From Roseobacter fucihabitans (lineage in GTDB: Bacteria; Pseudomonadota; Alphaproteobacteria; Rhodobacterales; Rhodobacteraceae): DNA of 64,000 nt. The notes under the pieces are model-generated. The model was not told the DNA's origin and searched no databases. It saw only the letters and a list, made by a program, of their open reading frames with translations. Positions 1 to 64,000 of this stretch are shown piece by piece. The position numbers and the translations under genes were made by a program. The DNA lies in NCBI RefSeq assembly GCF_014337925.2, contig NZ_CP143423.1, positions 2,944,501 to 3,008,500 of the forward strand, in the 5' to 3' direction. Positions within the stretch are counted from its first letter, which is position 1. Each line of letters begins with the position of its first letter.

Positions 1-213
1 TTCTGCACGCCTTGAGGATCTGATCTAATAGCCTGTTGCAATGCAAATAGCAGCTTCGATATGTGACGACAGGCTATGAAGAACAGTATGCGGAAGTTCA
101 AATCCTCCAATCTATCCAGCATGCGCTGACGTCAGGCACCAGAACTGGTCTTCTAGGATTCGCGCCTACCGATATTCCGTAAGGGCCAATTTGCCCATAA
201 ATGCTAATCGTGG

Positions 214-536
214 TCATCTTTTCATTTCGTCAATAAGTAGCGGATTAAGTATCTTAACCGCCCCGTTCTTTTGCTCATCACTCAATAGAACGTTGTAAAA
301 AAACGTGTAAACAACAGGAAACAACGCGCCGCAGATCAGATAGAAAAAGTAAGAAGAACCGAAACCACCATAAGTGCAGAACGAAAGAGCAATAGAAAAT
401 CGCTCTCATCTGGGTACGAGCTGGTAGCAGACAAACGAGTAATCAACACAATCCCAACAGCACCCGAAAGAAAAATGACGCCTTTGATGGCGTTCCGAAT
501 GGCGACTTTAAGTTTCATTTCATCGTAATCCCACAA
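214..536 (-). pseudogene. small two-to-three-helix membrane protein, split by a frameshift
   Basis: The first frame (TTG at 536 or ATG at 518) encodes about 66 residues with two hydrophobic segments and stops at 336. The next minus frame stays open from about 404 down to a TGA at 214-216. It encodes a clearly protein-like stretch (SSYFFYLICGALFPVVYTFF, then a charged tail ending in IDEMKR). The two frames overlap around 340-404, so the simplest reading is one membrane protein of about 110 residues with a one-base indel. I do not recognise the family. A pair of overlapping small genes is the alternative. Confidence 0.4.
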
Positions 537-678
537 TTTCCGCCAAGCTGCGTAATCCCGACCCTGCGGAAAAACCGAGCTGCGCGCGGCGAAGTATATT
601 CAATGACTTAGCCTGCTTAAAACTTTGTAGCGCAAGATCGTTATTGTGCTCAGGTTTGCGCAACAAGACTGCCCTGCC

Positions 679-894
679 CTACTCATAGCCCCGCTTGGCC
701 TTCTGCATGTGCAGCTCGAACCGCGCATCTTTCGCGTCGGCCTCGCTGTCGAACCAGTCTGTCCGCACCCGCCCTGAAGAGCCAATACGTCCCCATTCAC
801 GGATCAAACCCCAGTCGCCAAAGAGGCCGCGCACAATCTGAATCCGGTAGTATCGGTACAGGTTTGCGCCCTCATTTGTTCGCGTCAGATGCAT
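679..894 (-). CDS. WGR domain protein
   Basis: The 71-residue product is almost entirely one WGR domain. It has a YRIQIV strand, then DWGLIREWGRIGS with the diagnostic W-G-R, then an aromatic/acidic middle and a closing KAKRGYE helix. WGR domains bind nucleic acid ends in PARPs and occur alone in plasmid and island proteins. The ATG at 892-894 lies five bases after the recombinase stop at 900, so the two genes are almost certainly co-transcribed. A longer open frame continues upstream but only shadows the recombinase gene. The pairing suggests a role in DNA handling by the recombinase; this is inference. Confidence 0.75.
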   Translation of the reverse strand: MHLTRTNEGANLYRYYRIQIVRGLFGDWGLIREWGRIGSSGRVRTDWFDSEADAKDARFELHMQKAKRGYE

Positions 895-899
895 GTCCC

Positions 900-1514
900 C
901 TACCCCCACATTCTCGATGCGATGTCCTGTTCTTCTTTGCCCACAGCATCGGCATAGATCGCGGTCGTGCTGAGCTGGGCGTGGCCCATCCACTTTTGCA
1001 GCATGTGCAGTGGAATGCTGTTCACCGTGGCGTTGATCCCGAACCCGTGGCGCAATCCTTTGGGGCTGCGATGCGGCGCATCTGTGATCCCAGCCTCGAT
1101 CATGAGGCGCTTGACGATCTGCCAAATCCGCACGCGGCTGAGCGGCCAGATCGGCGCGGCAGCCAGCTTGCGCGACTTCTGCGCCTCGCGAATACCGTGC
1201 GCCGTGTTAAGCGTATCCAGGTAATCGGGCGGCACAGGCACGGTGCGATAGACGATCTTTTGCGCCCCAGAGGCGTCCTTGCGCTTCTTGAGAGACCGCA
1301 GGGCAACCGTGCCGCCTGACAGATCAATCCGGGCTGGCGTGATCTCGATCAGCTCAGAGGGCCGACAGCCGGTGAAGTGCAGCGTTTCACATAACGTGCG
1401 ATCCCGCGCGGGCTGTTTACGCGCCACATCGAGGAAGGCTGCGCGCTCTTCTGCGTTCAGATAGAGGCGGTTGCCGTGACTGTCATGGAGGCTCATTTCA
1501 CTCATATTTAACAT
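900..1514 (-). CDS. short tyrosine recombinase / phage-type integrase
   Basis: The 204-residue protein carries the catalytic fold of a tyrosine recombinase. It has TGCRPSELIEI with the first catalytic Arg, GLRHGFGI with the second Arg, WMGHAQLSTTAIYA with the His and the Tyr nucleophile, and a Lys-rich beta region (LKKRKDA). A Lys stands where many family members have the His of H-x-x-R (SPKGLRHGF). There is no N-terminal core-binding domain and no IntI-specific insertion, so it is not an integron integrase. Stand-alone recombinases of about 200 residues with this signature are common in proteobacterial accessory DNA. The start is taken at 1514; ATGs at 1505 and 1496 are also possible. It is transcribed away from the repeat-bearing segment at 1.56-2.8 kb. 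Confidence 0.85.
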   Translation of the reverse strand: MLNMSEMSLHDSHGNRLYLNAEERAAFLDVARKQPARDRTLCETLHFTGCRPSELIEITPARIDLSGGTVALRSLKKRKDASGAQKIVYRTVPVPPDYLDTLNTAHGIREAQKSRKLAAAPIWPLSRVRIWQIVKRLMIEAGITDAPHRSPKGLRHGFGINATVNSIPLHMLQKWMGHAQLSTTAIYADAVGKEEQDIASRMWG

Positions 1515-1562
1515 TTTATCCGAAAACCGTTAAACCATGAAGAGGAAATTACGCTCATATGT

Positions 1563-1629
1563 GACTTATCCACGTTGACGGAGGCGGCTGCGTTTAACAG
1601 AATGGGGTATTGTGTTAAATCGTCGTCAA
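1563..1629. repeat. dyad repeat, copy A
   Basis: The segment starts with GACTTATCC and contains TTTAACA at 1593-1599 facing TGTTAAA at 1613-1619. It aligns along its whole length with the segment at 2334-2402 at roughly 70% identity by eye, and the dyad is kept in both. The inner boxes fit an RYYYAAC / GTTRRRY pattern. It lies just upstream of the recombinase gene, in the intergenic region. Confidence 0.6.
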
Positions 1630-1674
1630 AGGGGAGGCCAGCAGTGAGTCTGTTGCCAAGCACTTGGACGGGCC

Positions 1675-1785
1675 GAAGCTGTTTCTCAACAACGTCGAAC
1701 CCTATGTCTACCTGACAGCAATTCTGGAAACCATCACCGCGACCACCCAAGCGCACGGATCGAAGAACTCACGCCGTGAAAATTT
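1675..1785 (+). pseudogene. IS66-family transposase C-terminal remnant
   Basis: Reading forward gives NNVEPYVYLTAILETIT and, one frame over, HPSARIEELTP-stop-KF. Together these match the usual C-terminus of IS66 TnpC proteins (G-V-E-P-Y-x-Y-L then H-P-x-A-R-I-x-E-L-x-P-W-K-F). The terminal Trp codon is replaced by TGA at 1777-1779 and there is a frameshift before HPSARIEEL. No other part of the IS66 element is visible next to it. Confidence 0.6.
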
Positions 1786-1820
1786 GACAAACAGAGCTGA
1801 AACCGCTTACAAAAATTCGG

Positions 1821-2324
1821 ATGGATGACAAGGTGAATTCGAATATTTGGGGTAAAAAATTTGCCTCATTATGTGGGTTACTTGCACTGTTTGGATGCAG
1901 CAATCAGACAGAATTGTTTTTCAACACTGCGCTGATCAAGAAAACGCCGCAGGGTGACACGATGATGTTTTCGGTGTCGGAGCTAGTTCCATCCGAAACA
2001 GCGCACATTTGTAGTTTAGGCGCGTATTTTAACGCAGAAAGTGCAGCCGATCTCGGGGTGAGCGACTTGTCAATTTCCATGTTAAAAAAGGTCGATATTT
2101 TCCCAATACCGGAAGGTGCAGGATATTTCGTCTATTTTGATCGGGATGGAAAATTGCTCCAATCTGACGTCATTGCCAGAGAAGTAGGCGATATTCGTTG
2201 GCGAAGGTCAGAAGACGGTATCCCTTGGCGATGCTTAGATGTGCAGGAAGCATCCATTCGCGCAAGTGCCCACCGGAACTACCATCAGGTCAGCCTAGAA
2301 CCTCTTAAAATGAAGGAAAATTGA
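1821..2324 (+). CDS. putative lipoprotein of unknown function
   Basis: The 167-residue protein has a basic N-terminus, a hydrophobic run and a lipobox (LLALFGC, Cys near residue 26), so it is probably a membrane-anchored lipoprotein. The mature part is mixed and soluble, with no domain I recognise. Base composition is more AT-rich than the core genes to the right, and the gene sits between two copies of a dyad repeat. Both features point to acquired DNA. It overlaps the start of an open frame at 2321, but the better start of the next gene is at 2456. Confidence 0.6.
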   Translation: MDDKVNSNIWGKKFASLCGLLALFGCSNQTELFFNTALIKKTPQGDTMMFSVSELVPSETAHICSLGAYFNAESAADLGVSDLSISMLKKVDIFPIPEGAGYFVYFDRDGKLLQSDVIAREVGDIRWRRSEDGIPWRCLDVQEASIRASAHRNYHQVSLEPLKMKEN

Positions 2325-2333
2325 AGTCTTTGC

Positions 2334-2402
2334 GACTTATCCCTGTTGACGCAGGGGCTGTGCTTAACACTATGGCTCATACCGTTAAATTGCCATCAAT
2401 TG
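2334..2402. repeat. dyad repeat, copy B
   Basis: This is the second copy of the repeat at 1563-1629. It shares GACTTATCC, GTTGACG, AGG, GGCTG, TTAACA, ATGG and GTTAAAT blocks in the same order. TTAAC at 2364-2368 faces GTTAA at 2384-2388. It lies directly after the lipoprotein stop codon and before the next small ORF. Confidence 0.6.
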
Positions 2403-2455
2403 GCGTGCCTGAAAAACTCAGTCAGCTGACGGTCTTGGTACAGGTGGAAATTAGA

Positions 2456-2683
2456 ATGAAACAATCGCGTATTACCTTGAGGCAGTACCTTCGTGAAGAG
2501 ATAAGGGAATTACTGGCAGTATTTTTTGGCTGGCTATTGTTTTTAGCGATGAAGTTTTTTCCCGAAATCGGTCCAGACCTTTTTCAGAATCCGGGTATTG
2601 TGGATTTTGCTATTTTTGTTTTGCCAATCCTGACGATTGTTGAAAAGTGTCATAAATTTAGAAACCGAAATGCAGACAGGTAA
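2456..2683 (+). CDS. small membrane protein, unknown function
   Basis: From the ATG at 2456 the product is about 75 residues. It has a charged amphipathic N-terminus (RQYLREEIRE) and two hydrophobic helices (LLAVFFGWLLFLAMKFF and IVDFAIFVLPILTIV) around a short loop, then a basic tail. Upstream codons to 2321 stay open but run through the dyad repeat and look non-coding. It is AT-rich like its neighbour and lies between repeat copies B and C. Family unknown. Confidence 0.5.
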   Translation: MKQSRITLRQYLREEIRELLAVFFGWLLFLAMKFFPEIGPDLFQNPGIVDFAIFVLPILTIVEKCHKFRNRNADR

Positions 2684-2706
2684 ATATTACCGATGCTGTT
2701 GCTGTC

Positions 2707-2803
2707 GGTTAAAAGTGTTAGGCTTGGTCATTCGTTCGCGTATAGCGAAGTGGTGCTTCATCTGCAGTCCCGCGATTTAACACTTTTAGTAATTGTGTTA
2801 AAT
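2707..2803. repeat. compound dyad repeat, copy C
   Basis: TTTAACAC (2776-2783) faces GTGTTAAA (2795-2802), a perfect 8-bp dyad like those in copies A and B. In addition TAAAAGTGTTA (2710-2720) is the exact reverse complement of TAACACTTTTA (2778-2788). The loop between them holds a third small hairpin, TTCGC (2735-2739) with GCGAA (2745-2749). The nested palindrome resembles the folded form of an integron attC site in size and layout, but the identity is unproven. Confidence 0.5.
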
Positions 2804-2900
2804 ACCTGAGCACCTGGATAGAAGTTGTGTTTTTTGCACGCGCTTCCGACGCCAACTACATCAGAGGCTTAGCGCCTGCATTTGACATCTCGCCACCGCA

Positions 2901-2933
2901 CAAACGTCCAACAGTAGTTCTGTTGGGCGTTTG
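2901..2933. terminator. strong stem-loop downstream of the VPLPA-CTERM gene
   Basis: A 14-bp stem with one mismatch (2901-2914 with 2920-2933) encloses a 5-base loop. It lies about 75 bp beyond the stop of the minus-strand surface protein gene, in the position of a transcription terminator. No clean T-run follows on either strand, so factor-independent termination is likely but not certain. Confidence 0.5.
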
Positions 2934-3006
2934 TGTATGATGGCGACCAAATTGTCGATATGCTTCGTACCCTCCGACGGGTCACTCACACGTTAGGCCT
3001 TTTGGA

Positions 3007-5076
3007 TCAGGTGGCCTTTGTGCAGGTGCTCTTGGTCTTGCGGCGCCATATATAACCAAAGGCAAACAAACCCTTAGCCAGCATCGGCAATCCGGCTGGA
3101 AGAGGGACCGCTGACACCGGCGTGTCGCTCTGTGCGAAGCTGACCACGCCGGAGATAAAATCGATCAAGAAGGCTGAAGAATCGGGCACCCCGGCCACCG
3201 AAAAGTTGATCAGCTCGGGCGTGTCAAATATTGAAGCTGACCCGGCCACTTTGAAAAGGTCAAACACATCATCCGTCGAAGGTAAAAACTCATCCAAAAA
3301 AGAGATCGAGATGTCGAGCCCGTTTGGTGTCAAAAGACTGCCTGATACGAACAATTGGTCAAACAGTCCCGCTTCGTTGCCGGCAATCTCAAACTCAAGA
3401 AGACCCGACGTTACCGTCAGATTACCATCAATATCCAACCGGCCTGGCGACGCACCGGGCGCAATCGTGCCGCCTTGCAGATTGACATCTGCAACGATGG
3501 TGCCTCCGTCGCCGGAGATGCGTCCCCCTTGGTCCACGTCAATTTGGCCCTTCAGAAACCCACCAAAGAATTCAAAGTCCTGACCGACGGTAACAATGCC
3601 GCCGTCTGACACAATCAATTCACCTTTTGAATTCGGCGATTCGGTATCGCTGAAACCAAAGCCTAAACTTGGATTGTGCCCGCCGATATCAATGGACGAG
3701 GCCACGTTCAGCAGTCCGTTCTTACCAACTTCGACAATGCCGTTTCCCGGCTCAATCTGACGTGCGCTGCCCGACACAATATAGCTTTCCCCGATTTGTA
3801 ATTGCCCGCCAGATCCGAAAATCGCTTCAGAAACCTCGTCTTCGAAAACAAAAACCTCACCGTCGAATTCGTCAGTGAATTCCTTCGTAATCAAGGGGTC
3901 CAGCAAGTTGAGGGATGACAGCAGGCCTGAATCGGTGCCTCCAAAATCACCGATGCGCACGATACCGGTTCCAGCAGCGCCTACGCCAACAGGACCGAAG
4001 CCATTTGCTACATTTACCGTGCCACCGGCTGACACATCAAGACGCGCAACGGGTTTGTCGGTTAAAGCATTGATGTCCTCTGCGGCGGCAAGGTCACGAT
4101 GCAAACCAACAAACAGGTTCCCGGTTTCCAATTCCGATCCTGCCCCCTCTACAGACACTCTGGAGCCAAAATCAATGCGGGTGGTCCCAAAATCGGCATA
4201 AAGATCATCGTCTTCAAAGCCGAATTCCCGTAATTGATCATACTCCGCTAAATTCACTGGTGTGTTTCTTTCTCCCAGAAACTCAAGGTTCTGCGCTGTC
4301 ACTTTGCCGCTATCGCGTATCCGCAGATGGCCCGTGCCATCCGTGACGGAGTTTCCGATACTGATATCTCCAGAAAAGGCCGACGAACCGGCGCCTGTGA
4401 CCGTGACAACCCCGTTAAATGCGTCTGGGCCGTTTATATCAACAGATTGCGGTAGCCCATTCACAGTATATTTGCCGACCACTTCACCGATGCGCATAAA
4501 CCCGCGGTTGTCAGTTGTTTCATCAATATCCGGTCCGATTTGTAGCGAGCCGCCCTCTTTGATCGTGATCGTACCAACGCCGCCGTTTCTGTTTTCCCGT
4601 GAGAACTCAAAATCCCGAATGTCTTCGTTGCCAAAATCAAGTTCTATGATTTCCGGAAACGCGCTACCGATAAACGCATTCTCGCCAATCTCAACTCTTG
4701 CTTCGGGGCCCGTCACGATCAACTCACCAGTTGCTCCATTGTATCCCACGACTGGCAACGCGCCAGCAGCAGTGCCGATCGCGAGGTTCCCGCTGGTACT
4801 TATTTCCGTTTGCCCGACGGTTTGCACGCCCCCAAGAGCAAAATCGTTAAAAATGGTTCTGTCGGAATTCACTTCAATCGTTGCATCACGAAAGAACTGA
4901 AACACTTGATTCACAATGATTGAGTTGCCTGCAACCACGTTGTCGGACAGATTGATTGAGTTCTCTTCCAGATCTAACGGGAAAGCGCCGTTGCCTGCGA
5001 CGATGACGTCGGCACTCGCTGCAGTTGAAATGGCTGCCGTTGAAAGTAAACAACAAATTACACTTTGGTATTTCAT
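3007..5076 (-). CDS. VPLPA-CTERM sorted extracellular protein with beta-helix-like repeats
   Basis: The product is about 689 residues when started at the ATG at 5076, chosen because it gives a clean signal peptide (MKYQSVICCLLSTAAISTAA, cleaved near SADV). The middle is a long acidic, Gly/Asn/Asp-rich region with repeated units of the type G-x-L-x-I/V-G-x-x-G that suggest a right-handed beta-helix, as in autotransporter passenger domains. The C-terminus holds VPLPAGLPMLAKGLFAFGYI followed by RRK, the hallmark VPLPA-CTERM sorting signal (Pro motif, helix, basic cluster) processed by an exosortase. No exosortase gene is in the window. Probable role: secreted matrix or surface protein. The function of the repeats is unknown. 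Confidence 0.8.
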   Translation of the reverse strand: MKYQSVICCLLSTAAISTAASADVIVAGNGAFPLDLEENSINLSDNVVAGNSIIVNQVFQFFRDATIEVNSDRTIFNDFALGGVQTVGQTEISTSGNLAIGTAAGALPVVGYNGATGELIVTGPEARVEIGENAFIGSAFPEIIELDFGNEDIRDFEFSRENRNGGVGTITIKEGGSLQIGPDIDETTDNRGFMRIGEVVGKYTVNGLPQSVDINGPDAFNGVVTVTGAGSSAFSGDISIGNSVTDGTGHLRIRDSGKVTAQNLEFLGERNTPVNLAEYDQLREFGFEDDDLYADFGTTRIDFGSRVSVEGAGSELETGNLFVGLHRDLAAAEDINALTDKPVARLDVSAGGTVNVANGFGPVGVGAAGTGIVRIGDFGGTDSGLLSSLNLLDPLITKEFTDEFDGEVFVFEDEVSEAIFGSGGQLQIGESYIVSGSARQIEPGNGIVEVGKNGLLNVASSIDIGGHNPSLGFGFSDTESPNSKGELIVSDGGIVTVGQDFEFFGGFLKGQIDVDQGGRISGDGGTIVADVNLQGGTIAPGASPGRLDIDGNLTVTSGLLEFEIAGNEAGLFDQLFVSGSLLTPNGLDISISFLDEFLPSTDDVFDLFKVAGSASIFDTPELINFSVAGVPDSSAFLIDFISGVVSFAQSDTPVSAVPLPAGLPMLAKGLFAFGYIWRRKTKSTCTKAT

Positions 5077-5333
5077 GAAAGAACCCTTAATCAATAGTTA
5101 AAACTGTCGATAATTGACGACCTGACAGACTTCAATACGTTCTGCGCATCAAAGTTAAGGTGCCATTTTCCACAGGCTAAAAAGTATAACAATCGCGCTC
5201 AGAGGGACCAAAAGCCATCAATTAGCAACTGATCCACTTGATCCAAGGAAATTCATCCCAATGGCTGGCTTCATCCGATAGTATCGAGCAACGTTCCTGT
5301 CAGGATCATGTTTTCGAGATGAACTTTCATCAC

Positions 5334-5612
5334 CTATGACGACTCTTGATAGGTTTCCCACATCTGTTCGATGAGCTGTCCTTGGGTGATACCAAGGCGT
5401 TCAGCTTCACTTGCTATAGCCTCTTCCACCTTAGGAAAAACCTTTGGATGCAACTGATAGGTCCTTGGACTTGGTTTCCGCCCAGGCATTTTCCTTGGTG
5501 TGCGGTCAACAAAGCCGCGAGCCTCACCCACTTCATCAACCTTACGCACCTCTGCTGGGCCTGTGTCTTTTGGCCGGGCCGTGAGGCCTGCTAATCTATT
5601 TGAGCCGCTCAT
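5334..5612 (-). CDS. small basic protein next to parA, possible partition accessory factor
   Basis: The product is 92 residues from the ATG at 5612 (a longer start at 5627 is possible). The N-terminal half is basic and flexible. The C-terminal half (TYQLHPKVFPKVEEAIASEA and on) resembles a ribbon-helix-helix type DNA-binding segment. Its start overlaps the end of the parA fragment (stop at 5596), the usual coupling of a parA gene to its centromere-binding partner. The family assignment is inference. Confidence 0.5.
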   Translation of the reverse strand: MSGSNRLAGLTARPKDTGPAEVRKVDEVGEARGFVDRTPRKMPGRKPSPRTYQLHPKVFPKVEEAIASEAERLGITQGQLIEQMWETYQESS

Positions 5613-6028
5613 ATACCGCCTCCGCAAATGCCTGAGCGTTTAGGAGAGCCTTATCCACCTTACCGCCAGTCACAATTTCTGGGTTGTTCAGCATCAAAGT
5701 AAGATCACCGCCGTAGGCAAAAAGTTCCGAAAACGCCGCGCGGGCCACGAGGGACGGTTCAATCATATCAATCCCTGCCCCACGCAATTGGTTCTCAAGT
5801 TCTTTTTGTACCCGGCTTTTTACTGCTGCGCTTGTCTTGGTCAGGACCACTGCATGTTTAATTGTCCGGCTCAGCGCCTCTTCTTCTTCTCTAACAAGAG
5901 CCAAAGCCTCTGAACCGATCTCAGCATCCAAGGCGGTCGGCTGCATTGGGACAATTACAAGATCAGCTTGCGAAATCGCACGGCTTAAGACCTGCGACGG
6001 CTCATTTCTGGGGAGGATAAGATCATAA
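5596..6028 (-). pseudogene. parA: ParA-type partition ATPase, 5' part missing
   Basis: The open frame reads YDLILPRNEPSQVLSRAISQ then ADLVIVPMQPTALDAEIGSE and continues through a typical ParA C-terminal half to AFAEAVYERLK. This corresponds to the region after the Walker B Asp of ParA/Soj ATPases. The deviant Walker A and everything upstream are absent, because the frame runs into an IS200/IS605-type end at about 6028. It is a dead plasmid partition gene, so this stretch probably derives from an integrated plasmid. An internal ATG at 5946 gives a 116-residue stub. Confidence 0.75.
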
Positions 6029-6096
6029 GACGATTCTTCGTGCTAAAGCGATCCCGTCTGGAAGACGGGGGTTTAGACCAATAAGTGGATACTAAA
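6022..6096. mobile_element. IS200/IS605-type terminal sequence interrupting parA
   Basis: These 75 bases are nearly identical to 53031-53106, where they lie beside an IS200-type tnpA remnant. The sequence includes a CCCGTCT/AGACGGG subterminal hairpin, as expected for the ends recognised by Y1 transposases. Only the end is left here; no transposase reading frame adjoins it. Confidence 0.65.
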
Positions 6097-6349
6097 AACG
6101 CATGGCTGTTCATCGGTCTGATATATGACCCCTCCACCCTCTCCAGCGATGCTCCCGTCACAGCAAGTGGGACATTTCTACTTTGCGCAGAGGCGGACGT
6201 TTTAACCTGGTGGCAACATAAATGAATGTGCCGCCTCACTTAACGGAAGGCATGCAAGCGCGGAACCTTCTTGGCACCCAAACGTTTGCCACTATTGAAC
6301 CCTAAATTCAAAGCTTCGCTTCATAGAAAATTAGAAGAAAGACGCCGCA

Positions 6350-6865
6350 ATGACCTACAGAACGACCCTCTCGATCAATGGCAAAACGCACAGTGTGAAC
6401 GTTGATAGTCGCACCACTTTATTAGACCTTTTGCGGCACAACCTGGACCTGACAGGAACCAAAAAGGGCTGCGACCATGGCCAGTGCGGCGCGTGCACAA
6501 TTCTGGTTAACGGACAACGCATCAATTCCTGTCTGACCTTGGCGTGCATGCACGACGGCGACGAAATCACTACCATCGAAGGTTTGGGTACTCCTGACGA
6601 AATGTCAGCATTGCAAAAGGCGTTCATCAAGCATGATGGGTTCCAATGCGGTTATTGCACTGCCGGTCAGATATGTTCTGCGACTGCGATGCTGGAGGAA
6701 GCCAAGGCGGGGTGGCCTTCCAACGTTTCGGCTTCGCTGCAAGGGGACATGGCCCTGTCGGATGCGGAAATCTCGGAGCGGATGAGTGGCAATCTGTGTC
6801 GGTGTTCCGCGTACACAGGGATCGTTATTTCAATCAAGGATGCCGCGCAGGAGACCAACCAATGA
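6350..6865 (+). CDS. paoA: aldehyde oxidoreductase [2Fe-2S] subunit (PaoA/YagT type)
   Basis: The 171-residue subunit has the two iron-sulfur motifs of the xanthine oxidase family. The plant-ferredoxin type cluster is at [15 protein letters not shown]...C (residues ~41-61). The second cluster is at [10 protein letters not shown] and [10 protein letters not shown]. It passes electrons from the molybdenum centre to the FAD subunit. Unlike periplasmic E. coli PaoA it has no twin-arginine leader, so the complex is probably cytoplasmic. It is the first gene of a three-gene operon; its stop overlaps the next start (ATGA). Confidence 0.88.
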
Positions 6866-7848
6866 AGTCTTTTGAGTATCAGCGTGCAGGGTCAGCTTCC
6901 GAGGCAACGAAGGCCGCGTCAAATCACGGAGCCGCAATTATCGCTGGCGGCACCAACCTGATTGATTTGATGAAGCTTGAGGTAATGTCACCGGCGACAT
7001 TAGTGGACATTAACAGGTTAGACCTGCACGAGATCACTTTGGCCGATGATGGCGGCATGCGGATTGGCGCGCTGGTTACAAATAGCGATCTTGCGGCACA
7101 CGACCACGTGAGGCGTGATTACGAGGTATTGTCCCGCGCGCTGCTTGCCGGTGCATCCGGGCAGTTGAGAAACAAGGCCACTACCGGTGGAAATTTGCTT
7201 CAACGGACGCGGTGCGCTTACTTTTATGACACCGCCATGCCCTGTAACAAGCGCCAACCAGGCAGCGGCTGCCAAGCCCGTAACGGGTTCAACCGTATTC
7301 TTGCGATCCTCGGGACGAGCGACCATTGCATCGCGACCCATCCGTCCGACATGGCCGTGGCAATGATGGCTTTGGATGCCGTGGTCGAGGTCGAAGAGGC
7401 CAGCGGTGAAACCCGCAGCATTGGCCTGGATGACCTATACAAGCTGCCCGGAACGACGCCCGATGTTGAAACTATGCTTAAGGCGGGCGATTTGATCACA
7501 GCTATTACGTTGCCTGCACCTAAGGAGGGTCTGCACATTTACCGCAAGGTTCGTGACCGTGCATCTTATGCGTTTGCGCTTGTTTCTATCGCTGCCGTCG
7601 TGCGGATGGAAGGAGGCAAGATCGCCGATGTCGCGTTGGCATTCGGGGGCCTAGCACCCAAACCGTGGCGAAACTTTTCGGTCGAAGACGTGCTGATTGG
7701 GCAGACGCCATCAGATGCGCTGTTTGATCAGGCCGCAGATATCTTGCTGGCTGAGGCGACTGGATACGGCGCAAATGACTTCAAAATCCCATTGACTCGT
7801 CGCACGCTCAAAGCGGTTCTAAAGAACGCCACGGAGGTAAGTAAATGA
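6862..7848 (+). CDS. paoB: aldehyde oxidoreductase FAD-binding subunit (PaoB/YagS type)
   Basis: The product is 328 residues from the ATG at 6862, which overlaps the paoA stop; an upstream open frame is a shadow of paoA. It has the FAD-binding signature [16 protein letters not shown] and [19 protein letters not shown]. It also has the extra Cys-containing loop ([20 protein letters not shown], then [10 protein letters not shown]) that binds a [4Fe-4S] cluster in PaoB-type proteins. The C-terminal CO-dehydrogenase flavoprotein domain follows. It relays electrons between the Fe-S subunit and the acceptor. Its stop overlaps the start of paoC. Confidence 0.88.
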
Positions 7849-10043
7849 ACGCACGTCATAAAATGGACAGCCAGTCAGAGGATGTTTTGGCTGAAATGGC
7901 ACAAGGCGTTATAGGAACTGGTGCACCGCGCCTTGATGGACCTGTAAAAGTTACGGGCCAAGCAAAATATGCAGCCGAGATCGGGGATGGCTCCGAGGCG
8001 GTCGGCGTTTTTGTACGTGCAACAATCGCCAAGGGCCGCGTGGCCTCCATTGACAAGGTTTCAGCGCTGGCCATGCCGGGTGTTTTGTCTGTGATTACCG
8101 ATGAGCGGCTGTTGCGAAACCCGGCGCAGGGCACCGCAAACGAGGCACCCGTTCAAGGCGCTTCAGAAGTCGCTTACTTCGGCCAACCTATTGCTTTGGT
8201 CGTCGCGGATGGTTTTGAGCAGGCACGCCACGCCGCACAGAATATTACTGTAAACTATCATTCCGAAGACGCGGTGACCGACCCACTTGATGGGACTGCA
8301 CAGATTGAATTGCCAGATGCGAAACAAACTGCGCAAGGCGATGTCAGTACCGCGATGGCGCAGGCCGCTTTCAGTGTTGACAAGACTTACACCACGCCCT
8401 CTCAGAACAGCGCCGCGATGGAACCGCATGCGTCGATTGCGCAGTGGGCGGGAGACAAGTTGACACTGCATGGTTCTTACCAGATGTTGAAATATAACCG
8501 CAACGAACTGGCAGATGCGTTGGGTATTGAACCAAAGAATGTGCGCATTCTGGCGCCTTACGTGGGGGGCGGATTTGGTTCTAAACTGGGGTTGGCACCC
8601 GAGGCTGTTGCGGCGGCCATCGCAGCGAAAGAATTGAACCGACCTGTGCGGGTCGTCATGACCCGCCCACAAGTCTTCGAGGCGACGATCAGGCGGAGTT
8701 CGACACTGCAGCGCTTGAGATTGGCTGCTGACATAGACGGCAATTTAACGGCGATAGGTCACGATGCGACAGTATCGAACTTACCGGGCGAGGGGTTCAG
8801 TGAGCCTGTCGCATTGGCCACCCATTTTCTTTACGCTGGCAAGAACCGCGCATACGCGCACCGCATCGCACGTGTTCACCGGACCTGTGCGGGTTCCATG
8901 CGTGCACCGGGTGAAGCCATCGGCATGCTGGCGCTTGAAAACGCGATGGATGAATTAGCGCACAACTCGGGCATTGATCCGGTTGAGTTGCGTCTGCGCA
9001 ATATCCCCGAAAAGCATCCCGAAAACGACAAGGATTTTTCGTCGCGCAGATTTGCTGATTGCCTGGCGCTAGGCGCGGAAAAATTTGGTTGGTCTGCCCG
9101 TAGCGCGACGCCCGGTCAGGTGCGCGATGGCGAGTGGCTGATCGGTATGGGTATGTCATCGGCGGCACGTGGCAACATCCTGTCAGATGCAAAAGCCCGC
9201 GTGACTTTGCATGCTGATGCGACCGTCACCGTTGAAACGGATATGACCGATATTGGCACTGGCACCTATACTATCCTCGGCCAGATTGCGGCCGAGATGC
9301 TTGGCCTGCCATTGGAAAGCGTGACCGTGAAACTGGGTGATACTGACTTTCCGGCGGCTGCTGGTTCTGGTGGTTCATGGGGTGCGAGCTCGGTCGGGTC
9401 CGCTGTGTTTTTGGCGTGTCAAAGCTTGCGCAAAGACATCGCCCAGATGGTGGACGCTGCTCCCGCTGACATCACTTTGAAGGATGGTGTTGTTACTACC
9501 GGCAATGTTCAGAAATCCCTAGCTGAGACTCTGACTGTCGATTTTACCGCAGTTGGCCAGATTGAGCCCGGTGACACCAGCAGCGCTGTGGAGCAAGCGG
9601 GTTTTGGCGCTCATTTTGCAGAGGTTGCAGTGAATGTTGTGACAGGTGAAACACGTGTGCGTCGGATGCTTGGTGTCTTCTCGGCGGGGCGTATCCTAAA
9701 TGAACGGACGGCCCGTTCACAGTGCTACGGCGGTATGATCTTTGGCATTGGTGCGGCGCTGACCGAAGAATTGGTACACGACCACCGCGACGGGCATATC
9801 GTGAACCACAATCTGGCCGAATACCACATTCCGGTGAATTTGGACGTGCCGCAGTTGGACGTTGTGTTTCTTGAAGAGCGCGACAGTTGGGCCAACCCAA
9901 TCCAGTCCAAGGGTGTCGGGGAATTGGGCATTTCAGGCGCTGGCGCAGCAATCACCAACGCCATCTTCAATGCGTCTGGCGTGCGAGTACGTGACTACCC
10001 GGCAACGCTGGATAAGATATTGCCGGAATTACCGGGCGCGTAA
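7845..10043 (+). CDS. paoC: aldehyde oxidoreductase molybdenum-binding catalytic subunit (PaoC/YagR type)
   Basis: The product is 732 residues, the usual length for this subunit. It has the N-terminal aldehyde oxidase hammerhead domain ([20 protein letters not shown]) and molybdopterin-cytosine-dinucleotide contacts ([39 protein letters not shown]). The catalytic Glu lies in [20 protein letters not shown] near the C-terminus. It oxidises aldehydes to carboxylic acids with water as oxygen donor. Translation is coupled to paoB by an ATGA overlap. No XdhC/PaoD-type insertion chaperone follows, so maturation must come from elsewhere. Confidence 0.9.
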
Positions 10044-10253
10044 ATTTGCATTGCGGGATCGAGGTTGGCCGATCCCGCAAGATTTTAAAGGATAAGCTTG
10101 GCGGTCTCTCCAATGTCCGATCTGTGATTTGAAAGATAGCCTTGGCCTTTTCCACGGCGATACCGATTTTTCATTTGCCGTCTCGATATGCTGCCTGCGT
10201 TGGGTTGGTCTCAATCACCGCAACACCGCTTTCGCCCAGCCTGACGGGGGAAC

Positions 10254-10682
10254 TCATCGCAGGATGAGCCCCAAAGAGTTTTGATCAAGGCGCGGTCTTT
10301 GTTCGGGTAGGGTTTCACCATGATTCGCGGGAGCTAACTTCGTGAGAAGTTTCCCACCAGAAGGTGTCAGTAATATAGAATGCACGATCGGAAATTGCGC
10401 GATCAGGGCTGCATTGGCCAGGACCGACCAAGGCGCGGGAACGGTTCCTAAACTCAGGCTCATTCCAAGAAACATCGCGACAATCATCGATAACACCGCA
10501 AGCGCAAATATGACATGGCAAACGATGCCATAGATCAGCGCAATCGCGATGCGTGCCGTACCAGGTGGTGGCGAAAGGGTGCCCCGCGCCAGGCGAAATA
10601 GCCGTGTGAGCGAAGATGGGTGTTTTTTGTTCATATAGCCCGACGTAGCTGGCCCCTGCATCACGTCCAGCCAGCCGCTCAT
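10254..10682 (-). pseudogene. N-terminal fragment of a NnrU / isoprenylcysteine methyltransferase-like membrane protein
   Basis: The 142-residue frame has an amphipathic N-terminus, then membrane helices (IALIYGIVCHVIFALAVLSM and WSVLANAALIAQFPIVHSIL) and a loop LLTPSGGKLLTKLAPANHGE. This matches the first third of a family of multi-helix methyltransferase-like membrane proteins. After NHGETL the sequence loses similarity and becomes basic and soluble, so most of the catalytic C-terminus is gone. It is convergent with paoC. The family call is moderate, from memory of the motif order. Confidence 0.45.
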
Positions 10683-10787
10683 GATCGTTTGCTATCGCAG
10701 CCACTTGGCGAGCGCAGGTTCCAAACTATTTCAAGCGGCAGCGTAGAAAAGACAGTTTCAGGCTTCCTGCTGTGAAGGGGTAAAATT

Positions 10788-10979
10788 ATGACGGTCCAAA
10801 CTCAGAAAAACGCATCGGCAATTGACGCGCGCTGTGATCGTCCGTGCGAACACCTTGCATCGAAAAGATCCGCAGATGCACCATGGGGACTTGTATCTAA
10901 ACGTGGCGCACTTGATCTGAGAAAGGACGGCGCGCAGCCTCACCGGTTCCATTCATTTTACGAAGATCTGCTGAACTAA
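10788..10979 (+). CDS. small hypothetical protein
   Basis: The 63-codon ORF starts with ATG and has a good AGGGG ribosome site about 7 bases upstream. The product is hydrophilic with two Cys residues (ARCDRPCEHL) and no recognisable domain. It ends 25 bp before the following NAD(P)-binding gene and may lead that transcription unit (small protein, NAD(P)-binding protein, MFS, CIA30). Coding status rests on the ribosome site and spacing only. Confidence 0.4.
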   Translation: MTVQTQKNASAIDARCDRPCEHLASKRSADAPWGLVSKRGALDLRKDGAQPHRFHSFYEDLLN

Positions 10980-11004
10980 ACAGGTCTGCCGGAAGGATTT
11001 GCGC

Positions 11005-11646
11005 ATGACGCAGCCGATTTTGATTATGGGTGCCACATCGGGCATAGGGAAATGTGCAGTTGAAGATGCACTGTCCCGCAATTTGCCGGTGCGCGCATTT
11101 GCACGAAGCGCGGACACGCTTTCTGCGGAGCCAAATCTTGAGATCGCAGCAGGCGATGCGCGCGATCCTCACGAGGTCGCTGCCGCGTTGAAAGACGTGC
11201 GGGCCATCATTTATGCTTTGGGCATCAAAGAGCGTTTATCGATGCTGTGGCAAGAAGAGACGTTGTTTTCACACTCCACCCGCATCCTGTTGGACCAGAT
11301 GGACAACGTCGGAGTTTCGCGGCTCATTGCTGTCACCGGATTTGGCGCAGGCCGCAGCAGAGACGCGATGAGCACGCTTGAACGCATCGGACACAAAGCG
11401 ATTTTTGGAAAACCCTATGCAGACAAAAGTCGTCAGGAAACAATGATCATGCAAAGCGAAACGGATTGGACAATCGTGCGCCCAACCATCCTGACGAACA
11501 GCAAGAAAACATGCCAATATCGCGTGTTGCGGTCTCCGTCCGAATGGCGGATGGGCATGATCTCACGCCGCGATGTCGCGGCCTATCTGATTGATGCGGC
11601 AACGCGAGATATCGACGTGAAAACCGATGTCGTGTTGACTCGGTAA
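11005..11646 (+). CDS. NAD(P)-binding atypical SDR (NmrA/YwnB-like)
   Basis: The product is 213 residues from the ATG at 11005, preceded by GGAAGGA; a TTG at 10999 is less likely. It has the Rossmann motif PILIMGATSGIGKCAVEDAL (G-x-x-G-x-G) and a DARDPHEVAAALKDV segment, typical of atypical short-chain dehydrogenases. SRLIAVTGFGAGRS replaces the classical catalytic region, and no YxxxK is clear. WTIVRPTILTNSK is a family signature. Likely a redox sensor or NAD(P)-dependent epimerase-like protein. It is followed after 3 bp by an MFS gene and is probably co-transcribed. Confidence 0.75.
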   Translation: MTQPILIMGATSGIGKCAVEDALSRNLPVRAFARSADTLSAEPNLEIAAGDARDPHEVAAALKDVRAIIYALGIKERLSMLWQEETLFSHSTRILLDQMDNVGVSRLIAVTGFGAGRSRDAMSTLERIGHKAIFGKPYADKSRQETMIMQSETDWTIVRPTILTNSKKTCQYRVLRSPSEWRMGMISRRDVAAYLIDAATRDIDVKTDVVLTR

Positions 11647-11649
11647 ACG

Positions 11650-12879
11650 ATGATGAACCGTCCTTACCGCATACACGTTGCTTCCCTCACGCTGACCAAA
11701 TTGGCGGATGGGCTGATTGATCCCAAATTGGTGCTGGCATGGTTGCTTAACGCAATCGGGGCGTCAGGCGTTTTGATTGGCCTGCTGGTCCCGGTCCGTG
11801 AGGCAGGCGCGCTGTTGCCGCAGCTTTTGCTGGCCCGCGCCATTCAACGTGCAAAGATCCGCAAATATTTCTGGGCGATCGGTGCCGCTGTTCAAGGTTT
11901 ATCTGCTCTCGGGATGGCGGCAGCGGCGATTTTTCTGCCTGGCAAGACCGCCGGTTGGGTCATTATTGCACTGTTGGCAGTTCTTGCGGTCGCACGCTCT
12001 GCCTGTTCTGCCAGCTATAAGGATATCCTTGCGCGCACAGTCGAAAAAGGCACGCGCGGCAAAGTGTCGGGTAGTGCCGGAACCCTTGCAGCAATCGGGG
12101 TTTTCGCTTTTGCAATCCTTCTAAGCATCGGCTGGCTACCGCGCGAACCGCTGGTGATATCCGGCGCAATCGCGTTGGCGGGGTGCTTGTGGGTCTTGGG
12201 TGCGCTGACGTTTGTCACGTTGAATGAACCAAGCGACAACAGCGCATCTGATGCAGATGTATCCCTTTCCGGCCTGATGCGCCCACTTAAGGATGATACA
12301 GAGTTTCGCTATTATATCGCGACGCGCGCACAGCTTATTTCAACGGCACTGGCACCACCTTTCCTTGTGATGCTGGGCAGTGGAAACGGGGATAACGGTT
12401 TTGGCAATCTCGGTTTGCTTGTTCTTGCATCCTCTATCGCGTCCATCGCGTCGTCATATTTTTGGGGGGCCTTGTCAGACTGGTCGAGCAGGCAAACGCT
12501 TATGCTGGCAGGGGGCGTGTCGGGTGTAACGCTGACGGTGGCCGCAACGATAGGTTTTCTTCTTGATGCGGGGTCAGGCATACTTATCGCGGCATACGTG
12601 TTCGTGTCGCAAATTGCATATCAGGGAGCGCGGGCCGGCCGCAAGACACACCTGACCGATATGGACAGCGATGGTCAAAAAGCCGTCTACACCGCGCTTT
12701 CGAACACGTTGATCGGTGCCCTTCTATTGCTTGGGGGGATATTGGGCGCTATTGCCGATCTGGCGGGTGCTGAAACTGTCCTCGTGATATTGGCTGTTCT
12801 CAGCTTTTTGGCGGTTTTTTCAGCCTATCAACTGTCGGAAGTGCAAGCGGACGTCCGTGACGACGGCCCAGCCTCTTGA
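11650..12879 (+). CDS. MFS transporter
   Basis: The 409-residue protein has about 12 hydrophobic segments in two halves, separated by a polar loop (ADVSLSGLMRPLKDDTEF). Family marks include GLLVPVREAGALLPQLLLARAI in the first half and GALSDWSSRQTLMLAGGVSG in the second, a variant of MFS loop 2-3. The substrate is not evident. It begins 3 bp after the NAD(P)-binding gene and is followed 48 bp later by the CIA30-like gene. Confidence 0.75.
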   Translation: MMNRPYRIHVASLTLTKLADGLIDPKLVLAWLLNAIGASGVLIGLLVPVREAGALLPQLLLARAIQRAKIRKYFWAIGAAVQGLSALGMAAAAIFLPGKTAGWVIIALLAVLAVARSACSASYKDILARTVEKGTRGKVSGSAGTLAAIGVFAFAILLSIGWLPREPLVISGAIALAGCLWVLGALTFVTLNEPSDNSASDADVSLSGLMRPLKDDTEFRYYIATRAQLISTALAPPFLVMLGSGNGDNGFGNLGLLVLASSIASIASSYFWGALSDWSSRQTLMLAGGVSGVTLTVAATIGFLLDAGSGILIAAYVFVSQIAYQGARAGRKTHLTDMDSDGQKAVYTALSNTLIGALLLLGGILGAIADLAGAETVLVILAVLSFLAVFSAYQLSEVQADVRDDGPAS

Positions 12880-12927
12880 TGCGAATGACCAAGCCAAACC
12901 CCTTTTGAAAATGCGGACTGATTGACC

Positions 12928-13404
12928 ATGACAGAAAGACTTACACCAGACTGGGAGTTCATCGCTGATGGCGTCATGGGCGGCGTCTCACAGGGATCAT
13001 TGACGACAGAAAAGCGCAAAGGTCGCACAGCGGTGCGTCTGTACGGTGAGGTCTCAACCGAGAACAACGGCGGCTTTCTGCAAATGGCTTTCGACATAAA
13101 TGCATCGGGTAGCGCGTACGATGCAAGCCGCTGGACTGGCATTGAGGTGGACGTTCTTGGCAATGGCGAGACATACGAGATGCGCTTGCGTACCAACGAA
13201 CTTGATAAACCTTGGCAATCCTTTCGACAGGCATTTCAGGCGGACAAAGATTGGAGAACGGTGCAATTGCCGTTCGCCGACTTTACAGCCCACAGGCATG
13301 ATCTGGCCTTTGACCCTGCGCATTTGCGCCGGTTGGGTGTTCTGGCTGTCGGTCGGGAATTTCACGCCGATATAGCGCTCGCACAGGTACGATTTTATAA
13401 TTGA
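12928..13404 (+). CDS. CIA30-family protein
   Basis: The product is 158 residues from the ATG at 12928 (TTG at 12922 also open). It starts with the family signature WEFIADGVMGGVSQGSL and has the galactose-binding-like beta-sandwich pattern, including NNGGFLQMAF and W-x-G-I-E-V-D-V-L-G-N-G. It closes with RRLGVLAVGREFHADIALA. The eukaryotic relative helps assemble respiratory complex I. Bacterial members are uncharacterised and carry the same carbohydrate-binding-like fold. It sits downstream of the MFS gene in the same direction. Confidence 0.75.
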   Translation: MTERLTPDWEFIADGVMGGVSQGSLTTEKRKGRTAVRLYGEVSTENNGGFLQMAFDINASGSAYDASRWTGIEVDVLGNGETYEMRLRTNELDKPWQSFRQAFQADKDWRTVQLPFADFTAHRHDLAFDPAHLRRLGVLAVGREFHADIALAQVRFYN

Positions 13405-13515
13405 ACCATCTCGGTGCGACGGAGTTGTACAGTTAAGCTTTCTCCGAAAATTTAGAGCGGGTCGTCGGCGTCACAGTTGAGGGACGCGCGCAAAGCAACG
13501 AGCAGAGGAAACCGA

Positions 13516-13989
13516 ATGACAACTAAACACGATCAATTCTGGAACATTATTGCTGGCATTCCGGCCTGTATGGTCACGACCGAAGACGGTGACTACATCC
13601 GCGCGCGCCCTATGGCCCCGTTCGTTAACAAGGACGCGCGCACCATTCAGTTCGTGACGGACGACGACAGTGCCAAGATCGAAGAAATGCTGTTGAACCG
13701 CAATCTGTGCCTGTCGTTTGCCGATACCAAAACGATGCAATTTGCGTCAGTGTCCGGCAAGGCGCGCATGACGGAAGACAAGCAATTGATCAAAAAACTC
13801 TGGGGGCCGTATTGCGACGTATTCTTCCCCGGTGGTCCCGACAGCGTGTCTGTGATCACGCTTGATGCGTCCCGCGCCGAATATTGGGATAACGATAAAA
13901 ACAAACTGCTGTTGGCCTTTGAAGTCACCAAAGCATACTTCGGCGATCATGGCCCTGATCTGGGTGAAAATGCGAAACTCGATCTTTGA
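13516..13989 (+). CDS. pyridoxamine-5'-phosphate-oxidase-like flavin protein (general stress protein type)
   Basis: The product is 157 residues from the ATG at 13516. It has the split-barrel FMN-binding pattern IPACMVTTEDGDYIRARPM, IQFVTDDDSAKIEEM and TMQFASVSGKARMTED, then LWGPYCDVFFPGGPDSVSVI, as in the general stress protein 26 branch of the PPOX superfamily. Likely an FMN- or F420-type reductase or binder involved in stress; the substrate is unknown. It stands alone, with about 80 bp before gdhA. Confidence 0.75.
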   Translation: MTTKHDQFWNIIAGIPACMVTTEDGDYIRARPMAPFVNKDARTIQFVTDDDSAKIEEMLLNRNLCLSFADTKTMQFASVSGKARMTEDKQLIKKLWGPYCDVFFPGGPDSVSVITLDASRAEYWDNDKNKLLLAFEVTKAYFGDHGPDLGENAKLDL

Positions 13990-14071
13990 ATGCTCGGATG
14001 ACGCGCGGCGATCATAGGTTCCACGCGGCGTCTTATACCGTCCAACTTCCATCTCTAATCGGAGCGATCCA

Positions 14072-15421
14072 ATGACATTTTCCCTTAGCAAACGGCATAG
14101 CAGCCTTGAAGAGTATCTTAATGCCCGTGTGCCCAACGAGCCGGAGTTCCATCAGGCGGTAACCGAGGTTATTGAAGATATCAAACCGATCATCGACCAG
14201 CATGCGGACTACAAGGCAGCCAACATGTTTGAACGGCTGGTCGAGCCCGAGCAGGTGATTACCTTTCGCGTGGAATGGCAGAATGACGCCAACGAGATTG
14301 AGGTCAACCGCGGTTACAGGGTGCAATTCAACGGGGCCATTGGGCCGTTCAAGGGGGGATTGCGGTTTCATCCGACGGTGAACCAATCCGTTCTGAAATT
14401 CCTCGGGTTCGAGCAGACGTTCAAGAACGCGCTTACAGGTCTGCCGATGGGCGGTGGCAAAGGTGGCTCCGATTTTGACCCATCGGGGCGATCAGATGCC
14501 GAAATCATGCGGTTTTGTAACGCGTTCATGCAGCAGCTTCATCGCTACATCGGGCCTGATATCGACATTCCGGCGGGTGACATCAACGTCGGTGCGCGTG
14601 AAATCGGCTTTCTGTTTGGAGCGCACCGCCGCATTACCAACCAGTTTCAGGGGATACTAACTGGCAAATCCCCGTCCTTTGGGGGCAGTCAGATGCGGAC
14701 CGAGGCGACGGGTTACGGCGTCATGTATTTCCTGCAGGAGATGCTGAGAAAGAACAGCGCTGACGTGGATGGAAAATCGGTTATCATTTCAGGCGCTGGA
14801 AACGTTGCGACCTATGCCGCTGAAAGAGCCATCACAATGGGGGGTAAGGTGATCAGCTTGTCCGACAGCACGGGTTTTATCCACGATCCCGACGGCCTCA
14901 CACAGGACAAGATTGACTGGGTTCGCGATCACAAGTCAAAAGCAGGCGAATCTCTAGCGGCTTACGTCAAGGAATTCGGCGGCGAATGGACCGAGGGCGG
15001 CGTGCCGTGGGGCCTGCAGGCCGACATCGCGGCCCCCTGTGCGACGCAGAACGAACTGGACGAAAAAAGCGCCAAGGCGCTGATCGGCAATGGGGTGCAA
15101 GCGGTGATCGAGGGCGCAAATATGCCGTCCACAGCTGCGGCCAAATCTGTGTTCAGGGCGGCCGATATCCTTTACGCGCCCGGCAAAGCCGCAAATGCTG
15201 GCGGCGTTGCGGTCTCAGGGTTAGAAATCAGTCAGGACCGTATGCGCAGGCCAAGCAGCGCCGAAGACGTGGACAAATCGCTGCAAAACATCATGTCAGA
15301 CATCCACGACGCCTGCATCGAGGACGGAACCCGCGCCGGAAATGTCGATTACGTCAAAGGGGCAAATATCGCAGGATTTCGAAAAGTCGCAGACGCTATG
15401 CTCTCCCAGGGCGTAGGGTGA
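14072..15421 (+). CDS. gdhA: NADP-specific glutamate dehydrogenase
   Basis: The 449-residue protein is the standard length of hexameric bacterial GdhA. The signatures are clear: NGAIGPFKGGLRFHPTVNQS, ALTGLPMGGGKGGSDFDPSG with the catalytic Lys, IPAGDINVGAREIGFLFG with the catalytic Asp, and the nucleotide fold VIISGAGNVATYAAERA. It aminates 2-oxoglutarate to glutamate with NADPH in the cytoplasm. The next gene (ThDP enzyme) starts 38 bp later in the same direction. Confidence 0.95.
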   Translation: MTFSLSKRHSSLEEYLNARVPNEPEFHQAVTEVIEDIKPIIDQHADYKAANMFERLVEPEQVITFRVEWQNDANEIEVNRGYRVQFNGAIGPFKGGLRFHPTVNQSVLKFLGFEQTFKNALTGLPMGGGKGGSDFDPSGRSDAEIMRFCNAFMQQLHRYIGPDIDIPAGDINVGAREIGFLFGAHRRITNQFQGILTGKSPSFGGSQMRTEATGYGVMYFLQEMLRKNSADVDGKSVIISGAGNVATYAAERAITMGGKVISLSDSTGFIHDPDGLTQDKIDWVRDHKSKAGESLAAYVKEFGGEWTEGGVPWGLQADIAAPCATQNELDEKSAKALIGNGVQAVIEGANMPSTAAAKSVFRAADILYAPGKAANAGGVAVSGLEISQDRMRRPSSAEDVDKSLQNIMSDIHDACIEDGTRAGNVDYVKGANIAGFRKVADAMLSQGVG

Positions 15422-15459
15422 TCCCGATCCTTAATTTTACCAAATAGAAGGCCGAAACC

Positions 15460-17109
15460 ATGAAAGCATCCGATCTGTTTGTTCGCTGCCTGGAGCAGGA
15501 AGGCGTCACGCGAATTTACGGTGTGCCGGGTGAAGAAAACGCCGATTTTATGATGTCGCTCGGAAACTCGTCTATCGAGTTTATTCTGACGCGGCACGAA
15601 CAGGGTGCGGCCTTCATGGCGGAAGTGTACGGCAGGTTGACTGGCACGGTCGGTGTCTGTCTGGGAACGCTCGGTCCTGGTGCCACAAACCTGATTACAG
15701 GTGTCGCTGACGGCAATATGGACCGCGCGCCAATGCTGGTCATTACCGGACAGGGTGCTTTGACCCGCCAACACAAAGAAAGCCATCAGATCATGAACGT
15801 GGTCGAGATGTACCGGCCCGTCACCAAATGGTCCTGCGCAGTTAATCACGCTGATAACATCCCCGAAATCGTCCACAAAGCAATCAAGCTGGCAGTCACG
15901 GAAAAGCCGGGCGCTTGCCATATTGAATTGCCCGAGGATATCGCCGCGACGCTAACCGAGGCGGCACCATTGCGTGCGACACGCACGCGCCGCCCGGTGC
16001 CGGGTAGCAAAGTCATCGACGATGTCTGGGGCCGTCTAAAAACCGCCAAAAGCCCGCTGATCATTGCTGGCAACGGTGCCATAAGGACTCGCGCAAGCGT
16101 CGAGTTGCGCCGCTTTTGCGATGCCACCGGAATTGGCGCGTTAATGACTTTTATGGCCAAGGGTGCGCTTGATCTTGATGATCCGCACTGCCTATTCACG
16201 GTGGGACTGGGGCAGCGCGACTATCCACAACTGGCCATTGACGCCGCCGACCTTGTTCTGACGGTCGGTTATGATCCGGTCGAATACGGACCCGAGAAAT
16301 GGAACGCCGATTGCGACCTTGATATCATCCACATGGATTTCATGCCCGCGGAAAGCGACGCACATTATCAGCCACAGATCGAAGTCGTTGGTGATCTGGC
16401 ACACGGTCTCGCAATGTTGAACGAACGCATCGCCGCTGACGGTTTACCGTCATACGACCTGACGGCGCAATCTGACCTGCGCACGAAGATGCAGACCGAA
16501 TTTGCAGAGCACGCCGATGATAAGACCAAAGGCAGTATTCGTCCTCAAAAGGCCCTGGCAGACGTTCGCGCTGTTCTTGGGCCCAAGGACATTCTGCTGT
16601 CAGGTGTCGGCGCACATAAAATGTGGGTCGCGCGGCATTACCAGTGTCATGAACCTGGAACTTGCCTTATCTCGAACGGGTTTTGTTCCATGGGGATGCC
16701 ATTGCCCGGGGCGATTGCCGCAAAACACGCCTGTCCGGATGTGCGCGTGTTAGCCGTGGTCGGGGACGCGGATGTGATGATGAACATCCAGGAAATGGAA
16801 ACCGCGAGCCGGTTGGGCTCTGACATCACGGTGCTTGTCTGGGAAGATCACGCCTACGGTCTGATTGCATGGAAACAAGAACAGGAATTCGGTTCTCATA
16901 CCGATCTGTCCTTTACCAATCCCGACTGGTTGGCGCTGTGTCAGTCTATGGGATGGAAGGGCGCGCGATGCGATAATGCCGAAAACCTGCAAGCAACGCT
17001 GAACGATGCGCTGGACCATGCAGGCCCGGCGATGGTTGTCATACCGATCGATTACCGCGAAAACATGGCGCTGACAAAGCGATTAGGCAAAATCGATCAA
17101 ACATTCTAA
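15460..17109 (+). CDS. acetolactate synthase large-subunit-like ThDP enzyme
   Basis: The 549-residue protein has the three ThDP-enzyme domains. The pyrimidine-binding domain has the catalytic Glu (LTRHEQGAAFMAEVYGR) and GTLGPGATNLITGVADG. The central domain has KSPLIIAGNGAIRTRASVEL. The ThDP-PP domain has VVGDADVMMNIQEMETASRL. It resembles AlsS/IlvB-type acetolactate synthases. No ilvH/ilvN small subunit is adjacent, which favours a catabolic or stand-alone role. It lies directly after gdhA, and both draw on central carbon acids. Confidence 0.8.
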   Translation: MKASDLFVRCLEQEGVTRIYGVPGEENADFMMSLGNSSIEFILTRHEQGAAFMAEVYGRLTGTVGVCLGTLGPGATNLITGVADGNMDRAPMLVITGQGALTRQHKESHQIMNVVEMYRPVTKWSCAVNHADNIPEIVHKAIKLAVTEKPGACHIELPEDIAATLTEAAPLRATRTRRPVPGSKVIDDVWGRLKTAKSPLIIAGNGAIRTRASVELRRFCDATGIGALMTFMAKGALDLDDPHCLFTVGLGQRDYPQLAIDAADLVLTVGYDPVEYGPEKWNADCDLDIIHMDFMPAESDAHYQPQIEVVGDLAHGLAMLNERIAADGLPSYDLTAQSDLRTKMQTEFAEHADDKTKGSIRPQKALADVRAVLGPKDILLSGVGAHKMWVARHYQCHEPGTCLISNGFCSMGMPLPGAIAAKHACPDVRVLAVVGDADVMMNIQEMETASRLGSDITVLVWEDHAYGLIAWKQEQEFGSHTDLSFTNPDWLALCQSMGWKGARCDNAENLQATLNDALDHAGPAMVVIPIDYRENMALTKRLGKIDQTF

Positions 17110-17187
17110 CGACCGGATCATGCTGCGCCAAATTCCGTGCGGTTGGTCATGAATTAGAATGATGCAAACAATGAGGTCTATATATTA

Positions 17188-17526
17188 ATGTCAAAATCCA
17201 AGGATCAGATCTGGTCAGAATGGCGCGAATTGGTGAACCTGCAACCAAATGAGCTGGAAGACTGGCTGGAAACCGAAGAGTCAAAATCCGTCGGTGACAC
17301 TGATGAAGGCGAGAGTACCGGACATAAATCGGGCCGCCGCATTGTCGAAATGAAGCGGACCAACAAGGATGATCTGAGCGACGATCAATGGGACCACATG
17401 GCAAAAGTTGTCGGATATGTTAAGCGTCATCTGTCGCAGGGTGGACCGGATGACGGAAAGGAAAGCTCGGCGTGGCGATACTCATTGATGAATTGGGGTC
17501 ATGATCCACTTTTGGACGACAAGTAG
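17188..17526 (+). CDS. DUF3140 family protein
   Basis: The 112-residue, very hydrophilic protein opens with a helix KDQIWSEWRELVNLQPNELE and DWLETEESKSVG. It then has HKSGRRIVEMKRTNKDDLSD and DQWDHMAKVVGYVKRHLSQG, followed by SAWRYSLMNWGHDP. This is the full DUF3140 pattern. Function is unknown; members look like small DNA-associated or stress proteins in soil and marine bacteria. It is a single-gene unit followed by a stem-loop. Confidence 0.8.
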   Translation: MSKSKDQIWSEWRELVNLQPNELEDWLETEESKSVGDTDEGESTGHKSGRRIVEMKRTNKDDLSDDQWDHMAKVVGYVKRHLSQGGPDDGKESSAWRYSLMNWGHDPLLDDK

Positions 17527-17541
17527 AGAGAACCGCAGGAA

Positions 17542-17571
17542 ATCCTGATCTCAGGATGTGCAGGCTTTTTT
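17542..17571 (+). terminator. terminator-like stem-loop after the DUF3140 gene
   Basis: ATCCTGA at 17542-17548 pairs with TCAGGAT at 17551-17557, and a T-run follows at 17566-17571. The tight stem, short loop and nearby Ts fit an intrinsic terminator for the plus-strand gene that ends 16 bp upstream. Confidence 0.5.
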
Positions 17572-17664
17572 AACCGATCTGTTCCCATGCGACCGCATAG
17601 GTGCCAGTCCGCTCTTGCCGAGGCTGGGCGAGATGCGCTTTTACCCCTGATGAGATTGCCATGG

Positions 17665-19050
17665 TTAAGCCGCTTTTTCTTTTTTGACTTTGATAAAATC
17701 AGGTACTTTTACTTGCAACAGCCCCGTGCAGTGCAGCGCATAGACGGCGGCGGCGGCCCCAAGGACATTCGCAAGGGCCGCAGCAGAGACGATCCCGAAA
17801 TATCCAAAGAGCGACACGCCGACCCAAGCCAACGGTAGATAGACGACAAATATCCGCCCCAAGCTGAGCGACATTGACCATATCGCCTTATCGCGTGCAT
17901 TCATCGCGGCGTTGGCAATGACGACAAAGCCGTATCCAAACATCGTCAGCCCTACGATACGCAAATATTGAGCGGCATATTCGAGATCCCCTTCACCTGC
18001 GGCCAGAAGCCCTGCGATAGGGGTAGCAAACAGAAACAGAGCCAAGCCAATCACTGCGCCGTACGCCAGCGAGACCGACAATGCCCAGCCTGTCGCGGAC
18101 TGCGCGCGCCCGGTTTCTTCGGCACCCCAGTTCTGGCCCACGACTGGACCTATTCCAGCCGACAGCGCCATCAGGGGCACCAGAAGAATGGACTGGATAC
18201 GCCCAGCCGCACCAAAGCCCGCAACGGCATCATCGCCAACGGTGGCCACCGCAGCCGTGACCAGCGCCATGCCCGCAGGGTTAATCGCGTTTGATAGCGA
18301 CGCAGGCACACCAACTGCCAGAATTCTTGATGCACTCTTGTAGGCACCCGCGAGGATATTGCCGCAATATCCCAAGAGCCCACGCCGCCACGCGATCCAG
18401 AGCGCCGCAATCATCGCCACGACCCGGCCGACCAGTGTGGACAATGCCGCACCTGCGGTTCCCATTTCAGGCAAAGGCCCCCAGCCGAAGATGAACACCG
18501 GGTTCAACGCAATCCCGAAAAACGCGGCAAGGATCATGATCGCGGGTGCGGTTGTGCCATCACCATGGGCCCGAAAGACCGAGTTGGTGATCATCATTAT
18601 TACGAGAAACGGAAACGACAGCGCCCATAGGGGCATATAGGCCGCAACCTCCTGCGCGACCTTGCCACTTGCCCCGAGGCTGGCAAACAGCATCGGGTAA
18701 ATCAGCCAGATCAGGATCGCAATGATCATCGAAAACAGTGCGCCCAATCCGATGGCGTGAATGCCAAGGCGCTGGGTGTCTTCGTCGGTTTCCCCAGCAC
18801 CAACAAATTGCGATAACGCCGCATTTGCACCAGCACTCAGTCCGATGGACAGTGATGTCACCGCTGTTATGACGGGGTAGATAAAGCCGACCGCCGCAAG
18901 GGCTGCGCCGCTGACTTGCCCGAGGAAATACGCATCTGCAAGGCCAACTGCGATAACGGAAAAGATGCCCAAGCTCATGGGTGCAGACATGACTGCCAAA
19001 GCTTTCCAGATGGGTCCTTTCGTCAGGTCCCTTTTATTGCTCTCACTCAA
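17665..19050 (-). CDS. MATE-family multidrug/Na+ efflux transporter
   Basis: The 461-residue protein has about 12 membrane helices in two homologous halves. Family marks include PMSLGIFSVIAVGLADAYFL in helix 1, IGLSAGANAALSQFVGAGE, FFGIALNPVFIFGWGPLPEM and the second-half equivalent GAAGRIQSILLVPLMALSAG. It exports cationic drugs or metabolites using an ion gradient. A short polar N-terminus (SESNKRDLTKGPIWKAL) precedes helix 1. Its start lies 15 bp from the stop of the topoisomerase gene on the same strand, so the three genes 20255-17665 may form one transcript. Confidence 0.88.
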   Translation of the reverse strand: MSESNKRDLTKGPIWKALAVMSAPMSLGIFSVIAVGLADAYFLGQVSGAALAAVGFIYPVITAVTSLSIGLSAGANAALSQFVGAGETDEDTQRLGIHAIGLGALFSMIIAILIWLIYPMLFASLGASGKVAQEVAAYMPLWALSFPFLVIMMITNSVFRAHGDGTTAPAIMILAAFFGIALNPVFIFGWGPLPEMGTAGAALSTLVGRVVAMIAALWIAWRRGLLGYCGNILAGAYKSASRILAVGVPASLSNAINPAGMALVTAAVATVGDDAVAGFGAAGRIQSILLVPLMALSAGIGPVVGQNWGAEETGRAQSATGWALSVSLAYGAVIGLALFLFATPIAGLLAAGEGDLEYAAQYLRIVGLTMFGYGFVVIANAAMNARDKAIWSMSLSLGRIFVVYLPLAWVGVSLFGYFGIVSAAALANVLGAAAAVYALHCTGLLQVKVPDFIKVKKEKAA

Positions 19051-19065
19051 AATCTTAATCCTCGG

Positions 19066-20046
19066 TCAGTTTTGTTTGGATGCGGGCGTAGATAGAAGCA
19101 ACCGCATCAGGCGTTGTTCCGCAGCAACCAATCCGGCCTTTTTGATAGGTTGGAACGGTGCATTCTGTTTACCGGCAAGTTCAATAACAGCAGGATGGAT
19201 GTAGCTGTTGCGCGCCACTGTCGGTGTGTTGTGCAACCGGGTCGCGGCGGCCTGCGCCATTTCTTTGATCGTGACGTTGCCGCCTTCTGCGCAGGAGAAT
19301 GCGGCCAGCGTACCGGCCCATGTGCGAAATGACTTTGCAGTTACATGCGTATCATTTGCGGCATCGGCAAGATACGCATTCAGGGCCTGTGACGACAGCT
19401 GGTGCGGTGCGCCATCTTCGTCTGTCCATGTCAGTAAAGTGGCACCTGGAAGATCGTTCACCACTTGTAACAGTTTTTGCAACTTGCGGTCGGTGATCAA
19501 CTTTTTGACCTTTTTACCGCCTTTGGCTGTAAACCTTAACGCGGTGTAATCATCATCAAGCGTCAAATGTTTGCGCCGCAGCGTCAATGCACCATACGTT
19601 CCGTTTTGACGCGTGTATTCGGGGTGACCCACCCTCAGTGCCGCACGGTCAATGATCTTCACCGCTGCGGCAAGGGCAAATTCGGCGTCTCCGGGGTCTG
19701 TCTCGAGGTCGCTTTCGACGCGCCGTCTGATGGCGGGCAGCAGGTTCCCGAATGTTGCAAGCTCTTCGAACTTCGCATTCGATTGGGCCGCCGACCAATC
19801 CGGATGGTAGCGGTATTGCTTACGCCGGCGCGCGTCTCTCCCTGTCGCCTGCAAATGGCCGTTAAGGTTGGTACAAATCCAGACATCCTCATATGCGGGC
19901 GGAACCGCGAGCGCTTCGATCCTTTTGCGTTCGGAACCGCGCGCTATGGCCGTGCCGTCAGGTGCTGTATAGGAAAATCCGCGCCCGCGCCGCTTGCGTG
20001 TAATCCCCGGATCCTGATCCGTCACATAGACCAGTCCGCTGGTCAT
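19066..20046 (-). CDS. DNA topoisomerase IB
   Basis: The 326-residue protein is the bacterial poxvirus-like type IB topoisomerase. The N-terminal domain has AVPPAYEDVWICTNLNGHLQ and ATGRDARRRKQYRYHPDW. The catalytic domain has RVGHPEYTRQNGTYGALTLR with the active Arg, KAGK-like GGKKVKKL, and VTAKSFRTWAGT with the second Arg. The nucleophile is in RNSYIHPAVIE. It relaxes supercoils through a 3'-phosphotyrosine. Start overlaps the stop of the upstream tudor-like gene (ATGA-type overlap at 20043-20046), indicating translational coupling. Confidence 0.92.
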   Translation of the reverse strand: MTSGLVYVTDQDPGITRKRRGRGFSYTAPDGTAIARGSERKRIEALAVPPAYEDVWICTNLNGHLQATGRDARRRKQYRYHPDWSAAQSNAKFEELATFGNLLPAIRRRVESDLETDPGDAEFALAAAVKIIDRAALRVGHPEYTRQNGTYGALTLRRKHLTLDDDYTALRFTAKGGKKVKKLITDRKLQKLLQVVNDLPGATLLTWTDEDGAPHQLSSQALNAYLADAANDTHVTAKSFRTWAGTLAAFSCAEGGNVTIKEMAQAAATRLHNTPTVARNSYIHPAVIELAGKQNAPFQPIKKAGLVAAEQRLMRLLLSTPASKQN

Positions 20047-20255
20047 TTCTTCTCAATCTCCGAGACGAGCTTGAGCACGGCGTCACCATCATCTTGCTTG
20101 ATATAGACTGCGGGATCATCCTTGGTGCCGTTGCGCGTGACTTCTGTTCCCTTGATTTTGCGGGTCGTTTTTTCATGAAAGACCGACTGGACAACACCTG
20201 AGCCATGGCCGTCGCCCCAAGCCCATCTCACCTCATCACCTTCTTTGAACTGCAT
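20043..20255 (-). CDS. DUF2945 / hypervirulence-associated TUDOR-domain protein
   Basis: The product is 70 residues from the ATG at 20255; upstream codons to 20333 are open but lack a better start. MQFKEGDEVRWAWGDGHGSG followed by VVQSVFHEKTTRKIKGTEVT is the SH3-like tudor fold typical of DUF2945 proteins, and DPAVYIKQDDGDAVLKL completes the barrel. It is coupled to topoisomerase IB by overlapping stop and start codons. That hints at a chromatin or DNA-related role, which remains inference. Confidence 0.75.
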   Translation of the reverse strand: MQFKEGDEVRWAWGDGHGSGVVQSVFHEKTTRKIKGTEVTRNGTKDDPAVYIKQDDGDAVLKLVSEIEKK

Positions 20256-20726
20256 TATGTCGCTCCAAGTACCAATGTGCACGAGTTTATACTGTGATGT
20301 GAGTTGATGTGTTCCATTAAAACGAAAAAGCAAGTCTGACTAATAGGCCGGTCAACGATAAAGTCTGCTTGGTCCGAATCTGGATTTTTGGAACAATCAG
20401 GGTCGAAAGTTTAGTTTGATATCAGCGCAGATGGCCGCGTTTGAAAGACTGGTTTGGGAAAATATGCTGCACTGCCGAATTACAGTCACTGCAAATACGA
20501 ACGTTTGCTGCGTGAGCAATAGCTGCGCGTGCACAAGTCCGGTTTGTCCGCATCTGTTAAGTTCAGGCAGGATGCAGCGAACGGTAGTGTATCTTGGAGC
20601 TAAGGTTCACGGACTGCTAAGCGAAAGTTGCTGGAAAGCCATCTTCGACTGATGCTGAACCATGTATCAATGACAGCTATAAATATTAAGATATTTTGTT
20701 GGAAAAAGCGGTCAAACGCCACGTAT
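20256..20726. other. intergenic stretch without a recognised gene
   Basis: This 471-bp stretch separates two convergent-like units. A 78-codon plus-strand ORF at 20416-20652 has no ribosome site, unusual composition (many Cys and Ser) and no similarity that I recognise, so I do not call it. The stretch may hold decayed sequence. I see no RNA gene. Confidence 0.4.
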
Positions 20727-21143
20727 TTACGATGTTAATACATCTGTTCGCTCAGGGGCTTGCCATCGCCATGCTATCCCGACGATGGCAATTAGGGCAA
20801 TCAACTGAATACCCATGAAAAAGAGGTTGTCGAGGTCGGGCTTTAGGTTCATTGCCACGATCATAACCATCGTGAAAAGGCCCACACCAATGTTCGCCCA
20901 TCGATTGGCCGCATTTGGTAACAGCAATGCAAGGACTGTCATCAAGATCGGGATCTCTATCATGATCCCTCCGAACAGCATCAACATTTCTGTGACGACG
21001 GCTCCGTCAATTGTGCCGGACATAATCTGTTCCAGCATGCCGGGGCGGCGCAGCTCATGAATGTCGCGTGCAAAGAAATTCAGGATAATGAAGATCCAAA
21101 GGACCGACAAAAGAATACGGGGATTGCCACTTTGGTACATCAT
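20727..21143 (-). CDS. four-helix membrane protein (DUF6326-like)
   Basis: The product is 138 residues from the ATG at 21143. The pattern ILLSVLWIFIILNFFARDIH then ELRRPGMLEQIMSGTIDG, VTEMLMLFGGIMIEIPILM and LNRWANI-like loops fits the DUF6326 family of small four-helix proteins. It starts 1 bp after the stop of the DUF2306 gene, and is the last gene of the operon that begins with the methyltransferase at 22625. Function is unknown. Confidence 0.6.
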   Translation of the reverse strand: MMYQSGNPRILLSVLWIFIILNFFARDIHELRRPGMLEQIMSGTIDGAVVTEMLMLFGGIMIEIPILMTVLALLLPNAANRWANIGVGLFTMVMIVAMNLKPDLDNLFFMGIQLIALIAIVGIAWRWQAPERTDVLTS

Positions 21144-21144
21144 T

Positions 21145-21870
21145 TTAGGCCTCATTCCTTGGTGTTGACGACATATTGGGCAGTGAGGAATTCTTTCGCG
21201 GTCGCTTCGCTGGCTTGAGTATTGACCGAATTAAAATTTCTGCGACCAGCAGATTAAGCACCCAAGCGAAGATCATCATGCCGTCGCGTTGGGGTCCCGT
21301 CGCCTCAAAGCCGACAAAAATGATCCAAGTGATTCCCAAAACAGTTTGGGTCGAAGCACCTTGCCCGATGGCGTAGGCTCGCACCATTGATGTGCTATGT
21401 TGAAAGATATTCCGGGACCTGATCGCGATCACAGCCCAGATGATGCATCCAACCATTGCTGTACCCAGAACTATCCGCGCCCAATAAAGCGCTGCACCTT
21501 GCAGCGTTTGTGGAAAGACGTAAAAGTGCGTCATCCAAAGGCCAGTGAGCGCGGAAACACATCCCGCCGCTGCGATCAGCCAACCGATAGCGCGATGCGC
21601 TGCTGGACGCTGGTGGCGTAGGCTCGGTAAGAACTGGAAAGCGCCGAGCACGCAGAACAGACTGCTGCTGAGGATGTGGAGAATGATGGGTGTTGGGGCA
21701 AACGATGCCCGAGGGTTCTCTGGTGCGATCTGCGGCCCGCCTGCAAGCTCGAGAACCCGTATCAACCCGCCAACGACCGGAATGAATGAATAGACAAAGA
21801 TTGCGCCAAGGACGACCCACTCCCATTTTCCTAAGCGAAGTTTTGGGGCTTTTCGATTTGAACTAATCAT
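21145..21870 (-). CDS. DUF2306 membrane protein
   Basis: The product is about 241 residues from the ATG at 21870, which overlaps the methyltransferase stop. It has seven or so hydrophobic segments. LSSSLFCVLGAFQFLPSLRH followed by QRPAAHRAIGWLIAAAGCVS is the conserved DUF2306 core with paired His residues (R-x-R/x-P-x-x-H-R) that may bind haem or metal. GQGASTQTVLGITWIIFVGF lies in the C-terminal part. Second gene of a three-gene operon. Confidence 0.7.
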   Translation of the reverse strand: MISSNRKAPKLRLGKWEWVVLGAIFVYSFIPVVGGLIRVLELAGGPQIAPENPRASFAPTPIILHILSSSLFCVLGAFQFLPSLRHQRPAAHRAIGWLIAAAGCVSALTGLWMTHFYVFPQTLQGAALYWARIVLGTAMVGCIIWAVIAIRSRNIFQHSTSMVRAYAIGQGASTQTVLGITWIIFVGFEATGPQRDGMMIFAWVLNLLVAEILIRSILKPAKRPRKNSSLPNMSSTPRNEA

Positions 21871-22625
21871 TTTGGCCGCCGGGCCCAAAAAGCAGTGCTC
21901 CCGAAGCCAGCAAAGGAACCAAGCCGAACCGGTTGGTATCCGACATCAACAAGCTGGGATGCGTACAGCCAATCAATGCCTTGTTGTTCTGTTATCGCCC
22001 GTGTGCGCCACAGAAGTTGGACAACTACTCCAAAAAGTGAGGGGCGCGTCACGCAAAGGAACACCATCCCACCCGGCTTTAGAACACGAACCATCTCTGT
22101 AAGGGCACGTTGCGGATTCGGCAGATGTTCAAGGACATGCGCGGCCATAACAACATCAAAAGACTGATCCTCATAAGGCAATGACATAACATCGGCCTGT
22201 TGAAGGCGCGGGGCCAGCCCGGCGTACTGCATCACGGACTTGGCCTGTACAAGCATTTCAGCAGAGGTATCAATGGCATGGAAGTCGATCGGACCCTTCT
22301 TGATGCTATCAAGTGCGATCGAAAGGCTCCCATTTCCGACGCCGCAATCAAGTATCTGCGCCTTTGGCTCAATCTGCATAAGTTCTATCACGACCTGAGA
22401 GGTCAAAAGCGGTTCCTGATACGCGGTATTCAATTGGAAACGACGCGCCGTCCGCGCCCATTTGCCCGAGACCGCGTCGTAACGGCTGGCAAGATCCGTC
22501 GTGGAGAGCGGCCACCTGCTGATCATGAATTCCCAAGAGCCAATGCGACGAGAGGTCATGGGGATTGCCTTTGCTATCGTGGCGGTGTTTGACGACCTGA
22601 GGTTTTTGATTTTTAGCTGCGTCAT
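21867..22625 (-). CDS. class I SAM-dependent methyltransferase
   Basis: The product is 252 residues from the ATG at 22625, which has AGGTGA 5 bases upstream; the open frame further upstream shadows the LysR gene. The SAM-binding motifs are AQILDCGVGNGSLSIAL (motif I), DFHAIDTSAEMLVQAK, LQQADVMSLPYEDQSFDVVM and VLKPGGMVFLCVTRPS. This is the UbiE/Coq5-like branch of small-molecule methyltransferases. It leads the operon with DUF2306 and DUF6326 and diverges from the LysR gene at 22723, which is its likely regulator. Confidence 0.75.
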   Translation of the reverse strand: MTQLKIKNLRSSNTATIAKAIPMTSRRIGSWEFMISRWPLSTTDLASRYDAVSGKWARTARRFQLNTAYQEPLLTSQVVIELMQIEPKAQILDCGVGNGSLSIALDSIKKGPIDFHAIDTSAEMLVQAKSVMQYAGLAPRLQQADVMSLPYEDQSFDVVMAAHVLEHLPNPQRALTEMVRVLKPGGMVFLCVTRPSLFGVVVQLLWRTRAITEQQGIDWLYASQLVDVGYQPVRLGSFAGFGSTAFWARRPK

Positions 22626-22680
22626 GTCTCTCACCTGCATAAAGTTGGCCGTTGGCGAGCATATAGAGTGCAGCTTATGA

Positions 22681-22696
22681 ATACAGAATTGCGTAT
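22681..22696. promoter_or_regulatory. candidate LysR-type operator between divergent genes
   Basis: ATAC at 22681-22684 and GTAT at 22693-22696 form a dyad with an 8-base spacer. It lies inside the 97-bp region between the methyltransferase start and the LysR start. LysR proteins commonly bind such interrupted T-N-A dyads in the shared promoter region. No footprint is available; this is a pattern call. Confidence 0.4.
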
Positions 22697-22722
22697 CTTT
22701 CTTGTTTTGGTATACGTAAATA

Positions 22723-23607
22723 GTGGAGTGGAAACGATCAGCTTTCGACTGGAACCAAGCGCGGGCGTTTCTCGTCACCGCCGAAGAAGGATCGCTGTCC
22801 GCAGCCGCACGCGCGCTTGGACTGACGCAACCAACGCTGAGCCGACAGGTCGTGGGCCTCGAAGAGGCGCTTGGTTTGACACTTTTTGAGCGGACATCGC
22901 GCGCACTCTTGCTGACACAATCCGGCTTAGAATTGCTGGCCCACTTTCGGATGATGGGCGATGCGGCAAACAGCATATCCCTTGCCGCAACGGGCCAATC
23001 CCAAGCTGTGACTGGACATGTGTTGATTTCGGCCACAGACCTGATGGCAACCCATTTTCTATCGCCAGTCCTCAAGACATTGCGCGCAACCGCACCAGAC
23101 CTTCAGATCGAGATTATCGCAACAAATGAGTTAAGCGACTTGCGGCGGCGTGAGGCTGACATCGCAATCCGTCATGGTCGCCCCAAAGACGAGACCTTGT
23201 TTGCAAAACGGCTTCGCGATACCAACGCACATCTGTTTGCTTCAAAAGAGTACCTCGACGAAGTGGGGCGCCCCGAGACGCTTGCAGATCTTGAAAAATT
23301 GAAGTTTGTCGGTGTCGACAAACCAGAACAGCGGCTTGGTTTGATGGCATCTCGTGGCGTAAATCTGACGACTGCAAATTTCAATTTTTCGACGTCGAGT
23401 GCCACACTCACGCTCGAACTTGTCCGTCAAGGTTTTGGGATCGGCATTCTCCCTATCGACATCGGGGTGGCTTATCCAGAACTCGAAAACCCTTTCTCGG
23501 CGTTTGAGCCGATCAGTATCGAGACATGGCTGGTGGCTCACCGCGAGCTAAAGACCAATCTAAGAATTCGCGTGGTTTTTGATCTGCTGGCAGAAGGCAT
23601 TGGATAG
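22723..23607 (+). CDS. LysR-family transcriptional regulator
   Basis: The product is 294 residues from a GTG at 22723. The N-terminal winged helix-turn-helix is clear: NQARAFLVTAEEGSLSAAAR then ALGLTQPTLSRQVVGLEEAL. The effector domain follows, with HVLISATDLMATHFLSPVLK and ADIAIRHGRPKDETLFAKRL. It is divergent from the methyltransferase/DUF2306/DUF6326 operon, the classic arrangement for a LysR regulator and its target. An IS1182 element begins about 110 bp after its stop. Confidence 0.85.
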   Translation: MEWKRSAFDWNQARAFLVTAEEGSLSAAARALGLTQPTLSRQVVGLEEALGLTLFERTSRALLLTQSGLELLAHFRMMGDAANSISLAATGQSQAVTGHVLISATDLMATHFLSPVLKTLRATAPDLQIEIIATNELSDLRRREADIAIRHGRPKDETLFAKRLRDTNAHLFASKEYLDEVGRPETLADLEKLKFVGVDKPEQRLGLMASRGVNLTTANFNFSTSSATLTLELVRQGFGIGILPIDIGVAYPELENPFSAFEPISIETWLVAHRELKTNLRIRVVFDLLAEGIG

Positions 23608-23982
23608 AAACATCGAGGCTCCGCTACCGGGTTGAGGCTGGAAAGCCAAGACTGCCGCTATTCCAAACAACCTTTGGAATAGGCCATCGCATGGGAGGTC
23701 CCAGAATAAATGAAGGGCGGATTCTGTTGAAAAACTCTTGCTTGATCGGGTGGCTATTCGCTGATTCAATTTTCCTTAGCAACGGGGGTGATTTCGATGC
23801 TGGGACCAAAGCAAGAAGCACAAGGCGCGCTGTTTTACGAGTTCTCGATTGACGATCATGTGCCCCAAGATCACCTGCTGCGGTCAATTGATAGGTTCGT
23901 TGATCTAAGCGACATCCGCCAATACCTAGCGGACTTTTATAGCCACACTGGCCGCCCGTCCATCGACCCAGAACTGCTGATC

Positions 23983-24019
23983 TATTACCCGGCAGTGCAT
24001 GTTTACATGCATGAGAGGG
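23983..24019 (-). repeat. 37-bp palindromic insertion, copy 1
   Basis: Read on the minus strand it is CCCTCTCAT, then a hairpin (GCATGT, 2 bases, ACATGC), then ACTGCCGGG and TAATA. It falls exactly between codons 62 and 63 of the transposase and shifts the frame. The flanking blocks match copy 2 at 24653-24692 base for base except in the last few positions, while the hairpin arms differ in sequence but still pair. No target duplication is evident. Confidence 0.7.
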
Positions 24020-24652
24020 CGCATGCTGCTCGTGGGCTATTGTTCTGGCATCCGCTCGGAGCGCCGTCTTTGTGAAGAGGTGCATTTGAAACTGGCGTAT
24101 CGTTGGTTTTGCCGCCTCGATCTATCTGATCCGGTGCCGAACCACTCGACGTTCTCCAAGAACCGGCATGGGCGTTTCCGGGAGAGTGCATTGTTGCGAC
24201 ACCTGTTCGAGAAGACCGTAGCTCGGTGCATCGCGGATGGCTTGGTGAGTGGCCAGCGCCTTGCGGCAGACGCCAGTTTGATCGAGGCAGATGCGAACAA
24301 ACAAAACGCGACGCCGAAGGAAGATTGGGACCATAATGCCATCGATCCAAACGATGCGCCGCGTGCCGTGAAGGAGTATCTTGATGTCTTGGATAACGCA
24401 GCTTTTGGCGCAGCATCTGAGGTTGAACCCAAGTTCACGTCCCATTCTGATCCTGCAAGCCAATGGACGGCAGCCCGTAAAGGCCCTGCGTTCTTCAGTT
24501 ATTCCACCAATTACCTGATCGACACGGATCATGCCGTGATCGTCGATGTGGAGGCCAGACGATCAATCCGGCAAGCAGAAGTCGGGTCTGTGCGCTCAAT
24601 GTTGGATCGGGTCAAAGACACGTTCGATCTGCATCCCGAATGGATTATCGCC

Positions 24653-24692
24653 CCCTCTCATTGATTGCTTTGCAATCAACTGCCGGGCAATG
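24653..24692 (+). repeat. 40-bp palindromic insertion, copy 2
   Basis: Read on the plus strand it is CCCTCTCAT, then TGATTGC, a 3-base loop, GCAATCA, then ACTGCCGGG and CAATG. It has the same conserved blocks as copy 1 in the opposite orientation, with different but self-complementary hairpin arms. It sits between the codons for IIA and DTAYGSG of the transposase and introduces a stop codon. Confidence 0.7.
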
Positions 24693-25441
24693 GACACAGC
24701 TTACGGTTCCGGCCCGATGCTCGGGTGGTTGGTTGATCGCAAGATCGAACCGCACATTCCGGTTATGGATAAAGCGAGCCGCACGGATGGCACATGGTCT
24801 TGCGCGGACTTTGAATGGGATGCGGAGAATAACCAATACATCTGCCCGGAAGGCGAGCCGCTCAAGCAATTCCGGCGCAACTATTCTGACCCAAATCGTG
24901 GGCCAACCGGCAAAGGCGTCGCCAAGTATAAGGCCCTTAAACAGACGTGTCAGGCCTGTCTGTCAGAAATGCAATGCTGCCCGAATGCTGATGCGCGAAA
25001 AATTACCCGCGAAGAACATGAAGACGCCCGTCAGGTCGCCCGCGACATTGCCAAGACCAAGCAATACGCAATCTCAATGCGGCTGCGCAAGAAAGTTGAG
25101 ATGCTCTTCGCGCATCTCAAACGCATCCTCGGGCTGGGACGTCCCCGATTACGTGGCCCATGCGGCGCAAATGACGAATTCCTGCTCGCCGCCACCGCCC
25201 AAAACCTCCGCAAACTCGCCAAGATCTTTCCTGCACCGCAGCAAATGCAAAAAGCCTGATAAGAAAGGCGCTCGCGCTCCATTTAGATCACCACTTCCTG
25301 CGCTCGCAACACGTTGTTTTTCCACAGAATCAGCCAATGCAGACTTTCGCTGCGAGCGCAGCGAGATCACACTTTGTTCCGCACGGTGTGGGTTCGTCGA
25401 CGGGGAAGCGAACGGTAACATCTGCAATTCATCAGTTCCGA

Positions 25442-25468
25442 GTAACGATAATTCCTAGTTATCGTTAC
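25442..25468. repeat. perfect 10-bp dyad
   Basis: GTAACGATAA at 25442-25451 and TTATCGTTAC at 25459-25468 are perfect reverse complements with a 7-base spacer. The dyad lies between the IS1182 end and a Tn3-family transposase remnant. It could be a recombination or regulator site left from the Tn3-type transposon. Confidence 0.5.
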
Positions 25469-25489
25469 CCATACGGTAGGCGCACGAAC

Positions 25490-26020
25490 TGATGGCTAAG
25501 GTGCGCGAGAAACTGATCCACGATCACTGGAGGACATTCTACGTATCGCCGTCACCATGGAAAGTGGTGCAATGCAACCAAGCCAGATCATGCGAAAGCT
25601 GGCGTCATATCCACGCCAATTGCTCTTGCCGTTGCGTTGCGCGAGGTGGGGACGGTCGAACGCACTCTCTTCATCGCGCGATGGCTGACAGACAGCGATC
25701 TGCAACGTCGCGCCCAGATCGGCCTGAACAAAGGCGAGTCCCATCACGCTTTGAAAAATGCTCTGCGCATTGGCCGCCAAGGCGAAATCCGTGACCGCTC
25801 CGGCCGCGCCCAAGATGACCGCCTCGCGGACCTCAATCTCCTGGCTACGATCATCATCTACTGGAATACAAAACAACTCGGTCAGGTAATCGCCAAGCGC
25901 AGACAGACTGGAATTTATGATCCAGAAGATCTGCTCTCACACGTCTCTCCACTTGGTTGGGCCCACATTTTGATCACTGGCGAGTACAGATGGCCCAAAA
26001 CCACCCCGAAAATCCCTTAG
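25490..26020 (+). pseudogene. Tn3-family transposase C-terminal remnant
   Basis: The frame from 25637 reads REVGTVERTLFIARWLTDSD, LQRRAQIGLNKGESHHALKN, ALRIGRQGEIRDRSG, LNLLATIIIYWNTKQLGQ and SPLGWAHILITGEYRWPK. This is the conserved C-terminal third of Tn3-type TnpA. An upstream piece in another frame (EKLIHDHW, QPSQIMRKLASYPRQ) shows the gene continued leftward with a frameshift near 25620. The rest of the transposon, including the resolvase, is absent. Confidence 0.75.
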
Positions 26021-26144
26021 CGCAGGATTCCGCCCCTATCCGCAACTGACCCCCCTCTGCGCGCTGCCACCGTATGAGAGCAGAAGGCGTGATCTAGACG
26101 CGTCTAATGTAAGCACCCTTGATTAGTTCGATGTCGATCTATAT

Positions 26145-26160
26145 GGTTCGATATAGAACC
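26145..26160. promoter_or_regulatory. candidate operator of the Acg-like/MarR unit
   Basis: GGTTC at 26145-26149 and GAACC at 26156-26160 form a perfect dyad with a 6-base AT spacer, just 13 bp before the nitroreductase start. A partial copy (GTTCGAT) lies about 20 bp upstream. Position over the promoter suggests binding by the MarR-type protein encoded at the end of the operon. Confidence 0.45.
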
Positions 26161-26173
26161 AATGGAGATAATC

Positions 26174-27310
26174 ATGCACAGAAGAAATATTCTCAAAATT
26201 ATTGGCGGTGGCGTCGTTTTAGCAGCGGCGGGTGCTGTCGGATTTTCCACAACCCGCCGTCCTGACACCGCATTGGCCCCTTGGGGTCAAGCCGGGCAAT
26301 ATGATGATCCGCGCATGAATGCGCTGTCCTACGCCATTCTGACGCCCAATCCGCACAACCGGCAGCCATGGATCGTGCGCCTTGATGGTGAAAACGCGCT
26401 GACGCTGTTCTTCGACACCGATAAGCAACTGCCGCACACCGACCCCAACGACCGACAACTGACCATCGGACTTGGCTGTTTTCTGGAACTGATGCGGATG
26501 GCCGCAAATGCAGACGGCTATGACGTTGCGGTATCGCTGTTTCCAGATGGCACAGACCCTGGCGGGTTGGATAACCGGCCTGTTGCATCGGTCGTGTTCA
26601 CAGCGGCACCCCCCTTGCGCGATCCGTTGTTCGATCATGTGATGGCGCGACGCTCGAACAAGGAACCTTACGACAGCACCAGACCGGTGCCGACCGATGC
26701 GATCGCGCGCATTTTGCAAACGGCACGCCACGGGCGCCTAGGCGGGTCCGTGCAAGACGCCGACATCGCATTCTGGCGGCAACTGACGACAGACGCACTA
26801 ACCATCGAATTCGAGACACCGAATACTTTCAAAGAAAGTGTCGATCTGTTCCGGATCGGTAAGGCCGAGATTGAAGCAAACCCCGACGGTATCGACCTAG
26901 GTGGCCCGCTTTTCGAAGCGCTGTCCTACGCAGGCGTTCTGACCCGCGAAGCCACGCTTGATCCCGCATCGCAGGCCTATGCCGAAGGTCTTGCCGCCGC
27001 ACATGACAATACACAATCGGCGATGGGCCATCTTTGGCTGGTCACCCAGGACAATACGCGAGCCGACCAGATCGCGATAGGGGCTGACTGGCTGCGGGTG
27101 AACCTTGCGTGCACAGCCGAAGGCCTGTCGTTTCAACCGCTTAGTCAGGCATTGCAGGAATACCCTGAAATGGCGGCTCTCTATCAGGAAACCCACAGCC
27201 GTCTGGCCCCGGGCAGTGGCACTGTTCAAATGCTCGCACGGATCGGCTATGGTCCTGATGTGGACCTCAGTCCCCGTTGGCCGATTGCAGCAAAACTAGG
27301 AACAGTGTGA
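26174..27310 (+). CDS. Tat-exported nitroreductase-like flavoprotein (Acg family)
   Basis: The product is 378 residues from the ATG at 26174 (GGAG upstream; ATG at 26162 also open). The N-terminus MHRRNILKIIGGGVVLAAAG is a signal with a paired Arg, suggesting Tat export. The body shows the divergent double nitroreductase fold of Acg-type proteins: NALSYAILTPNPHNRQPWIV (FMN/substrate motif), DPNDRQLTIGLGCFLE and HVMARRSNKEPYDSTRPVP, with C-terminal ACTAEGLSFQPLSQALQEYP. It may sequester or reduce with FMN. Its stop overlaps the MarR start (GTGA). Confidence 0.75.
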   Translation: MHRRNILKIIGGGVVLAAAGAVGFSTTRRPDTALAPWGQAGQYDDPRMNALSYAILTPNPHNRQPWIVRLDGENALTLFFDTDKQLPHTDPNDRQLTIGLGCFLELMRMAANADGYDVAVSLFPDGTDPGGLDNRPVASVVFTAAPPLRDPLFDHVMARRSNKEPYDSTRPVPTDAIARILQTARHGRLGGSVQDADIAFWRQLTTDALTIEFETPNTFKESVDLFRIGKAEIEANPDGIDLGGPLFEALSYAGVLTREATLDPASQAYAEGLAAAHDNTQSAMGHLWLVTQDNTRADQIAIGADWLRVNLACTAEGLSFQPLSQALQEYPEMAALYQETHSRLAPGSGTVQMLARIGYGPDVDLSPRWPIAAKLGTV

Positions 27311-27756
27311 ACGAAGACCAAAAGACAGCCTCGAAGATTTTCGACTTCTTTACGGAAGTCGGAATAATCACCCAGTTATCGACAGCGATGTTCGCCAAAA
27401 GCTTGCCCGATGGTGTCCATCCGTCGCATTTTTCGATCCTGAACCACCTTGCCCGATTGGGCGATGGTAGGCCGCCCGCGCGGATCGCCGCTGCGATGCA
27501 GGTCACCAAGAACACGATGTCGCATTCCTTAAAGGTGCTGTCGGCGCGTGATTTTATCACGGTCGCGGCTGACCCCGACGATGGACGCGGCAAACTGGTT
27601 TTCCTGACCCCAACAGGTCGCCGCTTTCGCGATCGGGCGATCACAGATGTCACCGAAACGTTCGGCCCTGTTTTTGGCCCTCAGCAGCTAGAGATCATGG
27701 ACCGTATCCAAGATGACCTCGCGCAGATGCGCAAGCATCTGGATGATAATAGGTGA
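27307..27756 (+). CDS. MarR-family transcriptional regulator
   Basis: The product is 149 residues from a GTG that overlaps the upstream stop. The winged helix is present: HFSILNHLARLGDGRPPARI then AAAMQVTKNTMSHSLKVLSA, and the wing VAADPDDGRGKLVFLTPTGR. It is translationally coupled to the Acg-like flavoprotein and probably represses the pair through the GGTTC-N6-GAACC dyad at 26145. The ligand is unknown. Confidence 0.85.
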   Translation: MNEDQKTASKIFDFFTEVGIITQLSTAMFAKSLPDGVHPSHFSILNHLARLGDGRPPARIAAAMQVTKNTMSHSLKVLSARDFITVAADPDDGRGKLVFLTPTGRRFRDRAITDVTETFGPVFGPQQLEIMDRIQDDLAQMRKHLDDNR

Positions 27757-27833
27757 GCCGTACAGATCGACGGTCCAGCTTAGTGAATTGATGTTCGACC
27801 GACTAACGGCTGACGCAATCCGCCTGTCTTCTT

Positions 27834-28472
27834 CTATCCAAGCCTCGATCCACTTGCGAGCCGACGGCCCCGAATAGCGGTTGTTTCCAGATCCATTGTT
27901 CCGGCCATGTTCCAACGCTCAAGCATGTCTTTTGGAAGAAGATCAGAGGCAGTCCAACCTGATAAGGCCTCCGCCAGAAGTGCCGCATCGCCGAAGGCTT
28001 TAGAGGTGCCCGCAGCTGTGTGCGGGAGGATGGTTCCGGCTGCGTCACCAATCAGAAACGCCCTTCCATGAACGCGCGGTTGCGCGGCCACGTCCTGCAC
28101 CGGCTGCATGAAGATCGCTAATGCGTGAACAAGCGCGCGGAACAAAGGTGGGAGGGTGCGTTCAGCCATTTCCTGTATCGCCAGTTTCGTTGCCTCCGTG
28201 ACATAGCCGGCCGGAAGAAACGACTGATACCGCGTCCCGGTCTGGCCCGTCATGAAGCGGTCGAGGTCATCGGCAGACGTATTCACATACCAGACCCAAT
28301 TGATACGGCGTTGGCCGGGCGCGGTTTCACCATCCGCTCCGGGGACCAGATAGCAAAGCATCTGCATTCCGGGTTTCATGTAGGAGGTAAACCGGTCCTT
28401 GAGTGCTGCGACCAATTCGTCGGATGGCATCGCCAACTTACTGGATCTTGCCGAAAAGGAGCTATAACACAC
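27834..28472 (-). pseudogene. FAD-dependent monooxygenase, C-terminal fragment
   Basis: The 212-residue frame contains RVHGRAFLIGDAAGTILPHT then AAGTSKAFGDAALLAEALSG, the conserved GD motif of PHBH-type flavin monooxygenases that contacts FAD ribose. The N-terminal Rossmann fold (GxGxxG) and DG motif are missing. The frame begins beside the dead IS6 element at 28475, which presumably removed the 5' half. Confidence 0.75.
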
Positions 28473-28474
28473 CT

Positions 28475-29205
28475 GGTCAAGCGGCGTTCAACTCACACGT
28501 GATGTCGTCCCAAATGCTGTGTGCATCTGAGCGGGATTGTCGATAGGCAGGGGCGGTTAGTTTGTGGCGGCGAGGGCGAAATACGGTTTGAACTTGATCG
28601 TGGACAGACAAAAAGAGCTGTGCTTGGCAAGGCGATTTGAAGCGGGCCATGATCTTTTCTCGGTGCCGCGTTGGTCGATGCGAGCCTTCAGATCTGTTGT
28701 TTAAGCCTTTATGCCTGCGGTGGTCGATGCCGGGCGCGAGGCTTTTCAAAGCCGCACTATAGCTGCTGAGTTTGTCCGTGGTCACAACGCGCGGCCGCCC
28801 GTATTGCTTGAGTAGCTTGCGGAAAAGCGTTTCGCTGCGCGAGTGTTGCGCCGAGATTGAACCAGAATATCAAGAACGTCACCAGTGCTGTCGATCGCGC
28901 GCCAAAGCTAGAATTTGCGCCCGCGGATAGGAGTGACCACTTCATCAAGGTGCCATTTATCAGACGGCGCAGTTCGATCCCGGCGGATGGAAGCGGCATA
29001 GTTTGTGCCAAATTTGCCAACCCATTTCCGGATCGTCTCATAGCTTACGATGATGCAGCGCGTCGCAAGTAGATCCTCGACATCGCGCAGGCTCAAGGGA
29101 AACCGAAAATAAGACCAGACTGCATATGCAATGATCTCAGGCGGGAAACGGTGACCTTTGAAGGCTCTGGAATGTTTGGCTTTTGTCATCTCGGTCGGTA
29201 CGATT
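28475..29205. mobile_element. decayed IS6-family element
   Basis: The segment holds one IS6-type transposase on the minus strand, broken into three pieces. It separates a truncated monooxygenase gene from the racemase-like gene. Terminal repeats are not clear by eye, so the bounds are set by the coding remains. Confidence 0.65.
28477..29189 (-). pseudogene. IS6-family transposase, broken
   Basis: Piece one reads FPPEIIAYAVWSYFRFPLSL, IVSYETIRKWVGKFG and DKWHLDEVVTPIRGRKF, then a TAG where LWRAIDSTGDVLDILVQSRR continues. The usual residue there is Trp. A frameshift near 28830 separates the last piece, VVTTDKLSSYSAALKSLAPG and HKGLNNRSEGSHRPTRHREK, ending at 28477. These are the D-D-E segments of the IS6 family. 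Confidence 0.75.
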
Positions 29206-29210
29206 TCGGA

Positions 29211-30374
29211 TCAGGTCCCGCAAGTTGACGATGCCGTCCATCGGAACTTACTGACTACGCTACATTTATCGCAGGGAATCTGTGTGTTGCGTTGACCCCA
29301 ACTGGCGTAGAGTTCGGCCATGATGGTACTTGACTGTACCTGTATTTGAGTCGGATCAATACATGACCCTGCCTGGGCGCCAAAGATAACAACCTCATCC
29401 CCAACCTCAATTACCGGAACGTCGGTGACGTCGATCGTCAGCAAGTTCATCGAAACCTTTCCCAACACTGGTACGTGTTTTCCTTGAATCAAAACATGAA
29501 ATCGATCCGTCCAGTGGCGTTCGATACCATTGGCGTATCCAATTGAAACACTCGCCAAACGGCTGTCGCGGTTCAAACGCACGGTCCGGTCGTAGCCCAC
29601 GCTGTTGCCGGCGCTGTAACTGCTTAGGCTGACCACGCGAGATTTCACTGTCATCGTTGGCTCAAATCCAAGGTCCGGCTTCAATATGCCGTAAAGGATC
29701 GCGCCGCAGCGCAGCATATCCGTTGGCGGCGGAGCATCTGCCACCAGCGTCAAGGAACTGCCAGCGTGGATCAAAATCTGTTGGCGGTCGAGCTTACCAT
29801 GCTGAACGATCCACGCTGCATCTTCGGCAAAACAGGCGGCGGTTTTGGCCAAATCTTCGCACGTATTTGAAGGATAATGCGTGCAAATGCCGCGTATATG
29901 CCCCGCACAAAGCTCAAGTATTTCTTGTGCCTTTTGTCGTCCGCGATCTGAGCGCAGCTCAAGCGCATCCCGCGACATGCCATCTGCGTTCAACGCCAGA
30001 TGCACAGGGGCAGTTGAATGCAACTCGCGCCAGATGCGGGCGCCTTCGGGCGAACTGATCTGCTCTTCTATGCGCAAAGGCAATGCGGCCTGTGCCTCAG
30101 CCAAGGTCGCGCATCGCAGCCTGATCACGTGACCGGTAAAGCCGGCGTCTCGCACGGCGCGGGCCTCTTGATTGGACACGATGCCGATATTTTGCACTTT
30201 GTTGCGCGACAGAATTGGCACAACATTTGCGATCCCATGCCCGTACGCATCTGATTTGAGAACGGCGCAGAACATGGCATTGCGCGGCAAAAGAGTGAGG
30301 GCGCGGATGAGGTTGCCTTCGATTGAAGGCAAAGAAATTTCGCACCATGACGAAAGAGCAGCCGTGCGATCCAT
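29211..30374 (-). CDS. alr: alanine racemase-like PLP enzyme
   Basis: The 387-residue protein has the fold-III racemase signatures. FCAVLKSDAYGHGIANVVPI carries the PLP Lys, and IRGICTHYPSNTC and ILIHAGSSLTLVADAPP are in the barrel. RCGAILYGILKPD and SAGNSVGYDRTVRLNRDSRL carry the second-domain Tyr region, and VLGKVSMNLLTIDVTDVPVI closes the family pattern. It interconverts L- and D-amino acids. The last ~12 residues (RWTASSTCGT) look foreign and end next to the IS6, so the native C-terminus may be altered. It starts 2 bp after the M20 gene and is probably in its operon. Confidence 0.8.
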   Translation of the reverse strand: MDRTAALSSWCEISLPSIEGNLIRALTLLPRNAMFCAVLKSDAYGHGIANVVPILSRNKVQNIGIVSNQEARAVRDAGFTGHVIRLRCATLAEAQAALPLRIEEQISSPEGARIWRELHSTAPVHLALNADGMSRDALELRSDRGRQKAQEILELCAGHIRGICTHYPSNTCEDLAKTAACFAEDAAWIVQHGKLDRQQILIHAGSSLTLVADAPPPTDMLRCGAILYGILKPDLGFEPTMTVKSRVVSLSSYSAGNSVGYDRTVRLNRDSRLASVSIGYANGIERHWTDRFHVLIQGKHVPVLGKVSMNLLTIDVTDVPVIEVGDEVVIFGAQAGSCIDPTQIQVQSSTIMAELYASWGQRNTQIPCDKCSVVSKFRWTASSTCGT

Positions 30375-30375
30375 G

Positions 30376-31521
30376 TTAGTCCAGCAAAAGAGCGATGATG
30401 GCGCGCATCAGCTTTGCGCCCGGCGCGATCAGATCGTCGGGGAAGTCGTAGTCGGGATTATGAAGCTGCGGATGATTTTCGCCCGCGCCTAAAAACACGA
30501 TCGCGGACTTTGCCCCGTCCAATCCGAATTGACCGAAATCCTCGGACCAACTTTGCGGTGTATCCATCTCTTGGATCAGGTTGCCGCAGATTTCGGCCGC
30601 GGCGCGGGCCAATGCAATGGCGTCAAGATGGTTCAGCGTCGCCTGAAAAATGTCGCAGAACGACGTCTCGACTGTCAGCGCGCCTCTGGCGTCGGCAATC
30701 GCGGCGTCGGCACCTTTCACCATCTGTGCGATCCCGTCATCAGTGCTGCTGCGCAGTGTCACGCGCAGTTCACCTTCGCCCGGCGCAATGCCAAATGTGG
30801 GTGCGCCAAGCCGCGCATGCGTTAGGGTGCTGAGCCTGAAGTCGCCATCACGTACCCCGCCCATCCCCAGCGTTTCAAGATCCCCCATCAACCGTGCCAT
30901 GGCAGCGGCAGGGGACAGACCGTTCTGCGGTTCAGCAGCATGAGAGCTTTTGCCCACCAGTTGCACTTTAACTCCGCGCGAGGCACAACAGGCCGGACCC
31001 GTGCGCAATCCGATCTCGCCCAGACGACGGCCCGGAACATTGTGAAACGCGAAAGCAAAGTCCGGGCGCAGCGCGGGCCAGCGCGGATCGGCGATGACGG
31101 TGGCAGCACCTTGACCGGTTTCTTCGGCAGGTTGAAAGAGCAGTATCACCCGCCCCCGTTTTGGCCGCCGCGCCAGAAGTTTGGCGACCCCCATGACAAT
31201 CGCCATATGACCGTCATGCCCACACAGGTGCCCTTTGCCCGGTGCGGCAGAGCGATAGGGCAGATCGGAAATTTCCTCGATCGGAAGCCCGTCCAGCTCA
31301 CACCGGATCAGCACAGTGGGCCCATCCTCAGGCCCTGCAAAAGACGCAGCCACGCCGTGACCGCCGAGCCCCTCGTACAGGTGATCGGCCCCCGCCTCTT
31401 CAAGTGCCAAGGCGATACGCCCGGCCGTGCGGATCTCTTCGCCGGACAGTTCGGGATGGGCATGCAGTTGGTGCCTCAGTTCGGTAAGCGCCGCGCATTG
31501 TGAATTAGTCAGTTCTGACAT
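30376..31521 (-). CDS. M20-family amidohydrolase (hippurate hydrolase-like)
   Basis: The 381-residue protein has the M20D metallopeptidase pattern. Metal and catalytic residues are in ELSGEEIRTAGRI, HLCGHDGHMAIVMGVAKLLA, VILLFQPAEETGQGAATVIA and a final HNPDYDFPDDLIAPGAKL. The middle lid domain has ASRGVKVQLVGKSSHAAEPQ. It removes an acyl group from an N-acyl amino acid. It sits 4 bp from the TRAP large permease and next to a racemase, suggesting the transporter supplies its substrate. Confidence 0.85.
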   Translation of the reverse strand: MSELTNSQCAALTELRHQLHAHPELSGEEIRTAGRIALALEEAGADHLYEGLGGHGVAASFAGPEDGPTVLIRCELDGLPIEEISDLPYRSAAPGKGHLCGHDGHMAIVMGVAKLLARRPKRGRVILLFQPAEETGQGAATVIADPRWPALRPDFAFAFHNVPGRRLGEIGLRTGPACCASRGVKVQLVGKSSHAAEPQNGLSPAAAMARLMGDLETLGMGGVRDGDFRLSTLTHARLGAPTFGIAPGEGELRVTLRSSTDDGIAQMVKGADAAIADARGALTVETSFCDIFQATLNHLDAIALARAAAEICGNLIQEMDTPQSWSEDFGQFGLDGAKSAIVFLGAGENHPQLHNPDYDFPDDLIAPGAKLMRAIIALLLD

Positions 31522-31524
31522 CGA

Positions 31525-32814
31525 TCATCCAAAGACGAGGTTCGGCAGCCAGAGAGATACCTGCGGAACAAAGGTTGTGATCAGGAGCGTCGGCAGCCAG
31601 GCAAACACAATCAGCAAAAGCGTGGGTTTCAGCATGACGTTGACCGGCGTCTCGGTGACCCGCGCGCCAAGATAAAGAAGCGGCGCGGTGGGCGGCGTGA
31701 TATTCGCCATACCGAGGTTGACGCCCAGAACAGCCGCGAAATGAACCGGATCCATGCCAGCGCTTTGAACAATGGGCAAAAGCAACGGGGCAGACAGCAG
31801 CAGACCCGAGATATCATCCATCAGCATCCCGATCAGGATCATTACCAGATTGACCATCAAAAGCACGATGACCGGATGCTCGGAGATCGAATAGATCAGA
31901 TTTTGCGCAAGCGCGGGGATGTTTTCATAGACGAGGAACTGGCTGACGATAAGCACCATGAAGACCATCATCATCACTACGCCGATGGTCGTGCCCGCAT
32001 AGCGCAGGGTTTCAAAGAAATTCTCGCGCGTCAGTCCCTTGTACACAAAAAACCCCACCGGGATGGCGTAGACAACGGCAACGCCTGCGGCCTCGGTCGG
32101 GGTCATGATGCCCCCATAGATGCCGCCCAGAATGATGACGGGCATCATCAGTGCCGGTATTGCTGCGACAGAACGCTTGCGCAGTTCCGGAACAAAATCA
32201 CTGTGATCTGTGCGCACCTTGAGATCGGTCACGTTGCGCAAAAGTACGAAATTCACCAGACAGAGGAGCGTTATGAGGATCAGCCCCGGCACCACAGTCG
32301 ACAGAAAACACTTCAGCACAGATTGTTGGGCAACCCACGCATATAGGATTTGCGATGAACTGGGCGGGATCAAAAGCCCCAGCGGTGAGGCTGATACGAT
32401 CAGCGAAGCTGACAGGCCGTCAGGATAGTTGGCGCGGCGCAGGTGCGGCATCATGATTGATCCGATGCAGGTCAGGGTCGCCGCCGCTGACCCCGAGATC
32501 GCGCCGAAAATGCCACTGGCAACCACCGCTGCTGCGCTGAGCCCGCCACGGACATGCCCCACCATCAGTTCTGCCAATGCCACCAGCGGTGCTGCGATAC
32601 GGCCACGCTCCATGATTGCACCGGCCAGGATAAACAGCGGGATGGCCAGCAAGACCAGTGAAGATACTTTCCAATGCCCCGTGGGCATGAAGCCACTGAC
32701 GTCATGGCCACCGAATATCGAAATAAAGATTAGCACGCCGCCAAAAGACATCGGAACGGAAACCCCGATCAACAAGAGCAGGCAAATGAGGAAAAGAGCG
32801 CCAAGAATAATCAT
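31525..32814 (-). CDS. dctM: TRAP transporter large permease (DctM)
   Basis: The product is about 429 residues from the ATG at 32814, chosen because it overlaps the DctQ stop and starts with the standard MIILGALFLICLLLLIGVSV. The upstream open frame shadows dctQ. It has about 12 helices; typical stretches are SGSAAATLTCIGSIMMPHLR, DGLSASLIVSASPLGLLIPP and GIIYGGIMTPTEAAGVAVVY-like loops. It forms the ion-driven channel of the TRAP system with DctQ. Confidence 0.9.
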   Translation of the reverse strand: MIILGALFLICLLLLIGVSVPMSFGGVLIFISIFGGHDVSGFMPTGHWKVSSLVLLAIPLFILAGAIMERGRIAAPLVALAELMVGHVRGGLSAAAVVASGIFGAISGSAAATLTCIGSIMMPHLRRANYPDGLSASLIVSASPLGLLIPPSSSQILYAWVAQQSVLKCFLSTVVPGLILITLLCLVNFVLLRNVTDLKVRTDHSDFVPELRKRSVAAIPALMMPVIILGGIYGGIMTPTEAAGVAVVYAIPVGFFVYKGLTRENFFETLRYAGTTIGVVMMMVFMVLIVSQFLVYENIPALAQNLIYSISEHPVIVLLMVNLVMILIGMLMDDISGLLLSAPLLLPIVQSAGMDPVHFAAVLGVNLGMANITPPTAPLLYLGARVTETPVNVMLKPTLLLIVFAWLPTLLITTFVPQVSLWLPNLVFG

Positions 32815-33344
32815 GGGGTTGCCTCTTCCGGGCCGGTCCTGATCCGGGCATAGAGGTGCAGGGCGCTGTAAAATGCCATGAAGCCAAAGCCCACCAGAAT
32901 TGCCAGGCGTGGCACAAAGAAGGGGATGCGTAAGGCAATAGTCGTGCGCCAGCGCGGATAGCTGGAAATTTCGTCGATCAGCATCAAAACCGCCCAATAG
33001 ACCAGCGCCAATGTCACAATCAGCTCAATCGCCGTCACAAGGATCGCGCGGATATGAGCCTTTTTAGGGTCGTTAATGACGTAGCTTAGCAGGTCTGCGT
33101 TTACATGACTGCCTTCGAAGGTGCCAATCGCGCTCCCCATGAAATAAAGCCAAAAGCAAATGATTAAGAGCCATTCTTCATAGGCGAACAGGTCAGCATC
33201 AAAGAGATATCGAAAGATCACCACGAAGAAAAAGGTCACCGCCATGATGAGACAGGCAATCACCGCGAACCAGGATTTCACCGTGATCATCCGCGAGACA
33301 AGGCGTGAAACATTCGGCGACAAAGTAGCATGCACGTTCATCAT
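32811..33344 (-). CDS. dctQ: TRAP transporter small permease (DctQ)
   Basis: The 177-residue protein has four helices, the normal DctQ architecture. SWFAVIACLIMAVTFFFVVI is helix 1, then FRYLFDADLFAYEEWLLIIC and FWLYFMGSAIGTFEGSHVNA carry the family's E-E-W and H-x-x-x-D marks. Its stop overlaps the DctM start. It partners with DctM in the inner membrane. Confidence 0.88.
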   Translation of the reverse strand: MMNVHATLSPNVSRLVSRMITVKSWFAVIACLIMAVTFFFVVIFRYLFDADLFAYEEWLLIICFWLYFMGSAIGTFEGSHVNADLLSYVINDPKKAHIRAILVTAIELIVTLALVYWAVLMLIDEISSYPRWRTTIALRIPFFVPRLAILVGFGFMAFYSALHLYARIRTGPEEATP

Positions 33345-33402
33345 GAGAAGTCCTTCGACACAGTAGCGGAAGGGGGCCAGACGCGGCCCCTGCCACAGGT
33401 GT

Positions 33403-34395
33403 TTACTGGTCGGCCATCAGAGCATCGATGACGTCTTGCCCGACAATCTCCGCAATCTGTGGCCAGACGTCCGCCCGCACGGTGTCGGCAATCGCGGCAC
33501 GCTCGGCATCCGAGACGGGGATGACCTGATACCCACGTTCTTCCAGCTTGGTCAGATAAGCGCCTTCATTTTCACGGCCCCAAGCGGCGTAGTCTTGCGC
33601 AGCCTTGTCAAAGGCAGCCTGAACGGCGGCTTGTTGCTCGGCGTTGAGATCATTCCAGGTGTCCAGCGAGGCATAATACGTCGTGTTCTCGACCACTGCA
33701 TTGTAGGGCACAAAGGCTTTGCCGACATCGGATGTTGCAAAGGCCGTATAGGCCAGTTGCGCCGTGCAGCAAATCGCGCCGTCTACGGTGCCCGATTGAA
33801 TGGCTGGGAAGACTTCACCCCAGTTCATCGTCGTGGCGTTAAAACCAATCGCCTCAACGGTCGCTTTGATGACCTGGCTCGACCAGACACGAATATTCAT
33901 GCCCTTGTCACCGGTTGTGGTCGCATTTTCCGGGATTGCCTCTGCGACAACGCCCACAAAGCCTTCAGGCGCGTTGGCCAACAGCTTAAGGCCCAGCCCA
34001 TCCAGTGTTGATGCGAAAATTGAATTGAAAGCGGACTCAGAGTTGAGATAAACCGCTTCGGCCTCATCCCAACTGCTGACCAGATAGGGCAATGAATTGA
34101 TTTCCAGCACGGGGTCGTTGTGCGCGTAGACGACCGAATGAACCAAATCGACATTGCCGCGCGAAGCTGCTTCAAACAGTTCTTCGCCGGAGCCGAGTTG
34201 GCCGGCAGGAAAAACCATAATGTTCAGCCCGACATCTGCGGCTTCAATGTCGGTTTTAATCTGGGTCAACAGGTCATTGCCGAAGTGTTCAACAGGTACC
34301 ACACCTGCCAGTTTGAGCGTGGTATCTGCCACTGCCGGACCCGCCAATGCCAAAGCAAGGGCAGCGCCTGCTGTCAATTTGTTGAAAATACTCAT
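33403..34395 (-). CDS. dctP: TRAP transporter solute-binding protein (DctP)
   Basis: The 330-residue protein has a Sec signal peptide (FNKLTAGAALALALAGPAVA, cut before DTTLKLAG) and the DctP fold. GLNIMVFPAGQLGSGEELFE, GDKGMNIRVWSSQVIKATVE with the substrate-carboxylate Arg, and EVFPAIQSGTVDGAICC are the usual signatures. It binds a carboxylated ligand in the periplasm and delivers it to DctQM. First gene of the operon dctP-dctQ-dctM-M20-alr, divergent from a LysR gene. Confidence 0.9.
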   Translation of the reverse strand: MSIFNKLTAGAALALALAGPAVADTTLKLAGVVPVEHFGNDLLTQIKTDIEAADVGLNIMVFPAGQLGSGEELFEAASRGNVDLVHSVVYAHNDPVLEINSLPYLVSSWDEAEAVYLNSESAFNSIFASTLDGLGLKLLANAPEGFVGVVAEAIPENATTTGDKGMNIRVWSSQVIKATVEAIGFNATTMNWGEVFPAIQSGTVDGAICCTAQLAYTAFATSDVGKAFVPYNAVVENTTYYASLDTWNDLNAEQQAAVQAAFDKAAQDYAAWGRENEGAYLTKLEERGYQVIPVSDAERAAIADTVRADVWPQIAEIVGQDVIDALMADQ

Positions 34396-34509
34396 TGAAA
34401 ATTCTCCCTGTGGTACGCATGTACCGTTGTTTTATTTTCGCGCAATTCAACTCCCGTAGATTGCCCGTTGTATTAACTAGACGGTGCGATGGACCCATAA
34501 AGCAAATTC

Positions 34510-34539
34510 ATTTATATTATTTATGTATAATTTATAAAT
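34510..34539. promoter_or_regulatory. AT-rich dyad in the dctP/LysR divergent promoter
   Basis: ATTTATA at 34510-34516 and TATAAAT at 34533-34539 form a dyad with a 16-base spacer, directly upstream of the LysR start and within the 144-bp divergent region. It is a plausible LysR autoregulation site that overlaps promoter elements. The call rests on position and symmetry alone. Confidence 0.35.
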
Positions 34540-35508
34540 ATGGATACTGCTGTGAACCTGACCCATACAGACCGGTTTTGCCGAAATCTCGATTGGAATC
34601 TGTTGTTTGTCTTCTTTGTTCTTGTCGAGGAAAAGAGCGTGACCAAAGCGGCCAAGCGCTTGCTGGTGTCACAACCTGCCGTATCAAACGCCCTGAAACG
34701 GCTGGAAGCGCAATTTGATTGTACCTTGATCGAGCGCTCGGCGCGGCGATTTGCTCTGTCTGAGGCAGGTCGGTTGTTATACGAGGAAGCCGCCCAGATG
34801 CGCGGCTCCGTTTCACGCATTGCCGTCGCGCTGAAGGACGTCACCGATGAAATCACGGGCCATGTCACCATTAGCGTTGCGACCCATGCTGAGTCTCCGG
34901 TGATTGATGCAGCCTTGCGCCAATTCCACACGAACCATCCGCGCGCAACGCTATCCATCCAGGTTGTGACCAGTGGTGATATTCTTACGGCAGTACGACG
35001 TAAGACAGTGACCTGCGGGATAGGGCTTGCGCAAAATAAAGTGCCTGAACTAGACTATGAGATGATCTATCGCGAGCGTTTTGCGCTTTATTGTGGGAAA
35101 AGCAGCGATTTGTTTGGTAAGCAAATCCTAACAAGCGTTGATGTTGTTGCTCAGCCTTATGTGACTTTTCCGACAGATGAACCGGGTGGGGACATGCATG
35201 ATTTTGCGGTGGCTCGCAGGGATTTCGGGATTACATCGACCCCAGTCGGGCGGTCTTATCATCTCGAAGAATTGCGCCGTCTAATCGAGATCGGTGTTGG
35301 TATCGGCCCACTGCCGTTCCACGTAGCGCAGCGCTATGTCGCAATGGGACGCCTTTGGGAAATACCCATTGCGGCGGACTTGCCGGTGTTCGACGTCAGC
35401 TTAATCACCAACCCCCGAACCTGTCTTAATCCCAGTGAGTCAGCGTTCATCGACATCTTGCGCGTCAAAATCGCCGAGCGATCAATTCAAGAACGCAGCT
35501 ATCTTTAA
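34540..35508 (+). CDS. LysR-family transcriptional regulator of the TRAP/M20 operon
   Basis: The 322-residue protein has the N-terminal HTH (WNLLFVFFVLVEEKSVTKAA then KRLLVSQPAVSNALKRLEAQ) and a full effector domain. It is divergent from dctP across an AT-rich intergenic region. It most likely controls dctPQM, the amidohydrolase and the racemase in response to the transported ligand. No strong ribosome site precedes the ATG, so leaderless translation or a later start is possible. Confidence 0.85.
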   Translation: MDTAVNLTHTDRFCRNLDWNLLFVFFVLVEEKSVTKAAKRLLVSQPAVSNALKRLEAQFDCTLIERSARRFALSEAGRLLYEEAAQMRGSVSRIAVALKDVTDEITGHVTISVATHAESPVIDAALRQFHTNHPRATLSIQVVTSGDILTAVRRKTVTCGIGLAQNKVPELDYEMIYRERFALYCGKSSDLFGKQILTSVDVVAQPYVTFPTDEPGGDMHDFAVARRDFGITSTPVGRSYHLEELRRLIEIGVGIGPLPFHVAQRYVAMGRLWEIPIAADLPVFDVSLITNPRTCLNPSESAFIDILRVKIAERSIQERSYL

Positions 35509-35576
35509 CGCCTGAATTGACATGGTAGTTTAGCAAATTTTCGGAAGACGGTTGGGTTTTGTAGCGACTCGGTTCA

Positions 35577-35759
35577 GTGGAGGCGCTTTCCAAAACCAAT
35601 ACCAGGATTGAGAAGTTGATCAATTTCAAAGGCGCGCATCATCCGAAATCTGTGATCCTGTACGCGGTCTATTTCTATGTTCGGTTCGCGGTATCATATC
35701 GGGATCTCGAGGAAATCATGGCCGAGCGCGGCGTTGTTATCGATCACGCTACTCTGCAG
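35577..35759 (+). pseudogene. IS6-family transposase N-terminal fragment, interrupted by a second IS6
   Basis: The frame reads LINFKGAHHPKSVILYAVYF then YVRFAVSYRDLEEIMAERGV and IDHATLQ, the start of an IS6 transposase. It is cut at 35760, where the terminal repeat of another IS6 copy begins (GGTTCTGTCGCAAAGTTT). The rest of this first copy is not seen. Confidence 0.75.
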
Positions 35760-36576
35760 GGTTCTGTCGCAAAGTTTTTGCGGTTGGTTGGACCGGCTCG
35801 CGCATGATAGGATCAGGCTTTTGAGTTTGAAAGCGAGCGCCTACCCGTGACGATTGATTTCAAAGGGAACCATTTCCCGAAGAGCGTGATCCTTTGCGCT
35901 GTGTTTTTCTATGTCCGCTACGGTGTCTGTATAGGGATCTTGAGGAGATCATGGCCGAACGCGGCGTCGAAAGCGATCATGCCACGCTGAACCGCTGGGT
36001 GGTGAAATTCTCTCCGTTGATCGCGGCAAGTGCGCAGGCCAGAAAGAAACCGACAGCCGTCTCTTGGCGGATGGACGAGACATACATGAAGGTTCGTGGC
36101 AAGTGGACCTATCCGTACCGTGCTGTAGATCGGGACGGGCAAACCCTTGGTTTCATGCTGTCAGAGCGTCGCGATACCGCTGCCGCGCGAAGGTTCTTCA
36201 AACGCGCCGTTGGCACCAACGGTGTCCCAGACTGAATTGCCATCGACAAGAGCGGTGCCAATTTAGCTGGTTTGCAAAGTCTAAACGTCATCCTCAAATT
36301 CACAGGAGTTGGCCGGATCATCGATATCGTTCAATCCAAATACCTCAACAACATTGTTGAGCAGGACCATCGGTTCATTAAACGGATCACGCGGCCAATG
36401 CTCGGTTTCAAAGCATTCCACTCTGCGGCAGCAACGTTAGCTGGGATCGAAACCGCCCATATGATCCGCAAGGGACAGCTAGGCCAAATAGGGCTCTCAC
36501 CTTTCAAGCAGTTCGCCACCCTCGCAGAATAAATGTGTCCAGCGCCTACACACATTTATGCAGTACGAAACTTTGC
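35760..36576 (+). mobile_element. IS6-family element (second copy), transposase broken
   Basis: The left end GGTTCTGTCGCAAAGTTT is the usual IS6 terminal repeat; the right end keeps only AAACTTTGC at 36568-36576. The transposase reads FKGNHFPKSVILCAVFFYVR, a frameshift near 35935, then DLEEIMAERGVESDHATLNR, VSWRMDETYMKVRGKWTYPY and RFFKRAVGTNGVPD. An in-frame TGA (36232-36234) interrupts before IAIDKSGANLAGLQ, and KYLNNIVEQDHRFIKRITRP carries the final catalytic Glu. It is not functional as read. Confidence 0.75.
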
Positions 36577-36779
36577 ACACGCTGCGGCACAGCTTTGCCA
36601 CGCATCTGCTGGAGGCTGGTACTGACGTCCGCGTGATCCAGGTTTTGCTCGGTCACGCCAAGCTGAGCACGACGGCGCGCTATACCCACGTCGCCACTAA
36701 AACGATCCGGGACACGCCCAGCCCGTTTGAGGCACTCAAGCAGCTGAACATCGAGAACCTGCATCTGCGACCGGGATAA
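36577..36779 (+). pseudogene. tyrosine recombinase C-terminal fragment of an IS91-type element
   Basis: The frame [20 protein letters not shown] and [20 protein letters not shown] contains the catalytic Arg-His, His and Tyr of a tyrosine recombinase, but the first two thirds are missing. It joins directly to the broken end of the IS6 copy. It lies 11 bp upstream of the IS91 transposase, the normal place for the integrase gene that accompanies this IS91 branch. Confidence 0.7.
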
Positions 36780-36790
36780 GCACTGGCCAG

Positions 36791-37984
36791 TTGGCGGAGG
36801 CAAAGCTGGAGATTGCTGACATCTTCCGCACCCATGGCCCTGCGTGGCGGCAGGCCAACAAAGGACGTGTCAGCCTTTCCCAGCTCAAAGTTATGTCCTC
36901 AATTGAAGCCTGCCGAACAGAGGCGTTCGGCGGGCATGTGGCCGCGTGCACCAAATGCGATCACCAACATATCACTTACAACTCGTGCAAGAACCGCCAC
37001 TGTCCCAAATGTCAGGGACCGGCGGCACGCGACTGGATGGCGGCGCGTGCTGAAGACCTGCTGCCTGTAGAATACTTCCACCTGGTCTTCACACTGCCAG
37101 CAGAGATTGCCCGGATCGCGTATTGGAACAAGAAGGCGGTCTATGGCCTGCTCTTCAAAGCATCCGCCCAGACGGTGACCAACATTGCCGCAGATCCCGA
37201 ACGTCTTGGTGCCCGCGTTGGTATGACCAGCGCCCTGCATACATGGGGTTCGGCGCTGACCCATCACCCCCATGTCCATATGATTGTTCCGGGCGGCGGC
37301 CTGTCGCCAAGTGGCAACCGCTGGATCGCGTGCAAGCCGGGGTTCTTTCTGCACGTCCGGGTTCTATCACGACTGTTCCGGCGCTTGCTTATCGAAGGGC
37401 TGCTGGCCCTGCATCGTACAGGCGAACTTAACTTCTTTGGTGATCTAGCTGCGTTATCAGAACCGCAGGCCTTTGCCGCATATCTCGCCCCGTTGCGCAA
37501 AATAGAATGGGTGGTCTACGCCAAACCACCCTTCGGCGGACCGGAGGCCGTGCTCGCCTATCTCAGCCGATATACGCACCGCGTCGCCATCTCAAACAGC
37601 CGACTGATCAGTGCTGATGTCGATACCGTCACCTTCCGCTGGAAAGACTACCGGGTCAAAGACGGTGATGGGCGATCCGTCATGCGCCTGTCCACATCAG
37701 AGTTCATCCGACGCTTTCTGATCCATGTGCTACCGGAAAGGTTCCACCGCATCCGCCACGATGGTCTGCTCGCCAGTTCGGCCCGCAAGGCCAATATCGC
37801 AAAGGTTCGCACCTTACTCGGCGCACAGCCCCCCAAGCAAGAAGACGCACTAGCCGCCGAGGTCATCCCACTCACATTGCGCGAACCATGCCCCGATTGC
37901 GGCGGTGCGATGCGCATCATCGAGATCTTCAGACGCGGCCAGAAACCGCAATCCCGTGCATCACCACGAAAGGCGGCAGCTTGA
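36791..37984 (+). CDS. IS91-family transposase
   Basis: The 397-residue protein is full length. The N-terminal zinc finger is ACTKCDHQHITYNSCKNRHC then PKCQGPAARDWMAAR. The HUH motif is HHPHVHMIVPGGGLSP, and the catalytic Tyr lies in VLAYLSRYTHRVAISNSRLI. A C-terminal zinc-binding pair (CPDCGGAMRII) is present. IS91 transposases move DNA by rolling circle. The start is a TTG at 36791; no ATG lies nearby, so initiation may be weak. Confidence 0.88.
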   Translation: MAEAKLEIADIFRTHGPAWRQANKGRVSLSQLKVMSSIEACRTEAFGGHVAACTKCDHQHITYNSCKNRHCPKCQGPAARDWMAARAEDLLPVEYFHLVFTLPAEIARIAYWNKKAVYGLLFKASAQTVTNIAADPERLGARVGMTSALHTWGSALTHHPHVHMIVPGGGLSPSGNRWIACKPGFFLHVRVLSRLFRRLLIEGLLALHRTGELNFFGDLAALSEPQAFAAYLAPLRKIEWVVYAKPPFGGPEAVLAYLSRYTHRVAISNSRLISADVDTVTFRWKDYRVKDGDGRSVMRLSTSEFIRRFLIHVLPERFHRIRHDGLLASSARKANIAKVRTLLGAQPPKQEDALAAEVIPLTLREPCPDCGGAMRIIEIFRRGQKPQSRASPRKAAA

Positions 37985-38543
37985 TGAGATGCACGTCAAT
38001 ATCCCACGGCTGCAGCCTGAACAGCCTCGCTTTCCAAGCCAATACAGGCATGCTTGAAGCTGGATTTATAACGTCCGGTGTGCAGAAATTGCATCGAACG
38101 TTTCGCACAAACGATGTGCAGATACCTCAGATCGATGCCGAAACCGGAAAACTCTCATCACCTTGGATCAATCACCCCAGGGTCCGCTCAATGCTTTCCC
38201 CATAGGGCTCAACCAGATCCCACGGCTTCCTCCTAGTCATGTTTCCCAACGCGGGCCACCGTCGCACAGAAACGAAAACCTTCGCTCAGGCCAGCATCGA
38301 AAAACCTTAAACAAAGCCGACATTCGATTTCTTGCCTTCGCTGACGCAGCATTCCTTTGCATGTGCAGCATTTCTGTCGCTACATAGTAACCCAAATCGC
38401 CAAACCGGTCGTTGATTGTTACGGCCCACCTCTGATTCCGCCAGTGCACACCCAACTGTGGGAGCGCGTGCAAATCTAGGATCGGCTTTAGATCAGCGTC
38501 GATTTCCAAAGAATGCAGCATAGGGCTATGCAAGCGGTGGATT
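37985..38543. other. downstream end of the IS91 element and decayed sequence
   Basis: This 559-bp stretch follows the IS91 transposase and probably contains its terminal (oriIS or terIS) end, but I cannot fix it by eye. A 98-codon minus-strand ORF (38237-38533) has Met, Arg and His-rich composition, no ribosome site and no known family. I see no RNA gene. Confidence 0.35.
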
Positions 38544-38556
38544 TATTGTAACAATA
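38544..38556. promoter_or_regulatory. perfect dyad upstream of the CobW pseudogene
   Basis: TATTGT at 38544-38549 and ACAATA at 38551-38556 are perfect complements about one A. The position, roughly 110 bp upstream of the CobW-like frame, fits an operator. Zinc-responsive Zur sites precede many cobW genes, but the sequence is too short to assign. Confidence 0.3.
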
Positions 38557-38662
38557 GTAGTTGCGATATTTGAATAGAGAAGACGGAGTATTCACATCAA
38601 GCGGAATTCGCGTTTGTCTTTGGCGCTGCACACACTCAGTCATATGGCATATGACACCGAAG

Positions 38663-39598
38663 ATGCCCAAACATCCGCTGATATCGCGGATCATGCTGGG
38701 ACCAATCCTGACGGAACGCCATGGCAAGAAATATGCCGTAATCGTTAATGAATTCGGTGAAGAAGGTATCGACAACGATCTTGTTGTCGATGCCGATGAA
38801 GAAGTATTTGAAATGAATAATGGCTGCATTTGTTGCACCGTACGGGGGGATCTGATCCGTATCCTCAGCGGTCTGATGAAGCGAGCCGATCAGTTAGATG
38901 CTATCATCGTTGAGACCACGGGCCTCGCCGATCCTGCCCCTGTCGCACAGACGTTCTTCGTTGACCAAGATGTCGCCACCCGCACCAAGCTTGATGCGAT
39001 TGTGACGGTTGCGGACGCTGTGCATCTTGATGGGTAGCTTGGCGCACATCATGAGGCCGAAGAACAGGTTGCCTTTGCCGATGTCGTCCTGCTCAACAAG
39101 ACAGATTTGGTCGAGGCCGATGGGCTAGAACGGGTCGAGGCGCGTATCAGAAAGATTAATCCTTAAGCCAAGATCATCCGCACAGCACATTGCGCAGCAC
39201 CACTTGACGAGATTGTGGGGCTGAACGCGTTCAGTCTTAACCGTGTGCTGGAGGTCGAGCCTGATTTTCTGACCTCGGATCACGATCATGAGCACGATGA
39301 TGATGTGACCAGCGTGTCTTTCACGACCGAAACACAGCTTGATCTGGACAAGTTTCAAACGTGGTTCGGAACGCTCTTGCAAACACATGGCCAGAACATT
39401 CTGCGCTCAAAAGGTATTCTCGATTTCGCGGGACAAGATGACCGTTACGTCTTCCAAGGTGTGCATATGCTGATGAGTGGATCGGAAATGGGACCCTGGC
39501 CTGATAGCAAGGCGCGCAACTCACGTGTTGTGTTCATTGGGCGCGATCTCGACAAGATGAGTCTTGAGGAAGGATTTGAAGCGTGCAAAGCGGCGTAA
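38663..39598 (+). pseudogene. CobW/COG0523 GTPase metallochaperone, nonsense-mutated and missing its P-loop
   Basis: The frame reads ILTERHGKKYAVIVNEFGEE, EMNNGCICCTVRGDLIRILS with the metal-binding C-x-C-C, ETTGLADPAPVAQTFFVDQD and LLNKTDLVEADGLERVEARI, then the CobW C-terminal domain with an HDHEHDDD metal site. Two stop codons interrupt it: TAG at 39035-39037 and TAA at 39165-39167, both where relatives have Gln. The N-terminal GxxGxGKT loop is lost. Family members deliver zinc or cobalt. The stop overlaps the WD40 start, so this was one operon. Confidence 0.8.
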
Positions 39599-40644
39599 TG
39601 GCTAGGTTGCCTCGCAAAGCCGACCTAAAGCCGACTGCGCTTGAACAACGCGGCAAGCGCTTCGCTTTCGGTGCTCCAGTGACAGGTGCCGTTAGCGTTG
39701 GCGACGCCGTTGTCGTCAGTTTTGGAGATGGCATGTTGCGGTTTTTCTGCCCCGATAAGATGCCTCAAGAACTCAAGCTGCATGAGGGCGTTATCCTTTG
39801 CTTGGCCGCCGATGGCGACGGCCATGTCATAACGGGAGGTGATGATGGTAAGTTTTTGCGGACGTCTCTCGAAGGTGCAGTTGAAGAACTTGCAGATTTC
39901 GGCACCCGCTGGGTGGATTGCGTTGCCGCAAGCCACGGCCAGATTGCCTGTTCGTCGGGAAAAGAGGCCCATGTCTGGACACCCGGGCAAAGCAAAGTGA
40001 CCGTTTTTGAACATGCCAGCACTGTCGGCGGACTTGCCTTTGACGCAAAGGGCAAACGCCTCGCTGTCAGCTACTACGGCGGGGCGACCATTTGGGCACG
40101 GGAAAAGCGTTGGAAGTCATCCAAACTCGTCTGGAAAGGCTTACACGGTGATACCTGTTTTAGCCCAGACGGCAAATATCTTGTGACATGCATGCAAGAA
40201 AACGCGCTTCACGCATGGCGTTTGCGAGACAAAGGAGATTTCGAAATGCCGGGTTATCCGGCAAAAATCAGAAGCCTGGCCTGGGTCGGCGACACACCAT
40301 ACCTTGTCACCTCGGGCGCGGATGAAGCCATCGCATGGCCGTTCGGTGGCAAGGACGGACCATTGGGCCGCAAGCCCGTTTGCGTGGCCTACAATGAAGG
40401 TGAACTCGTCACTTGCGTGCATGCCCTGCCAGACCAAGACGCCGTCTTTGTTGGGTTCCGAGATGGTGCAGTGCAATTGGCAGAGCTTGATGAAACGAAA
40501 CCGGCGATTGTCATTTCTGGCTCCACCGGCTCAGAGGTCATCGAGATCATTGTTGCGGGGCTCCATATTTTTGTTGGTGACGCGCGCGGCAATGTGCTGT
40601 GGGCCCCTCTTTGGGAAGGGAGCAGCTTTGCTCAACATGTTTGA
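39598..40644 (+). CDS. WD40-repeat protein linked to the CobW locus
   Basis: The product is 348 residues from the ATG at 39598, which overlaps the CobW stop (TAATG). It has about seven degenerate blades of the WD40 type, for example GDGHVITGGDDGKFLRTSLE, GQIACSSGKEAHVWTPGQS, FDAKGKRLAVSYYGGATIWA and FSPDGKYLVTCMQENALHAW. A beta-propeller scaffold with unknown partner; the cobW neighbour suggests a role in metal homeostasis. The reading frame is intact although the upstream gene is dead. Confidence 0.8.
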   Translation: MARLPRKADLKPTALEQRGKRFAFGAPVTGAVSVGDAVVVSFGDGMLRFFCPDKMPQELKLHEGVILCLAADGDGHVITGGDDGKFLRTSLEGAVEELADFGTRWVDCVAASHGQIACSSGKEAHVWTPGQSKVTVFEHASTVGGLAFDAKGKRLAVSYYGGATIWAREKRWKSSKLVWKGLHGDTCFSPDGKYLVTCMQENALHAWRLRDKGDFEMPGYPAKIRSLAWVGDTPYLVTSGADEAIAWPFGGKDGPLGRKPVCVAYNEGELVTCVHALPDQDAVFVGFRDGAVQLAELDETKPAIVISGSTGSEVIEIIVAGLHIFVGDARGNVLWAPLWEGSSFAQHV

Positions 40645-40885
40645 TAACTCCCGCCCTAACCCCGACGCAATCACCCGGGTAAAGGCGCAGTTCACCGAAG
40701 CATTTGAACTGCCGGAAGACACCATGCTGAGCCTTGCAGAGCTGCGTTGCCATGAACCGGATTGCCCACCGATCGGGACGGTCATCGTCGCACGCGCGCA
40801 GGGCTCTGGCATGCGCGAATGGCGTATAGGAAAACCCATCGCAGAAATCACCGAAGCAGATATCGCGCCACTCACCGGCGACTAG
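40637..40885 (+). CDS. small protein coupled to the WD40 gene
   Basis: The 82-codon ORF begins inside the last codons of the WD40 gene (ATG at 40637, WD40 stop at 40644), so translation is probably coupled. The product reads FDNSRPNPDAITRVKAQFTE, FELPEDTMLSLAELRCHEPD and CPPIGTVIVARAQGSGMREW, with a C-x-x-x-x-C pair that could bind metal. Conserved neighbour genes of this type accompany cobW-WD40 pairs in related bacteria as far as I recall. Function unknown. Confidence 0.65.
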   Translation: MFDNSRPNPDAITRVKAQFTEAFELPEDTMLSLAELRCHEPDCPPIGTVIVARAQGSGMREWRIGKPIAEITEADIAPLTGD

Positions 40886-41149
40886 AAAGAAATCTCACCC
40901 GGCCATATCTCGGGGCAATCGGCGCGCCGAAGGCAGCTGATCCTTGCGCACTTTTTGGTGGACGCAGCTTGTCGGAATGGCCGCTTTTCATGCCGCGCTG
41001 CCGAATAGAAAATCACGTCGTTGCTGCAATATTCGCGCTGCGAGCGCCCGCAGCATGAAAATCCAATTCACAGGTTGGGCTCTTTTATAGCATTCGCCGC
41101 AGATTTGGCTAACGGCTGCTTCAGCTGTTTTGAAGCGGCGCACCTCAAC

Positions 41150-41527
41150 TCACCGTTCCCGACCGCGCTCAGTTTGCATTGATTTTTCGAGGGTTTTCGC
41201 AGGTAGCTCAGAGCTTCCTTTATCAGAAGCACCACGTACAGTCGCATTCTTCACCCGAGTCTGCTCGATAATCCGGGAGATGTCTTTCGAGGTCAGCGCT
41301 TTTGCCGCCATCTGCTGAGCAATGCTCACGTTGGGCAACCGCTGTACGTCGAATTGTCGGCCTTCCCGAATGCCTTTGGCAAGTTCGCTGGAATCAAGAT
41401 CACGCACCGTGTCGCGGTCTGTATCCGCGACACCTGCGGTGCGCATTTCCGCATCCAGTATGGCCAGAATACTGGCGGCACCGCGCAGCTCTGGATTATT
41501 CATTCTCTGCATAGCGTATTCAGTCAT
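41150..41527 (-). CDS. hypothetical protein
   Basis: The 125-residue frame (ATG at 41527, other ATGs at 41512 and 41503) is hydrophilic. It shows coherent helical segments (NNPELRGAASILAILDAEMR, SSELAKGIREGRQFDVQRL, SKDISRIIEQTRVKNATV) and a basic, Glu/Arg-rich tail. It looks like a genuine soluble protein but matches no family I know. It stands alone between the CobW locus and the PRC-barrel gene. Confidence 0.45.
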   Translation of the reverse strand: MTEYAMQRMNNPELRGAASILAILDAEMRTAGVADTDRDTVRDLDSSELAKGIREGRQFDVQRLPNVSIAQQMAAKALTSKDISRIIEQTRVKNATVRGASDKGSSELPAKTLEKSMQTERGRER

Positions 41528-41644
41528 TATCGCGAAAGCTTTGTGCCGCGCACATCGTTCGATTTAGGCGAACATAGAGGGGGTTGCCGCCAAATAACTG
41601 GCGGCAACAAACTCATTAAACAATTAGTATTCTAGTCATGAGGG

Positions 41645-42457
41645 TTAGCCGTCGTAGTTTGGCTGCGCTTCAAGTGCTTCTTGCGTGCTCTCGATGTAGA
41701 CGCGGACATCGCCTTCGCTCTGCATGATGGTCAACTCCTCCAGTGTGACGGCTACTGGCTTTTCGCCCATTCCAAGGAAACCACCGACGTCGATGACTGC
41801 GCGTTCAATTTTACCATCAACAGCCAAAAGCAACTCACTAATTTCACCGACGTCTTCGTCATTAAGACCATAGACGCGGGCACCTGTCAGCATCTCGCTG
41901 GTCAGTTGCTCGATCACAACGGCTTCATATCCGTCACGGTTGATCATTGGCGGTGTCAACGTTGATCGGCCCATGGAAGAACCCATATCCGTGTCAGCGC
42001 GTGTGTAGGATGGTGCGTCTGTAACGCCCGCAACGTTCGCCTTTATGACAAGAAAAAAGTCGTCTGCGTCGTCTTGGTCAGCAACAATTTGAAGCTGCGA
42101 CATATCGATCGCTACATCTTTTTCACCGATGCTCAAGAAACCACCGACGCCTACGATGACGGAGGATACTTCGCCGGAACGGGTCAAAACAATCTCGTTG
42201 ATCTCGCCGATATCATCCCATTCCTTTTCGCCGTCTGCGGCCAAAGGTTCGTTGGCAATGTCGCTCTCAGATGCGTAAACCCGCATGCCGATCAATTCGG
42301 ATGCATTCAGGTTTTGCGCTGCGTCGAATTTGAATTCCATGAATGCAGTTGTGTGAGCATCAGCATAGGCAGATGTTCCCAACACCAATGCGGTCGCGGC
42401 AGTGGCAAGAAACTGCATGGTCTTGGAATGTGTTGCTTTGTTTTTCGTATGTAACAT
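41645..42457 (-). CDS. exported protein with two PRC-barrel domains
   Basis: The product is 270 residues from the ATG at 42457 (AAGGATAG upstream). The signal peptide is MQFLATAATALVLGTSAYAD after a short basic lead. Two PRC-barrel units follow: ELIGMRVYASESDIAN with IVGVGGFLSIGEKDVAID, and EMLTGARVYGLNDEDVGEIS with VIDVGGFLGMGEKPVAVTLE. PRC barrels bind small ligands or RNA/protein partners. In this form they are periplasmic or surface proteins of alphaproteobacteria, often stress-linked. It is monocistronic. Confidence 0.85.
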   Translation of the reverse strand: MLHTKNKATHSKTMQFLATAATALVLGTSAYADAHTTAFMEFKFDAAQNLNASELIGMRVYASESDIANEPLAADGEKEWDDIGEINEIVLTRSGEVSSVIVGVGGFLSIGEKDVAIDMSQLQIVADQDDADDFFLVIKANVAGVTDAPSYTRADTDMGSSMGRSTLTPPMINRDGYEAVVIEQLTSEMLTGARVYGLNDEDVGEISELLLAVDGKIERAVIDVGGFLGMGEKPVAVTLEELTIMQSEGDVRVYIESTQEALEAQPNYDG

Positions 42458-42768
42458 TTTTCTATCCTTGATAATGCCATACGTCACCCTGCGAAGTTGC
42501 GCATGATGGCGAAGGCCTGACAGTTGGTCTCTGGTCACGGCGAGTTGAAACCCCGCACACCGATCGCCCAGCCCCGCGTTGCGGCGGAGTATCCTGAGCC
42601 TGATCGACTTTAGCTGACTGCCAAAATGCAGTGTCGGCCAAAACACTAATCTGGGACAAGAAATGACTGTTTACCGCCTTCTCATGGGTAGGATGGTCCG
42701 GCTGGCGTTAGCGGTCTGCCGTTTTCTGTGATTAGTTATTAATTTATCCCTGCAAGAGGACCCATCAT
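42458..42768. other. intergenic stretch without a recognised gene
   Basis: This 311-bp region separates the divergently transcribed PRC-barrel and DUF202 genes. It must contain both promoters. Short open frames here show no ribosome sites or family similarity. Confidence 0.4.
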
Positions 42769-43155
42769 ATGCCTGATACCGAAATGTCCAAAGATCCGTC
42801 GTCAAATGAAATGGCCGACACCCGGACCGCTTGGGCCGAGGATCGCACAATGCTGGCAAACGAGAGGACTTTTGCAGGCTGGATGCGAACGGGTATGGCC
42901 TGTGTCGCACTCGCGCTTGGCCTGAAGGCCGTTTTCAAAGATACGGACTATCCGCTGATCGCAAAAAGCGTGGCAGAAGTGTTCATTGTCGTTGCGATCC
43001 TGATTTTCTGGGCTGCCGTCTCAAAATGTCGCGAGACCTGAAAGCGCATGGATGATCACGACGTCAGTGCACAATCGCATAAACGGATGACAATATTAGC
43101 CACGATTTTAACCTTTGGAGCTGTCGCGACGGGGATAATCCTATGGCTGTTGTAG
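42769..43155 (+). pseudogene. DUF202 (YidH) membrane protein with an in-frame TGA
   Basis: The frame from 42769 reads AWAEDRTMLANERTFAGWMR, TGMACVALALGLKAVF and VAEVFIVVAILIFWAAVSKC, the DUF202 signature and first helices. A TGA at 43039-43041 interrupts it. In the same frame the sequence continues with KRMDDHDVSAQSHKRMTILA and TILTFGAVATGIILWLL to a TAG at 43153, the expected last helix. The 90-residue truncated product would lack helix 3. Confidence 0.75.
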
Positions 43156-43196
43156 GACAACCAGCCCATTTTCATTGATCACGAAGGAAAACACTT

Positions 43197-44042
43197 TTGG
43201 AACCCGTTAAAATTTTGATTGAACAGCTACGAGAAATTGCCCGCGCATCGATCGAGCTGCTGCCGCAGGTTGCAGTCGCAATAGTCGTCATCTTGCTTAC
43301 CGTCGGCATGAGCAAATTTGTAAAGTACGTGGCACGGCGGGTCTTTGCCCGCACAAAGCTTCGCACAAGCCTCAAAGAGCTGTTTACGCTACTCTTGTCG
43401 ATTTTTGTTTGGATCTTAGGTTTGATGGTTGCCGCGGTCATCGTGTTTCCAGGATTAACACCATCAAGCATTCTTGCAGGCCTTGGTATCGGTTCTGTCG
43501 CTATCGGCTTCGCGTTTAAAGACGTCTTCGAGAATTTTCTTGCGGGTATCATTATCCTGTTTCGTCGCGAAATGCGCATCGGCGACTTTATTGAATGTGG
43601 GAATATTGAGGGGCAGGTTGATCACATTGCAATTCGTGAAAGCCATATCAGGCAAACTGATGGTCAGCTGATCATTGTACCCAATTCGATCCTGTTCAAG
43701 AACCCCGTGACCGTTCGGACAGACCTCGACGTTCGGCGGATTACCATCATCTGTGGTGTTGCCTATGATGTGGATGTGGATGAAGCACGCGACGTGATCC
43801 GCGATGCTGTTGCAAGCTGCGACAGCGTTGTTCAGGACAACAAACCGATCGAGATTTTTGCGCAGGAATTTGCGGAATCCTCGATCAATTTCGAAGTGAC
43901 ATGGTGGGCGGGCTCCCAACCGCTGGATGTGCGCGCGTCGCGTGACCAAGTCGTGTCACGTGTGAAGCGTGCTTTGGACACTGCCGGGATCGAGATCCCG
44001 TTCCCGTACCGCACGTTGACTTTCAAAGAGCCGCTAAAGTAA
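43197..44042 (+). CDS. small-conductance mechanosensitive channel (MscS family)
   Basis: The product is 281 residues from a TTG at 43197, preceded by AAGGAA. Three N-terminal helices end in the pore region SSILAGLGIGSVAIGFAFKD then VFENFLAGIIILFRREMRIG, the conserved TM3 and beta-domain entry of MscS. The C-terminal beta and vestibule domains follow (VPNSILFKNPVTVR). It opens on membrane tension and releases solutes after osmotic downshock. A bidirectional terminator separates it from csbD. Confidence 0.9.
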   Translation: MEPVKILIEQLREIARASIELLPQVAVAIVVILLTVGMSKFVKYVARRVFARTKLRTSLKELFTLLLSIFVWILGLMVAAVIVFPGLTPSSILAGLGIGSVAIGFAFKDVFENFLAGIIILFRREMRIGDFIECGNIEGQVDHIAIRESHIRQTDGQLIIVPNSILFKNPVTVRTDLDVRRITIICGVAYDVDVDEARDVIRDAVASCDSVVQDNKPIEIFAQEFAESSINFEVTWWAGSQPLDVRASRDQVVSRVKRALDTAGIEIPFPYRTLTFKEPLK

Positions 44043-44142
44043 CGCGCTGATACTGATGCTTAATTACGAAAGGCAGCCCTGTTGGTCTCGTGGTTTCGTC
44101 GCGCCGTGAACCGGCCGGTTTCTTATGTGCTAGAAAGAAGAA

Positions 44143-44170
44143 AGGGCCGCAGCGTTTGCGGCCCTCTTTT
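44143..44170. terminator. bidirectional terminator between MscS and CsbD genes
   Basis: GGGCCGCA at 44144-44151 pairs with TGCGGCCC at 44157-44164 and is followed by TCTTTT on the plus strand. The minus strand shows a T-rich run on the other side (44131-44143). It lies between convergent genes ending at 44042 (plus) and 44174 (minus) and can stop both. Confidence 0.8.
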
Positions 44171-44173
44171 CGC

Positions 44174-44371
44174 CTATTGCTCGTTCATGAAGTCGTCGAC
44201 TTCTTTTTTAGCTTCTTCTTTGGTCTTGCCGTATTTGGCCTGAACCTTGCCTTCGAGAGCTTCACGGTCTCCGTTTACTTCTGCGATGTCATCATCAGTG
44301 AGGTCGCCCCATTTCGTTTTGACATTGCCTGTCATTTCTTTCCATTTGCCTTCGATCTGATCCCAGTTCAT
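44174..44371 (-). CDS. CsbD-family stress protein
   Basis: The product is 65 residues from the ATG at 44371. MNWDQIEGKWKEMTGNVKTK then WGDLTDDDIAEVNGDREALE and KVQAKYGKTKEEAKKEVDDF is the complete CsbD pattern, with N-W-x-x-I-x-G-x-W at the start. CsbD proteins are abundant under general stress control; their biochemical role is unknown. It belongs to the stress gene zone of this window. Confidence 0.88.
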   Translation of the reverse strand: MNWDQIEGKWKEMTGNVKTKWGDLTDDDIAEVNGDREALEGKVQAKYGKTKEEAKKEVDDFMNEQ

Positions 44372-44417
44372 CGGGTATCCTTTCAAGTTGAGTGTAGTAA
44401 GGGATGGTCCCTCACTT

Positions 44418-44723
44418 TGGGTATGCTTGTCGGCAGGGGCGGCGATAGCGGTCATTCTGGGGGAAACCTATCCGGATGTCTTTGGTGCGGTTGGTGCGCA
44501 TTCAGATATCCCCGCGGGTATCGCAAAAGATTTGCCATCGGCGTTTGCAGCAATAGTGGGCCATCCGCTTTACGCTTCGCGCGTGCCGGACACTGACGAA
44601 ATCGTTCGTACGATCGTGTTTCACGGCGTATCAGACACGACCGTTAAGCCGTCCAACGGATCGACGATCGCGCAGCGCGCGATGGAGGGGGACGCCCGGC
44701 AAAGTATCGAGACAACAGAGTAG
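44418..44723 (+). pseudogene. PHB depolymerase / LpqC-type esterase fragment
   Basis: The frame shows SAGAAIAVILGETYPDVFGA then VGAHSDIPAGIAKDLPSAFA and RTIVFHGVSDTTVKPSNGST. This is the nucleophile-elbow remnant (G-L-S-A-G-A) and the Asp region of the esterase PHB depolymerase family. Both the N-terminus and the C-terminal part with the His are missing. Confidence 0.65.
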
Positions 44724-44756
44724 GCTGAAACCTCCGGTCGCGATTTCACCTGTCAT

Positions 44757-44816
44757 GTATCGCGTGATCTGGACTGGAGCGATGATGACGGAAAGAATGA
44801 TGCGAATGAGATCCAT
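44757..44816 (-). pseudogene. YqaE/Pmp3-like N-terminal fragment
   Basis: From an ATG at 44816 the sequence MDLIRIILSVIIAPVQ matches the first helix of Pmp3/YqaE small membrane proteins. After about 17 residues the similarity stops and the frame runs into the esterase remnant. The second helix is absent. A chance match is possible. Confidence 0.3.
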
Positions 44817-44918
44817 GAGGAAATGTCCTATAAATGAGTATACCATGGGAAGACACGCGATCAGCTGCTGGCGCAAGATAATAGCAGTGGGCAAACTTAA
44901 TGTATGTTAGGATTAGGG

Positions 44919-45704
44919 ATGAAACAGGATTATCAAAGCTGTCTGATCAGCCGCCTCTCCAGATTTGTCACGCTTACGGATGCAGAATGCGCTTTTATCG
45001 CCGATCTTGAAAAAGACGAGCAAAAGCGAAAGAAAGGCCGTCCGGTTGTAAGCGTCGGTGAGGCAACAGATGGGATCATGGTCCTTAAATCAGGCTGGGC
45101 CGTTGTTAAAGCAGACAGCTCAGACGGGCGCAGCCAGATTTTGCGGGTGTATCTTCCCGGCGAGGTTATGGGGCTGGCCGAGTTGGGGACATCGCACGCG
45201 CACCACCGAATTGTCATGCAGACCGACGGCATGGTCTGCCCGTTTCCCAGAAAGGGCCTTGCACCGCTTTTCATAGACTTTCCACGACTGGCAGCCCTGC
45301 TGACCTCTGTCGGTAGCCTTGATCAGATTGCGCTGCGTCACCACGCAGGTGTTCTGGGATCACTGGACGCGGCGGGTAAGCTTAAATCATGGCTGCTCCA
45401 ACTGCGGTCCAGGCTGGAGGTTGCTAACGTCGGTTTGGGAAACCGTTTTCAAGTGCCTTTCAGTCAGGTCGAGATTGGTCAAGCAGTTGGTTTGACTTCT
45501 ATTTACGTCAACAAACTGCTGCGCAGGTTCGTCGAAAACGGTGAAATGGAAATTGATCGCCCTTACGTGCGGCTGCTCAAGCGGGATGAGTGGGAAAAAG
45601 AATGCGAATACGTTGACGCATTCGTCAATATGGACACATCATGGTTTCCGCCCGCAATCGGGGCGGAAACAACCGGCACGGCCCAAATGGCCGAGCCGGT
45701 CTGA
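44919..45704 (+). CDS. Crp/Fnr-family transcriptional regulator
   Basis: The product is about 261 residues from the ATG at 44919 (TTAGGATTAGGG upstream; ATG at 44904 possible). The cyclic-nucleotide-binding-like domain has VVSVGEATDGIMVLKSGWAV and VYLPGEVMGLAELGTSHAHH. The C-terminal HTH is FSQVEIGQAVGLTSIYVNKL. It lacks the Cys pattern of FNR, so it is not an oxygen sensor of that type. Possible stress regulator of the surrounding genes; that is inference. Confidence 0.85.
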   Translation: MKQDYQSCLISRLSRFVTLTDAECAFIADLEKDEQKRKKGRPVVSVGEATDGIMVLKSGWAVVKADSSDGRSQILRVYLPGEVMGLAELGTSHAHHRIVMQTDGMVCPFPRKGLAPLFIDFPRLAALLTSVGSLDQIALRHHAGVLGSLDAAGKLKSWLLQLRSRLEVANVGLGNRFQVPFSQVEIGQAVGLTSIYVNKLLRRFVENGEMEIDRPYVRLLKRDEWEKECEYVDAFVNMDTSWFPPAIGAETTGTAQMAEPV

Positions 45705-45706
45705 GT

Positions 45707-46204
45707 TTAAGCAACTGCGTATTGATTGATGCCACCGGTCGCGAGATCCGTCATCGTACGGTCCCCGTCATAGGACGCGTCGAGGCATTTTTTCAGTTTT
45801 TCAGCGTCGTTGTCCAACTCTAGCCGGTCAGCAAATGCGGCAAGGCAACCGTATCCTGCAATCGCGTAGTGAACCAGTCGCTGGTACTGCGTGACGATCA
45901 TCGCGTCACGGACCGCATCCTCGCCGAAACTCTCGTCCAAAGCGTGAGCGCGGGCTTCTTTTACCAGACCTTCCATGCCCTTACAGTGTTCACCACTCGG
46001 GCTTTCATCGTGACCTTTGGCAATCACTTCAAGCGCATGATTACCCGTCTCGATGCCTTTAGCTCCTGCCATCAGCGCGTCTGCCAAGCCTTTATCAGTA
46101 GCCGCTTCAGCCATTGCTTTGGTCACATCATGCGCCTGTTTATTGGCGCTGTAGATGTCTTTGAGTTGCTCAAGGTAGAGGTCTTCCAGTGTGTCGATGC
46201 TCAT
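45707..46204 (-). CDS. DUF892 ferritin-like protein (YciE/YciF family)
   Basis: The product is 165 residues from the ATG at 46204, with AAGGATTGACC upstream. MSIDTLEDLYLEQLKDIYSA then LIDA-like repeats and AHALDESFGEDAVRDAMIVT, YQRLVHYAIAGYGCLAAFAD carry the paired Glu/His helices of the ferritin-like diiron fold. Members are stress-induced. It converges with the Crp/Fnr gene, the two stops being 3 bp apart. Confidence 0.88.
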   Translation of the reverse strand: MSIDTLEDLYLEQLKDIYSANKQAHDVTKAMAEAATDKGLADALMAGAKGIETGNHALEVIAKGHDESPSGEHCKGMEGLVKEARAHALDESFGEDAVRDAMIVTQYQRLVHYAIAGYGCLAAFADRLELDNDAEKLKKCLDASYDGDRTMTDLATGGINQYAVA

Positions 46205-46399
46205 GGTCAATCCTTTCAGGGTGAGCCTTAACGCTATCCCATTCAGGCCGGTTCCACATGCCTGATCGGGTGGTGAACCGTCCTGAATGGTCAAACGCTA
46301 AACCAGATTAGTGCCTGCGTGCCCCTGTCCCAAACGTTCGGGGCTAAAGATGATCCCACAAGCGACACCTGCGTCGCATCATCAAAACAGGGGCACCCC

Positions 46400-46468
46400 A
46401 TGCACAACGTATTCTATCTCATCGGCTTGATCGTCGTCGTTCTGGCCGTCGTCAGCTTTGTATTCTGA
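46400..46468 (+). CDS. 22-residue hydrophobic membrane peptide
   Basis: A tiny ORF too short for standard gene finders: ATG at 46400, TGA at 46466, with AGGGGC at the ribosome-site position. The product is one helix, with the central part YLIGLIVVVLAVVSFVF. It ends 20 bp before the next gene and probably shares its transcript. I believe similar single-helix peptides precede this gene set in related bacteria. No function is known. Confidence 0.6.
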   Translation: MHNVFYLIGLIVVVLAVVSFVF

Positions 46469-46488
46469 ACCTGAACTGGAGAAATAAC

Positions 46489-46968
46489 ATGTCGACCTAC
46501 AAAACGCCCACCGCCAGTCAGAATGAGCCAGCCACCAAAGAGGCGAAACGCAAGGCTGCCGAACTTGGAACGCAAGCCAAAGCAGCTGCTGGCACTTTGG
46601 CTCAGGACGCTGCATCTGCCGCGACCACCCAAGCCAATGCTGCCAAGTCGTCAGTCGCCGATGAAATGTCCGGCGTCGCGTCCGCCTTGCGCACTGCAGC
46701 GCAAGAGATGCGCAGTGGTTCACCGCAGGAACGCACATTTGGCCAGATTGCCGAAGGTCTTGCTGATGCGTCAGAAGCCATGCGCGACAAGGATCTCAGC
46801 ACTATGGTGCGGGACGTCAGCACGTTTGCGCGCAAGAATCCGTTGGTATTTCTGGGCGGTGCAGCGCTGATCGGTTTCGCGGCTACACGGTTTGCCAAAG
46901 CGTCAGGTGATATGACCGCTGATGCTCCGAATGCTCCCTACACCCAGCCGCGCGGAGATTTCTTATGA
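46489..46968 (+). CDS. stress-associated protein with Ala-rich helices and a C-terminal membrane helix
   Basis: The 159-residue protein has a polar, Ala/Thr-rich coiled region (ELGTQAKAAAGTLAQDAASA), an amphipathic zone (SVADEMSGVASALRTAAQEM) and one membrane segment (ARKNPLVFLGGAALIGFAAT) near the C-terminus. The plan resembles the DUF883/ElaB-type anchored proteins. Its stop overlaps the next start (46965), so it is coupled to the holin-like gene and the DUF3618 gene in one operon. Confidence 0.65.
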   Translation: MSTYKTPTASQNEPATKEAKRKAAELGTQAKAAAGTLAQDAASAATTQANAAKSSVADEMSGVASALRTAAQEMRSGSPQERTFGQIAEGLADASEAMRDKDLSTMVRDVSTFARKNPLVFLGGAALIGFAATRFAKASGDMTADAPNAPYTQPRGDFL

Positions 46969-47366
46969 GCGACAACAACATAAACAAAAGCGCGGGCAGC
47001 CTGCTGTCTGATGCGCTGAGCAATGTCAGCGGACTGGTGCGCAGCGAAGTTGATCTGGCACGCGCTGAAATCAGCGAGAATGTCACCAAGGCAGGCGTGG
47101 CTATCGGCTTGATTGCAGGGTCAGCGATCATTGCGCTTGTCGCGTTGAACGTCCTTGCCGCAGCCCTCGTCGCTGCGCTTGCCAATGCCGGTATCGATGC
47201 GGGATGGGCGGCACTGATTGTCGGCGCCCTGCTGGCCATTGTCGCTTATATCCTCATCAATAAGGGCATCAACGATCTGAAACTTTCAAGCCTTGCACCG
47301 ACGCGGACTGTCAAAAATGTCCAGCGCGATGCCGCAGCCGTAAAGGAAGCTTACAATGACAAATGA
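46965..47366 (+). CDS. phage holin family protein (holin-X / DUF1469 type)
   Basis: The 133-residue protein starts with SLLSDALSNVSGLVRSEVDL then ARAEISENVTKAGVAIGLIA. It has two membrane helices (GLIAGSAIIALVALNVLAAA and GWAALIVGALLAIVAYILIN) and a polar tail. This is the cytosol-facing two-helix layout of the putative holin-X family, which despite the name is chromosomal and found with DUF883/DUF3618 proteins. It overlaps both neighbours. Confidence 0.8.
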   Translation: MSDNNINKSAGSLLSDALSNVSGLVRSEVDLARAEISENVTKAGVAIGLIAGSAIIALVALNVLAAALVAALANAGIDAGWAALIVGALLAIVAYILINKGINDLKLSSLAPTRTVKNVQRDAAAVKEAYNDK

Positions 47367-48492
47367 GAACCGCAGTCCAAAAGAAATCGAGCGCGACATC
47401 GAAGAGCAGCGCTCCGATCTGACCTCCAATCTGGAGGGCTTGCAGGACAAGTTTTCCATCGACACAATTGTCCGCCAGATCGGTGATCAGTTTCGTGAAC
47501 ACGGTGGTGATATCGGCCGCTCTGTGTCCGATCAGGTCAAGGCGAACCCGATTCCACTGGCGCTGACCGGTATCGGACTGGCGTGGATGATGTTTGGCAA
47601 TGCGTCGCGGCAGAACGCGCCGGCCCGGATCGCAAACGATGGGTACAGTGATGCAGAGCACGATTATCGCCGTACCCGCATCGAACAAGGTCGGCCCTAT
47701 TTTGCTCCGACGCCATATCCATTGTCGCGTAACGATGGTCCATCGTGGTCGTATGATGATACGCAGAGTGGTCCGACGATATCGGAGCGGATGTCTGACG
47801 GTGCCGATGCAGCACGCGATCACGCCGCCAGTGCTGCGTCCGAAGTTAGAGGTGGTACGGCTTCTGCGGCATCCTCTGTGTCCGATGCGGTAAGCGCTGC
47901 AGGGTCTTCCGTAGCCGGTGCAACCGCATCTGCAAAATCTACCCTTTCCGGCGCAGCACAATCCGCACGGGACGGCCTTGCAACAGCAGGTAGCCGGATC
48001 GCCGAAGGCACCGAAAGTCTGACCGAAGAGGGTCGCCTGCGGGTAATCGCAGCGCGCAGAAAGGCCGTCGAGATGCGCCGTCAGACGGCACGTTCCGCAC
48101 AGAAAGGCGCTGACGTGGCGGCGGATTTCTATGACAATCAGCCACTTGTGGTCGGTGCATTGGCGCTTGCGTTCGGTGCAGCCCTCGGCGGTGCGTTGCC
48201 GCGCACGAAAACCGAGGACGATCTGATGGGCACCCAAAGCGATGATCTCTTCGCGGAAGCCGAGCGTGTTTTTGAAGAAGAAAAGTCCAAGGCAATGTCT
48301 GTCGCCAAATCGGTGCAGGATGAGGTCAAGGACATCGCCGCCGAGACGAAATCAGATCTCGATAGCGGTGCGCCCGGCGACAAATCAGCCGTTGAGGCAA
48401 TTGGCGATACGGCCAAATCAGTGGCTGGACGGGTCGCGAACAAGGCCAAATCGACGGCCAAAGACGAAAACCTCGGCAAGCCCAAGAGCTGA
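47356..48492 (+). CDS. DUF3618 domain protein
   Basis: The 378-residue protein opens with the DUF3618 motif: RSPKEIERDIEEQRSDLTSN then LEGLQDKFSIDTIV. A first membrane segment lies at IPLALTGIGLAWMMFGNASR. A long Ala/Ser-rich, apolipoprotein-like helical region follows (GAAQSARDGLATAGSRIAEG). A second hydrophobic segment LVVGALALAFGAALGGALP precedes an acidic C-terminus. It probably shapes or stabilises membranes. It overlaps the holin-like gene by 11 bp. Confidence 0.8.
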   Translation: MTNENRSPKEIERDIEEQRSDLTSNLEGLQDKFSIDTIVRQIGDQFREHGGDIGRSVSDQVKANPIPLALTGIGLAWMMFGNASRQNAPARIANDGYSDAEHDYRRTRIEQGRPYFAPTPYPLSRNDGPSWSYDDTQSGPTISERMSDGADAARDHAASAASEVRGGTASAASSVSDAVSAAGSSVAGATASAKSTLSGAAQSARDGLATAGSRIAEGTESLTEEGRLRVIAARRKAVEMRRQTARSAQKGADVAADFYDNQPLVVGALALAFGAALGGALPRTKTEDDLMGTQSDDLFAEAERVFEEEKSKAMSVAKSVQDEVKDIAAETKSDLDSGAPGDKSAVEAIGDTAKSVAGRVANKAKSTAKDENLGKPKS

Positions 48493-48500
48493 ACCAAAAC

Positions 48501-48525
48501 GGAAGGGGCCTCTTTGGTCCCTTCC
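48501..48525 (+). terminator. stem-loop between the DUF3618 and YihY genes
   Basis: GGAAGGGGCC (48501-48510) pairs with GGTCCCTTCC (48516-48525) around TCTTT, with one G-T pair. Only a short T-run follows (48532-48537), so it may attenuate rather than end transcription before the YihY gene at 48551. Confidence 0.5.
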
Positions 48526-48550
48526 ACTCCAATTTTCTAAAGGATTTAGT

Positions 48551-49498
48551 ATGTCGCGTGGACGCAACGCCGAAACACCCACCGAAATTCCAGCTTTCGG
48601 TTGGAAAGATGTCGCATTCCGTCTCAAAGATGAAATCGCCAGCGACAGGGTTGGCCTGATCGCGGCTGGCGTGGCCTTCTATGGGTTGCTGGCCCTGTTT
48701 CCTGCAATCACGGCCTTGATCGCAATCAGTGGTCTGCTGGTCGAACCAAGCGAGATCGTGGACCAGTTGAACAACCTGTCCGGTGTTATGCCCGAAGAGG
48801 TGATCGCCATCATCACCAAGCAGGCGACAAGCGTGGCGGGGTCGCGCGAAGGTGGGCTTGGACTGGCGGCACTGTTTGGGATATTGATCGCGCTATATTC
48901 CGCATCCAAAGGGATGGGCAGCCTGATGCAAGGCATCAACATCGCATACAATGAAGAGGAAGAGCGCGGGTTTATCAAGCTGAAGCTTGTAACCTTTGGT
49001 CTGACGATCGTTTTGATGATCGGATTGCTCGTGGCGATGCTGTCCACTCTTGGTATGCCCGCAGTGCTGGCGTTCGTCGATCTTGGATGGGGCATCGAGG
49101 CGATCATCACCATCGTTTTCTGGCTGGCGTTGTTCGCACTGACGGTCGTCGGGTTGTCCGTACTGTACCGTTACGCGCCGTCCCGCGATCCCGCTGAGTG
49201 GCGCTGGACGTCGCCGGGTGCAATCGCGGGGTGCCTCATGTGGATCGTTGCATCTGCGGGCTTTGCTTTCTACGTCAGCAACTTTGGTTCCTATAACGAG
49301 AGCTTTGGCACTCTGGCGGGTGTCATTGTTTTGTTGATGTGGTTCTGGATTTCGGCATTTATCATTCTGCTCGGAGCGGAATTGAACGCCGAGCTTGAGG
49401 CGCAGACCCGCCTCGACACCACCCAAGGTCACGACCAGCCAATGGGCCAAAGGGATGCCGAAAAGGCCGATAATTTGGGCGAGGCAGCAGGCAAATGA
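48551..49498 (+). CDS. YihY/BrkB-family membrane protein
   Basis: The product is 315 residues from the ATG at 48551; the open frame upstream is a shadow of the DUF3618 gene. It has six membrane helices and the family motifs GLIAAGVAFYGLLALFPAIT, SASKGMGSLMQGINIAYNEE and WRWTSPGAIAGCLMWIVASA. YFGSYN-like text (SNFGSYNESFGTLAGVIVLL) closes the core. A widespread inner-membrane family of unclear role, often called virulence factor BrkB. It is followed 11 bp later by the EEP gene. Confidence 0.88.
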   Translation: MSRGRNAETPTEIPAFGWKDVAFRLKDEIASDRVGLIAAGVAFYGLLALFPAITALIAISGLLVEPSEIVDQLNNLSGVMPEEVIAIITKQATSVAGSREGGLGLAALFGILIALYSASKGMGSLMQGINIAYNEEEERGFIKLKLVTFGLTIVLMIGLLVAMLSTLGMPAVLAFVDLGWGIEAIITIVFWLALFALTVVGLSVLYRYAPSRDPAEWRWTSPGAIAGCLMWIVASAGFAFYVSNFGSYNESFGTLAGVIVLLMWFWISAFIILLGAELNAELEAQTRLDTTQGHDQPMGQRDAEKADNLGEAAGK

Positions 49499-49508
49499 TG
49501 TACTTTAC

Positions 49509-50522
49509 ATGTCAATGCTGAATGTGGCGCTTTGGCTTACCGGTATCGCGGTGATCATCACAACGGCTTTGCCACTCACCAATAGTGTGACGTGGTGGGT
49601 GCGGATGTGGGATTTTCCGCGCCTGCATATCTCGCTACTGGCACTCGTGGTTCTGATGGCGGCCCTGTTCATCGCAGTATGTCTGAAATCTCTACTGATC
49701 GCCCTGATGTCTGTCGTCTTTGTTTTTCAAGCGATACAGATTTTCCCCTACACACCGCTCGCGCGAACCGAAGTGGATTTGGCTGAAGTGCCCTCCGGTG
49801 TGAAGGCGGTGTCGATGATGTCAGTGAACGTCTTGATGGAGAACCAGCGCTACGGCGATCTGATTTACATCATCGAACGCGAAGATCCCGATGTCCTGCT
49901 CCTGATGGAAACGGATAATGTCTGGCATAACGCGCTTAGGGACGTTCTATCGCGTTACACAACCATCAAGATGCATCTGGCCGATGATCACTACGGCTTA
50001 ATCATTGCCACGCGGTTGGATGTAATCAGCATTGATTTGCTTTGGCCCGCGCAAGATGACACCCCTGCGGTAAAGGCGGTTCTGAATGCGCCGAATGGCA
50101 CCGCGTTCAACTTCATCGGTCTTCATCCGCGTCCTCCCGTACCGGGCAATACTACCGAAGTCAGGGACAAACAGATCAAGGACGTCGCACTTATGACGTC
50201 GTCATCTGACAGGCCGACGATCTGCATGGGTGATTTCAACGATGTGGCGTGGTCATGGACAACGCGGCGTTTTAAACGCTACAGTGATTTCCTTGAACCG
50301 CGCGTGGGGAGGGGCATGATCTCGAGCTTCCATGCCGCCTATCCGTTCATGCGCCTGCCCATCGACCAACTTTTCGTGACGCAGGATGTAAATCTGGTGT
50401 CGTTTAACCGGTTGGAGAATTTTGGCTCTGACCATTTCCCGATGGTGGCAACGGTTTTTTTTGACAGCCCCGGGAGTGGGAAAAATGGCGAGCGAAACGA
50501 TGCCCGACACAATCACCGATAA
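49509..50522 (+). CDS. membrane-anchored endonuclease/exonuclease/phosphatase-fold protein
   Basis: The product is 337 residues from the ATG at 49509. Three N-terminal helices (LWLTGIAVIITTALPLTNSV and LISLLALVVLMAALFIAVCL-like) anchor an EEP domain. Catalytic marks are SMMSVNVLMENQRYGDLIYI, LLLMETDNVWHNAL, FIGLHPRPP, TICMGDFNDVAWSW and ENFGSDHFPMVATVFF (Asn, Glu, His, Asp, His). It is probably a periplasmic phosphodiesterase. It overlaps the AI-2E family gene start by about 38 bp. Confidence 0.88.
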   Translation: MSMLNVALWLTGIAVIITTALPLTNSVTWWVRMWDFPRLHISLLALVVLMAALFIAVCLKSLLIALMSVVFVFQAIQIFPYTPLARTEVDLAEVPSGVKAVSMMSVNVLMENQRYGDLIYIIEREDPDVLLLMETDNVWHNALRDVLSRYTTIKMHLADDHYGLIIATRLDVISIDLLWPAQDDTPAVKAVLNAPNGTAFNFIGLHPRPPVPGNTTEVRDKQIKDVALMTSSSDRPTICMGDFNDVAWSWTTRRFKRYSDFLEPRVGRGMISSFHAAYPFMRLPIDQLFVTQDVNLVSFNRLENFGSDHFPMVATVFFDSPGSGKNGERNDARHNHR

Positions 50523-51633
50523 GACGGCTGCCCAAGCTATGGCACCCACACCCTGGAAGCGATTGGAAGTGCCGATCACAGGCATCTTTTGTATCCTGTT
50601 GCTGCAAGCTCTGGTTTGGGCGAGCGATTTTCTGATACCCGTCACAGCAGCATTTCTGGGCTATTTCGTGCTGAACAGGCCCCGACGCTGGCTGGCACGT
50701 ATAGGTATTTCGCCGGTGTTTTCTGCTGCGTTGTTCACGGCGGTTCTCACGATTACGATCGGTGTTTTGCTGGTGCAGCTCAGCGCGCCGGCTGCGCAAT
50801 TCATTGAAGACCTCCCATCGCTCATGGAGCAGATCAAACAGAAGCTTTCTGTTGCCGGTGGTACGATGGAAGCGATCAACGATGCCACTGTCGCAGCACA
50901 GGAAATTATAGACGATCAGGACGCGGAAACCGTCGCCGTCGAGGTCGTGTCGGACACGGGTATCGCTGCCACGCTGTTCAGTATGGCGCCCGGTTTTCTG
51001 AGCCGTATTCTGTTTGCGCTTATCTTAGTTTTTTTCCTTGTTGCGTCGGGCGACATGTTCCTGACCAAGACAGTGCAGAGCTTTGAGAGGTTCAGCGAAA
51101 AGCGCCGCGCTGTCGAGGTTCTTCATGCCATTGAGGACCGTCTTGGCTATTATCTTGGGGGGATTGCGATCATCAACGCCGGATTGGGTGTTGCTGTCGG
51201 CATCGCCATGCATCTTTGGGGGCTCCCGAGCGCGATCGTTTTCGGATTTATGGCCTTTGGCCTGAACTTCGTACCATTCCTCGGGGGCCTGATGGGCGCG
51301 ACAATTGCCGCGGCGGTTGCCTTCGTCAGTATTGACGGGACGTGGGCGGCGGCGGGCGTGTTTGCAACCTATGTCATTCTGACGGGCATAGAAGGACAGT
51401 TCATCACGCCAATCATCATTGGTCGCAGAATGCGTCTGAACACGACAGTCGTGTTCCTGTCGGTCGCGTTCTTTGCATGGATATGGTCGGTGATGGGGAT
51501 GGTCGTCGCACTGCCTATCCTGATCGTGATCAAAATAGCCTGCGACGAAACGGAGGGGCTGCGCACGCTGGGGCGGTTCCTTGGGGATGTGGATGAAAAA
51601 CAATCCGCTGTCGCAATTAACGACGAAGCGTAA
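50485..51633 (+). CDS. AI-2E family transporter (PerM/UPF0118)
   Basis: The product is 382 residues from the ATG at 50485. It has about eight helices, with the family stretches LEVPITGIFCILLLQALVWA, FVLNRPRRWLARIGISPVFS and the C-terminal half FGLNFVPFLGGLMGATIAAA and GIEGQFITPIIIGRRMRLNT. GEGQ-like residues in the last segment are typical of UPF0118 permeases. The substrate is unknown in this context. It closes a run of membrane genes that starts at 46400. Confidence 0.85.
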   Translation: MASETMPDTITDKTAAQAMAPTPWKRLEVPITGIFCILLLQALVWASDFLIPVTAAFLGYFVLNRPRRWLARIGISPVFSAALFTAVLTITIGVLLVQLSAPAAQFIEDLPSLMEQIKQKLSVAGGTMEAINDATVAAQEIIDDQDAETVAVEVVSDTGIAATLFSMAPGFLSRILFALILVFFLVASGDMFLTKTVQSFERFSEKRRAVEVLHAIEDRLGYYLGGIAIINAGLGVAVGIAMHLWGLPSAIVFGFMAFGLNFVPFLGGLMGATIAAAVAFVSIDGTWAAAGVFATYVILTGIEGQFITPIIIGRRMRLNTTVVFLSVAFFAWIWSVMGMVVALPILIVIKIACDETEGLRTLGRFLGDVDEKQSAVAINDEA

Positions 51634-51672
51634 GCGACAGGCGCAAGTTGATTGCGTCTGTCTTTTGTTGGG

Positions 51673-51927
51673 TCAGGTCTTGCGACGGACCAGCCGCACG
51701 ACAAAAATCAGCAGGCACGCACCTGCTGCAGCGACGATAAGCTGTCCGATCCAGCCACCCAAAGTGGCACCGACGATCAACACCAGCAGCCAGTTCAGAA
51801 CCAGCGCGCCGACAATGCCGAGCACGATGTTCATCAGCAGGCCGTCGTCAGTCTTCATGATCTTTTCCGCGATCCAGCCCGCAAGCGCGCCTATGATCAG
51901 CGATCCGATTCATCCTATTCCAGTCAT
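51673..51927 (-). pseudogene. GlsB/YeaQ-type membrane protein with a nonsense codon
   Basis: The frame from the ATG at 51927 reads MTGIG, a TGA at 51910-51912, then IGSLIIGALAGWIAEKIMKT and NIVLGIVGALVLNWLLVLIV. Relatives have W at the TGA position (G-I-G-W-I-G), so one G-to-A change made the stop. Reinitiation at the ATG at 51858 would give a 61-residue product without the first helix. GlsB proteins are small transglycosylase-associated stress membrane proteins. Confidence 0.75.
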
Positions 51928-52109
51928 TAGTTCTAATCCTTATTTGTCTCAATTATCAGAAGCGTTGCAAAAATTTGGACGGAGCACCAAAGATCATGGG
52001 ACAATGGTCTGAGACGCTCCGCCCTGAAACACCGCAATCAGGAGGATGACTGCGGTGTTGCTGTTTTGAAATCACAGAAGGGACATGTCAGTCCGCTTCC
52101 GGGGTTTCG

Positions 52110-52245
52110 TTAGTCAAGACCAAGCTCTTCGGCCAAACGGATGTCCGGCTCCAGAATGCGGACTTCGCTTTCGTTGAACTCCGGCATGTTCTCGAGTTGT
52201 CCTTGGGTGTGCCTGAGGACGTCGTGGGTACGCTCGATTTGATCA
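52110..52245 (-). pseudogene. C-terminal fragment of an unknown protein, cut by IS66 remains
   Basis: The minus frame ending with TAA at 52110 reads DQIERTHDVLRHTQGQLENM, then PEFNESEVRILEPDIRLAEE and LGLD. The text looks like a genuine protein end. Upstream it runs into IS66-type sequence at about 52245. I do not recognise the family. Confidence 0.35.
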
Positions 52246-52565
52246 AGGGAGATGTGGTCGTTCGTCTTGCGGCGAACACGCCAGCCGTGCGCATTGCCGA
52301 GATTGTGGCTGCGCTGTGATCCATCCGTCGCATGGAGTTCAGATATTTGTGGCGACGAAGCCCGTAGACTTTCGCAAGGGACACGATGGTTTGGCGCCTT
52401 GGTACAGAGTCATTTGCAAAAGAAGCCCTTTGATGGCGCGGTTTATGTGTTCCGCGCCAAGCGTGCGGATCGACTTAAAATGATCTGGTGGGGCGGCACA
52501 GGGTTGGTCATGGCATATAAGCGGCTTGAGCAGAATGCGTTCAAATGGCCTGCCATTCGCGACGG
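52246..52565 (+). pseudogene. IS66 orf1 end and orf2 (TnpB), frameshifted
   Basis: The plus strand reads VVVRLAANTPAVRIAEIVAA then a stop at 52317, the C-terminus of IS66 TnpA. A GTGA overlap starts orf2: HPSHGVQIFVATKPVDFRKG, then after a one-base loss near 52398, FGALVQSHLQKKPFDGAVYV and IWWGGTGLVMAYKRLEQNAF. It ends at IRDGV, where an IS3 piece begins. Both genes are dead. Confidence 0.75.
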
Positions 52566-52700
52566 CGTATTGCCACGTGGACGCGCTGACGAAGAACGCT
52601 TGGTCGCGGATATGATCGAATTGACGCGCCAATTTGGTCGATATGTCTACCGTCGGATTACAACGCAAAATGACCACATAATGCTCTGGGCTACCGCCCA
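52566..52700 (+). pseudogene. IS3-family orfB fragment
   Basis: Directly after the IS66 TnpB remnant the frame continues as PRGRADEERLVADMIELTRQ then FGRYVYRRIT. This matches the HTH-21-like segment of IS3/IS407-group orfB (F-G-R-Y-G-Y-R-R-I). It is about 40 codons long and has no catalytic residues. Confidence 0.55.
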
Positions 52701-52782
52701 CCTGCGCCAGAGGCCATCGTTCCGATGGACCAAACGCCAATCATGCAATAATTTTCAAACTGGACCACCCAAGTGGGACTGC

Positions 52783-53031
52783 TCAGGACGACCTGCCCTT
52801 CATCAGACGCATCAGATCGCTAATCGCCAGTTTCGGCGGGACCGACACGAACATGTGGACGTGGTAACTTGAGAGCACGCCGCGGATGATCTCGACACCA
52901 CTCTGCGCACAGACCTGGCGGCAGATATCACAGACCCGCAGTTTGATGTCGCCCTGCAACACTTTATAGCGATACTTGGTCGACCAAACGAGGTGGTAGC
53001 GGTGATAATAGACGCAGTGCTTCCCCGTGGA
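52783..53031 (-). pseudogene. IS200/IS605-family TnpA (Y1 transposase), truncated
   Basis: The minus strand reads CVYYHRYHLVWSTKYRYKVL, QGDIKLRVCDICRQVCAQSG and VEIIRGVLSSYHVHMFVSVP, then LMRLMKGRSS and a stop at 52783. The HUH motif appears as HVH, but the C-terminal helix with the catalytic Tyr is absent, so the protein is dead. No start codon precedes it before the in-frame TGA at 53032. Its terminal sequence lies immediately to the right. Confidence 0.8.
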
Positions 53032-53106
53032 TCATAGGACGATTCTTCGTGCTAAAGCACGCCCGTCTGAAAGACGGGCGGTTTAGACCAAAGAGTGGAT
53101 ACTAAA
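53031..53106. mobile_element. IS200/IS605 terminal sequence
   Basis: This is the second copy of the 75-base sequence at 6022-6096, with the hairpin GCCCGTCT/AGACGGGC (53061-53079). Here it adjoins the truncated tnpA, which identifies it as the left-end region of an IS200/IS605-type element. Confidence 0.75.
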
Positions 53107-53241
53107 GCTCTAAGAGTCCAACTTCCTTAAAGCATGTGGCATCGAAATTAGCGAATTGTTAATCAAACTAGCAGCAGTTGGGCTGACGCTTTTCATACGC
53201 AAACACAGTAAACGCTTTCGTTTACATTTAGGAGGTGTCGC

Positions 53242-54705
53242 GTGGTTCCTTACGATGCTCATTGGTTTCGATCTGCTCTGAATGCAATGCACGATATGGT
53301 GCTCATCAAAGGTCCTCGCTCACAGCTCCTCTGGGCGAATAAGGCCTTCCTTGACTACTACGGTATGTCTGAAGAGGAGTTGCGTAACATTATCGATGCT
53401 GATCACAGCGATCCTGATGACACACTGCAATATGTTATTGATGATCAAACCGTGTTCGATACAGCCAAAGATCTGGATATTACTCGGGAGAATGTAACGG
53501 ATGCTTCGGGTAACAGTCGTTTTTTTCATACGATTAAATCTCCAATATGCGAAGCCGAAGATGTTGTTCGATGTGTCGGTGTCAGCCGGATGTTGGAAGA
53601 CACCAAAATCAATAGCCGAAAAATTGACCACACTGATGCAAAGGCGTTCGTGGCGCCGCTAAAGTCGCTGACGTCAGGCTTCCCAAATCCCATGATCATG
53701 GTGGATGTCAAGAAGCGTATCATAAATTCGAGCCCGCTCTGGAACCAGTGTTTTGGTCACTTAAAACTTACGCCGAGTACTTTCTTCGAAGAGGTTTATG
53801 CATCGTTGAGCGAATTACACTCAGCAATTGATGATTGTTTGGAATTGCAAACCCACGCCGAGATCGCCGTCAGTCATAAAAACCCAGAAGGTTCTGAAAA
53901 GAAATATTCAGTTCAGATCAGCCCCTGGGAACACGGAGATGGCACATTGGGAGGGGTTACGATCGTCGCAACGGATATCTCGGCGCTGCATGACAAATCA
54001 GTTTCACTGGAGCGTGCAAATGAGGAGCTTATGCAGTTTTCGTATCGTGCTTCACATGATTTGAAAGGTCCATTGTCAACGGTTAAGGGACTTGCCAATT
54101 TTATTGTCGAAGACATCGCAAGTGGCGACCTCGAAGAAGCCAAAGAGAATGCGCGGCGAATTAACAGCACAATGCAGCGCCTGGAAGATACTGTGATAGC
54201 AATCCTTGAGCTTGCCCAAGCCGATTTGAAAGACGAAAATATCACAAGCATATCGCTATCACATTTGATGACCGACATCTGTGAGGATTTAGCCCTGCAA
54301 ATTTCAGAAAGCTCTGTCCAAATCGACTGTAACTTCGAGGTAGAAACGTTAACATGCCAACCCACGCGTCTGCGACAAATCATAGGAAACCTATTATCAA
54401 ACGCAATCAAGTATCGCGCGCCGCACAGAGAAGACAATAACGTGACAATTAGTTCGAGACGTTCCCAAAATGGTGTCGAGTTATGTGTGATGGATAATGG
54501 CCTGGGTTTGCCTGAGGGTTCGAAAGACAAGATTTTCGATCGCTTTACCCGCTTCCATTCTGGCTTTGAAGGCTCTGGTCTGGGCCTGGCAATCGTACAA
54601 AAGCATGTCGACGCGCTTGGGGCTCGAATTGGCGTTGAGGATTTGTCGCCAGGGACAGCTTTTCGGTTCATTATACCGCAGCCAAGATTGGAGGTGGTGT
54701 CATGA
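53242..54705 (+). CDS. PAS-domain sensor histidine kinase (phytochrome-kinase-like)
   Basis: The product is 487 residues from a GTG at 53242 with a perfect AGGAGG 6 bases upstream. An N-terminal PAS domain (MVLIKGPRSQLLWANKAFLD) and a second PAS-like stretch precede the HisKA domain with the phospho-His in FSYRASHDLKGPLSTVKGLA. The HATPase has IIGNLLSNAIKYRAP (N box), MDNGLGLPEG (G1) and GSGLGLAIVQKH (G2). It has no membrane helix, so it is cytosolic. It overlaps the next gene (ATGA), giving a two-component pair. Confidence 0.88.
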   Translation: MVPYDAHWFRSALNAMHDMVLIKGPRSQLLWANKAFLDYYGMSEEELRNIIDADHSDPDDTLQYVIDDQTVFDTAKDLDITRENVTDASGNSRFFHTIKSPICEAEDVVRCVGVSRMLEDTKINSRKIDHTDAKAFVAPLKSLTSGFPNPMIMVDVKKRIINSSPLWNQCFGHLKLTPSTFFEEVYASLSELHSAIDDCLELQTHAEIAVSHKNPEGSEKKYSVQISPWEHGDGTLGGVTIVATDISALHDKSVSLERANEELMQFSYRASHDLKGPLSTVKGLANFIVEDIASGDLEEAKENARRINSTMQRLEDTVIAILELAQADLKDENITSISLSHLMTDICEDLALQISESSVQIDCNFEVETLTCQPTRLRQIIGNLLSNAIKYRAPHREDNNVTISSRRSQNGVELCVMDNGLGLPEGSKDKIFDRFTRFHSGFEGSGLGLAIVQKHVDALGARIGVEDLSPGTAFRFIIPQPRLEVVS

Positions 54706-55121
54706 GCGTTTCCGTTCTGATCGTTGATGACAACGAAATGGATCGCTATCTTTTGCGGCGTAATCTTGCAAAGTGTTCCTTCGATATCGTGAGTTTTGAG
54801 GTCGCAGATGGTCAATTCGCAATAGAGTACTTTGAAGAACACAGCCGTCGCCGCCAACTGGAACCAGAAAGATATCCCCCCCTTGTCATATTTTTAGATG
54901 TAAACATGCCGCGTGTTGATGGGTTTGGGTTTCTAGAGAGATTCAGTGATATTCGCGCGGCAAACGAGTTGAAATCTACAGTGGTCGTTATGTTTACCTC
55001 CTCGCCCAGGCAGGAAGACAAAGACCGTTCACGACAGTGGAGTTTCGTTAGAGATTTCATTGTAAAAGGCGAATTTTCGCCTGACGATCTGGATCGAATT
55101 TTTTTAAATTTGGCTGCTTAG
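54702..55121 (+). CDS. single-domain response regulator (Rcp1-like)
   Basis: The 139-residue protein is one receiver domain. The acidic pocket is LIVDDNEMDRYLLRRNLAK, the phospho-Asp is in PLVIFLDVNMPRVDGFGFLE, the Thr/Ser switch is VVMFTSSPRQEDKDRSRQW and the Lys is in FIVKGEFSPDDL. The extended loop before the Asp (RRRQLEPERYPP) is typical of Rcp-type partners of phytochrome kinases. It has no output domain, so it acts by phosphotransfer or protein binding. Confidence 0.88.
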   Translation: MSVSVLIVDDNEMDRYLLRRNLAKCSFDIVSFEVADGQFAIEYFEEHSRRRQLEPERYPPLVIFLDVNMPRVDGFGFLERFSDIRAANELKSTVVVMFTSSPRQEDKDRSRQWSFVRDFIVKGEFSPDDLDRIFLNLAA

Positions 55122-55614
55122 CAGCAAAGCTGACTGTCTCAGGGCAGCCCAACGATTTGGTGCTGCTTGATTTTGCGCAGTAAAAAGTCAAATAAATCCC
55201 ACAGAATTAGGTGTTTATCGACGGCGTTGCACGGATCAAGTTTGAGGCGGATCGGTCCGTCCCATTGCCAATCGTTTCAGAAGACAAGCTCAAACGCGCG
55301 CCGGCGCCAGGCGTCGAACACAAATCTCAAAAGGGTCTCAACCGCCGTTCGGCTTGAAATTATGCTGCTGCAACATGACCTAGCAAAACGAACTGTCGCC
55401 GCAACTGCAAACCCAGTTTGTAGGCTATTTGGCGCTTCGCGGCGTTCTCAGCCATCCGCGGCATTTGCCCGTATGACCGTAATCTGTTGTTTTGACGCCG
55501 CTTGACCACCGTAGTTCCAAGTCATGGTCCACAAGTTACGTCCATGTCTCGCCTTCATCGCTACTCAGCCCTTTGTTCTGCTTGAAGCCCTAAATACATC
55601 TACGGGCGGCAAGA
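55122..55614. other. decayed stretch without a recognised gene
   Basis: This 493-bp stretch follows the response regulator. A short plus-strand frame (VFIDGVARIKFEADRSVPLP and on to about 55353) looks protein-like but has no start or known family. The rest holds stop codons in all frames. It lies at the left edge of the island that includes the serine recombinase stub. Confidence 0.4.
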
Positions 55615-55770
55615 TCGGCTCCGCGCCGCAAAGACCTTGGCAACGACTTCGCCTTGCGCGGCTTTGTCACCTGTGGGTGTTGCGACACGCCGCTGCGGTC
55701 GTGTTATTCGACCAGCAACAGCGGCAAGCGCTACGCTTATTATCTCTGCCAGACCAAAGACTGTGACGCC
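55615..55770 (+). pseudogene. large serine recombinase zinc-ribbon fragment
   Basis: The frame reads RRKDLGNDFALRGFVTCGCC then DTPLRSCYSTSNSGKRYAYY and LCQTKDCDAYA. The C-x-x-C ... C-x-x-x-x-C layout with L-R-G-F-V-T-C-G is the zinc beta ribbon of site-specific serine recombinases. The catalytic resolvase domain is not present on either side. It marks the former presence of a phage or island integrase here. Confidence 0.7.
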
Positions 55771-55786
55771 TACGCCTCATCACTAC

Positions 55787-56860
55787 CTATTTCAGCGGAA
55801 CAATAGGTGGCATCGGAGCCTTACAATATCCAAACGGGGCTTTCTCATCGAGACGCGTGTATGAAAACCAGCCAACGATGGACTTCGATACCTCAGAAGC
55901 TGTCTTGACCAAGGCTTTTAAGATGTCTCGGATCAAAGCAAGATAAGCCTTGTCGTCGGTGGCATGGGCGGCCAGCGCTGGCTTGCTTCCCTCAACAGTT
56001 CCGATGATATCATAAGCCAGCGAATGAAAAGTTCTGGCCTCCAACGGCTCACCGCACTTTTCTTCAATCCGCTCACTCATCTCTTTGGCGGCGGCACTGG
56101 CAAATGCTAAAAGCAGTACTTCTTCTGGTTTGCGCGCGCCCGACTTCAGTAAATAACCTGCTTTGGCGGTGATAACGCTGGTTTTCCCTGAGCCAGCCCC
56201 TGCTAAGATCAGTGTTGCGTCTTCATCAGCAACGATTGATTTACGCTGCTCTGGCGTTAATGGGTTGCTTTCGAAAGTATCAAAGAAGTCGCTCCACTCA
56301 ACAAGCTGACGTTCCTCAAAAGCTGCAATTGCTTGCTGCCTATCGTGTTGAGCGTTTTGAACAAACGTCTGAATTTTTCCAATTTGATCCCGCTGAACAT
56401 CCCCGAGCGCTTGCTGTGGAAGCTTTGATAGAAGGCTTTGGTCAAGGCCACGCGCACGTTCCACTATTGGTGACACGACGCACGCCGCAGGATAAGTTGC
56501 TGGGTCCGAAAGCTGTGCAATTTCCAAAAGCAATGTGTCAATGGCTGCGCGACTTCGCTCAAAATCTGCTTGGTTGATCGCTTCCCAGTCCAAACGAATT
56601 TTGTCCGAGAATACTAAAGCTTCTTTTTGCCGAACGCCTTTGAGCAATTGAACAGGTTGTTCGTCCAATTGGAGCCTCAGCGAAGCGCCCCAAAATCCAC
56701 TCTCAACAATCGGACTTGCTGAAAGCTCTCTCAGCCCAGCAGTCACCGCATACCCAGCTTGGACGACGATCTCATTTCCATCGTACCCTATGTATCTAGG
56801 GTATTTCCCGAAGGGGTTGAGAAGGAAACCAACCAACGGTTTTGGCTTTAAGCGCTTCAA
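55787..56860 (-). pseudogene. UvrD/Rep-type (helicase IV-like) helicase, C-terminus missing
   Basis: The 357-residue frame has an N-terminal helicase-IV-like region (FGKYPRYIGYDGNEIVVQAG), then LTPEQRKSIVADEDATLILA and GAGSGKTSVITAKAGYLLKS (Q motif and Walker A), then motif Ia (LLLAFASAAAKEMSERIEEK) and TFHSLAYDIIGTVEG. The sequence ends before motifs II to VI, so it cannot hydrolyse ATP. It is cut beside the serine recombinase remnant. A helicase of this class could have been part of a defence or repair module. Confidence 0.75.
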
Positions 56861-57144
56861 AATTCTGGAACTTTCAAATCAATAGAAGAGAAGATCTATG
56901 GTTTGAGGGTATCGCGCATTACGATGACCTAAAAGTCTAAATCAAGCATCTGAGGGTAAGCTTGATCTGGTCATACGGACGGTAAGAATGGCCGCTGGGT
57001 GCGTTATGGGTGCCCAAAGTGGTGCGCTAGGGTGAACTCGTTTGGTTTGCTTTGAAACTGATTGAAGACCACATAGTATTGAAGCTAAACACTTTTTGCG
57101 TCGGCTTGAACCAGCCTGCTAGAGTTTGAATGGGAACCTAGGAA

Positions 57145-57191
57145 AACTGAAAATCCTCGTGTCGGTGGTTCGATTCCGCCCCCGGGCACCA
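57145..57191 (+). other. 3' half of tRNA-Phe (attachment-site remnant)
   Basis: AACTGAAAATCC resembles the tRNA-Phe anticodon loop and stem with anticodon GAA. It is followed by a variable loop (TCGTGTC), the T arm GGTGG-TTCGATT-CCGCC, then CCCGGGC, A and CCA. The 5' half with acceptor GCCCGGG, D arm and matching anticodon stem is not present upstream, so the gene is incomplete. Islands often integrate at the 3' end of tRNA-Phe and leave such copies. Confidence 0.75.
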
Positions 57192-57320
57192 TTTAAATTA
57201 TTGATAAATATAGATAATTGGGGTTGCTTTAGTGGCCGCGGTATTCGTTATATCTCGCTTGGGTGCCGTATGGGTGCCAAATGCCATGATATGAGCTGCA
57301 TATCGTTTATGCAATTGGCT

Positions 57321-57386
57321 GAACGCTGGTGTGTCTGTGGCGTTCGTTCTATCCTAAGGTGATTTCAGGAAATTGATACCCTTAGG
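57321..57386 (+). ncRNA. candidate structured leader or ncRNA upstream of the RT pair
   Basis: Two clear stem-loops lie in the 203-bp space before the first RT gene. GAACGC (57321-57326) pairs with GCGTTC (57340-57345) around a GT-rich loop, and CCTAAGG (57353-57359) pairs with CCTTAGG (57380-57386), nine bases before the ATG at 57395. Two-gene RT defence systems of this type use a non-coding RNA, so this region is the natural place to look. Transcription and processing are not shown by the sequence. Confidence 0.4.
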
Positions 57387-57394
57387 TTCCGCAT

Positions 57395-58627
57395 ATGTAC
57401 GACCCCACTTTTAGCACTGCGTCGCTAGCCCGACACCTGACGAAAAACGATTTCTTAAAACAACCTGCGCTTATGGGCGACCCATACAAAGCAGCTGTTA
57501 TCACTAGTGCAGTCCACACAGCACGAAATGGCTTTCCTTCTCTACCATTGACGCCGAACGATTTGGCTGGTCGGAGAATTTATCGAGTCAATGACTTAGC
57601 GTCCGATTTAGTGCTTAGGAAAGCGGCGCAAAACATTAGAAGGATCACTGGAGCCAAGCAAAGCAGTCGAATGGAAATCGTCCGTCGATTAAAGTTGTTC
57701 TGCGAAGAAGGTATGCCGTTTACCATTGCAAAGACGGACATAAAGAACTTTTACCCATCCATTGATCAAGATGTCCTATCTGGTCACCTCAAAAGAAGAT
57801 TGGTCACCGCGCCTAGCACTCGAGCTGTACTTGGATCGTTGATTAACCATTGCAAAAGTAACTCTCTTTCGGGTCTTCCTCCTGGCTTGGCAATCAGCGC
57901 AGAACTAAGCGAATTTTACATGCAAGATTTTGACCGCAACATGCGAGAAACCTTGGGAGCCCATTATTTCGCGCGCTACGTCGATGATATCATTTTGATT
58001 TTGCCAGAGCTTGATAGCGCAAGGAAATTAAAAAAGAAAATCGAGAATGCGCTGCCTAATGGTCTTGGGCTCAACTTCACGAAGTCGAAGATCTTTGTAT
58101 TTGGAGGGGCCAAGGCTAACACCCCTTCCGCAGAACACAGCTTCGACTACCTCGGCTTCCGATTTACCATCTATCAAACCAATAAAAGGAGACCGTGCTT
58201 TAGGGTTGTGGAACTAGATATTGCTGCATCAAAAGTGAAGAAAAACAAGACAAGAGTTGTGAAGTCGTTTTTGCAGTATCTGTCGGATGGAAATTTCGAA
58301 GACCTGCGCGACCGTGTTCGCATTCTAACTTCTGGCTACCAGTTCTTTGATGAACGGCAACAAAAGAAACGAAGTGCTGGACTACAGCATACATACAGCC
58401 TCATCGACAGCGGTGCTCCCGCCTTGGCTGAACTCGATAAGTTCTTCGAGGGTATGGTTTTATGTAGCTCAGGGCCAATTGGAGGTAGACTTGCACTTTC
58501 GTTAAGCAACCGCGAAAAGAAGGAACTCCTAAAGCATTCTTTTTTCACGGGCGTGGCCAATCGAGTTCACTTCAGGTTCAGCGCTGATCGATTAGCGCAT
58601 CTCATGGAGTGCTGGAAGTATGCCTAG
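57395..58627 (+). CDS. drt3a: reverse transcriptase, first of a two-RT defence pair (Drt3a/UG3-like)
   Basis: The 410-residue protein has RT motifs in order. IAKTDIKNFYPSIDQDVL is motif A, SLSGLPPGLAISAELSEFYM is motif B, HYFARYVDDIILILPELDSA is motif C with catalytic YVDD, and LNFTKSKIFVFGG is motif D. The C-terminal ~150 residues lack a group II maturase X domain, and no intron or retron msr/msd is next to it. Its last codons overlap the next RT start, and the size fits the first RT of the DRT3 anti-phage system (UG3 plus UG8). The assignment is by architecture. The ATG at 57395 has a weak ribosome site beneath a hairpin. Confidence 0.75.
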   Translation: MYDPTFSTASLARHLTKNDFLKQPALMGDPYKAAVITSAVHTARNGFPSLPLTPNDLAGRRIYRVNDLASDLVLRKAAQNIRRITGAKQSSRMEIVRRLKLFCEEGMPFTIAKTDIKNFYPSIDQDVLSGHLKRRLVTAPSTRAVLGSLINHCKSNSLSGLPPGLAISAELSEFYMQDFDRNMRETLGAHYFARYVDDIILILPELDSARKLKKKIENALPNGLGLNFTKSKIFVFGGAKANTPSAEHSFDYLGFRFTIYQTNKRRPCFRVVELDIAASKVKKNKTRVVKSFLQYLSDGNFEDLRDRVRILTSGYQFFDERQQKKRSAGLQHTYSLIDSGAPALAELDKFFEGMVLCSSGPIGGRLALSLSNREKKELLKHSFFTGVANRVHFRFSADRLAHLMECWKYA

Positions 58628-60102
58628 TAAACATAGGTTTAGAGTCAAACTGAGCAGGGCAGACAAGTGGCGCGTTGTCCTGACCGACACCTCACCTTTC
58701 GAGGTGCCAATAATCATCAGCAACGATGGGTTTTACAAAAATTTATATGGGCTGGCTGGCAAATCGGCACACTTTAAAAAGCTAATCAAAACCCTTGTGC
58801 TAGAAGATGATGGCAAGAGTTTCTCCGTCCCCTTGAGATACAGAATTGTCAAAGATTCACGCAGTGTAAGAACATTGAGTTTGCTTCACCCTAACGGGCA
58901 AGTGGTGTTGGCTTCATTCTACGAAAAATATGAAGAACTGATCTGCGAATACGCTTCCCGCAGCCCGTTCTCAATTCGTGCGCCGGAAAAAATCGGTGGA
59001 TCGTTTTTTGTTCCATCGCCACTGCAGGGCAAGAACCAATACAAGAACGCTACCGTTGACACCACGGAACTCGACAAACTGGTTAGAAATCCGGCTAGCT
59101 ACTTTGCCTATTCTGGATTCAGCCGTCTGCACCAGTTCTTTGCCTCGGACGACCACATTCGGCTGGAAAAGAAGTTTCGGTACCAGCTATCGCTAGATAT
59201 CAGCAAATGCTTTGACAGCATTTACACCCACTCCATGGCTTGGGCAACAAAGAGCAAGGAGGAAGCTAAGGAGAGCATCTTTCCGCTGAATTTTGGGAAC
59301 CAATTTGACAAGGTGATGCAAAGACTAAACCACAACGAAACGAGTGGGATTTGCATCGGTCCAGAGGCTAGTCGCATTTTTGCGGAAATCATATTGGCGA
59401 AGGTAGACCAAAATGCCCGCCGAAGTCTTGAGAGGCGCGTTCCGGCCATTCGTTACGGCGTGGAGTATGAGTGCATGCGCTATGTCGATAATTATTATGT
59501 GTTTTCTAACAGCGCCGAAGTTGCTGAGCAGGTCGAGCACGAACTATCACTTGCACTGCGCGAATACAATTTGCACCTGAACGTCGGAAAGCGAGAGTTT
59601 GAAAAACGCCCGTTCTATTCAAAAAAATCTTTGGTGATCGACGAGATCAACAATTCTCTACGATCCCATTGGGCACAGTTGTTCGAGACAATACATCTGC
59701 CTTCAAGTGGCAAGAAAACGGTAATACCAAAGTTCATCTATCGCTATCGCGCTCTATTCGGAAAACTCACTAGAGAGGTTAAGGCCGCGTGTTATGCATC
59801 AGAATTGGGCTACGATGCGGTTGCAAACTACGTCATTGGCGCAATCCGACGGAAAGTCATAGATATTGCTGATGACTACGCTGAACTGAGCGCAATTGAG
59901 GAAAGCCCGGTAGTCGAACGGGATTATCGTCAGATGTTCTTTTTCCTGCTGGATGTTGGTTTCTACTTTTTTACGTTGCACCCCACCGTGGCGTCCTCAC
60001 TCGGTTTGTCGCACGCTCTCGTACGCGCGGCCCAACATATGGTCTTGCCACGTTTTAGTTCCGGTCTCTTTCGAGCAATGTTTGCTATGAAGGAGATAGA
60101 GA

Positions 60103-60378
60103 ATGGCACCGAGATACACAGACGAGTTTCGTCTTGATGCAGTACGCATCGCAACGACCAGTGGGCTGACACGACCGCAAGCGGCAGCGGATTTAGGAGT
60201 TGGGCTTTCGACGTTGAACAAGTGGGTTCAAAAGCATCAGCATGACAACCTGATGTCGGGTCCTCACGAGGATGTCGAGAAAGAGAACGAACGCCTTCGC
60301 AAGGAAGTTCGGTTGCTTCGCGAGGAGAGGGAAGTGTTAAAAAAAGCGGCAATCTTCTTTGCAGGCCAAAGTCGGTGA
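60103..60378 (+). CDS. IS3-family transposase OrfA
   Basis: The 91-residue protein has the HTH (RIATTSGLTRPQAAADLGVG then LSTLNKWVQKHQHD) and a leucine-zipper-like coiled coil (KENERLRKEVRLLREEREVL). AAGGAG lies upstream of the ATG. A run of seven A at 60339-60345 in register A-AAA-AAA is a classic -1 frameshift site. OrfB is open in the -1 frame from that run, so an OrfAB fusion can be made. Confidence 0.9.
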   Translation: MAPRYTDEFRLDAVRIATTSGLTRPQAAADLGVGLSTLNKWVQKHQHDNLMSGPHEDVEKENERLRKEVRLLREEREVLKKAAIFFAGQSR

Positions 60379-61232
60379 GGTTCGCCTTTATCGACGCCTG
60401 GAAAGAAGAATGGCCTGTCGAATTTCTTTGCCGCGTCATGCAGGTTACGTCGCGAGGATTTCGCGCGTGGCGAAGCCGCCCGATGAGCCAGCGACAGCGC
60501 GACGATATGGTGATCCTGGCGCATATCCGCGAACAGCACCGCTTAAGCCTGCAAAGCTATGGCGGGCCTCGCATGACCGAAGAACTGCAAGAACTGGGTC
60601 TGCAAGTTGGGCACCGGCGCGTGGGCCGCTTAATGCGGGAGAATAGCATCAAAATCATCAGGACCCAGAAATACAAGGTTACGACCGACAGCAATCATGC
60701 GTTTAACATCGCCCCTAACTTGCTGGGCCAGGACTTCTTTGCAGATGGTCCAAACCAAAAGTGGGCCGATGACATTTCCTACATCTGGACCAGTGAGGGC
60801 TGGTTGTATCTGGCAGTGATCCTTGATTTGTATTCCCGTCGTGTCATCGGTTGGGCGGTTAGCAATCGTATGAAGCGGGATCTGGCGATCCGAGCATTGG
60901 ATATGGCTGTGGCACTGCGGCAACCGCCGAAGGGCTGCATGCATCATACGGATCGCGGGTCGCAATATTGTTCAGGCGACTATCAGAAACGGCTGTCTAA
61001 ACACGGCTTCCAAGTTTCGATGAGCGGTAAGGGAAACTGCTACGACAATTCCATGGTTGAAACGTTCTTCAAATCACTCAAGGCAGAGCTGATTTGGCGC
61101 AACCGCTGGGAAACCAGGCGTAAAGCCGAAGGGGCGATTTTCCAGTATATCAATGGGTTCTACAATCCACGACGGCGGCACTCGTCATTAGGTGGCAAAA
61201 GCCCCTTGGCCTTCGAACGAAAGGCTGCCTAA
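60375..61232 (+). CDS. IS3-family transposase OrfB (integrase domain)
   Basis: The 285-residue frame contains the DDE catalytic triad: QKWADDISYIWTSEGWLYLA, GCMHHTDRGSQYCSGDYQKR and NCYDNSMVETFFKSLKAELI. HRRVGRLMRENSIKIIRTQK is the HTH-21 part. It is complete and reads from a GTG overlapping the orfA stop, or as OrfAB by frameshift. It ends 38 bp before the right terminal repeat. The element therefore looks mobile. Confidence 0.9.
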   Translation: MRFAFIDAWKEEWPVEFLCRVMQVTSRGFRAWRSRPMSQRQRDDMVILAHIREQHRLSLQSYGGPRMTEELQELGLQVGHRRVGRLMRENSIKIIRTQKYKVTTDSNHAFNIAPNLLGQDFFADGPNQKWADDISYIWTSEGWLYLAVILDLYSRRVIGWAVSNRMKRDLAIRALDMAVALRQPPKGCMHHTDRGSQYCSGDYQKRLSKHGFQVSMSGKGNCYDNSMVETFFKSLKAELIWRNRWETRRKAEGAIFQYINGFYNPRRRHSSLGGKSPLAFERKAA

Positions 61233-62015
61233 ATGAGTTGAGAGACCGGAACGCAACCGCGACAAGACCAATCTGCAGAAGCATGACCCTGAGGGGCATG
61301 ATATTCTTAAAGAGGCCTCGCTTCGTTGGGCATCACAATTGGCCAGAGCTCCCAGCTTTGAAGGTCTGTTTTCAAAGGGCTCAGTTGTGCCGATTGAAAT
61401 CCTGAACATTTTAGTAAGTCTGCAGCAATTTGGCGGTGACGGCCAGCTGGAGCATGAGTTGATTGCATTAACCAAACTGGACGAGCAGAGCCGTGGATAT
61501 TTTGAACTTGTCGTAAAGCTATTTATCTACGGAAACCGTTCCGACTTCGATCAGCACAGATCCGAAATTTGGAAAACCATTTGTGAACGGGTCAAATCAG
61601 AGAAACATCTGGCAAGAGATTCAGAATCCGTACATTTATTCCTTGATGCGCTTGCTTGCCCGCACATTGAAAATGCCAAGCGAGCTGAACTGCTCCGAGA
61701 TGTTTGGAAATCGATTTCTCCCAGTATGGGTGCAATCAGCAAGTGTGAAGCCGAGGCAACAGTCGCTGAGATACAACAACAATACTGGTTTGTTCGTTGG
61801 GATGGTGTCGATCTCTTGAACATGATTGAAAAGAAAGAGTTGAGCAGCGTCTATGCTTAAGGTATTGATAGCTGAGGTTATCAGCCACGTTTTACCGCGA
61901 CTTGTTACGGTACAGACTTGTTGATCAAACTGCGTGGATCGTACAATCCGCGAAAGAGGTTGGCTTGAGCAGCAATGCACACACTTACGTTGGCTGGTAC
62001 CCTTGTTCTTATCAA

Positions 62016-62234
62016 CTATTTCTGCTTCGCGAGTTTAACTAAAACAGCGCGCCGTGCTTCTTTTTCTGCCAATGATCCTTTGACCTATTGCCATGGAGTA
62101 CGTGGCTTGCGTGCCTTTGCCAGTTCAGGGTTCGCTTTTGCGTCACCAACGGCGGCGCGCAGCTTTTCGCGAGCCTCGCGTGGGTCAAGTTTCAATTCTT
62201 CGCACAGAGCTTTGAGTGTCACGATATCAGCCAT
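62016..62234 (-). pseudogene. small conserved alphaproteobacterial protein with an amber codon
   Basis: From the ATG at 62234 the frame reads MADIVTLKALCEELKLDPRE, AREKLRAAVGDAKANPELAK and ARKPRTPWQ, then TAG at 62085-62087. In the same frame it goes on VKGSLAEKEARRAVLVKLAK to a second TAG at 62016. Relatives that I recall carry Trp at the first stop (P-W-x-W-x-K-G-S), so TGG became TAG. The 49-residue product may still fold, as the N-terminal helices are complete. Function unknown. Confidence 0.65.
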
Positions 62235-62300
62235 TATTGATCTCCTTTGGTTCTGATGAAGATCGATAAGATGCGATAAGGAGGCTTGTCAGGGATATTC

Positions 62301-62510
62301 CTAGTTCGGTTTGAAGATTTCCGAAACGTCCACATTAAGCGCCTTTGCGATGCGCTCGACGACCAAGATCGATGGGTTGCGTTTCCCCGTCTCAACGCCA
62401 CTCAGATAGGTTTGATGAATGTTCGCGCGATGGGCAACATCCTCTTGAGAAAGCTCCTTTTCCCTCCTGATCCTTTGGATGTTTTTTGAAACGCGCGATT
62501 GAACTGACAT
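62301..62510 (-). CDS. XRE-family HTH regulator
   Basis: The product is 69 residues from the ATG at 62510. One lambda-repressor-like HTH fills it: VSKNIQRIRREKELSQEDVA then HRANIHQTYLSGVETGKRNP and VERIAKALNVDVSEIF. Single-domain regulators like this accompany restriction and defence genes; here it is ~100 bp from a divergently transcribed GIY-YIG-like gene and may repress it. Confidence 0.85.
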   Translation of the reverse strand: MSVQSRVSKNIQRIRREKELSQEDVAHRANIHQTYLSGVETGKRNPSILVVERIAKALNVDVSEIFKPN

Positions 62511-62610
62511 GCGCTGCATGGCGCATGGGTGATGGGATCAGCGCCATAGGCTATAAGTCATATTCGCTCTAGGCTGATCCAAGACCCGAAGTCATTGGTG
62601 ATGTTTAGGA

Positions 62611-63225
62611 ATGATAGAAGGAAACGGTGGCCGCACGTGTTCTGACTTGACTCATAGTCTATTGGACGACGAGAAGGCATTTCTTTCTCCCGCAAAGCTC
62701 ATTCTCCCCAATGATGTCTTGGGTCACATCGACGAGCGCTCAATTACTCACGGCCTTTACGGATGGTGGTTCGACGGCAATCTACCGTTCGTTCCGAGGG
62801 ACGGATGCATCTCGCACAAAGGCAAACATCTGCTCTACGTGGGCATAGCACCGCCAAAAGATGGGCCAGCGCGATCAAGGTCATCAACCCCAATAAAAAG
62901 CCGCCTATGGCGAAATCACGTGAATGGAACGGTGCGGTCGTCCACTCTGCGCTTGTCCCTTGCCGCGTTGCTTCAGCACGACCTCAATCTGGCGTTCTGG
63001 CGCGACACTGGAAGTCGCGTTCGGATGGATCGAGAACATGAAGCAAAGCTGACGGTATGGATCGGGAAGCACGCAGCGCTATCAATGATGCAACAGGACA
63101 ATCCTTGGAGCCTTGAGGAAAAGCTAATCAAGCGTGGCCCGCCTTTGCCGTTAAACCTCAGCATGTCCGGCCATCCCTTTAAAACGACACTGAGCGATCT
63201 TCGCCGTGCACTTGGGAGGAATTGA
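62611..63225 (+). CDS. GIY-YIG-like nuclease family protein
   Basis: The 204-residue protein has HGLYGWWFDGNLPFVPRDGC then KGKHLLYVGIAPPKDGPARS, which matches the GIY and YIG strands with YVG. SRLWRNHVNG holds the usual catalytic-region Arg/His. EEKLIKRGPPLPLNLSMSGH with the downstream NPF-like text is the C-terminal Glu region. It may be a nuclease linked to plasmid or phage DNA. It diverges from the XRE gene and lies at the edge of the defence-like segment. Confidence 0.7.
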   Translation: MIEGNGGRTCSDLTHSLLDDEKAFLSPAKLILPNDVLGHIDERSITHGLYGWWFDGNLPFVPRDGCISHKGKHLLYVGIAPPKDGPARSRSSTPIKSRLWRNHVNGTVRSSTLRLSLAALLQHDLNLAFWRDTGSRVRMDREHEAKLTVWIGKHAALSMMQQDNPWSLEEKLIKRGPPLPLNLSMSGHPFKTTLSDLRRALGRN

Positions 63226-63529
63226 CCTGATCCGTAAGTAATCCCTGAGTCAGAGACTCATACGTGCGCGCGGCGGCGTTGTATTGAGCCAGACGTGCTG
63301 GAACGTCCGTCGGGCTGGCACATGCTGTCAAATACACGGCTGGCTCAAGTTGCCCTGCTGTGAGGCGCGCGCGATTAATTTAAGCCAGAGAGCCGCCATC
63401 TGACGCCAGAGGCAACAGTCTGGGTGTTCTATATACCCACCCAATTTCGAAGACTCGTTTCTGGGGTTTTACCTGACGAGAGACGGTCACTTTCTTAGCG
63501 TCCTGCCAACAGCGACAGGAGGCACAACG
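63226..63529. other. intergenic stretch with a possible minus-strand coding remnant
   Basis: A minus-strand frame open from about 63375 down to 63181 reads RARLTAGQLEPAVYLTACAS then PTDVPARLAQYNAAARTYES and looks protein-like. It has no start codon signal, overlaps the nuclease gene end, and is preceded by a stop, so it is probably a remnant. The right part should hold the promoter for the gene at 63530. Confidence 0.3.
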
Positions 63530-63808
63530 TTGGAGAAATCAGACGTCATAATAACGGTTGCGGTCGTTCTCGCTCCAGCGGTGATCGCATTTGTTTGGGT
63601 GATGTGGGAAAATTCTGTACTGCCTGCAATGATCCCAAAATCCGAGATCGTCGCGGAAGCCGATGAACTGATAGAAAAATACGGTAGCCGGGCAGAGGAA
63701 GTTGCCGCGAACCGCGAATATGAGGCGTGGTACCGATCTGAACTGACTGACCAAGGCAGATGGAAACGGGTTCGCCGCGAAATCGCACGTCAGCAACGGC
63801 GCGACTGA
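63530..63808 (+). CDS. small membrane-anchored hypothetical protein
   Basis: The product is 92 residues from a TTG at 63530 with a perfect AGGAGG 9 bases upstream, which decides the start. One N-terminal helix (VIITVAVVLAPAVIAFVWVM) is followed by a polar, charged helical domain (EIVAEADELIEKYGSRAEEV). No family recognised. The signal and spacing make it a good gene. Confidence 0.65.
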   Translation: MEKSDVIITVAVVLAPAVIAFVWVMWENSVLPAMIPKSEIVAEADELIEKYGSRAEEVAANREYEAWYRSELTDQGRWKRVRREIARQQRRD

Positions 63809-63815
63809 TATATTC

Positions 63816-63956
63816 TTGTGGTCGATCTTGTCGCTGGTCACAGTCAACGGCCTGTGGATTGGCTGTCCATTGTACAACCGTGCGATTGTCCTTCGCCACT
63901 ATCACAAAAAGGGTTGGGTTCAAAACGAGGCCATGGACACTCCAGCAGATGAGTAA
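63816..63956 (+). CDS. 46-residue single-helix protein
   Basis: The frame from the TTG at 63816 reads LWSILSLVTVNGLWIGCPLY then NRAIVLRHYHKKGWVQNEAM and ends with TAA at 63954. It has one hydrophobic stretch and a basic C-terminal tail. It starts 7 bp after the previous stop and may be in its operon. The start codon and ribosome site are weak, so this is tentative. Confidence 0.4.
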   Translation: MWSILSLVTVNGLWIGCPLYNRAIVLRHYHKKGWVQNEAMDTPADE

Positions 63957-64000
63957 ACCCACCCATGCGGCACCCAAATCAGTCCTTGCAGATCGCTGTG

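Follow-up and report, generated by a model that had tools for sequence, protein, structure and literature searches.

Two short hairpins that interrupt an IS1182-family transposase gene of Roseobacter fucihabitans are the tip of a family of hairpins from marine Roseobacter-group bacteria, and almost all copies examined lie within insertion sequences (ISs). At the DNA level the insertion of these hairpins is precise, takes place in either orientation and in any codon phase, and leaves no duplication. The two hairpins, designated A and B, are probably copies of a tiny non-autonomous mobile element that is moved in trans, persists almost only in ISs and hitchhikes with them, and the family looks like a parasite of genomic parasites. 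The near-total IS location is the most surprising point and goes beyond the initial annotation, which had proposed a tiny mobile palindrome. That proposal is supported by many dispersed copies, covarying arms and precise empty sites.

Both hairpins are found in the window, the whole stretch of 64,000 nt that was analysed. The IS1182 copy that contains them extends over about 23720..25330 on the + strand (the 1611 nt common to the copies compared) and ends in the imperfect terminal repeats GATTCTGT(T/G)GAAAAAC. Its transposase gene (23797..25256, + strand) was delimited by tblastn with the 461-aa transposase of an uninterrupted copy from Yoonia vestfoldensis (L309). The three coding pieces on the + strand, 23797-23982, 24020-24652 and 24693-25256, correspond to aa 1-62, 63-273 and 274-461 of the Yoonia protein, with an identity of 88% over aa 1-461 and of 87-89% per piece. 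The domains DUF772 and DDE_Tnp_1_6 were found in a relative of this transposase carried by the Dinoroseobacter shibae plasmid pDSHI04 (L305). Only two junctions were detected in comparison with the Yoonia protein, with net gains of 37 and 40 nt, and no stops, bearing out the initial reading of two insertions and no other lesion.

Element A (37 nt, 23983..24019) is on the - strand, antisense to the transposase, and element B (40 nt, 24653..24692) is on the + strand, in the sense orientation, confirming the positions and opposite strands of the initial annotation; they match the covariance model of the family at 47.0 and 62.4 bits, respectively. When read in one orientation both begin with CCCTCTCAT and end with ACTGCCGGG followed by a 5-nt tail, the shared blocks that had been described before. 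The layout is CCCTCTCAT-GCATGT-AA-ACATGC-ACTGCCGGG-TAATA for A and CCCTCTCAT-TGATTGC-TTT-GCAATCA-ACTGCCGGG-CAATG for B. The -1 base, in the orientation of the element, is G for A (24020..24020, - strand) and C for B (24652..24652, + strand). Folding of A and B as single-stranded DNA was better than that of most shuffles (z -1.9 to -2.5), and no match at the Rfam gathering score was found within the window. At the DNA level the Yoonia copy, the D. shibae plasmid copy and an IS1182 remnant in the host genome (L108) lack exactly segment A and have contiguous flanks, and gap-free empty sites for segment B are present in the Yoonia copy and a Tritonibacter copy (L307); the segments are thus not carried by the uninterrupted IS1182 relatives compared. 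Elsewhere in the window, positions 60040-61270 hold an IS3 copy with an intact 328-aa transposase frame, and at about 52780-53016, overlapping or near an IS66 TnpB-like ORF, is the remnant of a Y1_Tnp with a TGA inside it.

The hairpins are not confined to the window locus. A pattern search of the host and its relatives, as the initial annotation had proposed, uncovered dispersed copies: the exact pattern CCCTCTCATN{4,30}ACTGCCGGG gave 35 matches in the host genome and its reversed control gave 0, indicating that the host matches are not due to chance. With the covariance model, at least 112 related hairpins were detected in the host (E <=0.01; 150 of 2354 candidates scored), and at E <=0.001 with stricter filters 49 of 149 sampled genomes of the host's family had matches. 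A slightly shorter exact pattern matched 25 of 146 genomes (host included), all within the host's family, and 0 of 57 genomes outside that family in the same class.

From 148 model matches, ten second copies (same IS, same genome) were removed to leave 138 elements, and exclusion of those with flanks below 30 nt or near-identical flanks, together with the poor matches e96 and e97, gave 125 distinct sites, of which the host contributes 50 and other genomes 75. The elements at these 125 sites are 34-43 nt long, mostly 37-41 nt, with every remainder modulo 3 occurring among the lengths. Their order is CCCTCTC, two variable bases, a stem-loop, TGCCGGG and the 5-nt tail. The tail is mostly CARYG (CAATG, n=42; CAGTG, n=39), with a T..A tail in a minority; a G at -1 accompanies T..A tails in 8 of 11 cases, versus 2 of 114 for other tails. 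Covariation in the stem was analysed with a covariance-model alignment of 40 chosen sequences (35 of 57 unique sequences plus 5 variants). In this alignment 97.2% of stem cells were paired compared to 80.3% in shuffles, the number of double-change cells was 45 compared to 11.4 (reached in 0 of 500 shuffles), and the covariation score was 0.403 compared to 0.084. Slid controls of the stem alignment reduced the paired cells to 55% or less. Two of the five stem measures, double-change pairs (44/500) and further pair types (271/500), were not above shuffles. The stem is kept while its sequence varies because the changes are compensatory pairs. The model (R1) misses some members of the family, such as 41-nt inserts at two loci (L300 and L064) and the fifth hairpin of an IS3 described below.

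The location of the elements was determined by comparison with element-free reference ORFs. A match of at least 55 bits to such an ORF was found within 120 nt of 126 of the 138 elements. These 126 are covered by 29 reference ORFs, 20 of which were scanned, and 18 of the 20 have a transposase-type Pfam domain (one below the curated cut-off); through these 18, 113 of the 138 elements lie beside matches to transposases carrying a Pfam domain. At least seven kinds of IS recognised by Pfam are hit: IS3, IS5, IS1182, IS21 (IstA, IstB), IS110, IS66 and IS6. Flanks read by eye add what we take to be IS630-like, IS1595-like and tyrosine recombinase sequences. No clear host gene or ordinary intergenic DNA was seen among the flanks read, which cover part of the 112 host matches, leave out host match 2783423 and include one locus unsettled by an N run (L049). 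An IS200-type tnpA (L338 1616-2007; host 436615-437006) is split by a low-scoring model match (E 0.034), by eye a member of the family; the host genome has three equal-scoring Y1_Tnp matches.

Precision of insertion was assessed at both the protein and the DNA level. There are 41 distinct sites flanked by protein matches on either side, and at 29 of them the net gain relative to the best reference equals the exact element length; the remaining 12, for which the best reference gave an unequal net gain, count against the mobile-element reading. Gap-free empty relatives were found at the DNA level for 82 of 130 sites (at least 70% identity, mean 80%). The right flank of the target favours G80/A64/T50 percent (125 sites) and reads N|GA(T/C), or in extended form N|G A T/C G. 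The initial annotation had noted the absence of a target duplication, and this stands for the family, as no duplication was seen and the tail resembles the flanks no more than in shuffles (125 sites); to be added is that the base just before the insertion is often replaced. The mismatch to empty relatives is 0.48 at -1, while the remaining 23 flanking positions have 0.05-0.28; compared with the highest of these neighbours, at many sites likewise a third codon position, P is about 1e-4. Filled sites have C or T at -1 in 71 of 82 cases, and their empty relatives in 46 of 82. These data indicate that the element often seems to bring its own -1 base, replacing one target base.

Orientation and codon phase could be determined at 27 usable sites, 17 of them sense and 10 antisense. 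The counts for phases 0/1/2, which include rows resting on shadow ORFs or weak references (e5; for e101 the references disagree), are 9/2/6 for sense and 7/1/2 for antisense sites. When run over 15 ORFs from transposase regions, the target profile gives expected proportions of 0.44/0.14/0.42 for sense and 0.57/0.27/0.16 for antisense. Because the observed phases are close to this prediction, the reading frame seems to play no part. The earlier statement that both insertions fall between codons thus holds for A and B but not as a rule for the family. At three sites shared by related ISs, different stems are found in different genomes (L007/L068/L073, L017/L033 and L023/L062), which suggests repeated independent insertion. 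In the L007/L300 region an IS3-like copy has several hairpins, and by eye part of the transposase next to one of them seems to be missing, possibly due to deletion between elements.

Interrupted ISs are present in multiple copies. The window IS1182 and four further full copies have an identical sequence of 1611 nt with varying flanks, and two partial copies were also detected (40 scored out of 82 candidates); none of the host matches was an insert-free full copy. That the broken ISs are multicopy nonetheless counts against a mobile hairpin. An IS3 with four model-called hairpins (L281) likewise has five full copies with the same terminal repeats and different flanks, a clear target duplication being found in at most one. 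A fifth hairpin in this IS3 (L281 1980-2020), not called at the model threshold used but read by eye, splits the rve domain. Frame jumps found between the aligned pieces are all at hairpins, and at the end of the element about 57 reference residues have no match. A different IS3, with an intact 328-aa frame, has 19 copies in the host, but its terminal repeats are similar to rather than the same as those of the L281 IS3, which makes it a possible source of help in trans.

The five identical IS1182 copies and the five full IS3 copies, each set with the same hairpins, support hitchhiking. By the proposed mechanism a putative trans-acting enzyme would recognise the folded hairpin, most simply and probably as single-stranded DNA, cut at its constant ends and join it into the target strand. 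IS transposase genes would be almost the only place where copies persist, since breakage of these genes is tolerated, and IS amplification and horizontal transfer would then multiply and spread the copies. The broken ISs would move with transposase supplied in trans, or would have moved before their helper was lost. Y1 transposases were sought as mobilisers, and 4 of the 10 element-bearing genomes examined do not have them. That no mobilising enzyme was found, and that neither an autonomous long version nor a parent element was noticed at any locus inspected, counts against the proposal. If tolerance were the only factor, other neutral DNA should have copies as well, and the fact that none was recognised there also counts against a mobile hairpin.

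The distribution beyond the host bears on such spread. Rhodobacterales plasmids widely carry a type of 41 nt, found at 159 places in 74 records, and a 38-nt type was found in one plasmid record. None of the 41-nt-type matches lay under an annotated gene in the 60 plasmid records listed, one of which is without annotation, the PLSDB annotation tables leaving out pseudogenes. In the gammaproteobacterium Vreelandella neptunia HM116 a single contig has two stem-paired copies (L143, L207), which suggests transfer of hairpin-bearing ISs. The exact matches listed for the genome contig collection are mostly chance, 27 of the 134 listed there and in viral contigs having a stem of at least 4 pairs; 12 stretches were matched in viral contigs, four of them with a paired stem (L321, L322, L325, L329), and annotated phages gave no match to a single 41-nt query. 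Unrelated sites share an identical stem in 18 of 1420 pairs within a genome compared to 61 of 6281 pairs between genomes, and the within-genome value of 0.013 is not significant against a shuffled maximum of 0.024. As stem sharing is not clearly commoner within a genome, recent copying inside a genome is not proven.

The multicopy state of the broken ISs could also be accounted for if the hairpins, like introns or IESs, were removed from DNA or RNA so that the transposases still work, a reading that we judge unlikely. It would suit the window IS1182, with no lesion but its two hairpins in every full copy, and the L281 IS3, with five hairpins and no frame jump found away from them. The dN/dS values of 0.10-0.20 for hairpin-sharing IS pairs (about 0.1 at a dS of about 1.7 for the IS3 pair L298/L299) also point that way, but non-sharing pairs give similar values, independent insertion would explain the low ratio, and L298 and L299 both show stops, so dN/dS does not decide. 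The mixture of sense and antisense sites argues against one sequence-specific RNA splice rule, and since all hairpin positions are filled in the full copies (10/10 for IS1182, 20/20 model-called positions for IS3) there is no sign of DNA excision. In addition, among nine other multicopy loci an in-frame stop is present in L285 and in L288, a one-base frame jump in L283, and stops against weak references in L117. These lesions and the unmatched IS3 end favour dead copies moved in trans over removal of the hairpins, the window IS1182 itself being clean. Programmed translational bypassing, in which ribosomes hop over an insert, is known from T4 gene 60 and the byps of yeast mitochondria. Many sites, A and B included, lie exactly between codons, as if to allow for it. 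This impression came from joins read by eye, however, and protein references gave all three phases, upon which bypassing was dropped as a candidate. The phases occur in proportions near the target-preference prediction (27 sites), sense and antisense copies present different RNA, and element lengths are not restricted to any remainder modulo 3, making bypassing extremely improbable. Both translational bypassing and sequence-specific RNA splicing thus fit badly.

Other readings concern the agent rather than the fate of the hairpins. Mobilisation as REP-type repeats by a RAYT or an IS200/IS605-type Y1 transposase is suggested by the similar size, the single hairpin and the 10 Y1_Tnp matches of the host. 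Of 10 element-bearing genomes 6 have Y1_Tnp (PF01797), compared to none of the 5 that are element-free by exact pattern only (Fisher P 0.044), and its occurrence in element-bearing genomes only is a hint for such an enzyme. We nevertheless think this explanation unlikely. A GTAG or CGTC tag is lacking, the copies are in transposase genes, and four genomes (G004, G016, G031, G085) have elements and no Y1_Tnp match. Of the Y1 genes inspected, one in G003 has model matches at distances of about 320 nt and 1.1 kb, which adjoin other IS sequence, and another (L338) is interrupted by the weak match beside it. An IS-directed process, perhaps a host defence, might instead write the hairpins into transposase genes, making them a product rather than a selfish element. 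The near-exclusive location in several IS families among the copies examined is in keeping with this, as is the presence in IS sequence of another hairpin family, equal in size but unrelated in sequence; but no enzyme was found, the broken ISs still multiply, which would make for a poor defence, and the conserved ends and covariation suit a replicating element. We regard it as quite improbable. A further reading has a low but real chance of being correct: a dedicated process that inserts small structured cassettes of several families specifically into transposase genes, either as host taming of ISs or as a class of parasites that complete their whole life cycle in ISs. Insertion would replace one target base without duplication, chemistry that matches no family compared.

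The second, unrelated family, CGCCATTG...CAATGGCG, was recognised from frame breaks of 38 and 37 nt at loci L090 and L297, respectively. Its hairpin, GATGCGCCATTGG-loop-CAATGGCG, is present at about 17-81 of L090, at about 2560-2644 of L297 and in L331, L332, L333 and L335; 6 copies were found in 5 of 89 genomes, with 0 control matches. In L331 it sits, by eye, in an apparent IS3 OrfB. Another frame-breaking insert at about 587-654 of L090, with a net gain of 44 nt and an GATCCGGGGGATC hairpin, is possibly a third family.

At 34-43 nt, about the size of REPs, the hairpins would to our knowledge be among the smallest mobile elements. Their apparent restriction to at least seven kinds of IS was not expected and is relevant to the taming or persistence of ISs, and the hairpins hide interrupted transposase genes from annotation. 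The mobilising enzyme, if found, could provide a new hairpin-directed reaction for DNA insertion. No description of such elements was found in the open-licence literature, as judged from titles and the beginnings of abstracts of the results shown.

Several known systems resemble the hairpins in part. Rickettsia palindromic elements (RPEs) are larger palindromic units that lie in frame in coding sequences of host genes, whereas the hairpins are 34-43 nt long, break frames and lie in IS genes. IS-derived miniature elements (MITEs and PATEs) are likewise non-autonomous, dispersed and precisely inserted. Typical MITEs are longer, and for them a target-site duplication is expected, a feature missing here. 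The byp elements of Magnusiomyces mitochondria are short hairpin inserts of similar size that are found inside genes and are apparently mobile; the hairpins differ in occupying all codon phases and both orientations, and host genes seem to be spared. A spliced intron has one orientation, whereas 10 of 27 hairpins are antisense. Integron attC sites are hairpins that a recombinase could use as folded single-stranded DNA, but no attC box motifs were seen by eye in the consensus of 125 sites. The hairpins work like small palindromic repeats moved in trans, without the REP tag or an extragenic location. REPs are palindromes of 20-40 nt with many copies, thought to be moved in trans, the hairpin being recognised as single-stranded DNA by TnpA-REP (PMC3733652, PMC8266576). 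REPs and REPtrons have a GTAG or CGTC tag at the foot of the stem, whereas the hairpins have no tag, and have constant arms at both ends (CCCTCTC and TGCCGGG, 125 sites) plus a tail, unlike REPs. In a REPtron the RAYT gene is bounded by repeats, an arrangement not seen near the Y1 genes read, and REPs are mostly intergenic, whereas 113 of 138 hairpins adjoin transposase matches. Membership among REPs therefore fails on tag and location, and the kinship with REPs or IS200-mobilised palindromes that the initial annotation had raised is unproven, yet Y1_Tnp co-occurs with the elements.
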